From Streptomyces griseoviridis (GTDB taxonomy: Bacteria; Actinomycetota; Actinomycetes; Streptomycetales; Streptomycetaceae), in assembly GCF_005222485.1 (NCBI RefSeq), contig NZ_CP029078.1, positions 2,570,001 through 2,634,000 on the forward strand: a stretch of DNA of 64,000 nucleotides, given 5' to 3'. Numbering within the stretch: the stretch's first letter is position 1; every line of letters begins with the position of its first letter. Shown in pieces: positions 1 through 64,000 of this stretch. The notes below the pieces were generated by a model that saw only the letters and a program-made list of their open reading frames with translations, made no database searches and had not been told where the DNA came from. The position numbers and the translations under genes are program-made.

Positions 1-112
1 ACCCTATCCAACGGCGGCCTGGCGGCCGGGCCTGGCACGTCGTGTGGCACGCTCGCAGTCGGGCGGGACATCATGTTCCCCTCAAGACGGGACGCGGACG
101 GCAGGGGATCAC

Positions 113-1342
113 GTGAAGACGACGGCGCGGCCACCGGTGTGGCTGCTGGGGACCTGGGGTGCGACCCGCCTCCTGCTGCTGTTGTTCGTCTTCAAGGTGT
201 GGGTCTTCCCGGGACCTGACGTCACCAGTGACGTCTCCGTCATCTACCAGGGCTGGTTCGAGGTGCTGCGCACCGGTTCCTTCCCGCTGGACGACGTGAC
301 GTGGCAGTACCCGCCGGCCGCCGCCCTCGCGATCCTCTCCCCCGGCCTGCTGCCGTTCCTCGACTACGCGCACGCCTTCTTCGTGCTGGCCTTCGCCGCC
401 GACCTGGCCGCCTTCGCGCTGCTCGGCTGGGCGGGCGGGCGCCCCGGCAGGTCCCCGCGCGGCGCCTGGGTGTGGGTGGTGGGCGTACCGCTGCTCGGCC
501 CGACCGTCTACGCCCGCTACGACGTGATGGTCACCGCCGTCGCGGTCGCCGCGCTGCTCGCCGGGGCCCGGCACCCGCGAGTCATGGGCGCGCTGATCGG
601 CCTCGGCGCGATGCTGAAGGTGTGGCCCGCGCTGCTGCTGGTCGGGGTGCGCCGGTGGACCGTGTGGCTGGCGGCGCTGGTGAGTGTCGCCGGGCTCGCC
701 GCGCTGTTCGCGGTGTCGATGCCGGGCGCGTTCGCGTTCCTGACCTTCCAGCGCGACCGGGGCACCGAGGTGGAGTCGCTCGGCTCGCTGGTCTTCCACA
801 TCGCCAGGCACCACGGCTGGGGCGGGCAGGTGCTGCTGAACTACGGCTCGGTGGAGTTCGTCGGCCCGTACGTGGGTCTGGTGAGCACGGCCGCCCTCTT
901 CCTGACCGGCATGGCGTTCGGCTGGCTGCTGCTGTGGCGGCTCGCGGCGACCCGGTTCGACGGGCGCACGGCGGCGGACGCGGCGTTCGTGGCGGTGCTG
1001 CTGTTCACCGTGACCAGCCGGGTGATCAGCCCGCAGTACCTGGTGTGGCTGATCGGCCTCGCCGCGGTCTGCGTCTGCTTCCGGGGCAGCCGGATGGGGG
1101 TGCCCGCGGTGCTGGTCCTGGCGGCGAGCGGGGTGACGCTGCTGGAGTTCCCGATCTGGTTCTCGCACGTCGTGCAGAGCGACACCCTCGGCGTCAGCCT
1201 GCTGGTGGTGCGCAACGGCCTGCTGGTCCTCGCCACGCTCGTCGCGGCCCGCACCCTGTGGCGGGCGACGGCCCGCCGCGACACCCCGGCCCGGCTGCCC
1301 GGCCAGGCGACCCGCGACAGGGAGTCGTCCGTCCCGTCCTGA
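113..1342 (+). CDS. GT87-family (DUF2029) integral membrane glycosyltransferase
   Basis: The protein is about 409 residues and almost entirely hydrophobic, with roughly ten predicted membrane segments. The conserved acidic/aromatic region near the N-terminus (DVSVIYQGWFEVL, then WQYPPAA) is typical of polyprenyl-phosphate-dependent mannosyltransferases of the GT87/DUF2029 family, which glycosylate lipids or envelope polymers on the outer face of the membrane. I chose the GTG at 113 because AGGGG sits five bases upstream; the open frame extends back to 44 without a good ribosome-binding site. The gene converges on a lipoprotein gene whose stop lies only a few bases away. The substrate cannot be deduced. 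Family call is inferred from composition and motif spacing. Confidence 0.7.
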   Translation: MKTTARPPVWLLGTWGATRLLLLLFVFKVWVFPGPDVTSDVSVIYQGWFEVLRTGSFPLDDVTWQYPPAAALAILSPGLLPFLDYAHAFFVLAFAADLAAFALLGWAGGRPGRSPRGAWVWVVGVPLLGPTVYARYDVMVTAVAVAALLAGARHPRVMGALIGLGAMLKVWPALLLVGVRRWTVWLAALVSVAGLAALFAVSMPGAFAFLTFQRDRGTEVESLGSLVFHIARHHGWGGQVLLNYGSVEFVGPYVGLVSTAALFLTGMAFGWLLLWRLAATRFDGRTAADAAFVAVLLFTVTSRVISPQYLVWLIGLAAVCVCFRGSRMGVPAVLVLAASGVTLLEFPIWFSHVVQSDTLGVSLLVVRNGLLVLATLVAARTLWRATARRDTPARLPGQATRDRESSVPS

Positions 1343-1346
1343 ACGG

Positions 1347-2537
1347 TCAGCCGAACTGTTCGTCCAGGTAGTCGCGCCACCGCTCGGTGAATTCCTCCGG
1401 GGTGGTGCCGAGGGTCCGGCGCAGCGCGTCCGCCACCGAGCCCGACCGGCCGCGGTGGTCGCCCACCGCCCGGTAGAACCGGCCGAGCCGCTCCTCGCCC
1501 CACTCGTCCGCGATCATCCGGCAGGCCAGCCAGCCGCCCTCGTAGGCCCGCGCCAGCTCCGTCGCGTCCCGGCCGAACCCGAAGTCCTCGTCGGTCGGCA
1601 GCGCCTTCGGCAGGTCGCCCTCGGCCACCGCGCGCGCCAGCTCGGGCGCCGCCTGCCGCGGGGTGCGGCCGGTGCCGCGGTAGCCGACCCAGTCCGCGTA
1701 CCCCTCGGACAGCCAGAGCGGGGTGGCGGAGCTGGTGTGGGCGCGGCTGGCGACATGGGTCGTCTCATGGGTGAGGACGACCTGTCTGCCGAGGTCGCCG
1801 AGGACGGCGTACGCCTCCGGGTTGACGATGACGCGGTCGGCCGGCGCCTTCGCCGCGCCGCCCACCTCGCCGGTGGTGACGGCCGCGATGCCCCGGTAGG
1901 CGGAGGCGGGCGTGCCCAGGAGCCCCGCCATGCCCTTCAGCGTCCCGGGGACCAGCACCATGACGTGGGCGGCCCAGCCGCTCCCCCAGGCCGCGGAGAC
2001 GGCCGGTACGGCCCGGTCGGCGAGGTGCGCGTAGGAGCGCAGCGCGGCCTGCGGCTGCCCGACGCCGAGCACCAGGGCGTGCGCCCCGCGCACCGCCGTC
2101 ACCCGGCCCTGGTCCCAGAGCTGCTGGGGCGTCTTCGCGGCGGGCCGGTCGGCGTCCACGGACCACTGCCCGTCGGCCCGCCTGGAGAGGGCGAGGGCGC
2201 GGCGCACGGTGACCGGGGCGGTGTCGTAGCCGCGCACCCGGTAGCTGAGTTCGGCGTCGGCGGTGGCGTCGTCGCCCGAGCCGTGCACCGAGGTCACCCG
2301 GTACGACCAGGCGGCCAGCGGCACCGCGCGCACGTTCTCGAACCAGCCGAGCGTGCCGGTGGCCAGGAAGGCGGCCCTGTCCCCGGCGAGGACGGCGGCG
2401 GCCCGCCGGTCGAGGACCCGCTGGAGCCGCGCGGTGTCGGGGCTCCCGGTGCGCTGCCCGCCGCACGACACCAGACCGGCGAGCAGCAGCGCGAGAAGCA
2501 CCGCCGCCCTCGTCGACCCGCGCCCACGACCAGCCAC
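1347..2537 (-). CDS. Secreted lipoprotein with gluzincin-type HExxH peptidase domain
   Basis: About 396 residues. A hydrophobic signal segment ends in the lipobox L-V-S-C (Cys about residue 25), so the product should be lipid-anchored outside the cell. The C-terminal half contains LTHETTHVAS, an HExxH zinc motif, followed by LSEGYADWVGY with the downstream Glu expected as third zinc ligand in gluzincins (peptidase MA-like). The N-terminal half resembles a small NTF2-like fold region. The GTG at 2537 is chosen because the open frame upstream runs into the neighbouring NlpC/P60 gene and because it gives a clean signal peptide. A hydrolase role is inferred from the motif; the substrate is unknown. 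Confidence 0.72.
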   Translation of the reverse strand: MAGRGRGSTRAAVLLALLLAGLVSCGGQRTGSPDTARLQRVLDRRAAAVLAGDRAAFLATGTLGWFENVRAVPLAAWSYRVTSVHGSGDDATADAELSYRVRGYDTAPVTVRRALALSRRADGQWSVDADRPAAKTPQQLWDQGRVTAVRGAHALVLGVGQPQAALRSYAHLADRAVPAVSAAWGSGWAAHVMVLVPGTLKGMAGLLGTPASAYRGIAAVTTGEVGGAAKAPADRVIVNPEAYAVLGDLGRQVVLTHETTHVASRAHTSSATPLWLSEGYADWVGYRGTGRTPRQAAPELARAVAEGDLPKALPTDEDFGFGRDATELARAYEGGWLACRMIADEWGEERLGRFYRAVGDHRGRSGSVADALRRTLGTTPEEFTERWRDYLDEQFG

Positions 2538-2569
2538 GTCCCGATCGTACGGGCAGCGGCGCGGGGAGG

Positions 2570-3592
2570 TCAGACCCGCGTGATCGAGGAGATCGGCATC
2601 ATGCCGACCCGGTCGTAGCGGACCGGGGCGCCCGGGTAGGGCGCGTGGATGACCTGGCCGTTGCCCACGTACATCGCGACATGGCTGGCGTCGGCGCGGT
2701 AGGTGATCAGGTCGCCGGGGCGGGCCTGGGAGAGCGGGACGTGCTGCCCGGCGGACCGCTGCTCCTGCGAGGTGCGCGGCAGGGCGACGCCGGCCCGCGC
2801 GTACGACCACTGCATCAGGCCCGAGCAGTCGAACCCGGAGGGGCCGTTGGCGCCCCACACGTACGGTCTGCCGAGGGCGGAGCGGGCGGCGGCGACGGCG
2901 GCCGCGGCGCGCGCCGAGGGGGCGGCGGCGCCGCCGAGGGAGGGGAACCCGAGGCTGTCGCGGGTGGAGCGGGAGGCGCGGTCGTAGGCGGCGCGTTCGG
3001 CGTGCGGCAGGGAGGCGAGGAGCCGGCGGGCGGTGGCGAGCTTCCTCTCGACGGTCCGCTTGTGGGCGGCCACGGCCTTGCGGCTGCGGTCGAGTTCGGC
3101 GAGGCTCCCGAGGGCCTCGGACCGCTCCTGGTCGAGTTCGCGCATCGCCGAGGTCAGGTCCCGCAGCCGGCCCGCCTCACGGGCGTTGATCCGGTCGAGG
3201 GCCGCCGCCTTGTCGAGGTAGTCGGCCGGGTCGTCGGAGAACAGCAGCGCGAGCGAGGGGTCCATGCCGCCGGAGCGGTACTGGGCGCCCGCCAGCGAAC
3301 CGAGCGTGTCCCGGAGGGAGTTGACGCGCTCCTGCTGCCTGGCGATGCGGTCCTGGGTGTCGGAGACCTCGCGGCGCAGCTCACCGGCGCGCTCGTCGGC
3401 CTTGTTGTAGGCCTCGGTCGCCTTCTCGGCGGCCGCGTAGAGCCGGTCGACCTCGGTCCTGGTGTCGGTGTGCGGCGCGGCGTCGGCGGGTGCCGCGCAG
3501 AGACCGGCGGCGGCGGCCGACAGGACGCACAGGGCGGTGCCGGCGCCCCGGTTGAACCCGGACGACGGTGCAAGGCGGCGATGGGAACCCAC
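2570..3592 (-). CDS. NlpC/P60 cell-wall endopeptidase, secreted, coiled-coil N-terminus (paralogue A)
   Basis: About 340 residues: signal peptide (cut near PADAAP), a long coiled coil (about 35-210), then an NlpC/P60 domain. The catalytic Cys is C256 in FDCSGL, with His in ASHVAMYVG and a third polar residue in VIHAP. The family cleaves D-Glu-mDAP bonds in peptidoglycan stems and the coiled coil probably restrains activity, as in mycobacterial RipA/RipC. The start is set at GTG 3592 (AAGGAG 11 bases upstream). It aligns with the paralogue, both proteins beginning V-[GA]-S-H-R-R. The upstream GTG at 3604 overlaps the Shine-Dalgarno itself. The same-direction paralogue lies just upstream. Confidence 0.88.
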   Translation of the reverse strand: MGSHRRLAPSSGFNRGAGTALCVLSAAAAGLCAAPADAAPHTDTRTEVDRLYAAAEKATEAYNKADERAGELRREVSDTQDRIARQQERVNSLRDTLGSLAGAQYRSGGMDPSLALLFSDDPADYLDKAAALDRINAREAGRLRDLTSAMRELDQERSEALGSLAELDRSRKAVAAHKRTVERKLATARRLLASLPHAERAAYDRASRSTRDSLGFPSLGGAAAPSARAAAAVAAARSALGRPYVWGANGPSGFDCSGLMQWSYARAGVALPRTSQEQRSAGQHVPLSQARPGDLITYRADASHVAMYVGNGQVIHAPYPGAPVRYDRVGMMPISSITRV

Positions 3593-3809
3593 GAGAAGCC
3601 GCACTCCTTCCGCTGGCGGACGAGGAACGCGGCAGACAGTAGCCCCGTGACAGGGGGTCGGCCAAAGACCGCCGTGCGCACAGACGGTGACGCCCCGCCT
3701 CTGACGCAGGTCATGGGCGGGGCGTGGGGTCAGCGAAGGCTCACCGGATTCGCCCGTTCGGGCGGTGTGTCGCCCGGATCCCGGGGGAGCCGGACGACCG
3801 GGAGGCGAC

Positions 3810-4844
3810 TCAGATGCGGACGCCGAACTGGAACGGCATGTTGCCGATCGACTCGTAGCGCACGACGGTGCCGGTGCGCGGGGCGTGCAGCACCTGGCCG
3901 TTGCCCGCGTAGAGGCCGACGTGGTGCTGGTCGCCGTAGAAGATCACCAGGTCGCCGACCTTGAGGTCGCTCGCGCTGTAGATCCGGGTGCCGGCGTTGG
4001 CCTGGGCCTGGGAGGTGCGCGGGATGGTGACGCCGGCCTGGGCGTAGGCCCAGGAGGTCAGGCCCGAGCAGTCGAAGGACGACGGGCCGGTGGCGCCGTA
4101 GACGTAGGCGCTGCCCAGCTTGGTCTGCGCGGCGGCGAACGCGGCGGAGGCGCGGCCCGAGGCGCTGGTCGCGTTGCCGAGGTCGACGCGGGTGGTGGAG
4201 GAGCGGCTGGCGCGCTCGTCGGCCGCGGCGAGCGCGGCACGCTCCGCCGCCGTCAGCGAGTTGAGCAGCTTCTGCGCCTCGGCGAGCTTGCCCTGGACTT
4301 CCTTCTTCTTCTTGCCCAGTTCGGTCCGGGTGGAGGCGAGGTCCTTGAGCTTGCCCGAGGCCTCGGAGCGCTCCTGGGCCAGCTCGCGCTGCTTCTCCTG
4401 GATCTTCTTCAGCGCCTCGACCTGCTGGCCGCTGAGCTGGTCGGCGGTGGACGCCTTGTCCAGGTAGTCCTCGGGGTCCGAGGACAGGAACAGCTGGAGC
4501 GAGGAGTCGATGGAGCCGGTGCGGTACTGGGCGGCCGCCGCGAGACCCATGGAGTCACGCAGCTCGTTGAGCTCCTCCTGGCCGCGGGCGACGTCGTCCT
4601 GGATGGTGGAGATCTCCTTCTGGAGCTTCTCCTGCTTCTCCTTGGCCCCGTTGTACTTCTCGGTGGCCTGCTCGGCCTGCTCGTAGAGCTTGTCGACCTT
4701 GGACTTGACCTCGTCCTTGCTCAGCTTCTCGCTGGGTGCCGCGTTGGCGGCCTGGGAACTGAGGGCGACAGCGGCGGCGGCTGCGGTGGTGAGCACAGTC
4801 ACACGAGCGCGGCTCGGCTGCTTCGGTCGACGATGGGACGCCAC
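3810..4844 (-). CDS. NlpC/P60 cell-wall endopeptidase, secreted, coiled-coil N-terminus (paralogue B)
   Basis: About 344 residues, a tandem paralogue of the gene at 2570-3592 with the same order: signal peptide (ANAAPS), Lys/Glu-rich coiled coil (about 40-210), linker, NlpC/P60 domain with Cys259 in FDCSGL, His in QHHVGLYAG and VLHAP. The coiled coil is more Lys-rich than in paralogue A. GTG 4844 is preceded by AAGGAG at nine bases; the longer frame starting at 4901 would place that ribosome-binding site inside the gene. About 205 bp separates the two paralogues, so they may be transcribed separately. The 259-bp upstream region to 5103 is comparatively A/T-rich and presumably holds the promoter; no c-di-AMP riboswitch motif was recognised there. 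Confidence 0.9.
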   Translation of the reverse strand: MASHRRPKQPSRARVTVLTTAAAAAVALSSQAANAAPSEKLSKDEVKSKVDKLYEQAEQATEKYNGAKEKQEKLQKEISTIQDDVARGQEELNELRDSMGLAAAAQYRTGSIDSSLQLFLSSDPEDYLDKASTADQLSGQQVEALKKIQEKQRELAQERSEASGKLKDLASTRTELGKKKKEVQGKLAEAQKLLNSLTAAERAALAAADERASRSSTTRVDLGNATSASGRASAAFAAAQTKLGSAYVYGATGPSSFDCSGLTSWAYAQAGVTIPRTSQAQANAGTRIYSASDLKVGDLVIFYGDQHHVGLYAGNGQVLHAPRTGTVVRYESIGNMPFQFGVRI

Positions 4845-5103
4845 GGACGCGGGCTCCTTCATGTGAGTGATCACCCGTTCGGAGGTTCGAGCCCAGACCA
4901 TAGTGATGTTCTTGTGATCAGTTCAAATCCTCGAGTGAAAAATGTCTGTCACCGACCGCATTCTTTACACTCAATTCACGTGCAGTGATGCTCGGTTGAC
5001 GCTACGTTGCGTCACGAAACCATCAATTCGGGCATTGAGCCTGTTCGTTGACGTTCGGGACAGCCACGGTGAACGGACACCGGAACGGGCGCCGCGACAG
5101 CGG

Positions 5104-6447
5104 TCAGATCAGCCGCTTCAGGAGCATCGCGGACGCGATCGGGCGGGCGCCCGCACGGGCCACCCCGTCGGCCACCTCACGGTCCGTCGAGGCCACGATG
5201 ACCGGACGCCCCGGCGGCTCCGCGCGCACCAGCTGGCGGATCAACTCGTCAGCCGTGACACCGGGTTTGGAGAACAGCACCCGCACCCCGCGCGGCGGCG
5301 CGAGCAGCACCGGGGCGAGCAGTTCGGCGCCGTCGAAGACACAGGTGACCTCGGCGCCGGTCTGCGCGGCGAGCTGGGAGAGCTGGCCGAGCAGCCGCAG
5401 CCGCTGCTTCTCCAGCGGCATCTGCGGATAGCCGGTCTTGGTGACGTTGTAGCCGTCGACCACCAAGTGCGCCTGGGGCAGGGCGAGAAGCTGGTCGAGA
5501 ACGGCCGGATCGTGCTCCGACAGGGCCCGCGCGGCGATGTCCTTCGGGGTCATCCGCCCCGGCTCGACGGCGTCCACGGTCTCCGCGGGGCGCACCGCGA
5601 CCGGCGGCAGCGCCAGCTCCCTGCGCAGCCCCTGGGCCGCGTCCAGCACGGTGTCGAGCAGCAGCCGCAGCCGCATGTCCTCGACGCTGCGCCCCTCGCG
5701 GGCGGCCTTGCGGGTGGCTTCGAGGGCCGCCTCCGCCTCGCCGAGCCGCGCCTTGAGGCGCCGGGTCTCGCTCTCCGCCGCGGACACCTGGGTCTGCCCC
5801 TCGGCGCGGGCGGCCTCGGTCTCGGTCCGCAGTCTGCGCAGGGCCGCCTCGCCGCGCTTGACGTCGCTGAGGGCGGCGCGGAGCTTGCGGTGCAGCGACT
5901 CCGCCTCCCGCCTGACCGCGTCGAGGTCGGCGCGCAGCCGCTCGGTCTCGGCCCGGGTGTGCTCCCGGGCGGCGGCCAACTCCTCGCGCAGCCGGTCCAG
6001 TTCGGCGCGGCTCTCCTCGTCGGCGCGTTCGGCGTGGGCCCGTTGGGCCTCCTCGCCCGCCGCCGTGACGAGCTTCACCCAGCCGGTGGGGCGCAGCACA
6101 TAGGCCGCGGCCGCCACGTCGAGCGGGTCCGCGGCCGGGGGCGGGGCGCCGGAGTCGAGGGCGCCGGCCAGTTCGGGCTGGGCCTCTCTGAGCCGTTCAC
6201 CGATACGCTGGCGGAACAGCGCGTCGGTCTCCAGCGCGGAGGCCATCGCGTTGCCCGCGAACTTGGCGCGGCGGCTCGGGGTGAACCGGGCGTACTGCCG
6301 CAGCTGCGCGGGCAGCTCGCCGACGGTCAGCCCGCCGAAGCCGTCCGAGGCGATCTGGACGACCCGTTTGCGCACGCCGTCGGGCAGCGGACGGTCGAGC
6401 ACCTCGGCGGCGCCGTCGCCCGGCGCCCCGCCCGTGGTCTCCACCAT
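5104..6447 (-). CDS. NYN-domain RNA-binding/nuclease-like protein (YacP type)
   Basis: 447 residues. The C-terminal third carries a PIN-like NYN domain: HLVVDGYNVTK with D331 near the start of the first strand, CVFDGAELL, and VIVASTDREVADG supply the acidic cluster used for metal binding in NYN/YacP ribonucleases. The middle (about 145-275) is a highly charged Glu/Arg/Ala coiled coil. The N-terminus (about 15-110) is a conserved helical region seen in actinobacterial homologues. YacP-type proteins act in rRNA/mRNA turnover. A zinc-ribbon protein gene lies about 40 bp upstream in the same direction and may be co-transcribed. The specific RNA target is unknown. Confidence 0.85.
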   Translation of the reverse strand: MVETTGGAPGDGAAEVLDRPLPDGVRKRVVQIASDGFGGLTVGELPAQLRQYARFTPSRRAKFAGNAMASALETDALFRQRIGERLREAQPELAGALDSGAPPPAADPLDVAAAAYVLRPTGWVKLVTAAGEEAQRAHAERADEESRAELDRLREELAAAREHTRAETERLRADLDAVRREAESLHRKLRAALSDVKRGEAALRRLRTETEAARAEGQTQVSAAESETRRLKARLGEAEAALEATRKAAREGRSVEDMRLRLLLDTVLDAAQGLRRELALPPVAVRPAETVDAVEPGRMTPKDIAARALSEHDPAVLDQLLALPQAHLVVDGYNVTKTGYPQMPLEKQRLRLLGQLSQLAAQTGAEVTCVFDGAELLAPVLLAPPRGVRVLFSKPGVTADELIRQLVRAEPPGRPVIVASTDREVADGVARAGARPIASAMLLKRLI

Positions 6448-6484
6448 CCGTCACACCCCTATGCCTGTGCGGGGCCCGCTCCTG

Positions 6485-6724
6485 TCAGGAGTCGGCGCCC
6501 GGCCTGTCCACTAGTTCCACCTGGTCCACCGCGTTGCACCACCGGCAGCGCACCGACTCGATGGTCTCACTGACCACCTCGCGCTCCTCGACCTTGGGCT
6601 CGCCCGCGAGGTCGAGGTGGACGTACTCCACGACCTTCGAGGAGCGGGTCACGTCGAAGCGGGTGAGGTTGCCGCAGAGCGTGCAGCGCCACCGCGTCGA
6701 GGCGGTCGGCAGGGGAACCGTCAT
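6485..6724 (-). CDS. Small zinc-ribbon protein
   Basis: 79 residues with two CxxC knuckles, WRCTLCGN near residue 13 and VRCRWCNAV near residue 59, the spacing of a treble-clef or zinc-ribbon fold. The segment between is acidic and predicted to form strands. It lies directly upstream of the NYN-domain gene in the same direction, so it could assist an RNA-related function, but that is inference only. Conserved short proteins of this kind are common next to yacP-like genes in streptomycetes. No enzymatic motif is present. Confidence 0.8.
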   Translation of the reverse strand: MTVPLPTASTRWRCTLCGNLTRFDVTRSSKVVEYVHLDLAGEPKVEEREVVSETIESVRCRWCNAVDQVELVDRPGADS

Positions 6725-6881
6725 CGTGGCGTGTTCACTTTCCTTCTAGTGTCCGTGACGCGCCAGCTTCCCTGGAGCGTGTGGCGGTAACCCTACGGCC
6801 TGCCGGACGGTCGCCGCCCGCCCGTCCACGGCGGCGAGGCGGTCAGGTCCCGTGCGTCCCGTTACGTCATGCTCTGTAGTC

Positions 6882-7625
6882 ATGACCAGCAACTGGAGCA
6901 CGACGGTCGGCAGGGCGGCCGGCCTGGCCCGCAGGCCCTCGGCACCGGTCACCCACGGGCTGATCGCCCTGTGCTGTCTGACCTTCGCGATCAGCCCCGC
7001 GTCGGGCCTGAACCCCGGCTACGGCTCGGGGGAGACCCTGCTCGCGGCCCAGCAGGAGTACTTCCACCACTGGGGCGTCGTACCAGCACAGTTGTTCGAC
7101 TGGTCCCCCAGGGGAGCGCTCACCCCGGCCACGGCGCTCTTCGTCCACGGCAGCTGGGTGCATCTGCTCGGCAACATGCTGTTCCTCTACGTCTTCGGGG
7201 CGATGACCGAGGAACGCATGGGCCGCCTGCGCTTCACCCTCTTCTACCTCTGCTCCGGCGCCCTCGCCCTGCTCGGCTACGCCGTCGCCAACGCCTCTTC
7301 GCAGCAGTCGCTGGTCGGCGCGTCCGGGGCGATCTCGGCGGTCCTGGGCGCGTTCCTCTTCCTCTTCCCCCGCGCCCGGGTCACCAGTCTGCTGCCGTTC
7401 CTCTTCTTCCTGCCGCTGCGCTTCCCCGCCTGGCTCGTGCTGCCGTTCTGGGCGGCCCTGCAATGGCTGGCGGCGGGCCGGGCCACGGAGGGCCCGGGGG
7501 TGGCCTACCTGGCCCACCTGGTGGGGTTCGGGCTCGGGTTCCTCTACGCGTGGGTGGCCTTCGGCCGGACGACTAGAGTGAGGGCCGCCCCAGCTCCGGC
7601 CCCCGAGGGAGAGAACCAGCCGTGA
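6882..7625 (+). CDS. Rhomboid-family intramembrane serine protease
   Basis: About 247 residues with six or so membrane segments. Diagnostic rhomboid motifs are in order: HGSWVHLLGNMLFL (helix 2 loop), the catalytic serine in GASGAI, and the catalytic histidine in AHLVGF. It cleaves transmembrane substrates inside the bilayer. I prefer ATG 6882 (MTSNW...) over an upstream frame start at 6852, which would add a polar N-terminal extension. The stop codon overlaps the GTG of the next gene (GTGA), so the pair is probably translationally coupled. Substrates are not predictable from the sequence. Confidence 0.88.
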   Translation: MTSNWSTTVGRAAGLARRPSAPVTHGLIALCCLTFAISPASGLNPGYGSGETLLAAQQEYFHHWGVVPAQLFDWSPRGALTPATALFVHGSWVHLLGNMLFLYVFGAMTEERMGRLRFTLFYLCSGALALLGYAVANASSQQSLVGASGAISAVLGAFLFLFPRARVTSLLPFLFFLPLRFPAWLVLPFWAALQWLAAGRATEGPGVAYLAHLVGFGLGFLYAWVAFGRTTRVRAAPAPAPEGENQP

Positions 7626-7903
7626 TCACCGCGATCGTCCTCATCAAGACCAGCGTGGACCGGATCCCCGAGATCGCGGAGTCGATCGCGGCGCTCGATT
7701 CGGTGAGCGAGGTGTTCTCCGTGACCGGCACCTACGACCTGATCGCGATGGTGCGGGTGAGCCGGCACGAGGACCTCGCGGAGGTCATCCCCGGCCGGAT
7801 CAGCAAGATCCCGGGCGTCGAGGGCACGGACACGCACGTCGCCTTCCGCACCTACTCGCAGCACGACCTGGAGGCCGCCTTCGCCATCGGTCTCGACTCC
7901 TGA
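7622..7903 (+). CDS. Lrp/AsnC ligand-binding (RAM) domain protein
   Basis: 93 residues consisting of only the C-terminal effector-binding/oligomerisation domain of the Lrp/AsnC family; the DNA-binding helix-turn-helix is absent. The VTGTYDLIAMVRV segment and the VEGTDTHVAF region match the family's central strands. Such stand-alone RAM proteins bind amino acids and can form mixed oligomers with full-length Lrp proteins. GTG 7622 overlaps the rhomboid stop by four bases and is preceded by GAGGGAGAG. Converges on the class V aminotransferase gene 25 bp away. Confidence 0.88.
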   Translation: MITAIVLIKTSVDRIPEIAESIAALDSVSEVFSVTGTYDLIAMVRVSRHEDLAEVIPGRISKIPGVEGTDTHVAFRTYSQHDLEAAFAIGLDS

Positions 7904-7928
7904 CGGGCGGCCTCCGGGGCGCCGGGCG

Positions 7929-9293
7929 TCAGCCCAGCGCGGGCACGCAGCGGCCGTTCTCCGTGCGGTAGTTCCAGCGCGCGCCGTCCGCCACCAGCTC
8001 CCGCACCGCGGTCACGAACCGTTCGATGTGCTCGTCGGGGGTGCCCGCGCCGAAGCTCACCCGGATCGCGTTCAGGGACTTCTCCCCCGGCGCCGCCTCG
8101 GGGGCACCGCACTCGCCCTGCGCCTCGGGGGCGCTGTCCAGCAGGGTGCGGACCAGCGGGTGGGCGCAGAACAGGCCGTCGCGGACGCCGATGCCGTACT
8201 CGGCGGAGAGCGCCGCGGCGAAGTGGGAGCTGTTCCAGCCGTCGACGACGAAGGAGATCACCCCGACCCGCGGCGCGTCGTCGCCGAACAGGGAGAGCAC
8301 CCGCACCTCCGGAACCTCCGCGAGCCCGGCCCTGACGGTCTCCACGAGGTGCTGCTCGCGGGCGACCAGGGTGTCGAAGCCGGCCTCGGTGAGCGCCTTG
8401 CAGGCGGCGGCGATGGAGTAGGCGCCGATCACGTTCGGCGAGCCGGCCTCGTGCCGGGCGGCGGTCTCGTGCCACTCCACGTCCACGCCGCCGTCCTCGC
8501 GCCGGGTGACCTTGCGGCTGGCGCCGCCGCCCGCGAGGTAGGGCTCGGCGGCGGTCAGCCAGTCGGCGCGGCCGGCGAGGACGCCCGAGCCGAACGGCGC
8601 GTACAGCTTGTGCCCGGAGAAGGCGACCCAGTCGACGTCGAGGTCCCGCACGGAGACCGGGTGGTGCGGGGCGAGCTGGGCGGCGTCCAGGACGATCCGG
8701 GCGCCGTGCGCGTGCGCGGCGGCGGCCAGCTCCCGCACCGGCCACAGCTCGCCGGTGACGTTCGACGCGCCGGTGACGCAGACCAGGGCAGGGCCGTGCG
8801 GGTCGCGCGCGGCGAGCGCCCGCTCCAGCGTCTGGACGGCCTGGCGCGGGGTGCGCGGCGCGTCCAGGTAGCTGACCCGGGCGTCCTTCCAGGGCAGCAG
8901 CGAGGCGTGGTGCTCGGTCTCGAAGACGAAGACCTGGCAGCCGTCGGGGAGGGCGGCGGCCAGCAGGTTCAGCGAGTCGGTGGTGGAGCGGGTGAAGACC
9001 AGCTGGTCGTCGGCGCGGCAGTCGAGGAACTCGGCGACGGTCCTGCGGGCGTTCTCGAAGAGGTCGGTGGAGAGCTGCGAGAGGTACCCGGCACCCCGGT
9101 GGACGCTGCCGTAGTAGGGGGCGTAGGCGGCCACGTCGTCCCAGACCCGCTGGAGGGCGGGGGCGCTCGCGGCGTAGTCGAGGGCCGCGTAGCCGACCTC
9201 GCCCCCGGTGACGAGCGGAACGGTGACGTCCCGGCCGAGCACCGGCAGCGGAGCGCAGACGGCCTGGTCGGCGGCAGGGGTGGTGACAGACAT
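7929..9293 (-). CDS. Class V PLP-dependent aminotransferase / cysteine desulfurase-like enzyme under SAM-IV control
   Basis: 454 residues of fold-type I, class V. PLP-binding features are visible: TGASNVTGELWPV, VLDAAQLAPHHPV (Asp/Gln contacting the cofactor), and the Schiff-base Lys in FSGHKLYAPFG. A Cys in RDGLFCAHPLV lies where cysteine desulfurases carry their active-site Cys, so a sulfur-mobilising or C-S lyase reaction is plausible. The leader contains a SAM-IV riboswitch (9448-9595), so expression should fall when S-adenosylmethionine is plentiful, tying the enzyme to methionine/sulfur metabolism. ATG 9293 is preceded by GGGAG at six bases. The exact substrate is not known; class V family membership is secure. 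Confidence 0.88.
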   Translation of the reverse strand: MSVTTPAADQAVCAPLPVLGRDVTVPLVTGGEVGYAALDYAASAPALQRVWDDVAAYAPYYGSVHRGAGYLSQLSTDLFENARRTVAEFLDCRADDQLVFTRSTTDSLNLLAAALPDGCQVFVFETEHHASLLPWKDARVSYLDAPRTPRQAVQTLERALAARDPHGPALVCVTGASNVTGELWPVRELAAAAHAHGARIVLDAAQLAPHHPVSVRDLDVDWVAFSGHKLYAPFGSGVLAGRADWLTAAEPYLAGGGASRKVTRREDGGVDVEWHETAARHEAGSPNVIGAYSIAAACKALTEAGFDTLVAREQHLVETVRAGLAEVPEVRVLSLFGDDAPRVGVISFVVDGWNSSHFAAALSAEYGIGVRDGLFCAHPLVRTLLDSAPEAQGECGAPEAAPGEKSLNAIRVSFGAGTPDEHIERFVTAVRELVADGARWNYRTENGRCVPALG

Positions 9294-9411
9294 GGCGGAC
9301 TCCCGTGAGAGGCGTACGGATCCACCGCGCGAGCGGACAGGGCTCGAAGCGCGGAAGGACACCGCAGAAGGGTGAAGAGGTGAAAGGGATGCGGAGGCGG
9401 GGCTCGACGCC

Positions 9412-9432
9412 CTAGCGCATTCGCTTGCTCAC
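9412..9432 (-). CDS. Candidate six-codon leader ORF (M-S-K-R-M-R)
   Basis: GTG-AGC-AAG-CGA-ATG-CGC-TAG lies in the leader between the SAM-IV aptamer and the class V aminotransferase. It has a textbook Shine-Dalgarno, GAGGAG at 9439-9444, six bases before its GTG, and that site abuts the 3' edge of the terminal hairpin at 9453-9477. It ends 118 bases before the main start. A riboswitch could gate translation of this ORF, but no regulatory function is shown by the sequence alone. Could be coincidental. Confidence 0.4.
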   Translation of the reverse strand: MSKRMR

Positions 9433-9447
9433 GGAAGGCTCCTCGAC

Positions 9448-9595
9448 GACCAGGACCCCTGGAGGTTCGAGGGGTCCGCGCTTGCCGTGGACCTCGCTGC
9501 CCACGACCTGGTCTTCACCCGGGGCACCCCGCCACGGACGGAGGGTTGCCGGACAGTCGGCCGGGGCCTCATGACTGTCACTCATGACCTGGTCA
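9448..9595 (-). promoter_or_regulatory. SAM-IV riboswitch
   Basis: Read on the minus strand, the segment begins GGTCATGAGTG, continues with the core CCGGCAACCCTCCG, then GGGGTGCCCCGGGTGAAGA, and closes with a strong hairpin (GGACCCCT ... AGGGGTCC at 9453-9477). These blocks and their order match the actinobacterial SAM-IV consensus as I remember it. The class senses S-adenosylmethionine, and the element lies in the leader of the class V aminotransferase gene. The 5' edge follows a promoter-like sequence closely, so the aptamer would be the very start of the transcript. Boundaries are approximate. Confidence 0.88.
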
Positions 9596-9597
9596 GG

Positions 9598-9627
9598 AAC
9601 CTACGCGAAACGCGCGCGGTCCCGCAA
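9598..9627 (-). promoter_or_regulatory. Candidate promoter for riboswitch transcript
   Basis: On the minus strand, TTGCGG (9622-9627) and TAGGTT (9598-9603) are separated by 18 bases and resemble a housekeeping sigma-factor promoter. Initiation about seven bases downstream would start the RNA at about 9590, at the first bases of the aptamer. The -35 overlaps the hairpin that probably terminates trpD. Confidence 0.45.
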
Positions 9628-9650
9628 CCCGTGTCCGGATCGCGGGACCG
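9617..9650 (-). terminator. Hairpin downstream of trpD
   Basis: A 9-bp perfect inverted repeat (CGGTCCCGC / GCGGGACCG) with a 16-base loop lies 12 bases after the trpD stop. Probable terminator, without a strong T-run. Confidence 0.5.
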
Positions 9651-9661
9651 ACGGCGTCCGG

Positions 9662-10726
9662 TCAGGCGTTGCTCGCCGCCACCCAGCGTTCGAGGGCCCG
9701 CTTGGCCGCGCCGGAGTCGATCGACTCGGCCGCCTTCGCCATGCCCGCGCCGATCCGCTCGGTGAGTGTGCCCGAGCCGCGCTCGAGGGCCACCAGCGCG
9801 GCCGCCGAGTTCAGCAGGACGGCGTCCCGCACCGGGCCGCTCTCGCCGTCCAGGAGCCTGCGGGCGACCTCCGCGTTGTACGACGGGTCGCCGCCGCGCA
9901 GCGCCTCCACGGGCACCAGGTCGAGGCCGACGTCCCGGGGGTCGAAGCGCTCTTCGGCGACGTGCCCCTCGGCGACCGTCCAGACCCGGGAGGTGGCCGT
10001 CGTGGTCAGCTCGTCGAGACCGTCGTCGCCGCGGAAGACCAGCGAGGAGTTGCCGCGCGCGGCGAAGACGCCGGCCACGATCGGCGCCATCCGCGGGTCG
10101 GCCACCCCGACCGCCTGGGCCCGCACCCGGGCCGGGTTGGTGAGCGGGCCGAGCGCGTTGAAGACCGTGCGGATGCCCAACTGGCCGCGGGCCGCGCCCG
10201 CGTGCCGCAGCGCCGGGTGGAACTTCACCGCGAAGCAGAAGGTGATCCCGGCCTCCTCGGCCACCTCGGGCACCCGCTTCAGCGGCAGGTCGAGGTTGAC
10301 GCCCAGCTTCTCCAGGACGTCGGAGGCCCCGGACGCGGAGGACGCGGCCCGGTTGCCGTGCTTGACGACGCGCGCGCCGGTGCCGGCCACCACGATCGCC
10401 GACATGGTGGAGATGTTCACCGTCTTCGCGCCGTCGCCCCCGGTGCCGACGATGTCGACGCAGGGGCCGGCCACCTCGATCACGTTGGCGTGCGCGTACA
10501 TCGTGCGGACCAGGCCGTCGATCTCCTGGACCGTCTCGCCCTTGGCGCGCAGCGCCACCACGAACCCGGCGATCTGCGCGTCGGTCGCCTCGCCGCGCAT
10601 GATCAGGTCCATCGCCCAGGCGGTGTCGTCCGCGCTGAGGTCCTGGCCGTTCAGCAGGCCGTTCAGCAGGGCGGGCCAGGAACGGCCCGCCGCGGTGTCG
10701 CCTCCAGCGGGGGTCACAGCGCTCAT
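9662..10726 (-). CDS. trpD: Anthranilate phosphoribosyltransferase
   Basis: About 354 residues. It transfers phosphoribose from PRPP to anthranilate, the second step of tryptophan biosynthesis. Signature regions are [17 protein letters not shown] (PRPP/Mg site), [21 protein letters not shown] (anthranilate site), and [11 protein letters not shown]; all are intact and the length is typical. ATG 10726 is supported by AGGAG nine bases upstream. It lies downstream of the qcr operon behind a strong terminator, so it is probably its own unit. Location next to qcrB rather than with other trp genes is shared with mycobacteria. Confidence 0.96.
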
Positions 10727-10807
10727 GAGGCCGCTCCTGGGTGTCGTAGAAGAGTCGGGGAGAGAAGAAGGCGGTGCGGGCTCCACCCTATCCAGCCCGG
10801 GGCACGC

Positions 10808-10846
10808 CGAAGGGCCCCCGTCCGGAGACCGGACGGGGGCCCTTCG
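10808..10846 (-). terminator. Strong terminator after qcrB
   Basis: A perfect 18-bp GC-rich stem (10808-10825 with 10829-10846) and a 3-base loop lie 24 bases past the qcrB stop, ending the ctaE-qcrCAB transcript before trpD. Confidence 0.8.
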
Positions 10847-10869
10847 GCCGTCGTGTGGCGACGCGGTGA

Positions 10870-12504
10870 TCAGTGGTGGCCGTGGCCGCTGGTGATCTCC
10901 TTGTACTCCTCGACGGTGGGCTTCGGGATCTGCGACTCCTCGCCGTAGTACGACTCGCTGAGCTTGGCGCGCAGCTTCTCGGAGCCCTTCACCTTGCGCT
11001 CGACGCCGTTCTCGTCGACGGTGCCGCCGATCTCCACCGGGCGGTACTGCTCGTGCGCGGTGAGGGTGTGCAGCGCGTCCTGGCTGAGCGGCTCGTGGAC
11101 CTCGATGAACTCACCGTGCGGCAGCCGCTTGATGGTGCCGGTCTCGCGACCGTGCAGCACCTTCTCGCGGTCCCGGCGCTGGAGGCCGAGGCAGATGCGC
11201 TTGGTGGCGATGAAGACGAGGACCGGCACCACGAAGAAGCCGATGCGCACGAACCAGGTGATCGCGTTGATCGACAGGTGGAAGTGGGTGGCCCAGAGGT
11301 CGTTGCCACCACCGACGAGCAGCACGAAGTACCAGGAGATCCAGGCCACGCCGAACGCGGTGCGGGTCGGGGCGTTGCGCGGACGGTCCAGGATGTGGTG
11401 CTCGCGCTTGTCGCCGGTGACCCAGGACTCGATGAACGGGTAGACCGCGATCGAGACCAGCACCAGCGGGAAGATGACCAGCGGGATGAACACACCCAGG
11501 ACGAGCGTGTGGCCCCAGAGGTTGATCTCCCAGCCAGGCATCACCCGGATCAGGCCCTCGGAGAAGCCCATGTACCAGTCGGGCTGGGCACCGGTGGACA
11601 CCTGGTCGGGCCGGTACGGTCCGAGGGCCCAGATCGGGTTGATCGAGGCGATCGCGGCGACGACCGCGATGACACCGAAGACCAGGAAGAAGAAGCCGCC
11701 CGCCTTCGCCATGTACACGGGCAACAGGGGCATGCCGACGACGTTGTTGTTCGTCTTTCCGGGGCCCGCGAACTGCGTGTGCTTGTGGTAGAAGACCAGG
11801 ATCAGGTGGCCGACCACCAGGCCGAGCATGATGCCCGGCAGCAGCAGGATGTGGATCGAGTAGAAGCGGGCCACGAAGTCGCCGCCCGGGAACTCGCCGC
11901 CGAAGAGGAAGAACGACAGGTACGTGCCGACGATCGGCACGGACAGGATCGCGCCCTCCATGAAGCGGACACCGGTGCCGGAGAGCAGGTCGTCGGGGAG
12001 CGAGTAGCCGGTGAAGCCGGTGAACATGCCCAGGACGAACAGCAGGAAGCCGAACAGCCAGTTGATCTCGCGGGGCTTGCGGAACGCACCCGTGAAGAAG
12101 ACGCGCATCATGTGCACGAACATGCCGGCCAGGAAGATCAGCGCGGCCCAGTGGTGGATCTGCCGGATCAGCAGGCCACCGCGCACCTCGAAGGAGATGT
12201 GCAGGGTCGAGCTGAACGCCTCCGACATCAGCTGCCCCTGGAGCGGGACGTAGCTGCCGTGGTACTCCACCTCGTTCATCGACGGGTGGAAGAACAGCGT
12301 CAGGTACACACCCGTGAGGATGATGATGATGAAGCTGTAGAGGCAGACCTCACCCAACATGAACGACCAGTGGTCGGGGAAGATCTTGCGCATGTTGGAC
12401 TTGGCGAGGGAGTAGATCCCCAGCCGGCCGTCGGCCCAGTCGGCGACGCGCTCGCCGGCCGGCGCTTTGCCGCGCCGGGTCTCGGTGCTCTCGTTGGTGC
12501 TCAT
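10870..12504 (-). CDS. qcrB: Menaquinol-cytochrome c reductase, cytochrome b subunit
   Basis: 544 residues, the membrane-embedded cytochrome b of the actinobacterial bcc complex. It oxidises menaquinol and passes electrons through two b hemes. Paired heme-ligand regions are visible in the helices containing [11 protein letters not shown] and [10 protein letters not shown], and a quinol-site region near [10 protein letters not shown]. The C-terminal extension of about 100 charged residues is typical of actinobacterial QcrB and of the bcc-aa3 supercomplex. ATG overlaps the qcrA stop by four bases (ATGA), so it is the last gene of a coupled ctaE-qcrC-qcrA-qcrB unit. Confidence 0.97.
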
Positions 12505-13559
12505 CCGCGCTCCCAGAATGCAGGACCGACGGGCTCATCGAAGTCGCCGAGCGCCTCGAGGTAGCCCTCGTCGTTCACGCCGATGCGCAGCTGCGGCAGG
12601 GCGTGACCGGCGGGGCCGAAGATCACTCGGGCACCGTCGGAGAGGTCGAAGGTGGACTGGTGGCAGGGGCACAGCACGTGGTGCGTCTGCTGCTCGTACA
12701 GCGAGATCGGGCAGCCCACGTGGGTGCAGATCTTCGAGTACGCGACGATGCCCTCGTGCGACCACTGCAGCTCGCGCTTGTCCTTGATGTTGTCCGGCTG
12801 GATACGGACGATCATCAGGGCGGCCTTGGCGATCTCCTTCTGGAAGTCCTCGTCGTGCTCCTCCAGGCCCTCGGGCTTGGCGAAGGTCAGCGAGCCGACG
12901 GCGACGTCGGAGGCGCGCAGCGGCTCGTTGGTGTTCATGTTGACGAGCAGCTTGCCCTTGGACCACAGGGTGTGGCGCAGCTTGGTGCCGGGCAGCGGGC
13001 CGAGGTCGCGCAGCAGCATGACGCCGGAGAGCGGGAACAGGGCGAGCGCGCCGAACATCGTGTTGCGGATCAGCTTGCGGCGGCCGAGCGCGGACTCCTT
13101 GGCGCCCTCCTTGAAGTCGGCCATGACCTTGGCCTTGACCTCGGGTGCCGCCTCGATCGGGTGCCGCTCGTCGGCGACCTCCACGTCGGACATCAGGGTG
13201 CGGGCCCAGTGGACCGCGCCCGCGCCGATCGCGAACAGCGCCACCCCGAGGGTGAGGCCGAGCGCGAAGTTCAGCGCGTTGATGTGGCCGATCGGGAAGA
13301 CGTAGACCGCCTGGTCGTGCGGGATCGCCACGTAGGAGGCGATGAAGCCGACGGTGGCGAGCATCGACAGCGTGAACAGCAGGGCGACGGCGCGCTCGGA
13401 GCGCTTGGCGGCCTGCTCGTCGATGTCCTGGACACGGTGCTCGTGGGGCGGCAGGCCGGGGTCCGCGAACGGGTCCGTGTCGTCCGCGACGGTCACCGCG
13501 CCGTGCGCGTGGTCCTGCTCTGCGGGCAGGTTCTCTTCTGGAATGTCTTGGCTACTCAT
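12501..13559 (-). CDS. qcrA: Menaquinol-cytochrome c reductase, Rieske iron-sulfur subunit
   Basis: 352 residues. The N-terminal cytoplasmic portion is followed by three membrane helices (about 60-190), as in other actinobacterial Rieske subunits that have three rather than one. The C-terminal Rieske domain binds a [2Fe-2S] cluster with CTHVGC (278-283) and CPCHQS (297-302): two Cys and two His ligands plus the stabilising disulfide Cys. Both ends overlap neighbours by ATGA, upstream with qcrC and downstream with qcrB. Confidence 0.97.
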   Translation of the reverse strand: MSSQDIPEENLPAEQDHAHGAVTVADDTDPFADPGLPPHEHRVQDIDEQAAKRSERAVALLFTLSMLATVGFIASYVAIPHDQAVYVFPIGHINALNFALGLTLGVALFAIGAGAVHWARTLMSDVEVADERHPIEAAPEVKAKVMADFKEGAKESALGRRKLIRNTMFGALALFPLSGVMLLRDLGPLPGTKLRHTLWSKGKLLVNMNTNEPLRASDVAVGSLTFAKPEGLEEHDEDFQKEIAKAALMIVRIQPDNIKDKRELQWSHEGIVAYSKICTHVGCPISLYEQQTHHVLCPCHQSTFDLSDGARVIFGPAGHALPQLRIGVNDEGYLEALGDFDEPVGPAFWERG

Positions 13560-14365
13560 GACTTCTTGGCCTTTGCGGTCCGAGCGGCGACCCAGACGGC
13601 GACCGCGATCAGGGCACCCAGTCCGAAGATCCAGGCGAACAGACCCTCACTGACCGGCCCGAGGCCGCCCAGCTCCAGGCCGCCGGGGCTCTCGGTCTCT
13701 TCCCCGTTGACCGCGTTCAGGTACGCGATGATGTCCTTCTTGTTCTGCTCGGTGAGCGTGGTGTCGTTGAAGGACGGCATGTTCTGCGGGCCGGTCTGCA
13801 TGGCCTCGTAGATGTGCTTCGGGCTGACGCCCTCGAGGCTCGGCGCGAACTTGCCGTGCGTCAGCGCGCCACCCTTGCCGGTGAAGTTGTGGCACTGCGC
13901 GCAGTTGGTGCGGAACAGCTCGCCGCCCTTGGCGATGTCGGCACCCTCGGGGCCGTACTGGGCCTTCGTCGGGACGTTCGGGCCCGCGCCGAGGGACGAG
14001 ATGTACGCGGCGAGCTGGTCGATCTCGGCCTGCGAGTAGATGACCTTCTTGCTCGGGATCTGCGCGCCGGGCTGCTGGGCGGGCATCCGGCCGGTGCCGA
14101 CCTGGAAGTCGACGGCGGCGGCGCCCACGCCCACGAGGCTCGGCCCGTCGGAGGTGCCCTGACCGCCGGTTCCGTGGCAGCTGGCGCAGCCCACGGAGTA
14201 CAGCTTCTTGCCCTCGTCGATGGCGAGAGACTGGGCGGTGTCATCGGCCTGCGCCTTGCTCGCGGGCGCGAACGCGGCGTACAGCCCCCCGGTGGCCGCC
14301 AGCGCGAGGAGTAGGACGACGACGGCCGCCAGCGGATGGCGTCGTCGTGCGGAGAGCTTTTTCAC
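13556..14365 (-). CDS. qcrC: Menaquinol-cytochrome c reductase, diheme cytochrome c subunit
   Basis: 269 residues. N-terminal signal anchor, two c-type heme motifs, CASCH at 60-64 and CAQCH near residue 160, each followed by a distal Met region, then a C-terminal membrane helix (FAWIFGLGALIAVAVWVA). This diheme subunit replaces a soluble cytochrome c and hands electrons directly to the CuA site of the oxidase in the supercomplex. The ATGA overlap with qcrA couples translation. It follows ctaE by about 80 bp. Confidence 0.97.
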   Translation of the reverse strand: MKKLSARRRHPLAAVVVLLLALAATGGLYAAFAPASKAQADDTAQSLAIDEGKKLYSVGCASCHGTGGQGTSDGPSLVGVGAAAVDFQVGTGRMPAQQPGAQIPSKKVIYSQAEIDQLAAYISSLGAGPNVPTKAQYGPEGADIAKGGELFRTNCAQCHNFTGKGGALTHGKFAPSLEGVSPKHIYEAMQTGPQNMPSFNDTTLTEQNKKDIIAYLNAVNGEETESPGGLELGGLGPVSEGLFAWIFGLGALIAVAVWVAARTAKAKKS

Positions 14366-14445
14366 GGATTACCCCGGTGTCAGGATCTTCTGCGTCGATG
14401 CTTCTGGAAAGTGCGCTTCGGCTGTGCGCGTGGGAACGGGCCCGG

Positions 14446-15066
14446 CTACTTGATCATGTAGATCGTCGCGAAGAGGCCGATCCAGACGACATCGACGAAG
14501 TGCCAGTAATAGGACACGACGATGGCCGCGGTCGCCTGCTCGTGGGTGAACCTCTTGGCCGCGTACGTCCTGCCCAGAACGAACAGGAAGGCGATCAGGC
14601 CGCCCGTCACGTGCATGCCGTGGAAGCCGGTGGTCAGGTAGAAGACCGAGCCGTACGGGTCGGAGGAGAGCGAGAGGCCGTCCTCCTTCACCAGCTCGGT
14701 GTACTCGTAGATCTGACCGCCGATGAAGATCGCACCCATGATGAAGGTGACGATGAACCATCCCCGGAGCTTCTTCACGTCCCCGCGCTCGGCGGCGAAG
14801 ACGCCGAGCTGGCAGGTGAGGGAGGAGAGCACCAGGATCGTCGTGTTGGTCGCGGAGAACGGGAAGTTGAGATGGCTCGCCATCGCCTTCCAGTGATCCG
14901 GACCGGTCACCGATCGCAGGGTGAAGTACATCGCGAAGAGGGCCGCGAAGAACATCAGCTCGGAACTCAGCCAGATGATGGTTCCGACGCTGGTGAGGTT
15001 CGGCCGGTTGACCGACGGGTGCGCGTGCCCGGTTTCTACTGTCGTTGCTGTCGCCACGACCGACAT
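14446..15066 (-). CDS. ctaE: Cytochrome c oxidase subunit III
   Basis: 206 residues with five predicted membrane helices; [14 protein letters not shown] and [14 protein letters not shown] are the hallmark subunit III motifs. It stabilises the aa3 oxidase core. In this phylum it is the first gene of the cytochrome bcc operon rather than lying with ctaC/ctaD. The ATG at 15066 has no convincing Shine-Dalgarno, so a very short leader is possible. The rest of the oxidase is encoded 2 kb away. Confidence 0.95.
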
Positions 15067-15182
15067 TATGTCGGTCGCTTATCCCGCCCTCACCTCCGGG
15101 GGTGCCGTTCGGAGTGTCCGTACCCCGTGTACTGCCCGTATGGCCCATCCGACGGGTCCTCGAAGCCGTGTTCGCACAGGTG

Positions 15183-15209
15183 TTGACGGGGTGTTCAAAG
15201 GAGTAGCAT
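15183..15209 (+). promoter_or_regulatory. Candidate promoter for atypical receiver gene
   Basis: TTGACG (15183-15188) and TAGCAT (15204-15209) resemble housekeeping -35/-10 boxes, though the 15-base spacer is short. They lie about 50 bases before the ATG at 15260. Confidence 0.4.
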
Positions 15210-15259
15210 CCGGCGCATCGCTCCTGTCCGTAAGACGACGACGTCCCGCCGGAGGAAGA

Positions 15260-15661
15260 ATGCAGCCGACCGCCACGGTGCTGGTCTACAGCGACGACTC
15301 CAACACCCGCGAACAGGTCCGGTTGGCCACCGGGCGCAGGCCGGCCCCTGACGCGCCCGTGGTGGAGTTCGTGGAGTGCGCGACGCCCGCCGCCGTCCTG
15401 AAGGAGCTGGACCGGGGCGGCATCGACGTGTGCGTCCTGGACGGCGAGGCGGTGCCGATGGGCGGCATGGGCCTGTGCCGGCAGATCAAGGACGAGATCT
15501 TCAACTGCCCGCCGTCGCTGGTGCTGATCGGGCGCCCGCAGGACGCCTGGCTGGCCACCTGGAGCCGCGCGGAGGCCGCGGTGACCCTTCCGGTGGACCC
15601 GGTGGAGTTCGCCGCCGCGCTGGCCGCCCTGCTGCGCGAGAGGCGCGCGCTGCACGCCTGA
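15260..15661 (+). CDS. Orphan receiver-like (pseudo-receiver) protein
   Basis: 133 residues folding like a CheY receiver: acidic pair D12/D13 in VYSDDSN, a candidate phosphoacceptor D61 in VCVLDGEAVPMGG, and regular alternating strands and helices. The conserved switch Lys-Pro of true receivers is replaced by Leu-Pro (TLPVDPVEF), so classical phosphotransfer may not work. No output domain is attached and no kinase is adjacent. ATG 15260 has GGAGGA at four bases. It sits between the two halves of the respiratory gene set, diverging from ctaE, but a respiratory role is only suggested by position. Confidence 0.75.
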   Translation: MQPTATVLVYSDDSNTREQVRLATGRRPAPDAPVVEFVECATPAAVLKELDRGGIDVCVLDGEAVPMGGMGLCRQIKDEIFNCPPSLVLIGRPQDAWLATWSRAEAAVTLPVDPVEFAAALAALLRERRALHA

Positions 15662-15674
15662 GAGGTCCGGCTGC

Positions 15675-15702
15675 CGGCCCGCGGTCGTGCGACCGCGGGC
15701 CG
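15675..15702. terminator. Bidirectional hairpin between convergent genes
   Basis: A 13-bp perfect inverted repeat (CGGCCCGCGGTCG / CGACCGCGGGCCG) separates the receiver-like gene from the convergent L,D-transpeptidase gene. Confidence 0.65.
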
Positions 15703-15717
15703 TCGTGCCGCTGACGC

Positions 15718-16980
15718 TCACACGGCCGTCGGGCGGAGCCTGGCCGCTTCCTCCGGCCGGGGGCCCTCGGCCTTGCCGCCCACCAGGGCGCTGCCGTCGC
15801 GCCATTCCTTCCAGTCGAGGTTCCAGTCGCCGTAGCCGTTCCCGAACGGCTCCATGTCGTCGCCGTACGAGTTGATGACCTTCACCACGTCGCCGTCCTG
15901 GACGTTCTCGTAGAACCAGGCGGCGTTGCCGGTGCTCATGCCGGTGCAGCCGTGGCTGACGTTGGCGGAGCCCTGCGACCCCACCGACCAGGGCGCGGCG
16001 TGCACGTACTCGCCGCTCCAGGTGACCCGGGTGGCGTAGTACACGGGCAGGTCGTAGCCGTCCGACGAGCCCGCCGAGATGCCGACGGTGGTGCCGCGCA
16101 TCCGTACGAAGTACTCCTTGCCCAGCACGACCTTGACGCCGTTGCGGGTCTCGAAGCCGGGCTTGCCGGTGGTGACGGGGATCTCGTTGATCTCCTCGCC
16201 GTTGCGGTAGACCGTCATCGAGTGCGCGGAGGCGTCGGTGACGGCGATGACCCGGTCGCCCGTGGTCAGCTTCAGCGGCTTGGCGCCCGCGCCCCACAGC
16301 CGGTCGCTGATCTTGACGCCGTCCAGTTCGCTGCGCGCCTGGATGGTGGCGTGGGCGGGCCAGTACTCCTTGGGCCTGAAGTGGAGTTCCTTGTCGTCGA
16401 CCCAGTGCCAGGTGCCCTGGGTGGCGGGCACCGAGGTGACCCGCAGCCCCCGTTCGACGATGGCCCGCTGGGCCTTGTCCTTGACCGGTTCGCTCAGTTC
16501 GGCGGTGACCGGCTGGCCGACGCCGTACTCGCCCGCGTCAGGACCGAACTCGACGGTCAGCCGCTTCTTGGTGGTGGGCTTGCTGGTGTCGAAGGTGAGG
16601 ACCTTGCGGCCGGGTGCCCCGTCCTCGTTCTCGGTGCTCACGTGGACCGTGTAGCGGGCGGCTGCGGCCAGGGCGGAGGTGGAGTGCCAGCGACGGCCGT
16701 CGGCGCTGAGTTCGCCTGTCACATAGCGGCCCATGGCGTCGGTGGCGGTGACGTCGGTGATGCGGTTGTCGTCGCCGGACGCGGTCACCTCCAGGGGCTT
16801 GTCCGGGTCGACCTTCTTGAGGCCGCCCTTCGGACCGTTGAAGGAGATCTGGGCCGACGCGTCGTACGGCTTGGAGGACAGCGGGTTGCCGCTGTCGCCG
16901 CACGCGGTGACGCCCGCACCGAGGGCGATCACCAGCAGCGTGCAGCTGACGACGGTGCGGGTGCGCGGAGAGTGGCTCAT
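15718..16980 (-). CDS. L,D-transpeptidase lipoprotein (Ig-like domains plus YkuD)
   Basis: 420 residues. Signal peptide with lipobox V-T-A-C (Cys27), two Ig-like domains (about 40-230) and a YkuD catalytic domain (about 240-370) with the signature HAAPWS and SHGCTGMS. The Cys in SHGC attacks meso-DAP stem peptides to make 3-3 cross-links in peptidoglycan. The arrangement equals mycobacterial LdtMt2. A short C-terminal tail follows. It is isolated by terminators on both sides, inserted between the ctaE and ctaCDF units. Confidence 0.93.
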   Translation of the reverse strand: MSHSPRTRTVVSCTLLVIALGAGVTACGDSGNPLSSKPYDASAQISFNGPKGGLKKVDPDKPLEVTASGDDNRITDVTATDAMGRYVTGELSADGRRWHSTSALAAAARYTVHVSTENEDGAPGRKVLTFDTSKPTTKKRLTVEFGPDAGEYGVGQPVTAELSEPVKDKAQRAIVERGLRVTSVPATQGTWHWVDDKELHFRPKEYWPAHATIQARSELDGVKISDRLWGAGAKPLKLTTGDRVIAVTDASAHSMTVYRNGEEINEIPVTTGKPGFETRNGVKVVLGKEYFVRMRGTTVGISAGSSDGYDLPVYYATRVTWSGEYVHAAPWSVGSQGSANVSHGCTGMSTGNAAWFYENVQDGDVVKVINSYGDDMEPFGNGYGDWNLDWKEWRDGSALVGGKAEGPRPEEAARLRPTAV

Positions 16981-17058
16981 GGCCTCACGCTAAGGAGTCG
17001 AGCCCGGTCCGGCACGCCGGGTAATCCGGACGAGGTACGGACCGTGCGGCAAAAGCAC

Positions 17059-17092
17059 GAGCCCGGACCCTCCTGACGGAGAGTCCGGGCTC
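17059..17092 (-). terminator. Terminator after ctaF
   Basis: A 10-bp perfect stem (GAGCCCGGAC / GTCCGGGCTC) with a 14-base loop, followed on the minus strand by GTGCTTTTG, lies 20 bases past the ctaF stop. Confidence 0.65.
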
Positions 17093-17111
17093 AGCGGGGT
17101 TCCCGCCGGTG

Positions 17112-17510
17112 CTACTGGGTGCGGTTCTCACCGCGGTAGTACTCGAAGACCCAGCCCCACAGGCCGATGAGGACCAGGGGTGCCGAGAAGTACAGCAGCC
17201 ACCAGCCGAGCGCCACCCCGAGGAAGGCGAGCGCGCCGCCGACCGCGAGGGAGAGCGGCTGCCAGCTGTGCGGGCTGAAGAACCCGACCTCGCCGGCCTC
17301 GTCCGCCACGTCGGCTTCCTTGTTGTCCTGCGCGCCCGCGTCGACCCGCCGGGCGGTGAAGCCCAGGTAGAAGCCGATCATGATGCACAGGCCGAAGGCC
17401 AGGAAGAGGGCCGTGGTACCGGCCGGCTCCTTCGACCACACGCCATAGACGACCGCCATGGCGAGGACGAAGACGCTCAGCCACATGAACATCTTGCCCT
17501 GGATCTTCAC
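17112..17510 (-). CDS. ctaF: Cytochrome c oxidase subunit IV (actinobacterial type)
   Basis: 132 residues with four predicted membrane helices, starting [18 protein letters not shown], the typical start of the actinobacterial subunit IV. It is an accessory membrane subunit of aa3 oxidase. The ATG overlaps the ctaD stop by four bases, so ctaC-ctaD-ctaF are translationally chained. Confidence 0.93.
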
Positions 17511-19246
17511 TTGCCGGCCTCCTTGCCACCCGCGAGAGCCTTGTCACCGTGAGGCGCGTTCTGGAGCTGGTCCAGGGCGGCGATCTCCGGGTGGTGCAGG
17601 TCGAACGCCGGGGATTCGCTGCGGATCCGCGGCAGGGTGAGGAAGTTGTGCCGCGGCGGCGGGCAGGACGTCGCCCACTCCAGGGAGCGGCCGTAGCCCC
17701 ACGGGTCGTCGACCTCGACCGGCTTGCCGTACTTGGCCGTCTTCCACACGTTGTAGAGGAACGGCAGTATCGACAGACCGAGCAGGAAGGAGCTGATCGT
17801 CGAGATCGTGTTCAGGGCGGTGAAGCCGTCGGCGGCGAGATAGTCCGCGTACCGGCGGGGCATGCCCTCGGCGCCCAGCCAGTGCTGGACCAGGAAGGTG
17901 CCGTGGAAGCCGATGAACAGCGTCCAGAAGGTGATCTTGCCGAGCCGCTCGTCGAGCATCTTGCCGGTGAACTTCGGCCACCAGAAGTGGAAGCCCGAGA
18001 ACATCGCGAAGACGACCGTCCCGAACACCACGTAGTGGAAGTGCGCCACCACGAAGTAGGAGTCGGAGACGTGGAAGTCCATCGGCGGCGAGGCCAGGAT
18101 GACACCGGTCAGACCACCGAAGGTGAAGGTGATCAGGAAGCCGGTGGCCCAGAGCATCGGTGTCTCGAAACTCAGTGACCCCTTCCACATGGTGCCGATC
18201 CAGTTGAAGAACTTCACACCGGTCGGTACCGCGATCAGGAAGGTCATGAAGGAGAAGAACGGCAGGAGGACACCGCCGGTGACGTACATGTGGTGCGCCC
18301 ACACCGTCACGGAGAGGCCCGCGATGGCGATGGTCGCGCCGATCAGACCCATGTAGCCGAACATCGGCTTGCGGGAGAAGACCGGGATGACCTCACTGAT
18401 GATGCCGAAGAACGGCAAGGCGATGATGTACACCTCTGGATGCCCGAAGAACCAGAACAGGTGTTGCCAGAGCAACGCCCCTCCGTTCGCGGCATCGAAG
18501 ACGTGCGCGCCGAACTTGCGGTCCGCCTCCAGCGCGAAGAGGGCGGCGGCGAGCACCGGGAAGGCGAGCAGGACCAGCACCGCGGTCAGCAGCACGTTCC
18601 ACACGAAGATCGGCATCCGGAACATCGTCATGCCGGGCGCGCGCATGCAGATGATCGTGGTGATGAAGTTGACCGAGCCGAGGATCGTGCCGAAGCCGGA
18701 GAAGGCCAGACCCATGATCCACAGGTCGGCGCCGACGCCCGGCGAGCGGACCGCGTCGGAGAGCGGGCTGTAGGCGAACCAGCCGAAGTCGGCCGCGCCC
18801 TGCGGGGTGAGGAAGCCGCCCACCGCGATCAGCGAGCCGAACAGGTAGAGCCAGTAGGCGAACATGTTCAGCCGCGGGAACGCGACGTCGGGCGCGCCGA
18901 TCTGGAGCGGCATGATCCAGTTGGTGAAGCCCGCGAACAGCGGCGTCGCGAACATCAGCAGCATGATCGTGCCGTGCATCGTGAACGCCTGGTTGAACTG
19001 CTCGTTCGACACGATCTGGAGCCCTGGACGGGCCAGCTCGGCGCGCATGACCAGCGCCATGACGCCGCCGATCAGGAAGAACGCGAACGACGTCGCCAGA
19101 TACAGCGTGCCGATCGTCTTGTGGTCCGTGGTCGTCAGCCACGACACCACGACCTTGCCTGGCTGCTTGCGCCGGACCGGCAGCTCATCCGCGTAGGTAC
19201 CGCTGTCGGCCGCCGCGGCACCCTGGGGTTCGTTGAGGATGCTCAC
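17507..19246 (-). CDS. ctaD: Cytochrome c oxidase subunit I
   Basis: 579 residues, twelve membrane helices. It holds heme a and the heme a3/CuB site where oxygen is reduced to water. [12 protein letters not shown] contains a heme a ligand; [11 protein letters not shown] contains the His-Tyr pair of the CuB site; [10 protein letters not shown] supplies two CuB His ligands; [11 protein letters not shown] supplies heme a3/a ligands. GTG 19246 is chosen because it overlaps the ctaC stop by four bases; the longer frame would run back into ctaC. Confidence 0.97.
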
Positions 19247-20202
19247 AGGTTGTTCGTCTCCCGGTTCTTCTCGTGGCTCGTCTGCGCGATGCCGGCGGGA
19301 ACGTAACCGGTCTGCCCCTTCTTCGCGAGGTCCTTGAGGTGCTGCTGGTACCGCTCGGGGGAGACGACCTTCACGTTGAACAGCATCCGGGAGTGGTCGA
19401 CGCCGCACAGCTCGGCGCACTTGCCCAGGAACGTGCCCTCACGGTTGGGGGTCACCTGGAAGGAGTTGGTGTGCCCCGGGATGACGTCCATCTTCATCAG
19501 GAACGGCACCACCCAGAAGGAGTGGATGACGTCACGCGAGGTGAGGACGAAGCGGACGGTCTTGCCCTCGGGGAGCCAGAGGGTCGGACCCGGGTTGTTG
19601 GTCTGCGGGTTCCGCGTGCCCGGGGTGCCGACGTCGTAGACGCCACCGGCACCGGCCGGGAACTCCTTCTTGAACCGGTCCGGGATGGCGGCCAGGTTCT
19701 TGTCGGTCTTCGCGTCTCCGGTGGAACCCGCGACGGGCTCGATGTAGTTGAAGCCCCAGCTCCACTGGTAGCCGACGACGTTCACCGTGACGTCCGGCTT
19801 CTTGTCGAGGCTCAGGAGCTGCGTCTCGTCACGAGCCGTGAAGTAGAACAGCACCGAGACGATGATGAGCGGAACGACCGTGTACAGCGCCTCGATCGGC
19901 ATGTTGTACCGGGTCTGCGGAGGTACTTCGACCTTGCTGCGGCTGCGCCGGTGGAACATGGCGCTCCACAGGATCAGGCCCCACACCAGCACGCCGACGG
20001 CGAGCGCGGCAGCCCAGGATCCCTGCCACAGGGAGAGGATCCGCGGAGCCTCTTCCGTGGTCGGGGTGGGCATACCAAGGCGGGGGAAGTCCTTGTATGT
20101 GCAACCGGTCGCGGTCGCAAGGACCAGGCCCGCGGTCATTGCCTGCAGCAGCTTCCGCCGCATCGGGCGCCGCGGCGAGCGGTCGGAGCCGTTGGGACTC
20201 AC
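19243..20202 (-). CDS. ctaC: Cytochrome c oxidase subunit II (CuA), lipoprotein
   Basis: 319 residues. Signal sequence with lipobox A-T-G-C near residue 34, two membrane helices, then the extracytoplasmic cupredoxin domain. The binuclear CuA site is [14 protein letters not shown], with the partner His in [13 protein letters not shown] sequence upstream. It accepts electrons from QcrC. GTG 20202 is preceded by GGGAAGG six bases away. First gene of ctaCDF. Upstream lies an inverted repeat (20287-20315) near a TAGGGT box. Confidence 0.96.
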
Positions 20203-20286
20203 GTAGCGCCTTCCCGAGAGTCTCGCCCGCGCGCGCGGCTGCGGCCTGGCCTTACTCCTGGTCGGTCGCCGCCCTGCGTCGGGCAG

Positions 20287-20315
20287 GGGTTTGGATGTTT
20301 ATGCGGACCAAACCC
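20287..20315. promoter_or_regulatory. Inverted repeat in the ctaC / desulfurase intergenic region
   Basis: The 308-base gap 20203-20510 between divergent ctaC and the cysteine desulfurase holds GGGTTTGG (20287-20294) and its exact complement CCAAACCC (20308-20315) 13 bases apart. On the minus strand the second arm overlaps TAGGGT, a plausible -10 for ctaC. This could be an operator. For the plus-strand gene, TACCGT seven bases before its GTG suggests a leaderless start. Nothing else recognisable is present in the gap. Confidence 0.35.
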
Positions 20316-20510
20316 TAGCCGACGCCTTCCGGGGGTTCGCGGGGAGGGTGGCATACGCGCCGCCGGTCACTCCGAAGAGGGGTCGATGGACCCAATAGCT
20401 CGGGAGATCGGGTGGTTTGGCAGGTGCGGGCCGGTGCCCGCCGTCGCGCGGAGCCGCCGCCGCGCCGCCGACGGACATCACCGTGGCGTCGCACGATCTA
20501 CCGTTGCCTG

Positions 20511-22046
20511 GTGTCCTACTTCGACGCCGCATCCGCCGCCCCGCTCCACCCCGTCGCCCGGCAGGGCCTGTTGGCCGCCCTCGACGACGGGTGGGCCGAT
20601 CCGTCCCGGCTGTACCGGGAGGGGCGGCGGGCCAGGATGCTCCTCGACGCGGCGCGCGAGACGGCCGCCGAGGCGGTCGGATGCCGCTTCGACGAACTGG
20701 TGTTCACCTCGTCGGGGACCCGGGCCGTGCACGACGGGATCGCGGGTGCGACGGCCGGACGGCGCCGGGTGGGACGCCACCTGATCGTGTCATCCGTCGA
20801 ACACTCCTCGGTACTCCATTCGGCCGAGCGGTATGCGGCGGCGGGTGGTGCGGTGACCGAGGTGGCGGTCGACAGGTCGGGGGCGGTGGACGCCGAGGGG
20901 TACGCGCGGGCGCTGCGCCCCGACACCGCGCTGGCCTGCCTCCAGTCCGCCAACCACGAGGTGGGCACCGAGCAGCCGGTGGCGGCGGTGGCCGAGGCGT
21001 GCCGGGCGGCGGGGGTGCCGCTGCTGGTGGACGCGGCGCAGTCGCTCGGCTGGGCGCCGGTGGCGGGCGCGTGGTCGCTGCTCGCCGCGAGCGCCCACAA
21101 GTGGGGCGGGCCCGCGGGGGTCGGGCTGCTCGTGGTGCGCAAGGGGGTGCGGTTCGCGCCCCAAGGGCCCGCGGACGAACGGGAGTCGGGGCGGGCGGCC
21201 GGTTTCGAGAACCTGCCGGCGATCGTGGCGGCGGCGGCCTCGCTGCGGGCGGTGCGCGCGGAGGCGGCACGGGAGGCGGCGCGTCTGCGGGAGCTGACGG
21301 CGCGGATCAGGGCCCGGGTGCCCGCGCTGGTGCCCGACGTGGAGGTGGTGGGCGATCCGGAACGGCGGCTGCCGGGGATCGTCACCTTCTCCTGTCTCTA
21401 TGTCGACGGGGAGACCCTGCTGCACGAGCTGGACCGCGCCGGGTTCTCCGTCTCGTCCGGCTCGTCCTGCACGAGCAGCACGCTGACGCCCAGCCATGTG
21501 CTGAGGGCGATGGGGGTGCTGAGCGAGGGGAACGTGCGCATCTCCCTGCCGCCCGGCACACCGGCCGAGGAGGTGGAACGGTTCCTCGACGTGCTGCCTG
21601 GCGTGGTGACCGGGGTGCGGGAGCGGGTGGGGGCCCCGGTGGGCGCGGGGCACCCGGCGGCGCCCTCAGCGGGCCCCGCCGCGGCAGGGGCGGACGACGG
21701 CACCTCGCCCGACTCCCCCACCGACCTCTCGCCCAGCTCCTCCACCGGCACCTCGCCCGACTCCCCCGGCGACTTGCCCGGCGGCTCCGTGTCCGGTGCT
21801 CCCGCCGAGGGGCCGGCCGGCGGCGCCCTGGTCGTGGACGCGCTCGGCAGGCGGTGTCCGATCCCCGTCATCGAGCTGGCCAAGGTCATCGGGGACGTGC
21901 CGGTCGGCGGCACGGTCCTGGTTCTCGCGGACGACGAGGCGGCCCGGCTCGACATCCCGGCGTGGTGCGAGATGCGCGGGCAGGCGTACCTGGGCGAGGA
22001 GCCGGCGGACCAGGGCTCGGCCTATCTGGTCCGCCGGGTGTCGTGA
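20511..22046 (+). CDS. Cysteine desulfurase fused to a TusA-like sulfur-carrier domain
   Basis: 511 residues. Residues 1-375 form a class V PLP enzyme of the IscS/NifS type: SANHEVGTEQPV, LVDAAQSLGW, Schiff-base Lys in SAHKWGGPAG and the reactive Cys in SSGSSCTSST. A low-complexity Ser/Pro/Gly linker (about 375-430) leads to a C-terminal TusA/SirA fold beginning VVDALGRRCPIPVIELAK, with the persulfide-accepting Cys in the CPxP motif. The fusion implies direct relay of sulfane sulfur. GTG 20511 gives the conserved start V-S-Y-F-D-A-A; there is no Shine-Dalgarno. Confidence 0.9.
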   Translation: MSYFDAASAAPLHPVARQGLLAALDDGWADPSRLYREGRRARMLLDAARETAAEAVGCRFDELVFTSSGTRAVHDGIAGATAGRRRVGRHLIVSSVEHSSVLHSAERYAAAGGAVTEVAVDRSGAVDAEGYARALRPDTALACLQSANHEVGTEQPVAAVAEACRAAGVPLLVDAAQSLGWAPVAGAWSLLAASAHKWGGPAGVGLLVVRKGVRFAPQGPADERESGRAAGFENLPAIVAAAASLRAVRAEAAREAARLRELTARIRARVPALVPDVEVVGDPERRLPGIVTFSCLYVDGETLLHELDRAGFSVSSGSSCTSSTLTPSHVLRAMGVLSEGNVRISLPPGTPAEEVERFLDVLPGVVTGVRERVGAPVGAGHPAAPSAGPAAAGADDGTSPDSPTDLSPSSSTGTSPDSPGDLPGGSVSGAPAEGPAGGALVVDALGRRCPIPVIELAKVIGDVPVGGTVLVLADDEAARLDIPAWCEMRGQAYLGEEPADQGSAYLVRRVS

Positions 22047-22065
22047 TCCGCGACCGGAGCCTCGT

Positions 22066-23040
22066 CTAGACGAGGTGCGCACGCACCTCGGCGGCGGCCT
22101 CGTGGCCGTACGCCTTGGTGAAGCGGTCCATGAAGTTGGCGCGGCGCAGCTGGTACTCCTGGGTGCCGACCGTCTCGATGACGAGGGTGGCCAGCATGCA
22201 GCCGACCTGGGCGGCGCGCTCGTGGGAGACGCCCCAGGCGAGCCCGGAGAGGAAACCGGCCCGGAAGGCGTCGCCGACTCCGGTGGGGTCGGCCTTGCGC
22301 TCCTCCTCGGCGCAGCCGACCTCGATCGGGTCCTGGCCGACCGCCTCGATGCGGACGCCGCGCGAGCCGAGGGTGGTGACGCGGTGGCCGACCTTGCCGA
22401 GGATCTCCTCGTCGCTCCAGCCGGTCTTGGACTCGATGAGGCCCTTCTCGTACTCGTTGGAGAAGAGGTACGTGGCGCCGTCCAGCAGGATGCGGATCTC
22501 GTCGCCGTTCATCCGGGCGATCTGCTGGGAGAAGTCGGCGGCGAACGGGATGGAGCGGGAGCGGCACTCCTCCGTGTGGCGGAGCATCGCCTCCGGGTCG
22601 TCGGCGCCGATCAGGACCAGGTCGAGGCCGCCGACGCGGTCGGCGACGGTCTTCAGCTCGATGAGCCTGGCCTCGCTCATCGCGCCGGTGTAGAAGGAGC
22701 CGATCTGGTTGTGGGAGGCGTCCGTGGTGCACACGAAGCGGGCGGTGTGCAGGGTCTCGGAGATGCGCACCGAGTCGGTGTCGACGCCGTGCCGCTCCAG
22801 CCAGGCGCGGTACTCGTCGAAGTCGAAGCCGGCGGCGCCGACCAGCAGCGGGGTGGCGCCGAGCTGGCCCATTCCGAAGGCGATGTTCGCGCCGACGCCG
22901 CCCCTGCGTACGTCCAGGTTGTCGACCAGGAACGACAGCGAGACCGTGTGCAGCTGGTCCGCGACCAACTGGTCGGCGAAGCGGCCGGGGAAGGTCATGA
23001 GGTGGTCGGTGGCGATGGAGCCGGTGACTGCGATGCGCAC
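22066..23040 (-). CDS. adoK: Adenosine kinase (PfkB/ribokinase family)
   Basis: 324 residues. It begins MRIAVTGSIATDHLMTFPGRF and contains RRGGVGANIAFGMGQLG and the catalytic-base/anion-hole motif DPTGVGDAFRAGFL. The sequence parallels M. tuberculosis adenosine kinase Rv2202c along its length, as I recall that protein, which is why I name it rather than call it a generic sugar kinase. The reaction is ATP-dependent phosphorylation of adenosine to AMP (purine salvage). The position near ctaC is the same in mycobacteria. Confidence 0.85.
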   Translation of the reverse strand: MRIAVTGSIATDHLMTFPGRFADQLVADQLHTVSLSFLVDNLDVRRGGVGANIAFGMGQLGATPLLVGAAGFDFDEYRAWLERHGVDTDSVRISETLHTARFVCTTDASHNQIGSFYTGAMSEARLIELKTVADRVGGLDLVLIGADDPEAMLRHTEECRSRSIPFAADFSQQIARMNGDEIRILLDGATYLFSNEYEKGLIESKTGWSDEEILGKVGHRVTTLGSRGVRIEAVGQDPIEVGCAEEERKADPTGVGDAFRAGFLSGLAWGVSHERAAQVGCMLATLVIETVGTQEYQLRRANFMDRFTKAYGHEAAAEVRAHLV

Positions 23041-23170
23041 GGCGTGGACTCTCCTGGGGGGAGGTGGAATGACAGTTCACGCTACCGGGTGGGCCGCACC
23101 CGTTGAAGCGGCGAAAACTACCCGATAGTAGATCTTTCTTCGCGGCTCCGTCCGTGCCTACGGTTCGGCT

Positions 23171-23380
23171 ATGACGAACCTCAAGTTCCACTCCTCGTCC
23201 CCGGCGGACCTGGAAGGCGATCTGGCGTCGCTGCGCGGTGACTGCGCGCGGATGGCGTCGCACTGGTCGGTCCCGGCCGAGACCGTGGCCGAGCCGGTCT
23301 CTCCCGCGCTGATCAACGGGGTGCGGGTGCCGGCGGGTTCGGCCCGGCTGCTGGACTCGATGTCGGACTACGGCGACTGA
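23171..23380 (+). CDS. Small conserved hypothetical protein
   Basis: 69 residues, soluble, beginning MTNLKFHSSSPADLEGDL and ending MSDYGD, with no cysteine pair, membrane helix or catalytic motif. No ribosome-binding site precedes the ATG; TACGGT lies six bases upstream and could be a -10 of a leaderless transcript. It is flanked by divergent adoK and the large membrane protein. Function unknown; codon use fits a real gene. Confidence 0.65.
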   Translation: MTNLKFHSSSPADLEGDLASLRGDCARMASHWSVPAETVAEPVSPALINGVRVPAGSARLLDSMSDYGD

Positions 23381-23597
23381 GTCCCGCCCGCCCTCCGCGC
23401 CCCGATCCCCGCGACGCGCCCTCCTCGGAGGGCGCGTCTCCGCGTGAGGGCGCGTCGCGGGGGGAACCGTGCGCTCCCCTGCCGCGTCTCATCGCCGTCC
23501 CTCGTAAAGAGGATGCGGGATACGACCCCTCGACCGTCGCCTTTGTCAGGGCCAGGTCAGGGTCGGAGGAGAGTTGCGGAGCCGAAGGAGCGATGCG

Positions 23598-25565
23598 GTG
23601 AACACCGACCGACCCGACCACGACGACGAGACCGGCCCCGAGCGGCAGACGGGACCCGCGGCGGCGGACGCGGCGGGAGAACCGGCGGCGGAGGAGGCTC
23701 AGGCGGCGTCCGGTGCTCAGGCGAAACCGGCGACGCCCGGTGCTCAGGCGGCGTCCGGTGCTCAGGCGAAACCGGCGGCGCCCGACGCTCAGGCGGCGTC
23801 CGGTGCTCAGGCGGAACCCGCGGTGTCCGGGGCTCCGCGGGGCGCGAAGGCGACGGTGCCCGCGGCCGACGAGGCGCCACCGGCGCAGGCGCAGGGGCAG
23901 GACGAGGCCGCGCGGTCCGGCCCGAAGGACACCGGGGCGCGGGCGGCGGCCGGTACCGGGGAACGGACGGGCACCGACCCCGACCCCGCTGGGGCCGACG
24001 GGCGGCGGGAGCCCGTCGCTGGTTCCGGCCAGGACCGGGTGCCGGACGTCAGCGGTGACGCGGGCGCCTCCGACGGCGGCGGGCTCACCACCCGGCCGCC
24101 CCGGCGGTGGTCGCCCGTGCTCATCGCCTCGGTGGCCGCCGCCGTGCTGCTGGTCGGCGGGGGCGGGGCGTACCTCGCGTCGTCGGTCTCCGGGGACCGG
24201 ACGGCGTCCGCCGGGGCCGGCGGAGCGGACGGCAGCCCTCCCCCGCCGCTCGCCCTCGACGGGTACGACACCGGCGGCGGAGGCGACTCGCGCGGCATCG
24301 CGGCCGGGGAGCCGAACCCGTACGGCGTCCACTACCGCGCGGACGGCGATCTGCCCGCCGGTCCCGGTTCCGCGCCCGTCTACCGGGCGTCGGGCGAGGT
24401 GACGGAGGCCGAGGTCGCCCGGCTGGCGAAGGCGCTCGGCCTCGACGGGACGCCGGTGGCCCGGGGGGAGTCCTGGCAGGTCGGGTCGGTCAAGGACGGC
24501 TCGGGCCCTGACCTGACCGTGGACAGGGCCGCGCCCGGCACCTGGACCTTCCACCGGTACGCGGCGGGCACGGACGCCTGCGGCGCCGCCGTCACCTGCG
24601 CCGAGGACCCGGCGGGCCCGGCCGCGGAGCCGGTGGACACGGCCGCCGCGGAGAAGGCCGCCGCGCCGGTCCTCAAGGCGATCGGGCAGGACGGCGCGAA
24701 GCTCGACGCGGGCCAGGTGAGGGGCGCCCAGCGGGTGGTGAACGCCGATCCGGTGGTCGGCGGGCTGCCCACCTACGGCTGGACGACCGGGCTCACGGTC
24801 GGCGCGAGCGGCGAACTCGTCGGCGGCACCGGCCGGTTGAAGGCGCCGGTGGAGGGCGCGAGCTACCCGGTGCTCGGCGCGGCGAGGACCCTCGCGCTGC
24901 TGAACGCGGCGCCTGAGGCAGGCCACCGGATGGGCATCGGCGGCTGCGCGAGCGCCGTCCCGCTCAAGGACCGGCTGGAGCAGCCGTGCGGGAGCGGCGC
25001 GGGGACCGGTACCGGCACCTCCGATGTCCCGTCGGGCGGGACGGCGACCGTCGAGGACGCCGTGTTCGGGCTCGCCCTGCGGACGCGGCAGGGGCAGCCG
25101 CTGCTGGTGCCGTCCTGGCTGTTCCAGGTGCGGGGCGCGGACGGGCGCGGGGTGTTCACGGCCGCCCATCCGGCCGTCGATCCGGCGTACCTGACGTCAC
25201 CGTCGTCACCGTCGTCACCGTCGTCGGCCGTGCCCTCGGCGCCCTCGGCCAGTGGGTCCGCGGGGCCGCGTGACGTCGAGGTGGACGGCTACACGGCCGA
25301 GGGGCGGGAGTTGACCGTGGGCTTCACGGGCGGGGTGTGCGCCGACTACACGGCGACGGCCGAGGAGAGCGCGGGCGCGGTGACCGTGAAGGTGACCGAG
25401 CGGCCCTGGAAGGGCAAGGTCTGCGTGATGATCGCCAAGGAGATGCGGCAGAAGGTGACGCTGGACGCGCCGCTCGGCGGCCGGAAGGTCGTGGGCACCG
25501 GCGGCGAGGGCGTCGCGCCGCTGAAGGCCGGCGCGCGGCTCCCGGAGGCGTCGGACGCGCGGTGA
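23598..25565 (+). CDS. Large single-pass membrane protein with repetitive cytoplasmic N-terminus
   Basis: About 655 residues. An Ala/Gly/Pro-rich N-terminus (about 1-165) contains three 15-residue repeats; one membrane helix (VLIASVAAAVLLVGGGGAYL, about 175-195) follows; the remaining 450 residues are predicted extracytoplasmic and carry several conserved Cys (for example DACGAAVTC and GVCADYTAT), suggesting disulfides. GTG 23598 is preceded by AAGGAG at seven bases. No enzymatic motif was recognised. Similar proteins occur at this position in other streptomycetes. It is convergent with the Fe-S assembly gene, with a strong hairpin between. Confidence 0.75.
   Translation: MNTDRPDHDDETGPERQTGPAAADAAGEPAAEEAQAASGAQAKPATPGAQAASGAQAKPAAPDAQAASGAQAEPAVSGAPRGAKATVPAADEAPPAQAQGQDEAARSGPKDTGARAAAGTGERTGTDPDPAGADGRREPVAGSGQDRVPDVSGDAGASDGGGLTTRPPRRWSPVLIASVAAAVLLVGGGGAYLASSVSGDRTASAGAGGADGSPPPPLALDGYDTGGGGDSRGIAAGEPNPYGVHYRADGDLPAGPGSAPVYRASGEVTEAEVARLAKALGLDGTPVARGESWQVGSVKDGSGPDLTVDRAAPGTWTFHRYAAGTDACGAAVTCAEDPAGPAAEPVDTAAAEKAAAPVLKAIGQDGAKLDAGQVRGAQRVVNADPVVGGLPTYGWTTGLTVGASGELVGGTGRLKAPVEGASYPVLGAARTLALLNAAPEAGHRMGIGGCASAVPLKDRLEQPCGSGAGTGTGTSDVPSGGTATVEDAVFGLALRTRQGQPLLVPSWLFQVRGADGRGVFTAAHPAVDPAYLTSPSSPSSPSSAVPSAPSASGSAGPRDVEVDGYTAEGRELTVGFTGGVCADYTATAEESAGAVTVKVTERPWKGKVCVMIAKEMRQKVTLDAPLGGRKVVGTGGEGVAPLKAGARLPEASDAR
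23697..23831 (+). repeat. Three in-frame 45-bp tandem repeats
   Basis: Three consecutive 45-bp units encode AQAASGAQAKPATPG and two variants (ending KPAAPD and EPAVSG) near the N-terminus of the large membrane protein. Confidence 0.9.
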
Positions 25566-25600
25566 CCCGGACGCCGTCGGCGCGGCGGCGGTGCGCGGGA

Positions 25601-25647
25601 CATGACGGAGGCGGCGACCCGGTCGTGGGGTCGCCGCCTCCGTCATG
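25601..25647. terminator. Perfect 20-bp bidirectional terminator
   Basis: A 20-base arm (25601-25620) pairs perfectly with 25628-25647 around a 7-base loop, between the convergent large membrane protein and Fe-S assembly genes. Confidence 0.85.
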
Positions 25648-25661
25648 GCGCGCGGGGTGGC

Positions 25662-26018
25662 TCAGTTGAAGGAGTCACCGCAGGCGCAGGAGCCCGTCGC
25701 GTTCGGGTTGTCGATCGTGAAGCCCTGCTTCTCGATGGTGTCGACGAAGTCGATGGAGGCGCCGCCCAGGTACGGGGCGCTCATGCGGTCGGTGACGACC
25801 TTGACGCCGCCGAAGTCCTTCACCACGTCGCCGTCGAGCGAGCGCTCGTCGAAGAACAGCTGGTAGCGCAGGCCGGAGCAGCCGCCGGGCTGGACGGCGA
25901 CCCGCAGGGCGAGGTCCTCGCGGCCTTCCTGGTCGAGCAGGGCCTTGACCTTCGCCGCGGCGGCGTCGGACAGGATGATGCCGTCGGTGACGGTGCTGGT
26001 CTCGTCCGATACGGACAT
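25662..26018 (-). CDS. erpA: A-type iron-sulfur cluster insertion protein (ErpA/HesB family)
   Basis: 118 residues with the three invariant cysteines of A-type carriers: one in QPGGCSGLRY and two in the C-terminal GSCACGDSF. It carries or inserts Fe-S clusters into apo-targets. ATG 26018 has GGGAGAG six bases upstream. It diverges from nadA, which encodes a [4Fe-4S] enzyme, across a 317-base intergenic region (26019-26335), and lies near the cysteine desulfurase. The gene symbol follows common annotation; the true in vivo target is not shown. Confidence 0.9.
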   Translation of the reverse strand: MSVSDETSTVTDGIILSDAAAAKVKALLDQEGREDLALRVAVQPGGCSGLRYQLFFDERSLDGDVVKDFGGVKVVTDRMSAPYLGGASIDFVDTIEKQGFTIDNPNATGSCACGDSFN

Positions 26019-26200
26019 CTACATCTCTCCCGGGTTGTACGGAGACTGCTTGCCGACGTGGTCAACCGTCGGGGCCGCTGATTCATTCCGCGCGGAGCAC
26101 AGGTCTTTGCGGAGCGCTTGTCTTTTCGGCTGTCACTTCATGCTCGCACACACCCGGGGAAGCGAACAGCGACCGCCGCCGCCGGGAACGGCCGCCGGGA

Positions 26201-26255
26201 TTCACGTCACATGGACGTTATCGCCGTCGTCAAAGTGACGTGAAGCGGATATGAT
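26201..26255 (+). promoter_or_regulatory. Putative nadA promoter with 10-bp dyad operator
   Basis: TTCACGTCAC (26201-26210) and its exact complement GTGACGTGAA (26235-26244) are separated by 24 bases. The right arm ends five bases before TATGAT (26250-26255), an excellent -10. A second, smaller dyad, CGTCA-N3-TGACG, overlaps the right arm. This looks like an operator controlling nadA. Otherwise the erpA-nadA gap (26019-26335) shows no further feature. Confidence 0.5.
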
Positions 26256-26335
26256 AGATAGCGTCATTTCGACGAGAAGTGCCGCCGCTCCGACCTCCCG
26301 GACCGGCGGGCCGCAGAACAGAAAGGGTGCGTGTC

Positions 26336-27520
26336 GTGACCACCGCCCAGCCCCAGGAGCTCGACGTACAGCCGACGCCCCTCGCCCTGCTGCTCCTCGG
26401 CCGTGAGGCCGACCCGCGGAGCGAGCGCGGCGTCGAGTGCCCAGGCGACCTGCCCTCGCCGTCCGACCCGGACCTGGTGGCACGCGCCCGCGCGGCGAAG
26501 GAGAGGCTCGGCGACAAGGTGTTCGTGCTGGGCCACCACTACCAGCGCGACGAGGTCATCCAGTTCGCGGATGTGACGGGCGACTCGTTCAAGCTGGCCA
26601 GGGACGCGGCGGCCCGCCCCGAGGCCGAGTACATCGTCTTCTGCGGTGTGCACTTCATGGCGGAGTCCGCCGACATCCTCACCGGCGACGACCAGAAGGT
26701 CGTGCTGCCCGACCTCGCGGCCGGCTGCTCGATGGCCGACATGGCCACCGCCGAGCAGGTCGCCGAGTGCTGGGACGTGCTGACCGAGGCCGGGATAGCC
26801 GAGCGGGTCGTGCCCGTCTCGTACATGAACTCGTCCGCCGACATCAAGGCGTTCACCGGCAGGCACGGCGGCACCATCTGCACCTCCTCCAACGCCGAGC
26901 GGGCCCTTCAGTGGGCCTTCGAGCAGGGCGACAAGGTGCTCTTCCTGCCCGACCAGCACCTCGGCCGCAACACCGCCGTGCGGGACCTCGGGATGTCCCT
27001 CGACGACTGCGTCCTGTACAACCCGCACAAGCCGGGCGGCGGCCTCACCGCCCAGCAGTTGCGCGACGCGAAGATGATCCTGTGGCGCGGCCACTGCTCG
27101 GTGCACGGCCGGTTCAGCCTGGAGTCCGTCGAGGACGTGCGCGCCCGCATCCCCGGCGTCAACGTCCTGGTGCACCCCGAGTGCCGGCACGAGGTCGTCG
27201 CGGCGGCCGACCAGGTCGGCTCGACGGAGTACATCATCAAGGCGCTGGAGGCCGCGCCCGCCGGCTCCAAGTGGGCCATCGGCACCGAGCTGAACCTGGT
27301 GCGCCGGCTCGCGAACCGGTTCGCGCCCGAGGGCAAGGAGATCGTCTTCCTGGACCGCACGGTCTGCTTCTGCTCGACCATGAACCGCATCGACCTGCCG
27401 CACCTGGTGTGGACCCTGGAGTCGCTGGCCGACGGCAAGCTGGTCAACCGGATCGAGGTCGACCGGGAGACCGAGAAGTACGCGAAGCTCGCCCTGGAGC
27501 GGATGCTCGCCCTGCCGTAG
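26336..27520 (+). CDS. nadA: Quinolinate synthase A
   Basis: About 394 residues. It condenses iminoaspartate with dihydroxyacetone phosphate to quinolinate in de novo NAD synthesis. Features: GHHYQRDEVIQFAD, the Cys ligand in VFCGVHFMAES, RGHCSVH, HPECRHEVV and TVCFCSTMNR, which provide the [4Fe-4S] cluster ligands. GTG 26336 is preceded by AAAGGG about nine bases away. nadB and nadC are not adjacent in this window, in contrast to many bacteria. It depends on Fe-S assembly, and an ErpA-like carrier gene diverges from it. Confidence 0.96.
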   Translation: MTTAQPQELDVQPTPLALLLLGREADPRSERGVECPGDLPSPSDPDLVARARAAKERLGDKVFVLGHHYQRDEVIQFADVTGDSFKLARDAAARPEAEYIVFCGVHFMAESADILTGDDQKVVLPDLAAGCSMADMATAEQVAECWDVLTEAGIAERVVPVSYMNSSADIKAFTGRHGGTICTSSNAERALQWAFEQGDKVLFLPDQHLGRNTAVRDLGMSLDDCVLYNPHKPGGGLTAQQLRDAKMILWRGHCSVHGRFSLESVEDVRARIPGVNVLVHPECRHEVVAAADQVGSTEYIIKALEAAPAGSKWAIGTELNLVRRLANRFAPEGKEIVFLDRTVCFCSTMNRIDLPHLVWTLESLADGKLVNRIEVDRETEKYAKLALERMLALP

Positions 27521-27534
27521 GCGCCCCGCACGGG

Positions 27535-27581
27535 CCGAGGCCCCGCCCGCGACGCTCTCGGCGTCGGGGGCGGGGCCTCGG
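27535..27581. terminator. Bidirectional terminator between nadA and the RND exporter
   Basis: CCGAGGCCCCGCCC (27535-27548) pairs perfectly with GGGCGGGGCCTCGG (27568-27581), with a secondary stem inside the loop. Confidence 0.8.
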
Positions 27582-27615
27582 TCGCCGCCGCGCACAGCGG
27601 TGCGGCGGGCGCGCG

Positions 27616-30600
27616 TCAGACGTTCGCGGGCTCCCGCACCTCGGGGGTCTCGGCGCGCTTCTCCTTCTTCGCCGCGCGCTTGGCCGCCCGGCGCTCCTTG
27701 CGCAGCTCCAGCATCGCGTAGAGCGTCGGGACCAGGAGCAGGGTCAGCAGCGTCGACGTGATCAGACCGCCGATCACCACCACGGCGAGCGGCTGGGCGA
27801 TGAAGCCGCCCTCGCCGGTGACGCCGAGCGCCATCGGGAGCAGGGCGAAGATCGTCGCGAGGGCCGTCATCAGGATGGGCCGCAGCCGGTGCCTGCCGCC
27901 CTCGACGACCGCCTCGACGATGCCGTAGCCGTCCTTGCGGTACTGGTTGATCAGGTCGATCAGCACGATCGCGTTCGTCACCACGATGCCGATCAGCATC
28001 AGCATGCCGATCATCGCGGGCACGCCCATCGGGGTGCCGGTGACGAGCAGCAGGCCGATCGCGCCGGTCGCCGCGAACGGCACCGACACCAGCAGGATCA
28101 GCGGCTGGGCGAGCGACCGGAACGTCGCGACCAGCAGCATGAAGACGATCGCGATCGCCGCGAGCATCGCCAGGGCGAGGTTCTTGAACGCGCTGTCCTG
28201 GTCCTCGGAGACACCGCCGATGGAGGCCGTGGCCCCCTCGGGGAGCTTCAGCGCGTCGAGCTTGGTCGTCAGGTCCTGGCTGACCGCGCCGGTGTTGTCG
28301 CCGGTCGGCCGCGCGGTGATGGTGGCCGCGCGCTGGCCGTCGATGCGGGTCATGGAGACCGGCCCGTCGACGACCTTCACGGTGGCGATGTCACCGAGCT
28401 CGACCGGCCCCAGCGGCAGCGCCTTGAGCTGCGCGAGGGTCCTGGCCGGCTTCGCGGAGACGATGACGACGTCGCGCTCGGCGTCGTCGAGGATCGCCTT
28501 GGCCGCCGTGGTGCCCCTGACCGCCTGGGCGACGGCCGCGCCGAGCGTCTGGTCGTCGAACCCGGCAGCGGCGGCACGGGAGTTGGCCTTGACCGAGATG
28601 CGCGGCACGCTCTGCGACAGGTTGCTGCTGACGTCGGTGACGCCGTCGAGTTCCGCGACGGCGGAGCGGACCTGCTCGGCCGCCGTGCGCAGCGTGCCGG
28701 CGTCGGCCGCCTTCACGACCACGCTGAGGTCCTGGCTGCCGAAGCCGTCACCGGCGGAGACCGTGGTGGTGCCGATGCCGGAGAGCTTCTTCAGACCGGA
28801 CTCGATGCTGTCCTGGACATCGCCGGAGGAGGCGCTGTCGTCCAGCATGACCTGGTAGGACGCCTGGTTGGTGTCGGTGCCGCCGCCGAACGCCGCCATG
28901 AACCCGGACGAGCCGATCGTCACCTGGTAGTCCTTGACGCCCTTGACGCCGGCGAGCAGCTTCTCGACCTTCTTGGCCTGCTCGTCGGTGGCCGCCAGGC
29001 TGGCGCCGGGCTTCAGCGTCTGCTTGACGGTGAGGACCTCCTGCTCGCCCTGGTCGAAGAAGTTCGTCTTCAGCAGCGGCGCCATGCCGAACGTGCCGAT
29101 CAGGACGACGGCCGCGATGGCCACGCTGGTGAGGCGGCGGCGGGTCGCGAAGCGCAGGACGGGCACGTAGACGCGCTGGAGGCGGCTCTTGGCCTCCTTC
29201 TCCTCGGCCAGCCTGCGGGCCTCCTCGGCGTCGGCCGGGGTGTCCTTCGGCGCCCGCAGGAACCAGTACGACAGCACCGGCACGACCGTCAGCGACACCA
29301 GCAGCGACGCCAGCAGGGCCGCCGTCACGGTCAGGCTGAAGGAGCCGAACAGCTCGCCCACCATGCCGCCGACCAGACCGATCGGCAGGAAGACGGCGAC
29401 CGTGGTGAGCGTCGAGGACGTCACCGCGCCCGCCACCTCGCGGACCGCCTTGAGGATGGCCTCCTCGCGCTCCTCGCCGTAGCCGAGGTGGCGCTTGATG
29501 TTCTCCAGGACCACGATCGAGTCGTCGACGACCCGGCCGATCGCGATGGTCAGCGCGCCCAGCGTCAGCATGTTCAGCGACAGGTCGCGCGTCCACAGCA
29601 CGATCAGCGCGAGGACGACGGAGAGCGGGATGCTGACCGCGGTGACCAGGGTGGAGCGGACCGACGCCAGGAAGACCAGGATGACGAGGACCGCGAACAG
29701 CAGGCCGAGCCCGCCCTCGGTGGTCAGTCCGCTGATCGCCTTGGAGACCGCGGGGCCCTGGTCGCTGACGACCGTGATCTTCGCCGCGGAACCGAGGTCC
29801 TTGCGCAGGTCGGGAAGCTTGTCCTCGACGGCCTTGGAGATCGCGACGGCGCTGCCGTCGTGGTCCATGGTGACCATCACGGCGAGGCTGGGCTCGCCGT
29901 CGGTGCGGGTGAGCGAGGTGGCGGTGGCCTGCCGCTGCTCGACGGTGGCGACGTCCCCGAGGCGGACCGGCTTGTCGACGCCGGGGCCGCCCACCATCAG
30001 GTCCTTGACCTGCTTCAGGGAGGTGTAGCCGCCGCCGACCTGGACGGTGCGGTTGGCGCCGCCCTCGTCGAAGGAGCCGCCGGTGAGGGTGGCGCCGCCG
30101 GCCTGGAGCGCCTGCGCGAGGGACTGCGTGGTGAGACCGGCCTTCGCGAGCTTCGCGTCGTCGGGGGTGACGGCGACCTGGAGGTCGCGCACGCCGTCGA
30201 CGGTGACCTGGGCGACGCCGTCGATGCCCTTCAGGGCCGTGACGACCGTGCGGTCGAGTTGGTCGGCCAGCGCCTGCTGGTCGCGGTCGGAGGTGACGGC
30301 GAGGACGACGGTCGGGATGTCGTCCGTGGAGCCGGCCACGACCTGCGGGTCGACGCCGTCGGGGAGCTGGGCGCGGGCCCGGTTGACGGCCTGCTGGACG
30401 TCGGCGACGAGCTGCTTGGTGTCGTTGCCGAAGTCGAAGGACGCCATGATCAGGGCGTTGCCCTCACTGGCGGTCGAGGTGACGCCCGAGATGCCGTCGA
30501 CCGCTTCGAGGTTGTTCTCGATCGGCTCGATGACCTGCTTCTCGACGACGTCGGGCGAGGCGCCCTGGTAAGGCGCGATCACCGAGACCATGGGGAGTTC

Positions 30601-30732
30601 GATGGAAGGCAGCAGCTGCTGCTTCAGCTGAGGTATCGCGATCGCGCCGAAGACGAGCGCGACGAGCGAGATCAGCCCGATCAACGCCCTTTGCGCGAGG
30701 CTGAATCTGGACAACCCTGACATGGGGCTCAT
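27616..30732 (-). CDS. HAE1-type RND efflux permease
   Basis: About 1038 residues, the usual RND length, with a duplicated topology: a first helix (ALIGLISLVALVFGAIAI), a large porter loop, six helices, and the same again. SIELPMVSVIAPYQGASP and VVDDSIVVLENIKRH match the AcrB/HAE1 family, including the helix 4 Asp pair used for proton relay. In Gram-positive bacteria such pumps (SwrC/YerP type) act without TolC. No membrane-fusion gene is adjacent. The start is ATG 30732, with a second Met three codons later. It lies 137 bp downstream of a two-component system in the same direction, a likely regulator. Confidence 0.92.
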   Translation of the reverse strand: MSPMSGLSRFSLAQRALIGLISLVALVFGAIAIPQLKQQLLPSIELPMVSVIAPYQGASPDVVEKQVIEPIENNLEAVDGISGVTSTASEGNALIMASFDFGNDTKQLVADVQQAVNRARAQLPDGVDPQVVAGSTDDIPTVVLAVTSDRDQQALADQLDRTVVTALKGIDGVAQVTVDGVRDLQVAVTPDDAKLAKAGLTTQSLAQALQAGGATLTGGSFDEGGANRTVQVGGGYTSLKQVKDLMVGGPGVDKPVRLGDVATVEQRQATATSLTRTDGEPSLAVMVTMDHDGSAVAISKAVEDKLPDLRKDLGSAAKITVVSDQGPAVSKAISGLTTEGGLGLLFAVLVILVFLASVRSTLVTAVSIPLSVVLALIVLWTRDLSLNMLTLGALTIAIGRVVDDSIVVLENIKRHLGYGEEREEAILKAVREVAGAVTSSTLTTVAVFLPIGLVGGMVGELFGSFSLTVTAALLASLLVSLTVVPVLSYWFLRAPKDTPADAEEARRLAEEKEAKSRLQRVYVPVLRFATRRRLTSVAIAAVVLIGTFGMAPLLKTNFFDQGEQEVLTVKQTLKPGASLAATDEQAKKVEKLLAGVKGVKDYQVTIGSSGFMAAFGGGTDTNQASYQVMLDDSASSGDVQDSIESGLKKLSGIGTTTVSAGDGFGSQDLSVVVKAADAGTLRTAAEQVRSAVAELDGVTDVSSNLSQSVPRISVKANSRAAAAGFDDQTLGAAVAQAVRGTTAAKAILDDAERDVVIVSAKPARTLAQLKALPLGPVELGDIATVKVVDGPVSMTRIDGQRAATITARPTGDNTGAVSQDLTTKLDALKLPEGATASIGGVSEDQDSAFKNLALAMLAAIAIVFMLLVATFRSLAQPLILLVSVPFAATGAIGLLLVTGTPMGVPAMIGMLMLIGIVVTNAIVLIDLINQYRKDGYGIVEAVVEGGRHRLRPILMTALATIFALLPMALGVTGEGGFIAQPLAVVVIGGLITSTLLTLLLVPTLYAMLELRKERRAAKRAAKKEKRAETPEVREPANV

Positions 30733-30869
30733 GGGTGGGGATCTCTCTCCTCTGGAAGCGGCAGACGCGGCCCTCTCCACCCTGTGCCATGCGCGGGGCC
30801 CGTTCCGTAGCTCCCAGGTCCAGTTCCTTATCCGGCGCATACTCCGCCCGCAGTACGGCCGGGTCGGGG

Positions 30870-31553
30870 TCACTCCACCCTCGGGCGGACCAACCCCGAC
30901 TCGTAGGCGATGACGACCAGCTGGGCCCGGTCGCGGGCGCCCAGCTTGGCCATGGCCCGGTTGACATGCGTCTTGACCGTCAGCGGACTCACCGCGAGCC
31001 GCTCCGCGATCTCGTCGTTCGAGTGCCCGCCCGCCACCTGCACCAGCACCTCGCGCTCGCGCACCGTCAACGCGTCGAGCCGCCGGGCGCGGGCCGGGTC
31101 GCGGCCGTCGTCGGACGGGTCGCCCTGCGCGAGGAAGCGGGCGATCAGGCCCTTGGTCGCGGCCGGCGACAGCAGGGCCTCGCCGCCCGCCGCGATCCTG
31201 ATGGCCGCGAGCAGCTCCTCCGGTTCGCTGCCCTTGCCGAGGAACCCGGAGGCGCCCGCGCGCAGCGACCGCACCACGTAGTCGTCGACCTCGAACGTCG
31301 TCAGGATCACCACCCTGACATGGGCGAGGGAGGCGTCGGCGCTGATCATGCGGGTGGCGGCGAGACCGTCGGTGCCGGGCATCCTGATGTCCATCAGGAC
31401 GACGTCGGCGCGCTGCTCCCTGGCCAGCCGTACCGCCTCGGCGCCGTCGGCGGCCTCTCCGACGACCTCCATGTCGGACTCGGAGTCGACCAGCACCCGG
31501 AAGGCGCTGCGCAACAGGGCCTGGTCGTCGGCGAGCAGGACACGGATGGTCAT
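30870..31553 (-). CDS. NarL/LuxR-family response regulator
   Basis: 227 residues: receiver domain with acidic pair D9/D10, phosphoacceptor D55 in VVLMDIRMPG and switch Lys in FLGKGSEPEE (shifted by the usual FxxKxS pattern); C-terminal LuxR helix-turn-helix around LTVREREVLVQVAGGHSNDEIA. The ATG overlaps the kinase stop by four bases, so the pair is coupled. Its probable targets include itself and the downstream RND pump gene, by position only. Confidence 0.95.
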   Translation of the reverse strand: MTIRVLLADDQALLRSAFRVLVDSESDMEVVGEAADGAEAVRLAREQRADVVLMDIRMPGTDGLAATRMISADASLAHVRVVILTTFEVDDYVVRSLRAGASGFLGKGSEPEELLAAIRIAAGGEALLSPAATKGLIARFLAQGDPSDDGRDPARARRLDALTVREREVLVQVAGGHSNDEIAERLAVSPLTVKTHVNRAMAKLGARDRAQLVVIAYESGLVRPRVE

Positions 31554-32785
31554 ACGGGCTCTCCCCTGGCGGCCGTGCGGGTGGTGACCGGCAGGATCGC
31601 ATGGACGCGGTAGCCGCCTCCGTAGCGGGGACCGGTGGTGAGGGTGCCGCGCAGGGCGGTGACCCGCTCGCGCATGCCGAGCAGCCCGTGGCCGCCGGAG
31701 TCGGGGACGACGCGGTCGCCCGAGCCGTCGTCGAGGACGGTGACCTCGATGTCCGGCCCCACCCTGACGACGCTGACCTCCGCCGTGGCCCCGCTGCCCG
31801 CGTGTTTCTGCACGTTGGTGAGGGCTTCCTGGATGACCCGGTAGGCGGCCAGGTCGACGGCGGCGGGCAGGGTGGTGTCCTGGTCGGCGCGGGCCGTCTC
31901 CACCCGCAGGCCGGCGCTGCGGAAGGTGCCGACGAGTTCGTCGAGGCGGTCGAGCCCCGGCGCCGGTTCGGTGGGCGCCTCGGGGTCGCCCGACTGCCGC
32001 AGCAGGCCGACGGTGGCGCGCAGCTCGCTGAGCGCGGAGCGGCCGGCCTCCCGGACGTGCGCGAGGGCCTCCTTGGCCTGGTCGGGGCGCTTGTCCATGA
32101 CGTGCGCAGCGACCCCGGCCTGGACGTTGACCAGCGCGATGTGGTGGGCGACGACGTCGTGCAGGTCGCGGGCGATGCGCAGGCGCTCCTCCGCGACCCG
32201 GCGCAGCGCCTCCTCCTCACGGGTCCGTTCGGCGCGCTCGGCGCGTTCCCTGATGGCCTGCACGACGGCGCGACGGCTGCGGACGGCGTCGCCCGCGGTG
32301 GCGCCGATGCCGGTCCAGGCGAAGATCGCCAGGTTCTCCTGGGCGTACCAGGGCAGCGGTCCCGCGAGCATCGAGGCGCCGGTCAGCACGGTCATGGTGA
32401 GCAGTCCGAGGCGCACGGTGGTGACCCGGTCGGTGGTGGCGGCGACCGTGTAGAGGGCGATCACCGCGGACATCGCGACCGGGGCGCGGGGATCGCCGAC
32501 GACGCTCTCGATCAGCGCGACGGTCCCGGTGAGGGCGAGGACCGTGCGGGGGGCGCGGCGGCGGAAGACGAGGGCGGCGGCGCCGAGCACGATGAGGACC
32601 AGGGCGAGCGGGTTGGGCGTGCGGACGGCCCAGGTGACGGTGGAGCCGCCGTGCAGGTCCTGATTGTGGGCGTCGACGAAGGTGGCCCCGACCATGCAGA
32701 CGAGCACCCCGACCGCCAGGACCGCGTCGAGCGCCAGAGGGTGCGCGACGACGTGACAGCGGGCTCGGGACAGGGTGCGACTCAC
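31550..32785 (-). CDS. NarL-type sensor histidine kinase (HisKA_3)
   Basis: About 411 residues: four to five N-terminal membrane segments with little extracellular loop, a HisKA_3 dimerisation helix with the phospho-acceptor in RDLHDVVAHHIALVN, and an HATPase domain with the N-box (QEALTNVQKHAG) and G-box (GGHGLLGMRERV). Intramembrane-sensing kinases of this architecture usually watch envelope stress or antibiotics. GTG 32785 is favoured; TATCGT lies six bases upstream, so a leaderless start is possible. It follows pspA/pspAA in the same direction. Confidence 0.92.
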   Translation of the reverse strand: MSRTLSRARCHVVAHPLALDAVLAVGVLVCMVGATFVDAHNQDLHGGSTVTWAVRTPNPLALVLIVLGAAALVFRRRAPRTVLALTGTVALIESVVGDPRAPVAMSAVIALYTVAATTDRVTTVRLGLLTMTVLTGASMLAGPLPWYAQENLAIFAWTGIGATAGDAVRSRRAVVQAIRERAERAERTREEEALRRVAEERLRIARDLHDVVAHHIALVNVQAGVAAHVMDKRPDQAKEALAHVREAGRSALSELRATVGLLRQSGDPEAPTEPAPGLDRLDELVGTFRSAGLRVETARADQDTTLPAAVDLAAYRVIQEALTNVQKHAGSGATAEVSVVRVGPDIEVTVLDDGSGDRVVPDSGGHGLLGMRERVTALRGTLTTGPRYGGGYRVHAILPVTTRTAARGEPV

Positions 32786-32875
32786 GGATGAACGATACGG
32801 GCCACGACGGCGGGGCGGGATGGCCCGGGGGCGGATGGGGCGCACGGGCACCAGGCAGGCCGGCCCGGCCGGGGC

Positions 32876-33163
32876 CTAGCCCGGGATCAGGCCGTCGTCG
32901 CCGAGCATCTCCCTGACCTCGTCCAGGGTGGCGTCCGGGGACGGGAGGATGAGGTCGGAGGGGGCGAGGGAGTCGTCGGGGACCGGGGTGCCCAGGTCCC
33001 TGACCTTGTCGAGGAGCGCCTGGAGGGTGCGCCGGAAGGCGGAGTCGTCGCCCGACTCCACCTCCGCGAGCAGCTCGTCGTCGAGCCGGTTCAGCTCGGT
33101 GAGGTGGCTCCCCGCCAGCCTCACCTGTCCCTCCCCCATGATCCGTACGATCATGTCGCCCAT
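32876..33163 (-). CDS. pspAA: PspA-associated protein PspAA
   Basis: 95 residues beginning MGDMIVRIMGEGQVRL, the typical N-terminus of PspAA, followed by an acidic helical region. It is found with PspA in actinobacteria and thought to modulate it. AGGAGG lies five bases before ATG 33163. Located 23 bp after pspA in the same direction, so almost certainly an operon. Confidence 0.85.
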   Translation of the reverse strand: MGDMIVRIMGEGQVRLAGSHLTELNRLDDELLAEVESGDDSAFRRTLQALLDKVRDLGTPVPDDSLAPSDLILPSPDATLDEVREMLGDDGLIPG

Positions 33164-33186
33164 GTCGGCCTCCTAGGCGTGGGCCC

Positions 33187-33981
33187 TCACTGCTTGTCGA
33201 AGCGCGGGGTGTCCTGCGGCTGCTGCTGGGACTGCGGCTGCCCGGTGCCGCCCTCGATCGCCTGCTGCGACGACGAGCCGCCGGCCAGCTCGGCCTTCAT
33301 CCGCTGCAGTTCCAGCTCTACATCCGTACCACCGGACAGCTGGTCGAGCTCGGCCTGGATGTCGTCCTTGCGCATGCCGGTGGGGTCGTCGAGGGCGCCG
33401 GAGGCGAGCAGCTCGTCGATCGCGCCGGCCCGCGCCTGGAGCTGCGCCGTCTTGTCCTCGGCGCGCTGGATGGCCAGGCCGACGTCGCCCATCTCCTCGG
33501 AGATGCCGGAGAACGCCTCGCCGATCCGGGTCTGCGCCTGGGCGGCGGTGTAGGTGGCCTTGATGGTCTCCTTCTTGGTGCGGAAGGCGTCCACCTTGGC
33601 CTGGAGGCGTTGCGCCGCGAGGGTGAGCTTCTCCTCCTCGCCCTGGAGGGTGGCGTGCTGCGTCTCCAGGTCGGTGACCTGCTGCTGGAGGGCGGCGCGG
33701 CGGGAGAGCGCCTCGCGGGCGAGGTCCTCCCGGCCCAGCGCGAGGGCCTTGCGGCCCTGGTCCTCCAGCTTGGAGGACTGGCCCTGGAGCTGATTGAGCT
33801 GAAGCTCCAGGCGCTTGCGGGAGGTCGCCACGTCGGCGACGCCCCTGCGGACCTTCTGGAGCAGCTCAAGCTGCTTCTGGTACGAGTAATCGAGGGTTTC
33901 GCGAGGGTCCTCGGCCCGGTCAAGGGCCTTGTTCGCCTTCGCGCGGAAGATCATCCCCATACGCTTCATGACACCGCTCAT
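33187..33981 (-). CDS. pspA: PspA/IM30 (Vipp1) family membrane-stress protein
   Basis: 264 residues of nearly continuous amphipathic coiled coil. It starts MSGVMKRMGMIFRAKANKALDR, the PspA family signature with an N-terminal membrane-binding helix. The protein assembles on damaged membranes and preserves the proton gradient; in Streptomyces it is induced by envelope stress. The C-terminal Gln-rich tail is poorly ordered. The start could also be ATG 33969, four codons in. Diverges from the DUF3043 gene. Confidence 0.93.
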   Translation of the reverse strand: MSGVMKRMGMIFRAKANKALDRAEDPRETLDYSYQKQLELLQKVRRGVADVATSRKRLELQLNQLQGQSSKLEDQGRKALALGREDLAREALSRRAALQQQVTDLETQHATLQGEEEKLTLAAQRLQAKVDAFRTKKETIKATYTAAQAQTRIGEAFSGISEEMGDVGLAIQRAEDKTAQLQARAGAIDELLASGALDDPTGMRKDDIQAELDQLSGGTDVELELQRMKAELAGGSSSQQAIEGGTGQPQSQQQPQDTPRFDKQ

Positions 33982-34267
33982 GGGCTTCGCGCGCCCCCTT
34001 CTGACGGACTCAAGCTCCAGCTCTGCGACAGAACCCACAGTACGGGCCCTGCATCCATTGACGCACTGTTCGGGGGCAGATGCGCTCATCCCCAAGGACG
34101 ACTGCCTCCGCTTCCGCTCCGGCGTAGGGAGTAGGTGTCCCCCGGGGGTACCGGTGCCGGAAGCGGGTGCGGCGTCCGCTCTGTCCCCTTGGAGGACGAC
34201 TGGTGTTGCCGGATCGTTCCCCGCCGGGCTGGGGTCCAACCCCGGGCACCCCGTACCCTTGGGTTTT

Positions 34268-34867
34268 GTGTTCCGTAGCCGCGCCAAGGAAGAGAAGGCC
34301 GCGGGTGTCGTCAAGGCGCCGCCGTCCGACTCCAAGCAGACCCGTGACCCGCAGGCCCCCAAGGGCCGCCCCACGCCCAAGCGCAGTGAGGCCCAGACCC
34401 AGCGCCGCAGCGTCGCCAACACGACGCTGACGCGCAAGGACGCGGCCAAGCGACAGCGCGAGGAGCGCCGCGTCCAGCTGGAGCGGCAGCGCCAGGCGCT
34501 GGCGAGCGGCGACGAGCGGTACCTCCCGGTCCGTGACAAGGGGCCGGTGCGCAAGTACGCGCGGGAGTTCATCGACTCGCGGATCAACGTGGCGGAGTTC
34601 TTCCTGCCGATGGCCGTGGTCATCCTCGTGCTGAGCATGGTGCGGGTGGGCGCGCTGCAGAGCATCGCGCTGCTGCTGTGGCTGGTCGTGATCGTGCTGA
34701 TCGTGCTCGACTCGATCGTCAACGGCATCCGGCTGCGCAAGCGGCTCGCCGAGCGCTTCCCCGACCAGAACCGTCGCGGCGCCGTCGCCTACGCGCTGAT
34801 GCGCTCGCTCCAGATGCGCCGTCTCCGGCTGCCGAAGCCGCAGGTCAAGCGCGGAGAGCGGCCCTGA
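34268..34867 (+). CDS. DUF3043 membrane protein
   Basis: About 199 residues. A highly basic N-terminal half (about 1-95, Lys/Arg/Gln-rich) precedes two membrane helices (FFLPMAVVILVLSMV and IALLLWLVVIVLIVL) and a basic C-terminal tail. This architecture defines DUF3043, conserved in actinobacteria and of unknown function. GTG 34268 lies eight bases after TACCCT, so a leaderless mRNA is likely. The stop overlaps the next gene's start. Confidence 0.85.
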   Translation: MFRSRAKEEKAAGVVKAPPSDSKQTRDPQAPKGRPTPKRSEAQTQRRSVANTTLTRKDAAKRQREERRVQLERQRQALASGDERYLPVRDKGPVRKYAREFIDSRINVAEFFLPMAVVILVLSMVRVGALQSIALLLWLVVIVLIVLDSIVNGIRLRKRLAERFPDQNRRGAVAYALMRSLQMRRLRLPKPQVKRGERP

Positions 34868-35673
34868 GCACGACGCCGTCAGCCGAGGACGAGGGCGGTA
34901 CGGCCGCCGCCTCGGCGGGTTCCTGGTCAGCGGGCCCCGGCGGTCTGCGGACCGTCGTACGGCAGGAGCTGGTCACCCGGCAGCTCGACGAGCAGATATC
35001 CGCGCGCTTCCCGGTCGGGCGGCGGCTGCGGGTGCTCGACGTGGGCACCGGGCAGGGCGTCCAGGCGCTGCGGCTGGCGCGGGCCGGCCATCAGGTGACC
35101 GGTGTGGAGCAGGACCCGGCGATGGTGTCGGCGGCGCGTGCGGCGCTGGCCGCCGAGCCGCGCGGCATCCGGGACCGGGTGCGTCTGGTGCAGGGCGACG
35201 GCCGGGACACCGGGGTGCACTTCCTGCCGGGCAGTTTCGACGTGGTGCTCTGCCACGGGGTGCTGATGCACGTGGAGGAGCCCGACCCGCTGCTCGCGGG
35301 TCTCGCCCGGATGGTCGCGCCCGGCGGGCTGCTGTCGCTGCTGGTGCGCAACGCGGACGCGCTGGCCATGCGGCCGGGCCTCGGCGGCGACTGGGCGGGC
35401 GCGCTGAACGCGTTCGACGCGACGGCGCGGCGCGACGGGCTCGGCCAGGAGGTGCGCGCGGACCGGCTGCGGACGCTGACCGCGACGCTCGACGGCATCG
35501 GGGCGCCGTTGCACGCCTGGTACGGGGTGCGGGTCTTCACGGACACCGCGGCCGACGACGTGCCCGCCCCCGACGACCTCGGGACGCTGCTGGCCGCCGA
35601 GGAGCGGGCCGGGCGGACCGACCCCTACCGCGGGGTGGCGGGGCTGCTGCACCTGTGCGGGGTGCGCGGCTGA
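34864..35673 (+). CDS. Class I SAM-dependent methyltransferase with CTG start
   Basis: About 269 residues. SAM-binding motif I is VLDVGTGQGVQALRLA, motif II GVEQDP, and LCHGVLMHVEEP is the post-I catalytic strand, resembling tRNA/ubiquinone-type methyltransferases. No ATG, GTG or TTG start fits: the nearest upstream in-frame one is deep inside DUF3043 and the nearest downstream would remove motif I. CTG 34864 has GGAGAG (34853-34858) five bases before it and overlaps the DUF3043 stop as CTGA, like the ATGA couplings elsewhere. The substrate is unknown. Confidence 0.85.
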   Translation: MSTTPSAEDEGGTAAASAGSWSAGPGGLRTVVRQELVTRQLDEQISARFPVGRRLRVLDVGTGQGVQALRLARAGHQVTGVEQDPAMVSAARAALAAEPRGIRDRVRLVQGDGRDTGVHFLPGSFDVVLCHGVLMHVEEPDPLLAGLARMVAPGGLLSLLVRNADALAMRPGLGGDWAGALNAFDATARRDGLGQEVRADRLRTLTATLDGIGAPLHAWYGVRVFTDTAADDVPAPDDLGTLLAAEERAGRTDPYRGVAGLLHLCGVRG

Positions 35674-35745
35674 CGGGTCGGGCGCGGTGCCCCGTTCGGG
35701 CGCCCACCGGGGGCCGGGCGCGGCGGGCACGGTGAGACTCGGGGC

Positions 35746-36825
35746 ATGGACGCTTCCCGTACCCGTGCCCGCAGGCCGTTCGTCCCCCTCGCCGCCCTGG
35801 CCTGTTCGCTCGCGCTGCTGAGCGGCTGCTCGGGGCTGGACGACGCGGCGGGCGAGGAGGGGACCACCGCGCAGGCGGCGCGGGCCCGCGCCCCGCGGTC
35901 GGGGACCGATCTGCAGAGCGACTACCTGAAGGTGATCAAGGACGTCCTGCCGTCGGTGGTGCAGATCCAGGCGCGCAGCGACCTCGGCTCCGGGGTGGTC
36001 TTCGACGACCAGGGGCACATCGTCACCAACGCGCACGTGGTCGGCAGCCAGAAGACGTTCAAGGTGACGGCCGCGAACACCGAGGAGGCGCTGTCCGCGC
36101 GGCTCGTCTACTCCTACCCGGAGCAGGATCTCGCGGTCGTGAAGCTGGACAAGGTGCCGCACGGGCTGCGGGCGGCCACGTTCGGGGACTCCGCGAAGGT
36201 GGAGGTCGGGCAGCTGGTGCTGGCGATGGGGTCGCCGCTCGGGCTGTCGTCGAGCGTGACGGAGGGCATCGTGTCGGCGACCGGCCGGACCGTCACGGAG
36301 GGCAGTTCGGGCGGTGGGACCGGCGCGACGATCGGCAACATGGTCCAGACGTCGGCGGCGATCAACCCGGGCAACAGCGGCGGCGCCCTGGTCAACCTGG
36401 CCGGGCAGGTCATCGGCATCCCGACGCTCGCCGCCACCGACCCCGACCTCGGGGGCAGCGCGGCGCCCGGTATCGGGTTCGCGATCCCGGGGTCGATGGT
36501 GAAGACGGTCGCCGACCAGATCGTGAAGGACGGCAAGGTGACCGACTCGGGCCGGGCGGCGCTCGGCATCACGGGCCGGACCGTCGTCAACGACGACTAC
36601 CAGGCGGCCGGGGTCGCGGTCGCCGAGGTGAAGGCCGGGGGCGCGGCCGCGAAGGCCGGCATCGAGAGCGGGGACATCATCATCGGGCTCGACGCCACGC
36701 CGATCACCACGATCACGTCGCTGACCGAGGCGCTGGCGGCCGAGCGGCCGGGTGCCAAGGTGACGGTGACCTACACCCGCAACGGGAGCCGGAAGAAGGC
36801 CGACGTCACGCTGGGCGAGCAGTGA
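35746..36825 (+). CDS. S1C (HtrA/DegP-like) serine protease lipoprotein with PDZ domain
   Basis: 359 residues: signal peptide with lipobox L-S-G-C near Cys28, trypsin-like domain with catalytic His in VTNAHVVG, Asp in EQDLAVVKL and Ser in NPGNSGGAL, and a C-terminal PDZ domain (about 275-355, with ALGITGRTV and GDIIIGLDATPI). It should act on misfolded proteins outside the membrane. ATG 35746 is weakly preceded by CGGGG. Converges on a small gene across a hairpin. Confidence 0.93.
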   Translation: MDASRTRARRPFVPLAALACSLALLSGCSGLDDAAGEEGTTAQAARARAPRSGTDLQSDYLKVIKDVLPSVVQIQARSDLGSGVVFDDQGHIVTNAHVVGSQKTFKVTAANTEEALSARLVYSYPEQDLAVVKLDKVPHGLRAATFGDSAKVEVGQLVLAMGSPLGLSSSVTEGIVSATGRTVTEGSSGGGTGATIGNMVQTSAAINPGNSGGALVNLAGQVIGIPTLAATDPDLGGSAAPGIGFAIPGSMVKTVADQIVKDGKVTDSGRAALGITGRTVVNDDYQAAGVAVAEVKAGGAAAKAGIESGDIIIGLDATPITTITSLTEALAAERPGAKVTVTYTRNGSRKKADVTLGEQ

Positions 36826-36852
36826 GCGGTGTTCGCGGCGGGCGGCGCGGGC

Positions 36853-36888
36853 CGGGGGCGGGCCGGGCGGGTGCCCGGTCCGCCCCCG
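36853..36888. terminator. Bidirectional hairpin
   Basis: A 15-bp stem with one G-T mismatch (36853-36867 with 36874-36888) sits between the convergent protease and small hypothetical genes. Confidence 0.6.
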
Positions 36889-36900
36889 CCGCGGGGCCTG

Positions 36901-37128
36901 CTACGGCTGCGACGGCGCGGCGTCCTCGCCGTGCAGGCTCATGGGGCCGTAGATCTCCGTGCCGTCCTCGAACAGCCGCACCTGGTCCGCGCCGCCTTCC
37001 ATGAGGTCCTTCCAGTACTCGCCGATCCAGGACTCGGCGTCGCCCTGGGTGGTGAACTCCTCGGGCTGGACCGCGGGCTGGACCTCCGCCCCGTCGGTCT
37101 TCTCGAACCGCCACGTCCATGCCGCCAT
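36901..37128 (-). CDS. Small conserved hypothetical protein
   Basis: 75 residues, acidic and Trp-rich (MAAWTWRFEKTDG, ESWIGEYWKDLMEG), with a predicted beta-alpha-beta layout and no catalytic motif. GGGAGG lies five bases before the ATG, and the reading frame is bounded by a convergent terminator, so I regard it as real. Such short proteins recur in streptomycete genomes; function unknown. Confidence 0.75.
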   Translation of the reverse strand: MAAWTWRFEKTDGAEVQPAVQPEEFTTQGDAESWIGEYWKDLMEGGADQVRLFEDGTEIYGPMSLHGEDAAPSQP

Positions 37129-37241
37129 GTACGCCTCCCGTGTCTGAGCGCCTGCCGAGCGGGAGCCGGATCTTGGTCCCGCTCCCGCCAGCAGACTAGT
37201 CGGACGCGCGGCACCCGCGGGGAGACGCGAAAATCACTTCC

Positions 37242-38450
37242 GTGGAAGTGACTCTGCTCGGCACCGGCGCCCCCGCGGGCCTGCCCCGCCCCGACTGCCC
37301 CTGCGCGGCCTGCGCGACCGCCCTCGGCGCCGACGCGCGGGCGGCCACCGCCCTGCTGGTGGACGGCACCCTGCTGCTCGATCTGACGCCGGGCGCGGCG
37401 TTCGCCGCGGCGCGCGCCGGGCACTCGCTCGGCGGGGTGCGGCAGGTGCTGCTGTCGCATCCGCACGACGGTCCCGCGGTGGAGGTGCCCGCCGGGCTGC
37501 CGCAGCCGGGGCGGGTGCCGGACGGGCGGGAGCTGGCGCTGCTGACCGGGCACCGGGTGCGGGCGGTGGCGATGGACGCGCCGGGCACCGGGTACGCGGT
37601 GACCGGCCCTGACGGGCGCAGGCTGCTGTACCTGCCGCCCGGCGGGGCGCCCGCCGGGCTGGAGAACGGGCACGGCGCGACGCAGACGTACGACATGGTG
37701 CTCGCCGATGTCGTGGGGCGCCCCGACGGGCTGGCGAAGCTGCGGGCGGTGGGCGCGGTGGGGCCGACGACGGATGTGGTCGCCGTCCATCTGGACCATG
37801 ACGTGCCGCCGGGACGTGAGCTGCGCAGACGGCTGGCCGCGGACGGGGCGCGGGCGGTCGCCGACGGGACGACGCTGATCGTGGGGGTGTACGAGGACGT
37901 GCCCGACGTGCCGCGCAGGACGCTGGTCCTCGGCGGTGCCAGGTCGGGGAAGTCGGTGGAGGCGGAGCGGCGTCTGGAGTCGTTCCCCGACGTGCTGTAC
38001 GTGGCGACGGGCGGCACCAGGGGCGGGGACACCGAGTGGGCCTCGCGGGTGTCGGCGCACCGGGAGCGGCGGCCGGGTTCGTGGCGGACCGTCGAGACGT
38101 GCGACCTGGTGCCGCTGCTGAAGGACGACGGGCCGCCGCTGCTGGTCGACTGTCTGTCGCTGTGGCTGACGGACGCGATGGACGCGGCGGGCGCCTGGGA
38201 CGACGCGGTGTGGGCGGACGGCGGTGAGCGGGCGCTGCGGGCGCGGGTGCGGGAGCTGGTGGCGGCGGTCCGGGCGAGCGGGCGGACGGTCGTGGCGGTG
38301 TCCAACGAGGTGGGGTCGGGGATTGTCCCGGCGACCGCGTCCGGGCGCCGCTACCGCGACGAGCTGGGCCGGCTGAACGCGGCGGTGGCCGCGGAGTGCG
38401 AGCAGGTGGTGCTGGTGGTGGCCGGGCAGGCGCTGGTGCTACGGGGCTGA
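37242..38450 (+). CDS. cobU: MBL-fold domain fused to CobU (cobinamide kinase/guanylyltransferase)
   Basis: 402 residues. Residues 1-225 form a metallo-beta-lactamase-like fold (MEVTLLGTGAP; LLSHPHDGP), but the usual HxHxDH motif has decayed to H-P-H-D-G, so metal binding is uncertain. Residues 226-402 are CobU: P-loop GGARSGKS (231-238), guanylylation region SAHRERRPG, and VAVSNEVGSGIVP. CobU phosphorylates adenosylcobinamide and attaches GMP in the nucleotide-loop pathway completed by cobT and cobS nearby. GTG 37242 has only a weak, distant ribosome-binding site. Confidence 0.9.
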   Translation: MEVTLLGTGAPAGLPRPDCPCAACATALGADARAATALLVDGTLLLDLTPGAAFAAARAGHSLGGVRQVLLSHPHDGPAVEVPAGLPQPGRVPDGRELALLTGHRVRAVAMDAPGTGYAVTGPDGRRLLYLPPGGAPAGLENGHGATQTYDMVLADVVGRPDGLAKLRAVGAVGPTTDVVAVHLDHDVPPGRELRRRLAADGARAVADGTTLIVGVYEDVPDVPRRTLVLGGARSGKSVEAERRLESFPDVLYVATGGTRGGDTEWASRVSAHRERRPGSWRTVETCDLVPLLKDDGPPLLVDCLSLWLTDAMDAAGAWDDAVWADGGERALRARVRELVAAVRASGRTVVAVSNEVGSGIVPATASGRRYRDELGRLNAAVAAECEQVVLVVAGQALVLRG

Positions 38451-39182
38451 GGCGCGGCGGCGGGCGATGATCCGGTAGGTGGCGGCGAGGCGGCGGCCCG
38501 GCGGGGTGAGCGTCGCCCAGCCGGCCGCGGTGAGGTAGGCGGCCAGGTTGGCGCGGGGCGGCAGATGGAGGTGGCCTGCGCGGTCGCGGGAGGTCCGTCC
38601 GAGGGCCGTGAGGGCGGCGAACGGCGCGTCGGGGTCGGGCAGTTCGAGGACGAGCAGGCCGCCGGGGCGCAGCAGGGTGAGGGCGGCGCGCAGTTCGGCG
38701 CGCGGGTCGGGGACCCGGGTCAGGTGGTGGAGCAGGCTGACGACGTCGTAGCGGGCCCGCAGCGGGTCGGTGAGGGCCCGGTCGGTGAGCCGGCCGACGT
38801 GGGCCTCCTCCACCCGCTCGGCGGCGCGGGCGCGCACGACGCGTGGGGTGGCGTCGAGGCCGTCGAAGGCGGTGTAGGGGAACAGTGTCCTGGCGGCGGC
38901 GGGGAAGCGGGCGTCGCCGGTGCCGACATCGAGCCAGCTCTCGGGTTCGTCGCGCAGGGCGCGCAGCACCGCGCGGGCGGTGGCCAGGTGCCGGCCGGGA
39001 CGGTCCCGGTCGGGGGCGGGTCCGGGGGCGGGCGGCGGCGGGTTGCGGAACACGTGGGCGCAGCTCTGGCAGCGGTCGAGGGCGGGGGTGCGGGCGCGCA
39101 GGCGCCGGGCGCCGCACCAGGGGCAGTCCTCGCGCGGTGCGGTGGTCAGCGGGGGGTGCGAGGGGGCGGGCGGTGCGGACAT
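38439..39182 (-). CDS. Class I methyltransferase with N-terminal zinc ribbon
   Basis: About 247 residues. An N-terminal CPWCGARRLRAR...CQSC pair of CxxC motifs suggests bound zinc, followed by motif I SWLDVGTGDARFP and LLHHLTRVPDP. The layout recalls the family of methyltransferases with a zinc-binding head seen in natural-product and wall-polymer clusters. GGGAG lies seven bases before ATG 39182. Its 3' end overlaps cobU by 12 bases on the opposite strand. Substrate unknown. Confidence 0.8.
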   Translation of the reverse strand: MSAPPAPSHPPLTTAPREDCPWCGARRLRARTPALDRCQSCAHVFRNPPPPAPGPAPDRDRPGRHLATARAVLRALRDEPESWLDVGTGDARFPAAARTLFPYTAFDGLDATPRVVRARAAERVEEAHVGRLTDRALTDPLRARYDVVSLLHHLTRVPDPRAELRAALTLLRPGGLLVLELPDPDAPFAALTALGRTSRDRAGHLHLPPRANLAAYLTAAGWATLTPPGRRLAATYRIIARRRASAP

Positions 39183-39322
39183 GGGGCGACTCCCGAAGAC
39201 GTACGACATTCCGCTGCAAACCGGAACGTATGGGAAGTTCATCCGGCGGGCAACGATGTGCCGTGCTCGTGGTGCACCTGTGGCGCGGGACCTGTCCGAC
39301 GGGTGCCGGTACTGTTCGGCGA

Positions 39323-40462
39323 ATGAGCTCGCTTAATCTCGACGACTTCACCGATCTGATCGAGCGCCCGGACGGCGGGGTGCGCCGCGACGCCGAGGCA
39401 CGCAGGGAGCGTCAGGTCGTGCCGCCCGGGTCCCTCGGCCGCCTCGACGACCTGGGCGAGTGGCTGTCCGCGGCGCAGGGCGCGGTCCCGGTGCGGCCGG
39501 TGCGGCGGCCCCGGGTGGTGCTGTTCGCCGGTGACCACGGGATCGCCGCGCTCGACGTGTCGGCCAACCCGGCGGGCGGCGCCGACCGGCTGGTGCGGGA
39601 CATCCTGGAGGGTGGCCGGCCGGTGTCGGTGCTCGCGCGCCAGCTCGACGTGCCGGTGCGGATCGTCGACATGGCGCTCGACTGCGACCCCGGGACGCTG
39701 CCGGCCGAGGTGGCGGGGCACCGGGTGCGGCGCGGCAGCGGGCGCATCGACATCGAGGACGCGCTGACCCTCGACGAGGCCGAGGCCGCCTTCCTGGCCG
39801 GGGTCGCGGTGGCCGACGAGGAGGCCGACTCCGGTACCGACCTGGTGGTCCTCGGTGATGTGAGCGTGGGCGGCACCACCGCGGCCGGGGTGCTGGTGGC
39901 CGCGCTGTGCGGGACGGACGCCTCCGTGGTGACCGGGCGCGGCGGGCTCGCCATCGACGACCTGGCGTGGATGCGCAAGTGCGCGGCGATCCGGGACGCG
40001 CTGGTGCGGGCCCGCCCGGTCCTCGGCGACCAGCTCCAGTTGCTGGCGACGGTGGGCGGCGCCGACCTGGCGGCCCTGACCGGCTTCCTCCTGCAGAGCG
40101 CGGTGCGCAAGCTGCCCGTCGTCCTGGACGGCGTGGTGACGGCGGCCTGCGCGCTGGTGGCGCAGCGGGTCGCGTTCCGGGCGCCGGACTGGTGGCTGGC
40201 CGCGCACGACAGCGGCGAGCCGGGCCAGGCGAAGGCGCTGGACCGGATGGCCCTGGAGCCGCTGCTCTCGCACGGGGTGACCGTCGGCGAGGGCGCGGGC
40301 GGTCTGCTGGCGCTGCCGCTGGTGCGGGCGGCGGCGGCGCTCGCCGCCGAGCTGCCCGAACTGCCGCCGCCCTACCAGGAGTCCGAGCCGGAGCCGGAGC
40401 GCGGCGGCGACGGGATCTCCGGGGGCGCGCAGGAGGCCGCGGACGCCGAGGCCGTCGAGTAG
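39323..40462 (+). CDS. cobT: Nicotinate-nucleotide-dimethylbenzimidazole phosphoribosyltransferase
   Basis: 379 residues. It makes alpha-ribazole phosphate, the lower ligand precursor of cobalamin. Features: LGRLDDLGEWL, LFAGDHGIAALDVSANP, GDVSVGGTTAAGVL and the catalytic Glu in GEGAGGLLALPL. The C-terminal tail (after about 350) is acidic and dispensable-looking. ATG 39323 has no Shine-Dalgarno; TACTGT seven bases upstream fits a leaderless -10. Confidence 0.95.
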   Translation: MSSLNLDDFTDLIERPDGGVRRDAEARRERQVVPPGSLGRLDDLGEWLSAAQGAVPVRPVRRPRVVLFAGDHGIAALDVSANPAGGADRLVRDILEGGRPVSVLARQLDVPVRIVDMALDCDPGTLPAEVAGHRVRRGSGRIDIEDALTLDEAEAAFLAGVAVADEEADSGTDLVVLGDVSVGGTTAAGVLVAALCGTDASVVTGRGGLAIDDLAWMRKCAAIRDALVRARPVLGDQLQLLATVGGADLAALTGFLLQSAVRKLPVVLDGVVTAACALVAQRVAFRAPDWWLAAHDSGEPGQAKALDRMALEPLLSHGVTVGEGAGGLLALPLVRAAAALAAELPELPPPYQESEPEPERGGDGISGGAQEAADAEAVE

Positions 40463-40543
40463 CCCGAAAGGGCCGAAAGTCGACAGCACCCGAGACGAAG
40501 GATGGAGGGGCTCGTCGCGCCATCGCCCATATGATCTTTCTCT

Positions 40544-42280
40544 ATGGGAGATGCCCGAATTGCCCCGCGGCGGGCCGCCGCCTTCGCTGTCTGGTACCTG
40601 CGGGCCGTCGCGTTCGTGAACTTCCTCAGTGCCGTGTGGGTCTCCCTCGGTCAGGACGTCCGACGGCACAACCAGGAGAACTTCTTCACCCCGTACCTGC
40701 TGACCGCGGGCTTCGCCTCCGGGGTCTTCACGGTCTTCCTGGCGATCACGATGCGCCGCCGCAAACGGGCCGCGTGGATCCTGAACCTGGCGCTCGGCGG
40801 ACCGTTCCTCGCCCTCTTCGCCTTCGCCATGGCGTTCCCCGAGATCCGCCAGTACCCGCAGAACTGGATCTCGCTGATCCTGACGGCCGCCTTCGTCGCC
40901 GCCCTGGTCGTGGGCCGCAAGGAGTTCTACGCCAAGGGCGACCGCGCCAACCCGCGGCTCGCGGGCGCCGTCGCCCTCGGTGGCACGCTGGCCTGCTCGC
41001 TGCTGGCCGCGCTGCTGGTGACGGTCACCAACCAGGCGCCGCACGCGGCCCGTTCGACGTTCCTCGAGCGCTGGCACTACGGCACGCTGCGGCTGGTCTC
41101 GGTCGCCGCCGACGAGTCGCGCTTCCCCGGCGTCGAGACGCCGAACTGGGTCAACGTCGGCATCAACGTGCTCAGCACGGCCCTGGTGCTGGCCGTCTTC
41201 TACGCCGCGTTCCGCTCCCGGCGCGCGGTCGACCCGCTCACCGAGGACGACGAGAAGCGGCTGCGGGTGCTGCTGGAGCGCCACGGCGAGCGGGACTCGC
41301 TCGGCTACTTCGCGCTGCGCAGGGAGAAGAGCGTGGTGTGGTCGCCGACCGGGAAGGCGGCCGTCGCCTACCGGGTGGTGGGCGGGGTGTCGCTGGCCTC
41401 GGGCGATCCGATCGGCGACCCGGAGGCGTGGCCCGGCGCGATCGAGCCGTGGCTCGCCGAGGCCCGCGCGCACGGCTGGATCCCGGCCGTGATGGGCGCG
41501 AGCGAGGAGGCCGGCACGGTGTACGCGCGGCACGGGCTCGACGCGCTCGAACTGGGCGACGAGGCGCTCGTCGAGGTCGCCGAGTTCACCCTGGAGGGAC
41601 GGGCCATGCGGACCGTCAGGCAGGCCTACAACCGGGTCAAGCGGGCCGGGTACACGGTCAGGGTGCGGCGCCACGAGGACATCCCGGCCGACGAGCTGGC
41701 GTATCTGCTGGAGCGCGCCGACGACTGGCGCGACGGCGCGACCGAGCGCGGGTTCAGCATGGCGCTCGGCCGGCTCGGGGACCCGGAGGACGGGCGCTGC
41801 GTGATGCTGGAGTGCGTGGACGCCGAGGGGCGGCTGCGGGCGGTGCTGTCGTTCGTGCCGTGGGGGCCGCACGGCCTCTCGCTCGACCTGATGCGGCGTG
41901 ACCGGGACTCCGACAACGGGCTGATGGAGTTCATGGTGATCGAACTGCTGCGCCGCGCGGCCGAGATCCAGGTCACGCAGGTGTCGCTCAACTTCGCCAT
42001 GTTCCGCTCGGTCTTCGAACGTGGCGCGCGCCTCGGCGCGGGACCGGTGCTGCGGCTGTGGCGGTCGCTGCTCAGCTTCTTCTCGCGCTGGTGGCAGATC
42101 GAGTCGCTGTACCGGGCCAACGCCAAGTACCGGCCCATCTGGGAGCCGCGGTTCCTTCTCTTCGAGAAGAGCGCGGACCTCCCGCGCATCGGCATCGCCG
42201 CGGCCCGCGCGGAGGGTTTCCTTGAGGCGCCGGGGCTGCCGAAGTGGCTGCACCGCAAGCACCTGGAGACCCACAGATGA
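40544..42280 (+). CDS. DUF2156 (MprF-like) membrane enzyme
   Basis: 578 residues: five or so N-terminal membrane helices (about 12-225) and a cytoplasmic C-terminal DUF2156 domain (about 245-560) with paired GNAT-like folds (VVGGVSLASGDPIGDP; LSFVPWGPHGLSLDLMRR). The domain is the catalytic part of MprF and other aminoacyl-phosphatidylglycerol synthases, which transfer amino acids from tRNA to lipids. Specificity is not determined. TATGAT lies eight bases before the ATG with no Shine-Dalgarno, indicating a leaderless mRNA. Overlaps the next gene by ATGA. Confidence 0.85.
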   Translation: MGDARIAPRRAAAFAVWYLRAVAFVNFLSAVWVSLGQDVRRHNQENFFTPYLLTAGFASGVFTVFLAITMRRRKRAAWILNLALGGPFLALFAFAMAFPEIRQYPQNWISLILTAAFVAALVVGRKEFYAKGDRANPRLAGAVALGGTLACSLLAALLVTVTNQAPHAARSTFLERWHYGTLRLVSVAADESRFPGVETPNWVNVGINVLSTALVLAVFYAAFRSRRAVDPLTEDDEKRLRVLLERHGERDSLGYFALRREKSVVWSPTGKAAVAYRVVGGVSLASGDPIGDPEAWPGAIEPWLAEARAHGWIPAVMGASEEAGTVYARHGLDALELGDEALVEVAEFTLEGRAMRTVRQAYNRVKRAGYTVRVRRHEDIPADELAYLLERADDWRDGATERGFSMALGRLGDPEDGRCVMLECVDAEGRLRAVLSFVPWGPHGLSLDLMRRDRDSDNGLMEFMVIELLRRAAEIQVTQVSLNFAMFRSVFERGARLGAGPVLRLWRSLLSFFSRWWQIESLYRANAKYRPIWEPRFLLFEKSADLPRIGIAAARAEGFLEAPGLPKWLHRKHLETHR

Positions 42281-42993
42281 CGACCCTCGCCCGCTGGGCC
42301 CGCGCCGAATGGGGACTGCTCCATGTCACCGTGCGCGAGCCGCTGCTGAAGCGGCACTGGCGGGCGGTCCCGATGACGCTCGGGGCGGTGGCGCTGACGG
42401 CCGCCATACAGGTCGTGCAGAACCAGTCCTGGGGGTACGGGTTCGTGCAGGACGTCGGGGCGGTGCGGGCCGAGGACCCGCTCTGGCTGGCGCTGCTGCG
42501 CACCCCGCTGTCGCTGTTCGTGCCCGCGCTCGACCTGCCGGTGTGGGGCGCGCTCGCGCAGGTCCTGCTGGTGTTCGGGATCGCGGAGATCTGCCTCGGC
42601 TGGTGGCGCACGCTGGTCATCGCGTACGCGGCGACCCTCGCCGGGACGCTGTACGCGCGGGCGGGCATCGCGCTGGGTCCCGGCACCCCGTTCGGGCTGC
42701 CCGCCTCGGACGCCCAGGTGGTCGACACCGGCCCGTCGGCGGCCGTGGTGGGCCTCGCCGTCTTCCTGGCCTGGCGCTACGGCGCCTACGTGACGGCCGG
42801 CGCGGTGGTGGCGGCGATGCTGCTGGAGGTCGTCGTCAAGGAGAACCTGGCGGGCCGGGAGCATCTCGCGGCGATCGTCACCGTGGTGGTGCTGATCGGG
42901 ATCTCGACGCTGCGGCGCCGCAGGCGGGGTCAGCGGGAACGGTTCAACTCGGGTCCCGGTCCTGGGTCCGGCTTACCGCCGATCCAGTCCTGA
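42277..42993 (+). CDS. Rhomboid-like membrane protein coupled to DUF2156 gene
   Basis: 238 residues with six or so membrane helices. A rhomboid-like serine region (DTGPSAAVVGL) and a histidine region (AGREHLAAIVT) appear in the right order, so this may be a divergent rhomboid; the flanking motifs are weak and catalytic competence is uncertain. The start is the ATG within the ATGA overlap with the DUF2156 gene, implying translational coupling and a shared membrane-lipid role. Its 3' end overlaps the opposite-strand gene by 64 bases. Confidence 0.75.
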   Translation: MTTLARWARAEWGLLHVTVREPLLKRHWRAVPMTLGAVALTAAIQVVQNQSWGYGFVQDVGAVRAEDPLWLALLRTPLSLFVPALDLPVWGALAQVLLVFGIAEICLGWWRTLVIAYAATLAGTLYARAGIALGPGTPFGLPASDAQVVDTGPSAAVVGLAVFLAWRYGAYVTAGAVVAAMLLEVVVKENLAGREHLAAIVTVVVLIGISTLRRRRRGQRERFNSGPGPGSGLPPIQS

Positions 42994-43697
42994 ACCCGGC
43001 GGCTGGGGCCCGACCAGCGGCGGTCGTGCCGGTAGGCGCGCAGCACGGCGCGGGCGCGGGCGCGCGGACGGCGCCGGTAGAAGCGGCGGGCCCAGGGCGA
43101 GCCGGGGCGGGCGAGCCTGACCAGGCCGATCAGACCGACCAGCGGGACGATCACGCTGAACAGCGCCGTCTTGGTCTTGCCCTTGCTCAGCACGGCCAGC
43201 GCGAACACGAAGTTGACGGCGACCGTGGCGATGACGCCGCCCCGGTCCTGGAGCTCCTCCTGCGACAGGTCGTTGACGCCGAACGGCGCGAACCCCGACA
43301 GCACCAGGCCGACCAGCGCGGCGGTCAGCACCACCACCTCGACGCTCTTGCGGCCCTGCTCGGTCCAGTAGACGTCGTCGAGGTGCAGGATCAGCGCGAA
43401 CTCGTCGAGGACCAGGCCCGCGCCGACCCCGAAGACGATCGCGAACACGGCGGCCCCGAAGCCGTGCCGGCCGCTGGCGACCGCGCCGAACCCGCCGAGG
43501 ACGGTGAGGATGATCCCCGGCACCACGTGGTGGATGTGCAGCCCGCCCGCCTTCACGTTGCCGAACGGCCCGCGGCCCGCCCGGATCAGCCGGGTGATGA
43601 TCCGGGTGACCACGAACGTCAGGACGAAGGCCGCGAGGGCGAGCAGCAGGGGCAGCTTGCCCGGCTCGACGATGTTGCGGTACAGCCAATGTCCCAT
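42930..43697 (-). CDS. Conserved polytopic membrane protein
   Basis: 255 residues with about six membrane helices. Conserved polar residues sit in or next to helices (GGLHIHHVVPG; LDEFALILHLDDVYW), a His/Asp/Glu set that could bind metal. The C-terminal tail is Arg-rich. I do not recognise an assigned family. Starts at ATG 43697, diverging from cobS. The last 64 bases are antisense to the end of the rhomboid-like gene. Confidence 0.75.
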   Translation of the reverse strand: MGHWLYRNIVEPGKLPLLLALAAFVLTFVVTRIITRLIRAGRGPFGNVKAGGLHIHHVVPGIILTVLGGFGAVASGRHGFGAAVFAIVFGVGAGLVLDEFALILHLDDVYWTEQGRKSVEVVVLTAALVGLVLSGFAPFGVNDLSQEELQDRGGVIATVAVNFVFALAVLSKGKTKTALFSVIVPLVGLIGLVRLARPGSPWARRFYRRRPRARARAVLRAYRHDRRWSGPSRRVQDWIGGKPDPGPGPELNRSR

Positions 43698-43757
43698 GTG
43701 CGCACTTTATCCACGCCCCGCCGCGGTGCCCGGGTGTGCGCCGGATAATCTGCGCCG

Positions 43758-44552
43758 ATGCCCGCACCCTCAGCCCCGCCCTGGTCCGACGGCCTCCGCT
43801 TCGCCTTCGGCACCCTCACCGTCTTCCCGGTGCGGGTCACCCGCTGGGACCGGGACGCGGCCCGCGGCGGCATGCTGGCCGCGCCGCTGGCCGGGGTCGC
43901 GGTCGGCGGCTGCGCGGCGCTGCCCGGGGTGCTGCTGCTCGCGCTGGGCGGCGGCCCGCTGCTCGCGGCCGTCGCCTCGGTCGCCGTCCCGGCCGCGCTG
44001 ACCCGGGGGCTGCATCTGGACGGGCTCGCGGACACCGCGGACGGGCTCGGCAGCGGGAAGCCCGCCGAGGACGCGCTGCGGATCATGAAGCGGTCGGACA
44101 TCGGCCCGTTCGGTGTCGTCACACTGCTGCTGGTGCTGCTGGCCCAGGTCGCCGCGGTGGCCAGGGCCTACGACGACTCGTGGGCCAGGGGCGCCCTCAC
44201 CGTCGTCGTCGCGGCGGCCGCGGCCAGGCTCGCGCTCACCCTGGCCGCGAGGGCGGGGGTGCCCGCCGCCCGCCCCGAGGGGCTCGGCGCGGCGGTCGCG
44301 GGCACCGTGCCCGTGCCGGGCGCGGTCCTCGCGGCGGCGGTGGTGACGGCGGCAGCGGCGGCGGCCGGCGCGCTGCTCGGGCCGGCCGGGGCGGTGCGCG
44401 CGGCCGCCGGGGTGGTGCTCGCCCTCGCCGCCGCCGAACTCCTGCTGCGGCACTGCGTGCGCCGGTTCGGCGGGGTGACGGGCGATGTCTTCGGCGGGCT
44501 CGCGGAGACCGCCGCGACGGTCTGCGCCGTCGTCCTCGCGCTGGGCCGCTGA
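43758..44552 (+). CDS. cobS: Adenosylcobinamide-GDP ribazoletransferase (cobalamin synthase)
   Basis: 264 residues, strongly hydrophobic. It joins adenosylcobinamide-GDP to alpha-ribazole in the membrane, the last step of cobalamin assembly. HLDGLADTADGLGS and MKRSDIGPFGVV are the conserved CobS motifs and the Asp-rich metal site. GATAAT ends eight bases before the ATG, so a leaderless mRNA is likely. Separated from cobU/cobT by three membrane-protein genes. Confidence 0.94.
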   Translation: MPAPSAPPWSDGLRFAFGTLTVFPVRVTRWDRDAARGGMLAAPLAGVAVGGCAALPGVLLLALGGGPLLAAVASVAVPAALTRGLHLDGLADTADGLGSGKPAEDALRIMKRSDIGPFGVVTLLLVLLAQVAAVARAYDDSWARGALTVVVAAAAARLALTLAARAGVPAARPEGLGAAVAGTVPVPGAVLAAAVVTAAAAAAGALLGPAGAVRAAAGVVLALAAAELLLRHCVRRFGGVTGDVFGGLAETAATVCAVVLALGR

Positions 44553-44559
44553 GGGCCCG

Positions 44560-44775
44560 TCAGCAGGCCCTGCGCCACCCGCCGGGCTCGTACCTCTTCG
44601 GCACCGAACTCGGCTTCAGCTCGCGGGACCCGGGGCAGGAGCGGCTGGTCGGGATCTCGTACCCGACGTGGGGAACCGCCTTGTCCGCGTCCGCGGCGGC
44701 GCCCCCGGACGGAGCGTCGGTGCCGCAGCCCGTCAGCGGGAGGAGCAGGGCGAACAGCAGAACGGGGCGCTGCAC
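44560..44775 (-). CDS. Small lipoprotein
   Basis: 71 residues. The start VQRPVLLFALLLPLTGC gives a short signal peptide with lipobox L-T-G-C, followed by a soluble tail with two Cys (SRSCPGSRE; WRRAC). GTG 44775 has CGGAG eight bases upstream. No functional motif. Converges on cobS with seven bases between stops. Confidence 0.65.
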   Translation of the reverse strand: MQRPVLLFALLLPLTGCGTDAPSGGAAADADKAVPHVGYEIPTSRSCPGSRELKPSSVPKRYEPGGWRRAC

Positions 44776-45012
44776 GGGACGGGCTCCGGGCGGTGGGGGA
44801 CGTACCGTGTGATCATCCCCGGCGTCCGGTGCGCCACAGGGCGGCGGGGTGGCGCACGACGCGCGTAGGCTCGTCGGGAGTGTTCGCCGCACCGGGGAAG
44901 GCCCCGCTGAGACCGGATTCAAGTCCAGGTGGAATCGAGGGTCGGCCGCCGGGCCGGTCGACCCACACGTCCGACTCACGCAACTTCACATCGGAAGCGA
45001 GATTTCACCACC

Positions 45013-46524
45013 GTGACTGCTCTCACTCTCAGCACCGCCGCGGCGCCCGGCCTGCGGGCCGACGCGATCGTCGTCGGTGTCGCCAAGGGCGCCAAGGGCC
45101 CGGTCGTCGCACCGGGCGCCGAGGCCGTGGACAAGGCCTACGACGGCCGGCTCGCCGGCGTCCTGGAGACCCTCGGTGCCTCGGGCGCCGAGGGAGAGGT
45201 GACCAAGCTGCCGGCACCCGGCGGCTTCAAGGCCCCGCTCGTGGTGGCGGTGGGCCTCGGCCCCGAGCCCGAGAAGGGCGCCGGCTACGCCCCCGAGGCG
45301 CTGCGCCGGGCCGCGGGCGTCGCCGCCCGCACCCTGGCCGGCGCCAAGAAGGCCGCCGTCGCCCTGCCGGTCGCCGACGCGGCCGACGTCGCCGTCATCG
45401 GCGAGGGCCTGCTGCTGGGCGCGTACTCCTTCGACGCCTACAAGGACAACGGCAAGGACGCCAAGGGCCCCCTCGGCGAGGCCGCGCTGCTCGGCGCCAA
45501 GCCGCGTGACAAGGAGCACAAGGCCGCCCTCGAACGCGCCACCGCCGTCGCCGAGGAGCTGAACCGCGCCCGCGACCTGATCAACACCCCGCCGAACGAC
45601 CTCACCCCCGAGGCGTTCGCCGCCGTCGCGCAGACGGCCGCCAAGGAGCACGGCATCAAGGTGCAGGTGCTCGACGTCAAGGCGCTGGAGAAGGGCGGCT
45701 ACGGCGGCATCCTCGGCGTCGGCGCCGGCTCCGCGGCCGGTCCGCGTCTGGTGAAGCTCTCGTACACCAGCTCCAAGGCGAAGAAGCACCTCGCCTTCGT
45801 CGGCAAGGGCATCACCTACGACTCGGGCGGCATCTCGCTGAAGCCCGCCGGGCACAACGAGACGATGAAGTGCGACATGAGCGGCGCCGCGGCGGTCTTC
45901 GCGGCCGTCGTCGCCGCCGCGCGGCTGAACCTGGAGGTGAATGTCACCGGCTGGCTCGCGCTCGCCGAGAACATGCCCTCCGGCTCCGCCACCCGCCCCG
46001 GTGACGTGCTGCGCATGTACAGCGGCAAGACCGTCGAGGTCCTCAACACCGACGCCGAGGGCCGGCTGGTCCTCGCGGACGCGCTGTGGGCTGCCTCGCA
46101 GGAGAAGCCGGACGCCGTCGTCGACGTCGCGACCCTCACCGGCGCGATGATGGTGGCGCTCGGCAGCCGCACCTTCGGGATCATGGCGAACGACGACGCG
46201 TTCCGCGCCGCCGTGCACGAGGCGGCCGAGGAGGTCGGCGAGCCGGCCTGGCCGATGCCGCTCCCCGAGCACCTGCGCAAGGGCATGGACTCCCCCACCG
46301 CCGACATCGCGAACATGGGCGAGCGGATGGGCGGCGGCCTGGTCGCCGGCCTGTTCCTGCGCGAGTTCGTCGGCGACGGCATCAGCTGGGCCCACCTGGA
46401 CATCGCGGGCCCCGCGTTCAACGAGGGCGGTCCCTTCGGCTACACCCCCAAGGGCGGTACCGGCACGGCCGTGCGCACCCTGGTGCGGCTCGCGGAGCTG
46501 ACCGCCGCGGGCGACCTCGGCTGA
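45013..46524 (+). CDS. pepA: Leucyl aminopeptidase (M17)
   Basis: 503 residues. C-terminal catalytic domain with two-metal ligands and the M17 signature NTDAEGRLVLADAL, the Lys in GKGITYDSGGISLKP and the Arg/Lys loop; the N-terminal domain is regulatory and hexamerising. It removes N-terminal amino acids. GTG 45013 follows a 5' region with no strong Shine-Dalgarno; the longer frame upstream lacks homology. Ends before a strong hairpin. Confidence 0.95.
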   Translation: MTALTLSTAAAPGLRADAIVVGVAKGAKGPVVAPGAEAVDKAYDGRLAGVLETLGASGAEGEVTKLPAPGGFKAPLVVAVGLGPEPEKGAGYAPEALRRAAGVAARTLAGAKKAAVALPVADAADVAVIGEGLLLGAYSFDAYKDNGKDAKGPLGEAALLGAKPRDKEHKAALERATAVAEELNRARDLINTPPNDLTPEAFAAVAQTAAKEHGIKVQVLDVKALEKGGYGGILGVGAGSAAGPRLVKLSYTSSKAKKHLAFVGKGITYDSGGISLKPAGHNETMKCDMSGAAAVFAAVVAAARLNLEVNVTGWLALAENMPSGSATRPGDVLRMYSGKTVEVLNTDAEGRLVLADALWAASQEKPDAVVDVATLTGAMMVALGSRTFGIMANDDAFRAAVHEAAEEVGEPAWPMPLPEHLRKGMDSPTADIANMGERMGGGLVAGLFLREFVGDGISWAHLDIAGPAFNEGGPFGYTPKGGTGTAVRTLVRLAELTAAGDLG

Positions 46525-46539
46525 TCCACACGCACCGTC

Positions 46540-46574
46540 ACGGGGCCCCGCGCGCGGGTAGGGCGGGGCCCCGT
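46540..46574 (+). terminator. Terminator after pepA
   Basis: A 12-bp perfect stem (ACGGGGCCCCGC / GCGGGGCCCCGT, arms 46540-46551 and 46563-46574) lies 15 bases after the pepA stop. Confidence 0.75.
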
Positions 46575-46762
46575 TCTCGTACCCTCGACCGAACGTGGGA
46601 CGTCTCACACCCCGGCCCGGCGTCTCTTCCACCTCCGACAAGTGCGAAGATGGGGCTCGGCAGGACAGGGCCCCCATCACAGGGCCGAAGAAAGAGCGGC
46701 CGGACACCAGCCGCCGACCGGTCGCCGACGACCGGCGTGGCGCAATGCATGGAGGACGTGAC

Positions 46763-48151
46763 GTGGCGAACGACGCCAGCACCGTTTTCGACCTAGTGAT
46801 CCTCGGCGGCGGTAGCGGTGGTTACGCCGCGGCCCTGCGCGGGGCCCAGCTGGGCCTGGACGTCGCCCTGATCGAGAAGGACAAGGTCGGCGGTACCTGC
46901 CTGCACCGGGGTTGCATCCCCACCAAGGCCCTGCTGCACGCGGGCGAGATCGCCGACCAGGCCCGCGAGAGCGAGCAGTTCGGCGTGAAGGCGACCTTCG
47001 AGGGCATCGACGTCCCGGCGGTCCACAAGTACAAGGACGGCGTGGTCTCGGGCCTCTACAAGGGCCTCCAGGGACTCATCGCCTCCCGCAAGGTCACCTA
47101 CATCGAGGGTGCGGGCCGGCTCTCCTCCCCCACCTCCGTCGACGTGAACGGCCAGCGCGTCCAGGGCCGTCACATCCTGCTGGCGACCGGCTCCGTGCCG
47201 AAGTCGCTGCCGGGCCTGGAGATCGACGGCGACCGGATCATCTCCTCCGACCACGCCCTCGTCCTGGACCGCGTACCGAAGTCCGCGATCATCCTGGGCG
47301 GCGGTGTCATCGGCGTCGAGTTCGCCTCGGCGTGGAAGTCCTTCGGCTCCGAGGTCACGATCATCGAGGGCCTCAAGCACCTCGCCCCGCTCGAGGACGA
47401 GAACTCCTCCAAGCTTCTTGAGCGCGCGTTCCGCAAGCGCGGCATCAAGTTCAACCTGGGCACCTTCTTCTCGAAGGCCGAGTACACCGCCGACGGCGTC
47501 AAGGTCACCCTCGCCGACGGCAAGGAGTTCGAGGCCGAGGTCCTGCTGGTGGCCGTCGGCCGCGGCCCGGTCTCGCAGGGTCTCGGCTACGAGGAGCAGG
47601 GCGTCGCCATGGACCGCGGCTACGTCCTGGCCGACGAGTACATGCGCACCAACGTCCCGACCATCTCCGCCGTCGGCGACCTGGTGCCCACGCTCCAGCT
47701 CGCGCACGTCGGCTTCGCCGAGGGCATCCTGGTGGCGGAGCGGCTCGCCGGCCTGAAGACGGTCCCGATCGACTACGACGGCGTTCCCCGGGTGACGTAC
47801 TGCCACCCCGAGGTCGCCTCCGTCGGCATCACCGAGGCCAAGGCCAAGGAGATCTACGGCGCGGACAAGGTCGTCGCTCTCAAGTACAACCTGGCGGGCA
47901 ACGGCAAGAGCAAGATCCTCCAGACCGCGGGCGAGATCAAGCTCGTGCAGGTCAAGGACGGTGCCGTGGTCGGCGTCCACATGGTCGGCGACCGCATGGG
48001 CGAGCAGGTCGGCGAGGCCCAGCTGATCTACAACTGGGAAGCGCTGCCGGCCGAGGTCGCCCAGCTCATCCACGCCCACCCGACGCAGAACGAGGCGCTC
48101 GGCGAGGCCCACCTGGCGCTGGCCGGCAAGCCCCTGCACGCGCACGACTGA
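46763..48151 (+). CDS. lpdA: Dihydrolipoyl dehydrogenase (E3)
   Basis: 462 residues. FAD-binding GGGSGGYAAALRGAQLG, redox-active disulfide in GGTCLHRGCIPTKALL, NAD-binding GGGVIGVEFASAW and the C-terminal HAHPTQNEALGEA with the catalytic His-Glu pair. It reoxidises dihydrolipoamide of 2-oxoacid dehydrogenase complexes. GGAGG seven bases before GTG 46763 fixes the start. The E2 gene follows 73 bases later in the same direction, so they form an operon. Confidence 0.97.
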   Translation: MANDASTVFDLVILGGGSGGYAAALRGAQLGLDVALIEKDKVGGTCLHRGCIPTKALLHAGEIADQARESEQFGVKATFEGIDVPAVHKYKDGVVSGLYKGLQGLIASRKVTYIEGAGRLSSPTSVDVNGQRVQGRHILLATGSVPKSLPGLEIDGDRIISSDHALVLDRVPKSAIILGGGVIGVEFASAWKSFGSEVTIIEGLKHLAPLEDENSSKLLERAFRKRGIKFNLGTFFSKAEYTADGVKVTLADGKEFEAEVLLVAVGRGPVSQGLGYEEQGVAMDRGYVLADEYMRTNVPTISAVGDLVPTLQLAHVGFAEGILVAERLAGLKTVPIDYDGVPRVTYCHPEVASVGITEAKAKEIYGADKVVALKYNLAGNGKSKILQTAGEIKLVQVKDGAVVGVHMVGDRMGEQVGEAQLIYNWEALPAEVAQLIHAHPTQNEALGEAHLALAGKPLHAHD

Positions 48152-48224
48152 CCCCCACCCCCAGTCGTACTCCGTCGATCGCGACGACACAGACTTCCGC
48201 AATTCGTAAGGAGCAACCGAAACC

Positions 48225-50036
48225 ATGGCGGTTTCCGTAACCCTTCCGGCGCTCGGTGAGAGCGTCACCGAGGGCACTGTCACCCGCTGGCTGAAGGCCG
48301 AGGGAGAGCGCGTCGAGGCCGACGAGCCGCTGCTCGAGGTGTCGACCGACAAGGTCGACACCGAGATCCCCTCGCCCGCCGCCGGTGTCCTCGCCTCCAT
48401 CAAGGTCGCCGAGGACGAGACCGTCGAGGTCGGCGCCGAGCTGGCCGTCATCGACGACGGCACGGGCGCTCCCGCCCCGGCCCCCGCCGCCGAGCCCGCC
48501 GCGGCTCCGGCACCCGAGGCCGCCCCGGCGCCCGCCGCCGAGGCCCCGGCCGCCCCCGCCCCGGCCCCCGAGGCTCCGGCGGCCCCCGCCGCGAGCGGTG
48601 GCGCCGAGGGCACCGACGTGGTCCTGCCCGCGCTGGGCGAGTCCGTCACCGAGGGCACCGTCACCCGCTGGCTGAAGGAGGTCGGCGAGGAGGTCTCCGA
48701 GGACGAGCCCCTCCTTGAGGTCTCGACCGACAAGGTCGACACCGAGATCCCGGCGCCCACCTCGGGTGTGCTCCTGGAGATCGTCGTCGCCGAGGACGAG
48801 ACGGCCGAGGTCGGCGCCAAGCTGGCCGTGATCGGCGCCCCGGGTGCCGCTCCCGCGGCCGCCGAGGCCCCCGCGGCCCCGGCCCCGGCGCCCGCCGCCG
48901 AGACCCCGGCTCCCGCGCCGGCGGCGCCGGCGGCGCCCGCGGCCCCCGCGGCTCCGGCCGCACCGGCTCCGGCGCCCGCCGCTCCCGCCCCGCAGGCCGC
49001 CGCCCCGGCTCCGGCCGCACCGGCGCCCGCCCCGGCGGCCCCGGCCCCGCAGGCCGCCGCTCCCGCCGCCCCGGCCCCGGCGCCCGCCGCGACCGCCGGT
49101 GACGACGGTGCCTACGTGACCCCGCTGGTGCGCAAGCTCGCCGCCGAGAACGGCGTGGAGCTGGGCTCCGTCAAGGGCACCGGCGTCGGTGGCCGCATCC
49201 GCAAGCAGGACGTCCTGGCCGCCGCCGAGGCCGCGAAGGCCGCCGCCGCTCCCGCGCCGGCCGCCGCCGCTGCCCCGGCCGCCAAGAAGTCCGCGCCGAA
49301 GCTGGAGGCCTCCCCCCTCCGCGGCCAGACCGTCAAGATGCCCCGCATCCGCAAGGTCATCGGCGACAACATGGTCAAGGCGCTGCACGAGCAGGCGCAG
49401 CTGTCGTCGGTCGTCGAGGTCGACGTCACGCGCCTGATGCGGCTGCGGGGCCAGGCCAAGGACTCCTTCGCCGCGCGCGAGGGCGTCAAGCTCTCCCCGA
49501 TGCCGTTCTTCGTGAAGGCGGCGGCCCAGGCGCTGAAGGCCCACCCGGTCATCAACGCCAAGATCAACGAGGCCGAGGGCACGATCACCTACTTCGACTC
49601 CGAGAACGTCGGAATCGCGGTGGACTCCGAGAAGGGCCTGATGACCCCGGTCATCAAGCACGCCGGCGACCTCAACATCGCGGGCATCGCCAAGGCCACG
49701 GCGGAGCTGGCCGGCAAGGTCCGCGCCAACAAGATCACCCCGGACGAGCTGTCCGGCGCGACCTTCACCATCTCCAACACCGGTTCGCGCGGCGCGCTGT
49801 TCGACACGATCATCGTGCCGCCCGGCCAGGTCGCGATCCTCGGCATCGGTGCCACGGTCAAGCGCCCGGCGGTCATCGAGACCGAGGAGGGCACGGTCAT
49901 CGGCGTCCGCGACATGACCTACCTGACCCTCTCCTACGACCACCGTCTGGTGGACGGCGCCGACGCGGCCCGTTACCTGACCGCGGTCAAGGGGATCCTG
50001 GAGGCCGGCGAGTTCGAGGTCGAGCTCGGCCTGTAG
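48225..50036 (+). CDS. sucB: Dihydrolipoamide acyltransferase (E2), two lipoyl domains
   Basis: 603 residues: lipoyl domain 1 (about 1-76, Lys in [11 protein letters not shown]), Ala/Pro linker, lipoyl domain 2 (about 130-205, [11 protein letters not shown]), a long Ala/Pro linker, peripheral subunit-binding domain (about 297-332, [18 protein letters not shown]) and catalytic core with [14 protein letters not shown]. Annotation pipelines call it SucB, but in actinobacteria this E2 usually serves pyruvate dehydrogenase with AceE and is also shared with the 2-oxoglutarate complex. It lies between lpdA and aceE, supporting a PDH role. Confidence 0.95.
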
Positions 50037-50057
50037 GCGCCCTCCCCGCAGTGCGTC

Positions 50058-50092
50058 GATGCCCCCGTCCGGATCATCCGGACGGGGGCATC
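50058..50092 (+). terminator. Terminator after E2 gene
   Basis: A 16-bp perfect stem (50058-50073 with 50077-50092) and a TCA loop lie 21 bases after the stop, separating lpdA-sucB from the GntR gene. Confidence 0.85.
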
Positions 50093-50237
50093 AGGCTTTC
50101 CCGGCGACCCCGTGTGCGCCTCGTCTCACCTGGAGAAAAGCACCCCCACGCGCCCTTCCCGGGGCGCGCTCCGGCCTTATTGTCTAAACGTCGAACGCCC
50201 CGGGGGCCGATGGGCGGCCCCTGTCGAAGGAGCCCTC

Positions 50238-50861
50238 ATGACCGCGCCCGTCGTCCACTCGCTGCGCGAACAGATCCGCGAGCACATCGTGGAGGGGATC
50301 GTCAGCGGGCGCTGGAAGCCGGGCGAGCGGATCGTGGAGCGGCGCATCGCGACCGAGCTGGAGGTCAGCCAGACGCCGGTGCGGGAGGCGCTGCGCGAGC
50401 TGGAGTCGCTGCGGCTGATCGAGTCGGCCCCCAACAAGGGCGTGCGGGTGCGCAACCTGACCGCGGCCGACCTGGAGGAGAGCTACCCGGTGCGGGCGGG
50501 TCTCGAGGCCATCGCGGCCGAGCTGGCGGCGCAGCGGCTCGCGTCGGACTGCTCGGCCCTCGAACCGCACGTCGTCGCCCTGTACGAGGCCGACAGGGCC
50601 GCCGACGGCACCGGCCAGGTGCGGCACACCGTGGGCTTCCACCGCGAGCTGGTGCGGGCCGCGGGCAACTCGGTGCTGCTGCACACCTGGGAGGGCCTGG
50701 GCATCGAGGTGTTCACGGCGCTGTCGATCCGGTGGCTGGGGACCGTGCAGCAGTCGTACGCGGAGGAGCACGAGGAGCTGGTGGCCGCGTTCAGGCGCCG
50801 GGACCCGCGGATCGCGGAAATCGTGAAGGCGCACGTCCTCGGCTGCGCCCCGCGCCCCTGA
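50238..50861 (+). CDS. GntR-family (FCD) transcriptional regulator
   Basis: 207 residues: winged helix-turn-helix (IVSGRWKPGERIVERRIATELEVSQTPVREAL) and a C-terminal helical FCD effector domain with His/Asp metal-binding positions (VGFHRELVRAAGN). GAAGGAG five bases before ATG 50238. FCD regulators respond to organic acids (PdhR, LldR). Position between E2 and aceE, and a palindrome in the aceE promoter, suggest it controls pyruvate dehydrogenase; this is inference. Confidence 0.92.
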   Translation: MTAPVVHSLREQIREHIVEGIVSGRWKPGERIVERRIATELEVSQTPVREALRELESLRLIESAPNKGVRVRNLTAADLEESYPVRAGLEAIAAELAAQRLASDCSALEPHVVALYEADRAADGTGQVRHTVGFHRELVRAAGNSVLLHTWEGLGIEVFTALSIRWLGTVQQSYAEEHEELVAAFRRRDPRIAEIVKAHVLGCAPRP

Positions 50862-50982
50862 CGCAGCCGAGCACCGCCCCGCTCACCTGCGAGAACGCCC
50901 GAAATGGACGGCACGGCGTGTCCAGGAGGCAGGCACCGCGTGCCTACTTTCTCGGAATCAAGAGGTTTTACCCTTCAACCCT

Positions 50983-51012
50983 TTGATCGATCATCGATCA
51001 GCGAGTTAGAGT
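50983..51012 (+). promoter_or_regulatory. aceE promoter with embedded palindromic operator
   Basis: TTGATC (50983-50988) and TAGAGT (51007-51012) with an 18-base spacer form a good promoter. The perfect palindrome TGATCGATCATCGATCA (50984-51000) fills the spacer, an ideal position for a repressor. Transcription would start near 51019, giving a leader of about 100 bases. Confidence 0.6.
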
Positions 51013-51120
51013 CGCCGACGGGCTTGCACCCGAGCCCTCCGCCCTGTCCTGCCAAAGACAAAGGGCACCCCCGAACCCTTACCGATGAGGGAACCCCCTT
51101 CGACTGAGGAAGGCGGCGAC

Positions 51121-53826
51121 ATGACCGACCCCAACGCCATCCAGCCGAGCGAGCTCGACCAGCTCCCGGACCGCGACCCAGAAGAGACCGCCGAATGGCA
51201 GGCCTCGCTGGACGCGGTCACCAAGGCGGCCGGCCCGCACCGTGCCGCGTACCTGATGCGACGCACGCTGGAGCGCGCGGAGGGCAACGGCATCGCGCTG
51301 CCCAAGCTGCTCGAGACGGACTACGTCAACACCATCCCCACCTCCGCCGAGCCGTCCGCGCCCGGTGACGAGGCGATGGAGCAGCGCATCACCGCGTGGA
51401 ACCGCTGGAACGCGGCGGCGATGGTGACCCGCGGCAGCAAATACGGCGTCGGTGGCCACATCGCCACCTTCGCCTCCGCGGCCTGGCTCTACGAGACCGG
51501 CTTCAACCACTTCTTCCGGGGCAAGGAGGCCGACGGCTCGGGCGACCAGCTCTACATCCAGGGCCACGCCTCCCCCGGCATCTACGCCCGCGCCTTCCTC
51601 GACGGCCGGCTCACCGAGCACCACCTGGACAACTTCCGCCGGGAGTCGGGCGGCGAGGGCCTCCCGTCGTACCCGCACCCGCGCCGGCTGCCCTGGCTGT
51701 GGGAGTTCCCGACGGTCTCCATGGGTCTCGGCCCGCTCTCCGCGATCTATCAGGCGCGCTTCAACCGCTACCTGACCAACCGCGGCGTCAAGGACGTCTC
51801 CGCGTCGCACGTCTGGGCCTTCCTGGGCGACGGCGAGATGGACGAGCCGGAGTCGACGGCGGCCCTCGCGCTCGCCGCCCGTGAGCAGCTCGACAACCTC
51901 ACGTTCGTCATCAACTGCAACCTCCAGCGCCTCGACGGCCCGGTCCGCGCGAACTTCAAGATCGTGCAGGAGCTCGAGGCGCAGTTCCGCGGCGCCGGCT
52001 GGAACGTCGTCAAGTCGCTGTGGGGCACCGCCTGGGACGAGCTGTTCGCCCTGGACACCACGGGCGCGCTGGTCCGCCGGCTGCGCCAGGTGCCGGACGC
52101 GCAGGTGCAGACGTACCAGACACGCGGCGCCGCCTACATCCGCGAGGACTTCTTCGGCAAGGACCCGGCGCTCGCCGAGATGGCGAAGCTGCTGAGCGAC
52201 GACAAGATCCTCGACTGTTTCCACCTCTCCCGCGGCGGTCACGAGGCGCGGAAGGTGTTCGCCGCGTACAAGGCGGCCGTCGAGTTCAAGGGCGCGCCGA
52301 CCGTCATCCTGGCGCAGACCGTCAAGGGCCACACCCTCGGCGAGGGCTTCGCGTCGAAGAACGCCAACCACCAGATGAAGAAGCTCACGGTGGACGAGTT
52401 CAAGACGATGCGCGACCTGCTCGAACTGCCCATCCCCGACAGCCGGTTCGTGGACGGCCAGGTGCCCTACGGCCACCCCGGCGCCGACTCCCCCGAGGTC
52501 CGCTACCTCCAGGAGCGCCGCGCGGCACTCGGCGGCCCGGCCCCGGCCCGCCGCACCCAGCCGCTGCCCGCGCTGCCCGCCCCCGCCGACAAGGCGTTCG
52601 CCTCGTTCGACAAGGGCTCGGGCTCGCAGAACGTGGCGACCACCATGGCGTTCGTCCGGCTGATCAAGGACCTGGTCAGGGACAAGGAGACCGGCAAGCG
52701 CTGGGTGCCGATCGTCCCCGACGAGGCGCGCACCTTCGGTATGGAGTCGCTGTTCCCGTCGCTCGGCATCTACTCGCCCAAGGGCCAGACGTACGAGCCG
52801 GTCGACCGTGACCAGCTGATGTACTACAAGGAGGCCAAGAACGGCCAGATCCTCAACGAGGGGATCACCGAGGCCGGTTCGATGGCCGACTTCATCGCCG
52901 CTTCGACGTCGTACGCGACGCACGGCGAGGCGATGATCCCGTTCTACATCTTCTACTCGATGTTCGGCTGGCAGCGCACGGCCGACCAGATGTGGCAGCT
53001 CGGCGACCAGCTCGGCCGCGGCTTCCTGGTCGGCGCGACCGCCGGACGCACCACGCTGACCGGCGAGGGCCTCCAGCACGCCGACGGCCACTCCCCCGTC
53101 ATCGCCGCGACCAACCCGGCGGCGCTCTCCTACGACCCGGCGTTCGCCTACGAGATCGCGGCGGTCGTCAAGGACGGTCTGCGCCGGATGTACGGCGAGG
53201 CGGCACCGGGCGAGGACCCGAACGTCTTCTACTACCTGACCGTCTACAACGAGCCGATGCCGCAGCCGGCGAAGCCGTCGGGTCCCGGTGTCGACGAGGG
53301 CATCGTCAAGGGCCTGTACCGGTTCAACACGGCGGAGTCGGCCGGTCTGAACGTGGCCGCGGCCAACGCCCCGCGCATCCAGCTGCTCGGCTCGGGCACC
53401 GCGATCCACTGGGTCCTCCAGGCGCAGAAGCTGCTCGCCGAGGAGTGGGGTGTGGCCGCCGACGTGTGGTCCGCGACCTCCTGGACCGAGCTGCGCCGGG
53501 ACGCCCTCGAAGCGGACGCGGCCCTGCTGCGCGGCGAGGAGCGGGTGCCGTACGTACGGCAGGCGCTGCACGGCGCCGAGGGCCCGGTGCTCGCGGTCTC
53601 CGACTACATGCGCCAGGTCCCCGACCAGATCGCGCAGTGGGTCGAGCAGGACTGGTCGTCGCTGGGCGCGGACGGCTTCGGCCTCTCCGACACCCGGGAC
53701 GCGGCCCGCCGCCACTTCGGTGTCGACGCCCAGTCGGTCGTCGTCGCGGCCCTGGCGCAGCTGGCCAGGCGCGGTGACGTGAAGGCGACCGCGGTGAAGG
53801 AGGCCAGGGAGCGCTACGGCCTGTAG
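51121..53826 (+). CDS. aceE: Pyruvate dehydrogenase E1 component (homodimeric)
   Basis: 901 residues, full-length homodimeric E1. It decarboxylates pyruvate with thiamine diphosphate and reductively acetylates E2. HIATFASAAWLYETGFNHFF, GDGEMDEPESTA (ThDP/Mg motif start) and NLTFVINCNLQRLDGPVRAN (motif end) are intact, as are the transketolase pyrimidine-binding and C-terminal domains. ATG 51121 follows AGGAAGGCGG. Terminated by a hairpin at 53846. With lpdA, E2 and lipB in the window the pyruvate dehydrogenase set is nearly complete. Confidence 0.97.
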   Translation: MTDPNAIQPSELDQLPDRDPEETAEWQASLDAVTKAAGPHRAAYLMRRTLERAEGNGIALPKLLETDYVNTIPTSAEPSAPGDEAMEQRITAWNRWNAAAMVTRGSKYGVGGHIATFASAAWLYETGFNHFFRGKEADGSGDQLYIQGHASPGIYARAFLDGRLTEHHLDNFRRESGGEGLPSYPHPRRLPWLWEFPTVSMGLGPLSAIYQARFNRYLTNRGVKDVSASHVWAFLGDGEMDEPESTAALALAAREQLDNLTFVINCNLQRLDGPVRANFKIVQELEAQFRGAGWNVVKSLWGTAWDELFALDTTGALVRRLRQVPDAQVQTYQTRGAAYIREDFFGKDPALAEMAKLLSDDKILDCFHLSRGGHEARKVFAAYKAAVEFKGAPTVILAQTVKGHTLGEGFASKNANHQMKKLTVDEFKTMRDLLELPIPDSRFVDGQVPYGHPGADSPEVRYLQERRAALGGPAPARRTQPLPALPAPADKAFASFDKGSGSQNVATTMAFVRLIKDLVRDKETGKRWVPIVPDEARTFGMESLFPSLGIYSPKGQTYEPVDRDQLMYYKEAKNGQILNEGITEAGSMADFIAASTSYATHGEAMIPFYIFYSMFGWQRTADQMWQLGDQLGRGFLVGATAGRTTLTGEGLQHADGHSPVIAATNPAALSYDPAFAYEIAAVVKDGLRRMYGEAAPGEDPNVFYYLTVYNEPMPQPAKPSGPGVDEGIVKGLYRFNTAESAGLNVAAANAPRIQLLGSGTAIHWVLQAQKLLAEEWGVAADVWSATSWTELRRDALEADAALLRGEERVPYVRQALHGAEGPVLAVSDYMRQVPDQIAQWVEQDWSSLGADGFGLSDTRDAARRHFGVDAQSVVVAALAQLARRGDVKATAVKEARERYGL

Positions 53827-53845
53827 CCGCCCCGCGAGCCGTACG

Positions 53846-53882
53846 ACGAGGCCCCGCCCGGATCTTCCGGGCGGGGCCTCGT
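53846..53882 (+). terminator. Terminator after aceE
   Basis: A 17-bp perfect stem (53846-53862 with 53866-53882) with a TCT loop lies 20 bases after the aceE stop. Confidence 0.85.
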
Positions 53883-53897
53883 TGCATGATGGGCCGT

Positions 53898-54872
53898 ATG
53901 CGCGCTGCCCGCCTCATCAAGATGGTGCTGCTCCTCCAGTCGAGACCCGCCATGACCGCCGCCGAACTCGCCCGTGAGCTGGAGGTGTCGGAGCGGACGG
54001 TGACCCGGGACGCGCAGGCGCTGTCGGAGGCGGGGGTGCCGGTCTACGCGGACCGCGGGCGCGGCGGCGGCTACCGGCTGGTCGGCGGCTACCGGACCCG
54101 GCTGACGGGGCTGGCGCGCGGTGAGGCGGAGGCGCTGTTCCTGTCCGGGGTGCCGGGCGCGCTGCGCGAGATGGGTCTCGAGGACGCGGCGTCCGCGGCC
54201 CGCCTGAAGGTGTCGGCCGCGCTGCTGCCGTCGCTGCGGGACGCCTCAAGGACGGCCGCGCAGCGCTTCCATCTGGACGCCCCGAACTGGTTCGCGGAGC
54301 CGGGGACGCCCCCGCTGCTGCCCGCGGTCGCGGACGCGGTCTGGGACGACCGCGGGATCACCGCCCGCTACCGGGGCCGGGAGGCGGGGGTGGAGGTGGA
54401 ACGGGAACTGGAGCCGTACGGGCTCGTGCTGAAGGCGGGCGTCTGGTACCTGTGCGCGCGGGTGGCGGAGACCTTCCGGGTGTACCGGGTCGACCGGTTC
54501 ACGGCGGTCGAGGCGCGGGAGGAACGGTTCGCCCGGGACGCCGAGTTCGATCTGCCCGGCTTCTGGGAGGAGCGGGCCGCGCAGTTCGCCCGGTCGATCC
54601 TGCGGGACGAGGTGGTGGTGCGGCTGTCGGCGGAGGGCGTGCGCGCGCTGCCGCACGCCGTCGACCCGGTGGCGGCCCGGGACGCGCTGGCGTCCGCCGG
54701 GCCGCCGGACCCGGCGGGCCGGGTGACGGTGACGCTCGGCGTGGAGTCGCAGGAGGTCGCCCACGCCCAGCTGACGGCCCTGGGACCGGAGGCGGAGATC
54801 CTCTCCCCACCCGCCCTGCGCGCCCGCTTCACGGAGGACGCGGCCCGGTTGCGAGGACTGTACGAGGGGTGA
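53898..54872 (+). CDS. WYL-domain helix-turn-helix transcriptional regulator
   Basis: About 324 residues: HTH_11 (LQSRPAMTAAELARELEVSERTVTRDAQAL), a WYL sensor domain around GLVLKAGVWYLCAR and VYRVDRFTAVEAREERF, and a C-terminal WCX dimerisation part. The family senses small ligands or nucleic acids. The start could also be ATG 53886; the 53898 ATG follows CATGAT at seven bases, so leaderless expression is plausible. No obvious target gene adjacent. Confidence 0.88.
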   Translation: MRAARLIKMVLLLQSRPAMTAAELARELEVSERTVTRDAQALSEAGVPVYADRGRGGGYRLVGGYRTRLTGLARGEAEALFLSGVPGALREMGLEDAASAARLKVSAALLPSLRDASRTAAQRFHLDAPNWFAEPGTPPLLPAVADAVWDDRGITARYRGREAGVEVERELEPYGLVLKAGVWYLCARVAETFRVYRVDRFTAVEAREERFARDAEFDLPGFWEERAAQFARSILRDEVVVRLSAEGVRALPHAVDPVAARDALASAGPPDPAGRVTVTLGVESQEVAHAQLTALGPEAEILSPPALRARFTEDAARLRGLYEG

Positions 54873-54968
54873 GGGGCGGCGGGGGGGCGGGGACGCGAGG
54901 CTGCTCGGCGGGGGGGGAGAGAGAGCGTGAGGGTGCGCGGCGGGGCGGAGTTGAGGCTGGGGTGAGGC

Positions 54969-55020
54969 TCGGTTGCTCGGTTGCTCGGCGGCTCGGTTGC
55001 GCGGTTGCGCGGTTGCGCGG
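54969..55020. repeat. 9-bp minisatellite in an untranslated gap
   Basis: The 339-base gap 54873-55211 contains G-runs, a GA tract (about 54913-54926), and a tandem array of GGTTGC[TG]CG-type 9-mers at 54969-55020. No convincing gene was found in the gap. Confidence 0.7.
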
Positions 55021-55211
55021 TGATGGGCCTCGGCCCGTGACGGTGAACGGACACCGGTCGGGCGGGGCCGGGGCGTGGGCCAGGTGGTGGGCCCGGTGGT
55101 GGTGGGCCGATACCGGCGTGCGGGACGGCCAGGGGGCGCGGTGTTCCGGTGATAACAATCCGCCGCACTCCGCGTGCGCCCCACCCGCCCAGGACGGATG
55201 CTGGACCCGTG

Positions 55212-55730
55212 ATGGACGAGACGGAGTTCTGGGAGCTGGTGGACGCCACCCGCGAGGCCGCCGAGGGCGACCCCGAGGAGCAGAGCGACCTGCTCGTGGA
55301 GCGGCTGCTGCGCCTCGACCCGGAGCAGGTGCTCGACTTCGCCCGGCACTTCGAGGCCCGCTTCAACCGGGCGTACACCTGGGACCTGTGGGGCGCGGCC
55401 TGGGTGCTCCTCGACGGCGCGGGCGACGACGTCTTCGACTTCTTCCGCTGCTGGCTGATCGGCCAGGGCCGCGAGGTGTACGAGGGCGCGGTGCACGACC
55501 CGGACGCGCTCGCCGAACTGCTGCCCGACTTCGACGAGGAGATCGACGGCGACGGCGAGGAGCTCGGCTACGCGGCCGACGAGGCCTACGAACAGCTCAC
55601 CGGTGACGTCGCCCCCGACCTCGGCATCGCGCCCGCGCCCGCGGAACCGGCGGGCGCCCCCCTCGACTTCGAGGACGACCGGGTGCTCGCCCAGCGCTTC
55701 CCGGCGCTGTGGGGCCGCTTCCGCGACTGA
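55212..55730 (+). CDS. DUF4240 domain protein
   Basis: 172 residues, acidic, beginning MDETEFWELVDATREAAEGD and containing the WDLWGAAWVL and DDVFDFFRCWLIGQGREVY motifs typical of DUF4240. Many such proteins are found in actinobacteria and may be linked to toxin immunity or stress, but function is undefined. No good Shine-Dalgarno precedes ATG 55212. The C-terminus adds FEDDRVLAQRFPALW. Confidence 0.8.
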   Translation: MDETEFWELVDATREAAEGDPEEQSDLLVERLLRLDPEQVLDFARHFEARFNRAYTWDLWGAAWVLLDGAGDDVFDFFRCWLIGQGREVYEGAVHDPDALAELLPDFDEEIDGDGEELGYAADEAYEQLTGDVAPDLGIAPAPAEPAGAPLDFEDDRVLAQRFPALWGRFRD

Positions 55731-55740
55731 CCGGCGGGCC

Positions 55741-55995
55741 TCAGCAGGGCGTGCCGGGAGCTTCCTGGGCCGCCGCGCGGCGTCGGGTGGTGTCCGAGGG
55801 GAGGTACGCCTGGTTCTGTTCGGCCTTCACGGCGTGGTGCAGCGGGGCCGCGTTGGCCTGGTCGAGCGCGGACGCGGTGGCCGCGGCCGGGCCGAGGACC
55901 ACCGCGACGACGGCGCCGAGCACCGCCCACGGCTCGCCCGTGACCCGCGTGCGGCCCGCCGTCTCCTCCGAGGACCCCGTACGGCTGCTGTTCAC
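55741..55995 (-). CDS. Small single-pass or secreted protein coupled to amidase
   Basis: 84 residues: a hydrophilic N-terminus, one hydrophobic helix (AVLGAVVAVVLGPAAATA) and a basic C-terminal tail. The GTG at 55995 overlaps the amidase stop as GTGA and has GGAGG eight bases upstream (inside the amidase 3' end), indicating translational coupling. An earlier in-frame GTG at 56004 would sit on that ribosome-binding site. No domain recognised; it may assist or anchor the amidase. Confidence 0.6.
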   Translation of the reverse strand: MNSSRTGSSEETAGRTRVTGEPWAVLGAVVAVVLGPAAATASALDQANAAPLHHAVKAEQNQAYLPSDTTRRRAAAQEAPGTPC

Positions 55996-56918
55996 GTTCC
56001 CCACCTCCGGTCGGCTTCGATGTCACTGACGGTAGGAGCCGGAGTTCTCAGGACTCTGCGGGCCGGCTGTGGCGTTCCTGTGGAAGGTGCCGGGCCGGTC
56101 GGGCCCCGCCGGCCCTGGAGTCCGGCGGCCGCCTCGCGCACGGCGGGCAGCCTGGCCATCAGGGCGGCGCCAGGACAGGTGGTCGCGTAGCCGTCCTGGT
56201 GACCGGCGAGCGCCGGCAGGACGGCCTCGTGTCCCGCCGGGTAGAGGCTGAGGTCGTTGCTGGAGACGAGCCGGGCGACGCCCCGCGGGTCGACGTCGGC
56301 GAGGCCGAGCTTCCAGGCGGCCAGCGCGGCGATCGCGTCGGTCATCGCGCGCGGCACCTCGGCGCCCGCGGTGAAGGTGCCGATCGCCGCGACGCCGGTG
56401 GTGCGGTGGTTGAAGCCCTGGGTGTGGGCGCCGGTGACGGGCCGGTCGACGCCCCCGGCGCGGCCCTCGTAGACGGTGCCGCAGCGGTCGACGAGAAAGT
56501 TGTAGCCGAGATCGTCCCACTGCCGGCCGCCGGTCTGTCCCGAGTACAGGTCGCGGACGATCCTGGGGGTGTCGGCGCAGTCGTAGCCGTTGGGCGTGTC
56601 GGTGTGGTGGACGAAGACGGCGACCACCTTGTCGTCGTAGCGCGGTGGCGGCTGGGCGTGCCGGGTGAAGTCGTCGAGCCAGGCCGAGCGGGGCACCACG
56701 CGTGGCTCGGGCGCGGTGTGCGGGGCGGGCCGGGTGGTCGGCTCGGGGGGCGTGCGGCGCGGGCGGGTGCCGTCGCCGCCGCAGGCGCTGAGCAGCAGGG
56801 CGAGGACGGCGGCGAGCACGGGCAGGCAGCCGAGCAGGAACGGGCCGGCGCCGGATATCCGGACCGGCCGCCGGCTCCTGGTCCGGCCGCCGCCTGACGC
56901 CCTTCGGAGCACGCGCAT
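55992..56918 (-). CDS. PGRP-type N-acetylmuramoyl-L-alanine amidase lipoprotein
   Basis: About 308 residues: signal sequence with lipobox L-S-A-C, Pro-rich linker, then a peptidoglycan-recognition protein/amidase_2 domain. Zinc ligands fit VHHTDTPNGYDC, AHTQGFNHRTTGVA and the ATTCPG Cys. YNFLVDRCGTVYEGRAGG is the PGRP signature. It cleaves the amide between muramic acid and the stem peptide. ATG 56918 is supported by GAGAGTGGG. The stop overlaps the downstream small gene. Confidence 0.9.
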   Translation of the reverse strand: MRVLRRASGGGRTRSRRPVRISGAGPFLLGCLPVLAAVLALLLSACGGDGTRPRRTPPEPTTRPAPHTAPEPRVVPRSAWLDDFTRHAQPPPRYDDKVVAVFVHHTDTPNGYDCADTPRIVRDLYSGQTGGRQWDDLGYNFLVDRCGTVYEGRAGGVDRPVTGAHTQGFNHRTTGVAAIGTFTAGAEVPRAMTDAIAALAAWKLGLADVDPRGVARLVSSNDLSLYPAGHEAVLPALAGHQDGYATTCPGAALMARLPAVREAAAGLQGRRGPTGPAPSTGTPQPARRVLRTPAPTVSDIEADRRWGT

Positions 56919-57107
56919 GGTCCCACTCTCGGGTCGATCGGCGCCGTCCGCGATGTGTGCTGTGCCACCCGGTGGAACCATCGTCCTGGTCCGAGACGTT
57001 TCTCCCGGTGCACGCGCGCGTGGCCGGTTCCCTGACCCGCACGCGCGCGTGGCTGATCACTGGCGACGCCCCGCCCGTACTGAGGGGTCCGAGAGAAAGG
57101 CGGCTCC

Positions 57108-58292
57108 GTGGATCTGCTCGACGTCCTGTTGTTGCTGGTGGTGGTGGTCTACGCGGCGTCCGGCTACCGGCGCGGCCTGGTGGCCGGGTGTGTGTCGCTG
57201 GCCGGTTTCGTCGGCGGCGCGGTCGTCGGTGTCTGGGTGCTGCCGTGGGTGATGGACCTGGTGACGGCCGGCACCCGGGCGGCGACGGTGACCGCGGTGC
57301 TCACCGTGCTGGTGCCGGCCGTCGTGGGGCACGAGCTGGCGGGGCGGCTGGCGCTGCGGCTGCGCCGGGAGCTGGACCGGGGGCCGCTGCGGGTGGCGGA
57401 CGGCCTCGGCGGCGCGGCGGCGAACTCGGTGGCGGTGCTGATCGTGGCGTGGGTCGCGGCGAGCGTCCTCGGGGCGTCCTCGTCGTCGCTGGTGACGTCG
57501 GCGATCCGGGACTCGCGGGTGCTGGGCGCGGTGCAGGACGTCATGCCGGACACCACGCCCGTCTGGTTCTCGCGGGCCACCTCGGCGCTGAGCGAGGCGG
57601 GGTTCCCGCAGGTCTTCAACCCCTTCGAGAACGAGTCGACGGCGGAGGTGGCGAAGCCCTCGGGCGACAGCGTCACGGCCGGGGCGACGGAGGCGGCCAG
57701 GCGCAGCACGGTGAAGGTCGAGGGGGTCTCGGGCGACCAGGGGCGCGAGGGCAGCGGGTTCGTGTACGCGCGGGAGCGGGTGATGACCAACGCGCACGTG
57801 GTGGCCGGGATCGACGCGCCGACCGTGCGGGTCGGCGGGGTGGGGCGGTCCTATCCGGCGCGGGTGGTGCTGTTCGATCCGCAGAAGGACGTGGCGGTGC
57901 TCTTCGTGCCGGGTCTCGACGCGCCGGTGCTGCAGTTCGACGACGACGCGGGGCGCGGCGACGCGGCGGTGGTGGCCGGCTATCCGCAGGACGGCGGTCT
58001 GGACCTCCAGGCGGCGACGGTCGCCCAGCGGGTGCGGGCGACCGGGCAGAACATCTACAACGACGCCATGGTGACCCGGGAGATCTACTCGATCCGCTCC
58101 ACGGTGCGGCCGGGCAACTCGGGCGGGCCGCTGCTGACCACGGACGGCCGGGTGTTCGGCGTGGTCTTCGCGCGCTCCACGTCGAACGCCGAGACGGGCT
58201 ATGTGCTGACGGCGGCCGAGGTGGCGCAGGACGCGAGGCGGGCGGCGTCCGCGACGGCGGCGGTGGACACCGGGCCGCTGATCACGTCCTGA
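57108..58292 (+). CDS. MarP-like membrane serine protease (CvpA domain plus trypsin domain)
   Basis: 394 residues. Four N-terminal membrane helices of the CvpA fold (about 1-160) lead to an extracytoplasmic chymotrypsin-like domain with catalytic His in MTNAHVVAG, Asp in QKDVAVLFV and Ser in RPGNSGGPL. The architecture equals M. tuberculosis MarP (Rv3671c), which gives acid resistance by activating a cell-wall hydrolase. Here a PGRP-type amidase is the divergent neighbour, a plausible substrate. GTG 57108 follows GAGAGAAAGG. Confidence 0.93.
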   Translation: MDLLDVLLLLVVVVYAASGYRRGLVAGCVSLAGFVGGAVVGVWVLPWVMDLVTAGTRAATVTAVLTVLVPAVVGHELAGRLALRLRRELDRGPLRVADGLGGAAANSVAVLIVAWVAASVLGASSSSLVTSAIRDSRVLGAVQDVMPDTTPVWFSRATSALSEAGFPQVFNPFENESTAEVAKPSGDSVTAGATEAARRSTVKVEGVSGDQGREGSGFVYARERVMTNAHVVAGIDAPTVRVGGVGRSYPARVVLFDPQKDVAVLFVPGLDAPVLQFDDDAGRGDAAVVAGYPQDGGLDLQAATVAQRVRATGQNIYNDAMVTREIYSIRSTVRPGNSGGPLLTTDGRVFGVVFARSTSNAETGYVLTAAEVAQDARRAASATAAVDTGPLITS

Positions 58293-58330
58293 GCGTCCGG
58301 CCCCCGGGCGTCAGGCCGGGGCGCCGCCGG

Positions 58331-58918
58331 TCACAGGGCGCACCCCATGAGGACGTCGTCGACGTAGGCGCCGTCCAGCAGGAACTCGCCCGGCAGCACG
58401 CCCTCCACGGCGAACCCCTCGGACGCGTAGAGGGTGCGGGCGGGCGTGTTGTGCCCGAGGACGCGCAGGGTGAGCCGGCGTGCGCCCTGCCTCCTGGCCT
58501 CCTCGCGGGCGGCCCGCAGCAGGGCCCGCCCGACGCCCGCGCCGCGCGCCTCCTCGGCGACCAGGAACCCGAGGATCTGCCGGACGTGCGCGTTGCAGGC
58601 GAGGGAGGTGGGAAACCCGAGCCTGACGTATCCGACGACCCGCCGGTCACGTCCGGCGGCTCCGACAGCTCCGTCGGGTCCGGCGGCTCCATCGGGTCCG
58701 GCGGCTCCATCGGGTCCCGCGGCTCCGTCGGGTCCCGCGGCTCCGTCGAGTTCGGCGACCAGGTGGTCCCTGGGGCCGAACCGCTCGGTGAAGAAGGGCG
58801 GGTACGGCGGCTGCGGACGCGGCTGTACGGCGTGCAGCGGAGACCAGGCGATCCGGTCGAGACGGCTCAGGGTCTCCTCGTCCGCGGGGACGGCGTGGCG
58901 TATGTACGGCTCCGGCAT
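58331..58918 (-). CDS. GNAT acetyltransferase with internal hexapeptide repeat
   Basis: About 195 residues. Acetyl-CoA binding motif VAEEARGAGVGRALL and the following HNTPARTLYASEGF are typical GNAT. A repeat insertion of DGAAGP hexapeptides (residues about 58-87) splits the fold. ATG 58918 lies seven bases after TAGGGT on the minus strand, so leaderless expression is likely; a GTG nine bases further upstream is an alternative. Substrate unknown. Confidence 0.82.
   Translation of the reverse strand: MPEPYIRHAVPADEETLSRLDRIAWSPLHAVQPRPQPPYPPFFTERFGPRDHLVAELDGAAGPDGAAGPDGAAGPDGAAGPDGAVGAAGRDRRVVGYVRLGFPTSLACNAHVRQILGFLVAEEARGAGVGRALLRAAREEARRQGARRLTLRVLGHNTPARTLYASEGFAVEGVLPGEFLLDGAYVDDVLMGCAL
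58658..58747 (-). repeat. Five 18-bp in-frame tandem repeats
   Basis: Encodes DGAAGP four times and DGAVGA once within the GNAT acetyltransferase. The DNA units are nearly identical, suggesting recent slippage. Confidence 0.9.
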
Positions 58919-58989
58919 GACGGTCACCCTACGTCGGAGTGCCCGGGTGCCGACGGGGTGTTCCTGGCCGCCGCGCGCAGAATGGGCCC

Positions 58990-59886
58990 ATGGAACCTTC
59001 GCGAGTGGTGGTGGCCGGCGCGTCCGGGCTGATCGGTGGCGCCCTGGTGCGGTCTCTGACCGCCGACGGGCACGAGGTGGTGCGGCTGGTGCGCAGGGCG
59101 CCCAGGGGGCCCGACGAGGTCCGCTGGGACCCGGAGGCCGGGCGGGTGGACGCGGCGGGGCTCGCCGGGTGCGACGCGGTGGTGAACCTGGCGGGCGCCG
59201 GGGTGGGCGACCACCGCTGGACGGACGCGTACAAGACGCGGATCAGGGAGAGCCGGGTGCGCGGCACGACCGCGCTGGCCGAGGCGGTCGCCGGGCTCGA
59301 CCGGAAGCCGCGGGTCTTCGTGAACGGCAGCGCGGTCGGCTACTACGGCGAGACCGGTGACCGCGCGGTGGACGAGGGCGCGCCCGCGGGCGAGGGCTTC
59401 CTGCCGTCGGTGTGCGTGGCCTGGGAGGGTGCGGCGGACCCCGTGCGGGAGGCCGGGGTGCGGACGGTGTTCGCCAGGACCGGGCTGGTGGTGGACCGGC
59501 ACGGCGGCGCCTGGGGGCGGCTGTTCCCGCTGTTCAAGGCGGGGCTCGGGGGGCGGATGGGGGACGGACGGCAGTACTGGTCGTTCATCGCGCTGCACGA
59601 CGAGGTGGCGGCGCTGCGGCACCTCATCGACTCCGACGGTCTCTCGGGGCCGTTCAACCTGACCGCGCCCGCCCCGCTGACCAACCGTGAGATCACCGCG
59701 GCGATGGGCCGGGTGCTGCGCAGGCCGACGCTGTTCGCGGTGCCCGCGCCGGTGCTGCGGACCGTGCTGGGCGAGATGTCGGGGGACGTGCTCGGCAGCG
59801 CGCGGGTGCTGCCGAAGCGGCTGCTGGAGTCCGGGTTCACGTTCGCGTTCCCGGACATCGAGGGGGCGATCAGGGCGGCCGGCTGA
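58990..59886 (+). CDS. TIGR01777-family NAD(P)-binding epimerase (SDR39U1 type)
   Basis: 298 residues. The N-terminal Rossmann motif is VVVAGASGLIGGALV; VVNLAGAGVGDHRW, SAVGYYGETGD and FARTGLVVD are the conserved blocks of the YfcH/SDR39U1 family, extended SDRs of unknown substrate. The C-terminal DUF1731 region is present (RVLPKRLLESGF). ATG 58990. In mycobacteria a homologue also precedes lipB, so the linkage to lipoate genes is conserved. Confidence 0.9.
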   Translation: MEPSRVVVAGASGLIGGALVRSLTADGHEVVRLVRRAPRGPDEVRWDPEAGRVDAAGLAGCDAVVNLAGAGVGDHRWTDAYKTRIRESRVRGTTALAEAVAGLDRKPRVFVNGSAVGYYGETGDRAVDEGAPAGEGFLPSVCVAWEGAADPVREAGVRTVFARTGLVVDRHGGAWGRLFPLFKAGLGGRMGDGRQYWSFIALHDEVAALRHLIDSDGLSGPFNLTAPAPLTNREITAAMGRVLRRPTLFAVPAPVLRTVLGEMSGDVLGSARVLPKRLLESGFTFAFPDIEGAIRAAG

Positions 59887-60080
59887 GCCTCGCGCGGCGC
59901 CGCCCGCGCCGTCCCGCGACCTGTATGCGACCGGCATGCGACCGCCGTGCGTCCGTGCCCTGTCGATGCGCGACTTCCGTCGGCCGATCACACGCCTACC
60001 CTCGACCCGAACTCGGGTATTCGACAAGCCAGTTGGGGGGCACACCTCCGCACTGGCCGCTCAATCGCGAGGAGGGGCAC

Positions 60081-61490
60081 GTGCTTGAGCCCGCGTACCA
60101 GGCGGACGTCGTCGTCGTGGGAGCCGGAGTCGCCGGACTCTCCGCGGCACATCGTCTGATCAGCGCAGGAGTGACGACCGCGGTCCTGGAGGCCGCACCG
60201 TGCCCGGGAGGCAGGATGTCGACCGACAAGGTCGACGGGTTCCGCCTCGACCGGGTCGGGCAGCTCCTGTCGACGGCGTATCCCGAACTACGTCTGACAC
60301 CCGGTCTGAACGCGCTGGTGCTGCGCCCGTTCGCGCCGGGAGTCCTGCTGCACGGGGACGGCCGGCACCACCGGGTGGGCCCGCCGGCCAACACCCGGGG
60401 CGCACGGGGCGCACTGAACGTGGCGCGCGCTCTGGCGAGCGCCCCCCGGTCACCGTCGCTACCGCGCGGGCGCTCCGGCGGGCCGCTCGGCACGGCCGTG
60501 GACCAGGCCCGGCTGGGCGCGGCGCTGGCCCGCTTCGCGGGGCTGCCGGTCGAACGGCTGCTGGCCCGCCCCGAGTCGGCGGCGGGGCCCGCGCTCGCCT
60601 CCCGGGGGCTGCCCACCCGGGCCGTCGAGGGCTTCCTGCGTCCGCTGCTGGCCGCGCTGCTGTGCGACCCGGAGCTGACCACGTCGAGCCGGTGCGCGGA
60701 CCTCGCGCTGCGCTCCTTCGCCTCCGGCCGGCTCTGCCTGCCGGAGGGCGGCGCGGAGACCCTGCCCGAGCTGCTCACCCGGGCGCTGCCCGCGGGCACC
60801 GTGCGCACCGGGGTGCGGGTCACCTCCGTCGCCACCAACACCGTGACGACGGCGGAGCACGGGACGTTCCGGTGCCGCGCGGTGCTGGTCGCGACGGACG
60901 CGCGGGCCGCCGCCGAGCTGCTGCCGGGGCTGCGGGTGCCGCGGTTCCACCCGGTGACGGTCGTCCACCACACCACCGACGAGGCGCCCGACACGGGGGC
61001 GTCGCTGCTGCTGGACGCGGACCGGGGCGGGCCTGTGGCGCACACGGCCGTGGTCAGCCGCGTCGACCCGTCCCGGGCGCCGGCCGGCCGCGCGCTCGTC
61101 ACCTCGACGGTCCTCGGCACTCCCCCGCCGGACGTCGACACCGCCGTCCGCGCCCATCTGGCCCGCCTCTACGGCACCTCGACGTCGCGCTGGGAGACCC
61201 TCGCGGTCCACCACACCGCCGAGGCGGTCCCCTCGATGCGGCCCCCGCACGACCCGCGGCGCCCGGTGCGGCTCCTCGCGGGCCTGTACGTGTGCGGCGA
61301 CCACCGGGACACCAGCTCCGTCCAGGGCGCGCTGCACTCGGGGCACCGGGCGTCGGCGGCGATCATCAGGGACCTCGGCGCGTCCGGCTCCCTCAACCGG
61401 GCGGACCCGCCGCGCGCCACCCCGCAGCCCGAGCCGCTGGCCCCGGCCCAGGAACCCACGGAATCGGCGGAACCGGCGGAAGCAGCCTGA
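60081..61490 (+). CDS. FAD-dependent amine-oxidase/protoporphyrinogen-oxidase-like enzyme
   Basis: 469 residues. FAD-binding VVVVGAGVAGLSAAHRL and the GG motif EAAPCPGGRMSTD at the N-terminus; the C-terminal GLYVCGDHRDTSSVQGALHSG closes the FAD site. The middle is a flexible substrate domain. Family members include protoporphyrinogen oxidase and phytoene desaturase-like enzymes; the substrate here cannot be assigned. GTG 60081 is preceded by GAGGAGG. Pro/Glu-rich C-terminal tail. Confidence 0.88.
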   Translation: MLEPAYQADVVVVGAGVAGLSAAHRLISAGVTTAVLEAAPCPGGRMSTDKVDGFRLDRVGQLLSTAYPELRLTPGLNALVLRPFAPGVLLHGDGRHHRVGPPANTRGARGALNVARALASAPRSPSLPRGRSGGPLGTAVDQARLGAALARFAGLPVERLLARPESAAGPALASRGLPTRAVEGFLRPLLAALLCDPELTTSSRCADLALRSFASGRLCLPEGGAETLPELLTRALPAGTVRTGVRVTSVATNTVTTAEHGTFRCRAVLVATDARAAAELLPGLRVPRFHPVTVVHHTTDEAPDTGASLLLDADRGGPVAHTAVVSRVDPSRAPAGRALVTSTVLGTPPPDVDTAVRAHLARLYGTSTSRWETLAVHHTAEAVPSMRPPHDPRRPVRLLAGLYVCGDHRDTSSVQGALHSGHRASAAIIRDLGASGSLNRADPPRATPQPEPLAPAQEPTESAEPAEAA

Positions 61491-61552
61491 GCGGGACGGG
61501 AGGCCGCGAGGACGGAGGCCCGGCAGCGGACGCCGGCGGGCGCCCGGACGCG

Positions 61553-61593
61553 GACGGGGGCCAGGACCGGTCCACCTGGCCCTGGCCCCCGTC
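61553..61593. terminator. Bidirectional hairpin
   Basis: A 13-bp perfect stem (61553-61565 with 61581-61593) separates the convergent FAD enzyme and regulator genes. Confidence 0.75.
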
Positions 61594-61623
61594 GCGTCGC
61601 GCGGACCGGTCCGCCGGACGGCG

Positions 61624-63099
61624 TCAGCCGAGGGCCGCCACCTTGTCGCGGTAGCCGCGCACCGGCGCCGCGTCCTTGTACGGCTCCAGACGGCGTTCGA
61701 AGTCCCTGACGTACTCGACGGCCCGGACCGAGCGCATCTCGGCCGCCTGGCCCGCCGCCTCGGCGCCGAGCTGGCAGGCCTGGTCGAGTTCGCCGAGGCC
61801 GAGCCTGGCGGTGGCCAGGACCACCCGGCAGAACAGCCGGCTGCGGGCGAAGGCGGGCGCCCGCAGTTGCAGGGAGCGCTCCGCGTGCTGGGCCGCCGCG
61901 CGGTACTGCTGGAGGTCGCGGTGGCAGTGCCCGAACTCGTCGGCGAGCTGCGCCTCGTCGAAGAACCTGGCCCAGTACGGCACCTCGTCCCCGGTGCGGG
62001 ACGTCTCCAGGGCGCGTTCGGCGCGGACCAGCGACGCGGTGCAGCTGCGCACCTCGCCGAGCACCCCGTGCCCGCGCGCCTCCACCGCGTGCAGCAGCGC
62101 CTGCACGACCGGCGGCGCGTTGGTCCCCACTCCCTGCTGCGCCACCCGGGCCAGCTGGACGGCCTCCCGGCCGTGCCCGAGGTAGACGGCCTGGCGGCTC
62201 ATCGTGAGCAGCACGTAGGAGCCGTACGCCCGGTCCCCGGCCGCCTGGGCGAGCCGCAGGGACTGCACGAAGTACCGCTGCGCGAGCCCGTGCGCGGCGA
62301 TGTCGTACGACGTCCAGCCGACCAGCCTGGTCAGGTCGGCGACCGCGCCGAACAGCCGCCGCCCGGTCTGCTCGCCGTAGCTGCCGCGCAGCATCGGCTC
62401 GCACTCGTGCTCCAGGTAGCGCACGAGGGCCTGGCGGGCGTGGCCGCCGCCGTACATGTCGTCGAGGGTGCGGAAGAGTTCGCCGACGGAGCGCAGCGCG
62501 GCGATGTCCCCGCCGGTGACCTTCTGTCCCGGGCCGCGGTCGCCGGGCGGACGCGGGCGGTGCGGGGGGCCGCCCGGCTCGGGCGGGGCCGGGAGCCGGG
62601 CGGCGCCGGGGCGGCCCTGGGCGGGCACCCGGACGAGCGGCTCGCCGTGGGCGACCTTGTCGTCGGGCCTGCCGATCAGCCAGTCCCGGCTGGGCACCAC
62701 GAGCCCGGCCGGGGTGAAGGCGATCTTCCGCAGCTCGGCGTGGCTGCCGGAGTCCTTGCGCCACAGGCCGCTGACGATGTCGACGGCCTCCTCGGGCGTA
62801 CCGGCGAACTCCAGGCCCGCGTAGACCGGGGCGCAGGCGTCGAGGCCGAGGTCCTGGGCGGTGAGCCGGCGGCCGAGGCGGCGGGTGAAGACCTCGGCGA
62901 TCAGGGCGGGGGTGGTGCCGCGGGGCTGCTGGCCGCGCAGCCATCGGGTGACGGAGGTCTTGTCGTATCTGAGGTCGAGTCCGTGTTCCAGGCCGAGCTG
63001 ATCGACCCGACGGGCCAGACCCGCGTTGGAGAAGCCCGCTTCTGCGATGAGCGCGGCGAGCTGGCGGTTGGGAGTGCGCTGCGCGGGTCGTTCCGTCAT
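61624..63099 (-). CDS. NsdA-like regulatory protein (HTH plus TPR-like repeats)
   Basis: 491 residues: an N-terminal helix-turn-helix (LIAEAGFSNAGLARRVDQLG ... KTSVTRWLRGQQP), a variable Pro/Arg-rich stretch (about 165-195), and a long helical region with TPR-like repeats (LAQAAGDRAYGSY; QYRAAAQHAERSLQL). The layout matches Streptomyces developmental regulators of the NsdA type; the exact identity is uncertain. ATG 63099. Diverges from lipB. Confidence 0.8.
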   Translation of the reverse strand: MTERPAQRTPNRQLAALIAEAGFSNAGLARRVDQLGLEHGLDLRYDKTSVTRWLRGQQPRGTTPALIAEVFTRRLGRRLTAQDLGLDACAPVYAGLEFAGTPEEAVDIVSGLWRKDSGSHAELRKIAFTPAGLVVPSRDWLIGRPDDKVAHGEPLVRVPAQGRPGAARLPAPPEPGGPPHRPRPPGDRGPGQKVTGGDIAALRSVGELFRTLDDMYGGGHARQALVRYLEHECEPMLRGSYGEQTGRRLFGAVADLTRLVGWTSYDIAAHGLAQRYFVQSLRLAQAAGDRAYGSYVLLTMSRQAVYLGHGREAVQLARVAQQGVGTNAPPVVQALLHAVEARGHGVLGEVRSCTASLVRAERALETSRTGDEVPYWARFFDEAQLADEFGHCHRDLQQYRAAAQHAERSLQLRAPAFARSRLFCRVVLATARLGLGELDQACQLGAEAAGQAAEMRSVRAVEYVRDFERRLEPYKDAAPVRGYRDKVAALG

Positions 63100-63337
63100 C
63101 GGCGGTGCGGTCTCCTGCCTTCCGGACACGCGAAGTGCCGGGATTGCCTGTGAGCAGCCCCTTTTGGGCCCACGAACGGCGCGAATGTAGCGGAGAGTGC
63201 ACGTACCGTCGCACACTTCCTCGCCCATTCATCCGATCGTGTGAGGATTGGCACCAGGGCTGACGTACACCGGCCGGACGTACAGTGGCGTGGGCGGGTC
63301 ACAGACCTGACACCGGTTCACCGAGGAGGCGCTTGCC

Positions 63338-64000
63338 GTGAGTGGGTTGCGGTTCGTCCGCATGGGATTCGGCGCGGAGGCCGTCGAGTACCAGGAGGCG
63401 TGGGACGAGCAACGCCGGGTGCACGCGGCCCGGTTCACCGACGAGGTGCCGGACACCGTGCTGCTCCTCGAACACCCCCCGGTGTACACGGCCGGCCGCC
63501 GCACCGCGGACAGCGAGCGCCCGCTGGACGGCACCCCGGTCGTGGACGTCGACCGCGGCGGCAAGATCACCTGGCACGGCCCCGGGCAACTGGTGGGCTA
63601 CCCGATCCAGAAGCTGCCCCGCCCGGTGGACGTGGTGGCGCACGTGCGCCGTCTCGAGGAGGCGCTGATCCGCGCCTGCGCCGAGTACGGCGTGCGGACC
63701 AGCCGGGTCGAGGGCCGCAGCGGGGTGTGGGTGCTGGGCGACCCGGTCGAGGACCGGCCGGCCGCGGGAGGGCTCTCCCTCGACTTCGACCCGCGGCTGA
63801 CGGACGACGAGTTCGACCCGCGCCTCGACGGCCCCGAGTACGCCCCGTCCAACGCGGGCCAGCGACGCGAGGACCGCAAGATCGCGGCGATCGGCATCCG
63901 GGTCGCCAAGGGCGTCACCATGCACGGCTTCGCCTTCAACGTGAACCCGGACAACCGCTGGTTCGACCGGATCATCCCGTGCGGCATCAGGGACGCCGGG
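63338..64000 (+). CDS. lipB: Octanoyl-[acyl-carrier-protein]-protein N-octanoyltransferase (3' end cut by window)
   Basis: 221 codons are present; the gene continues past the right edge. It transfers octanoate from ACP to lipoyl domains, such as those of the E2 encoded at 48225. [18 protein letters not shown] is the LipB signature, and the catalytic Cys-Lys dyad is in place ([10 protein letters not shown] for Lys; IIPCGI for Cys). GTG 63338 has GAGGAGG eight bases upstream. An Asp/Pro insertion (about residues 137-170) is longer than in E. coli. Confidence 0.95.

Follow-up and report, generated by a model that had tools for sequence, protein, structure and literature searches.

What does the SAM-IV riboswitch found upstream of the gene for a class V PLP enzyme in Streptomyces griseoviridis act on, the enzyme gene itself or something that stands between the two? 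The window (here, the whole 64,000-nucleotide stretch of DNA that was analysed) had been described from its letters alone as carrying such a riboswitch on the minus strand, and a covariance-model search had been proposed as a check on that call. The call stands: cmscan of the whole window gave a single gathering-level Rfam match, SAM-IV (RF00634) at 9589..9473(-), which scores 111.8 bits against a gathering cut-off of 38 and spans model positions 1-116 of 116 (E 8.4e-20). It is the only SAM-IV copy in the 8.96-Mb genome. Within the aptamer (9473..9589, minus strand) the P1 strands lie at 9589..9586 and 9513..9510, and CCGTG at 9537..9533 can be paired by eye with CGCGG at 9480..9476, with one G-U pair. 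In this class a pseudoknot joins the P3 loop with the 3' tail, and the CCGTG/CGCGG pairing is a candidate for it. The span originally assigned to the riboswitch, 9448-9595, takes in the aptamer together with some of the expression platform. A strict promoter pattern (TTGAC-17-TANNNT) has no match within the window; a trpD gene (window 9662-10786, minus strand) lies on the same strand about 70 bp upstream of the riboswitch.

The class V enzyme behind the aptamer

The gene downstream (7929..9293, minus strand, 454 amino acids) encodes a cysteine-desulfurase-like class V PLP enzyme, in agreement with the sequence-only reading. It matches Pfam PF00266 (Aminotran_5) with 256 bits, and its loop cysteine, C376, is invariant in 74 aligned sequences, as are K229, H128, D203, Q206, H210, R371 and R411; the catalytic lysine, the loop cysteine and the PLP-site residues of the SufS type are all kept. 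The fold model has a mean pLDDT of 90.9, and the nearest solved fold among the matches listed is E. coli SufS (TM 0.75-0.78 by query length). The enzyme scores 252.5 bits with the SufS model TIGR01979, below its cut-off of 475.1, and it stays below threshold with every one of the 22 NCBIfam models that it matched. The source genome encodes a separate SufS (575.2 bits, above the cut-off), two NifS-like proteins that score below their cut-offs, and a cystathionine gamma-synthase, an O-acetylhomoserine sulfhydrylase and a cystathionine gamma-lyase; the presence of this separate SufS and of the other sulfur enzymes argues that the class V enzyme is not the housekeeping desulfurase. Judged from its residues and scores, it is not SufS, though its active site retains a cysteine-desulfurase-like character. 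Its regulation and active-site residues together allow the guess that it might be a persulfide-forming, cysteine-desulfurase-like enzyme that supplies sulfur at low SAM, and the unrecognised step in sulfur amino-acid turnover that had been suggested for it is possible. Its counterpart in S. coelicolor is presumably SCO2146.

Two further candidate clues were set aside. Operon partners gave none, as beyond the enzyme no family occurs in more than five loci (40 loci from outside the family, in which a GC-frame caller of our own picked 471 ORFs). In the 28 genomes examined from the window's own genus, a threshold of E 1e-150 finds metY in 7 and the enzyme in 27; metY and the enzyme often occur together in other genomes, so there is no strict replacement of one by the other.

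The link between SAM-IV and a class V gene is not new: it is already listed for S. lividans (PMC8079986) and S. clavuligerus (PMC8269248). The passages concerned report that S. lividans SLIV_26975, annotated as 'cysteine desulfurase', carries a SAM-IV element (PMC8079986), and that the SAM-IV leader of S. clavuligerus CRV15_21540 shows strong premature termination (PMC8269248). As these passages describe them, both leaders resemble that of the window in having SAM-IV before a class V PLP/cysteine desulfurase gene.

A six-codon ORF between aptamer and enzyme gene

The riboswitch does not adjoin the enzyme start; the ribosome-binding site next to it belongs to a conserved six-codon mini-ORF, GTG AGC AAG CGA ATG CGC TAG (MSKRMR*), at 9412..9432(-). 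Its site, GAGGAG at 9439..9444(-), is separated from the GTG by 6 nt as read from the sequence, and the enzyme has its own ribosome-binding site, GGGAG at 9300..9304(-), before the ATG at 9293. Of the original interpretation, then, SAM-IV and the class V enzyme with its loop cysteine survive; the novelty of the link and the abutment of riboswitch and enzyme start do not.

The window and 80 named loci together form a set of 81 leaders. The mini-ORF is present in 80 of the 81, a count whose members are not independent because the 80 named loci are closely related (88-96% protein identity); 73 were found by script and seven (L064, L066, L100, L107, L116, L128 and L136) by reading the rows that the script had missed. 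The sole exception, S. flaveus L122, lacks both mini-ORF and spacer and has the same ribosome site fused to the enzyme start, an arrangement that resembles leaders outside the family, where this site lies directly on the enzyme start. All 73 leaders tallied by script have GAGGGAG, GAGGAG or AAGGGAG 6-8 nt 5' of the mini-ORF start. In the same 73 the GTG start, CGA at codon 4, ATG at codon 5 and the TAG stop are invariant, and codon 6 is CGA in 52, CGC in 11, CGT in 8, CGG in 1 and CTT in 1 (CGN in 72 of 73). Across the full locus set the start is GTG, ATG or TTG, the three that the search pattern admits. Mean column identity of the mini-ORF is 98%, and the match to the window residue is 0.96 in mini-ORF columns and 0.34 in the spacer. 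The enzyme genes at the 80 named loci rarely use either CGA or TAG: CGA makes up 36 of 2560 arginine codons and TAG 3 of 80 stops. A search of the genome found no second copy of the mini-ORF, and on reading it was not seen in the metK and metH RNA leaders of the source genome.

The passages on the S. lividans and S. clavuligerus leaders mention no mini-ORF (PMC8079986, PMC8269248), and eight leader peptides tabulated for S. lividans, in the portion of the report concerned, do not include one for SLIV_26975 (PMC8079986). No report of a mini-ORF behind SAM-IV was found in the literature searched, though genome-wide uORF lists may contain one.

Could this cassette be an untranslated RNA element, that is, a signal for a protein or a structure? 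CGA and TAG never change across the 73 tallied leaders even though synonyms exist, which could reflect a constraint at the RNA level, and a loose pattern finds a small flanking hairpin, GGGC...GCCC, running from the stop codon (9400..9412, minus strand), in 70 of the 73. However, the start codon exchanges among GTG, ATG and TTG, codon 6 varies within CGN, the spacing to the ribosome site is fixed, and related genera vary the nucleotides while keeping similar peptides (MRKRMR, MTKRMR). We therefore regard an untranslated element as quite improbable.

Expression platform, spacer and a predicted route to the enzyme gene

Since the ribosome site beside the aptamer is that of the mini-ORF and not that of the enzyme, SAM binding is predicted to switch off translation of the mini-ORF. 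Just 5' of this site lies CCTGGTC (9448..9454, minus strand), a candidate anti-P1 strand that is the exact complement of GACCAGG (9513..9507) in the aptamer. We folded the 79 of 81 leaders that could be parsed in an energy model with states set by hand: in the aptamer state P1 was set and the pseudoknot bases were blocked, and in the alternative state the anti-P1 helix was set. The 7-bp anti-P1 pairing is possible in 62 of the 79 and is no option in the other 17. The ribosome site has a mean predicted openness of 0.21 in the aptamer state versus 0.38 in the anti-P1 state, and the model gives the lower value with the aptamer set in 59 of the 62 leaders; in the same model the anti-P1 state is the more stable on average (-86.7 versus -80.6 kcal/mol). 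Nine of the 17 leaders that lack the 7-bp option keep a rather open site even in the aptamer state (0.38-0.53). This is the behaviour of leaders without the platform hairpin (below), for which pairing alone is an insufficient explanation.

The platform hairpin, GGACCCCT/AGGGGTCC at 9453..9477(-), is kept with at least 7 of its 8 pairs in 69 of 73 leaders and is absent from four; its pair 4 changes on both sides (C-G in 62, T-A in 7). Such retention, and the premature transcripts reported in part of a study of S. clavuligerus (PMC8269248), would fit control of the enzyme by intrinsic termination at this hairpin, with the mini-ORF a leftover. We rejected the hairpin as an intrinsic terminator, as no U run follows it and four leaders do without it; a leftover is also unlikely to have kept such high column identity. 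This explanation is the least credible of those considered here, and we give it very little weight.

Beyond the mini-ORF stop the leader changes character. The spacer (9305..9411, minus strand) is C-rich and G-poor, with 44.7% C and 24.4% G after the stop and a best 78-nt C/G ratio of 2.53. Across the leaders the median of this best ratio, taken over the first 140 nt, is 2.33, as against a median of 1.25 and a 95th percentile of 1.95 for random 140-nt stretches from the same loci, and 67 of 73 leaders exceed that 95th percentile. The composition has the appearance expected of a Rho-loading site, for which we consider the spacer a candidate.

The reading that we favour, with somewhat more confidence than doubt, is that SAM binding would stop translation of MSKRMR*, and that this would probably lead to Rho-type premature termination before the enzyme gene. 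At high SAM, P1 and the pseudoknot would be formed and, in the folding model, the ribosome site would pair with CCTCG beside the aptamer; the mini-ORF site would then be hidden, and Rho-type termination would be allowed in the C-rich spacer. At low SAM, GACCAGG would pair with CCTGGTC, leaving the ribosome site more open by the same model, and a ribosome would presumably initiate on the mini-ORF and slow at CGA-AUG-CGN-UAG. The slowed ribosome may cover the start of the Rho-loading stretch, so that RNA polymerase would reach the enzyme gene. This scheme is built on features observed at the locus: the aptamer, the conserved mini-ORF with its rare codons, the ribosome site of the mini-ORF and the spacing of that site, the composition of the spacer, and the distal ribosome-binding site of the enzyme. 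The premature transcripts of S. clavuligerus (PMC8269248) fit it too.

The closest tested mechanism is that of the pe20 Mbox of M. tuberculosis, described in the passages concerned as a translational platform with a conserved uORF (Rv1805A) and Rho-dependent termination (PMC12810186). The two are alike in that an aptamer precedes a conserved short ORF; they differ in that the pe20 aptamer senses Mg2+, its uORF is longer and, according to those passages, its main site of termination comes before the uORF (PMC12810186). A conserved short ORF with its ribosome site beside the aptamer, as in the pe20 type, is what we find in 80 of 81 leaders, and the Streptomyces case would be a SAM-IV version of that type with a far shorter uORF and fixed rare codons. 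Interplay of a riboswitch with a translated uORF is also described, in the part of the report concerned, for the metE and ppe2 B12 riboswitches of M. tuberculosis (PMC11260477); these differ in having B12 aptamers and, for metE, a uORF that represses its gene. The SAM-II metA leader of S. meliloti is similar in that the ribosome site of a SAM riboswitch is distant from the true start, but it belongs to another class and uses an in-frame AUG2, and the passages concerned describe no separate conserved uORF (PMC9373788).

Distribution and other SAM-IV targets

SAM-IV is present in 197 of 200 genomes of the family, and the exact cassette pattern is found in 83 of the 200, with one match in each, while the reversed pattern has none. 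Of the 83 matches, 76 follow a listed SAM-IV of the same strand at a distance of 13-62 nt and a further six sit behind a SAM-IV found with our own model, for a total of 82 of 83; the remaining match, in genome G442, was left out of this placement check. Within the window's genus 57 of 63 genomes carry the pattern. Five of the six that miss it bear MSNRMR, MLQRMR, MSQHMP, MSKRMR or MNLRMR; the sixth, G277, is without a SAM-IV match and is the one genus member sampled where both SAM-IV and the class V enzyme are missing by the thresholds applied. Other genera of the family show the exact pattern in 26 of 137 genomes, and the loci read there, picked partly because the exact pattern was absent, either encode MRKRMR, MTKRMR, MIKRMR, MKRMR or MQMMR or lack the mini-ORF, in which case the aptamer adjoins the enzyme gene directly. 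Among the variants, MSQHMP (L311) is without CGA and MQMMR (L304) ends in TGA. The mini-ORF is therefore dispensable, since several genera of the family do without it. Of 40 class V loci taken from outside the family, 33 have a SAM-IV element in front of the enzyme gene; none of these 33 leaders has a CGA-ATG uORF, and the aptamer adjoins the enzyme gene. A lenient scan of loci from outside the family listed two short ORFs (L159 and L172), both unrelated.

We placed 139 SAM-IV aptamers, 58 before class V genes, 40 before metY and 41 before other or unassigned genes. M. avium also has SAM-IV before an O-acetylhomoserine sulfhydrylase gene, according to part of a published report (PMC3774663). 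Eight of the 40 metY leaders, from seven other families, have a short uORF with an in-frame CGA-ATG (MTCRMRR, MTCRMPF, MCCCRMN, MCIRRMCCR, MSCQRMPRR, MNHHRMRR, MCRCRMTGVAGA and MCCCCRMTRR), where dinucleotide shuffles gave a mean of 0.01 and a maximum of 1; the remaining 32 have none, and 22 of the 40 leaders are at most 115 nt long. A uORF with at least two cysteine codons occurs in 7 of the 40 (shuffle mean 0.12, maximum 2). These leaders raise the broader prospect, which we hold tentatively and with less confidence than the mechanism above, that SAM-IV in several actinomycete families gates CGA-AUG pause mini-ORFs and so passes SAM and the state of translation on to gene transcription; the cassette would be CGA-AUG-CGN-UAG in Streptomyces, and Cys codons with CGA-AUG at metY.

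The same metY uORFs, with their CGA-ATG and cysteine codons, could also be taken to mean that the mini-ORF is mainly a sensor of charged tRNA, stalling for Arg at the rare CGA, for Met at ATG and for Cys in the metY versions, with the riboswitch adding SAM as a second input. S. coelicolor SCO2146 ('cysteine desulfurase') is indeed placed in the arginine-effect group, in the wild type, in the part of a study concerned (PMC3293853). That group, however, also takes in genes that are not preceded by a leader of this kind, and the study records shifts of metE and metH as well (PMC3293853). Inside the Streptomyces mini-ORF there is a single Met codon and none for Cys, and regulatory codons do not occur in a run. 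We think such a dual-input attenuator unlikely, though less so than an untranslated RNA element.

Other short ORFs accompany SAM-IV. Seven metY leaders (L006, L008, L015, L024, L186, L197 and L221) have further ones, several of them Cys-rich: MRCCCQ, MRCCPLTRSH, MLCCRNTHR, MRSCR and MRSYR by scan, and MRASLHPLTRCCCR and MCARFAHSLLIVCRC by eye. Leader peptides of the xDLxR type occur in 19 of 41 other-target leaders versus none of 58 class V and none of 40 metY leaders, and two natural ones scanned with NF042934 score 31.1 and 28 bits against a cut-off of 27. Loci with longer leader peptides of this kind are L283-L292, L303, L316, L318, L319, L321, L323, L325, L327, L329, L331 and L192, though the motif is not in every one, and by eye the genes behind them resemble ABC transporters and luciferase-type monooxygenases. 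Polycysteine leader peptides of mycobacteria are cited in PMC13236596, in the passage concerned. The Cys-rich actinobacterial leaders of NF042934 resemble the mini-ORF in being short ORFs of sulfur genes, some of them behind SAM-IV; these and the polycysteine leaders are longer, and Cys-rich or of RRHxDLxR type, whereas MSKRMR by eye has neither feature. In L168 two SAM-IV aptamers lie back to back (1956-2073(-) and 2175-2293(+)), one facing a class V gene and the second facing a leader peptide of RRHVDLVR type and a luciferase-type monooxygenase-like gene. One family member, at L301, has three within 11.3 kb (313-429(+), 11166-11278(-) and 11494-11599(+)), before genes that by eye resemble amino-acid ABC permeases and a luciferase-type monooxygenase. 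SAM-IV also lies directly before a metK-like gene (L216) and metX-like genes (L201, L214), again by eye.

If SAM does act through MSKRMR* as proposed, a well-known riboswitch class would in Streptomyces control an ORF of only six codons instead of its target gene, and regulatory leaders are usually far longer than that. Because the codons of the mini-ORF are rare, a sharp prediction follows: replacing CGA or TAG by common synonyms should alter regulation with the peptide unchanged. SAM sensing would be tied to leader ORFs with Cys and Met codons at other sulfur genes; annotators would gain a reason to seek six-codon ORFs.
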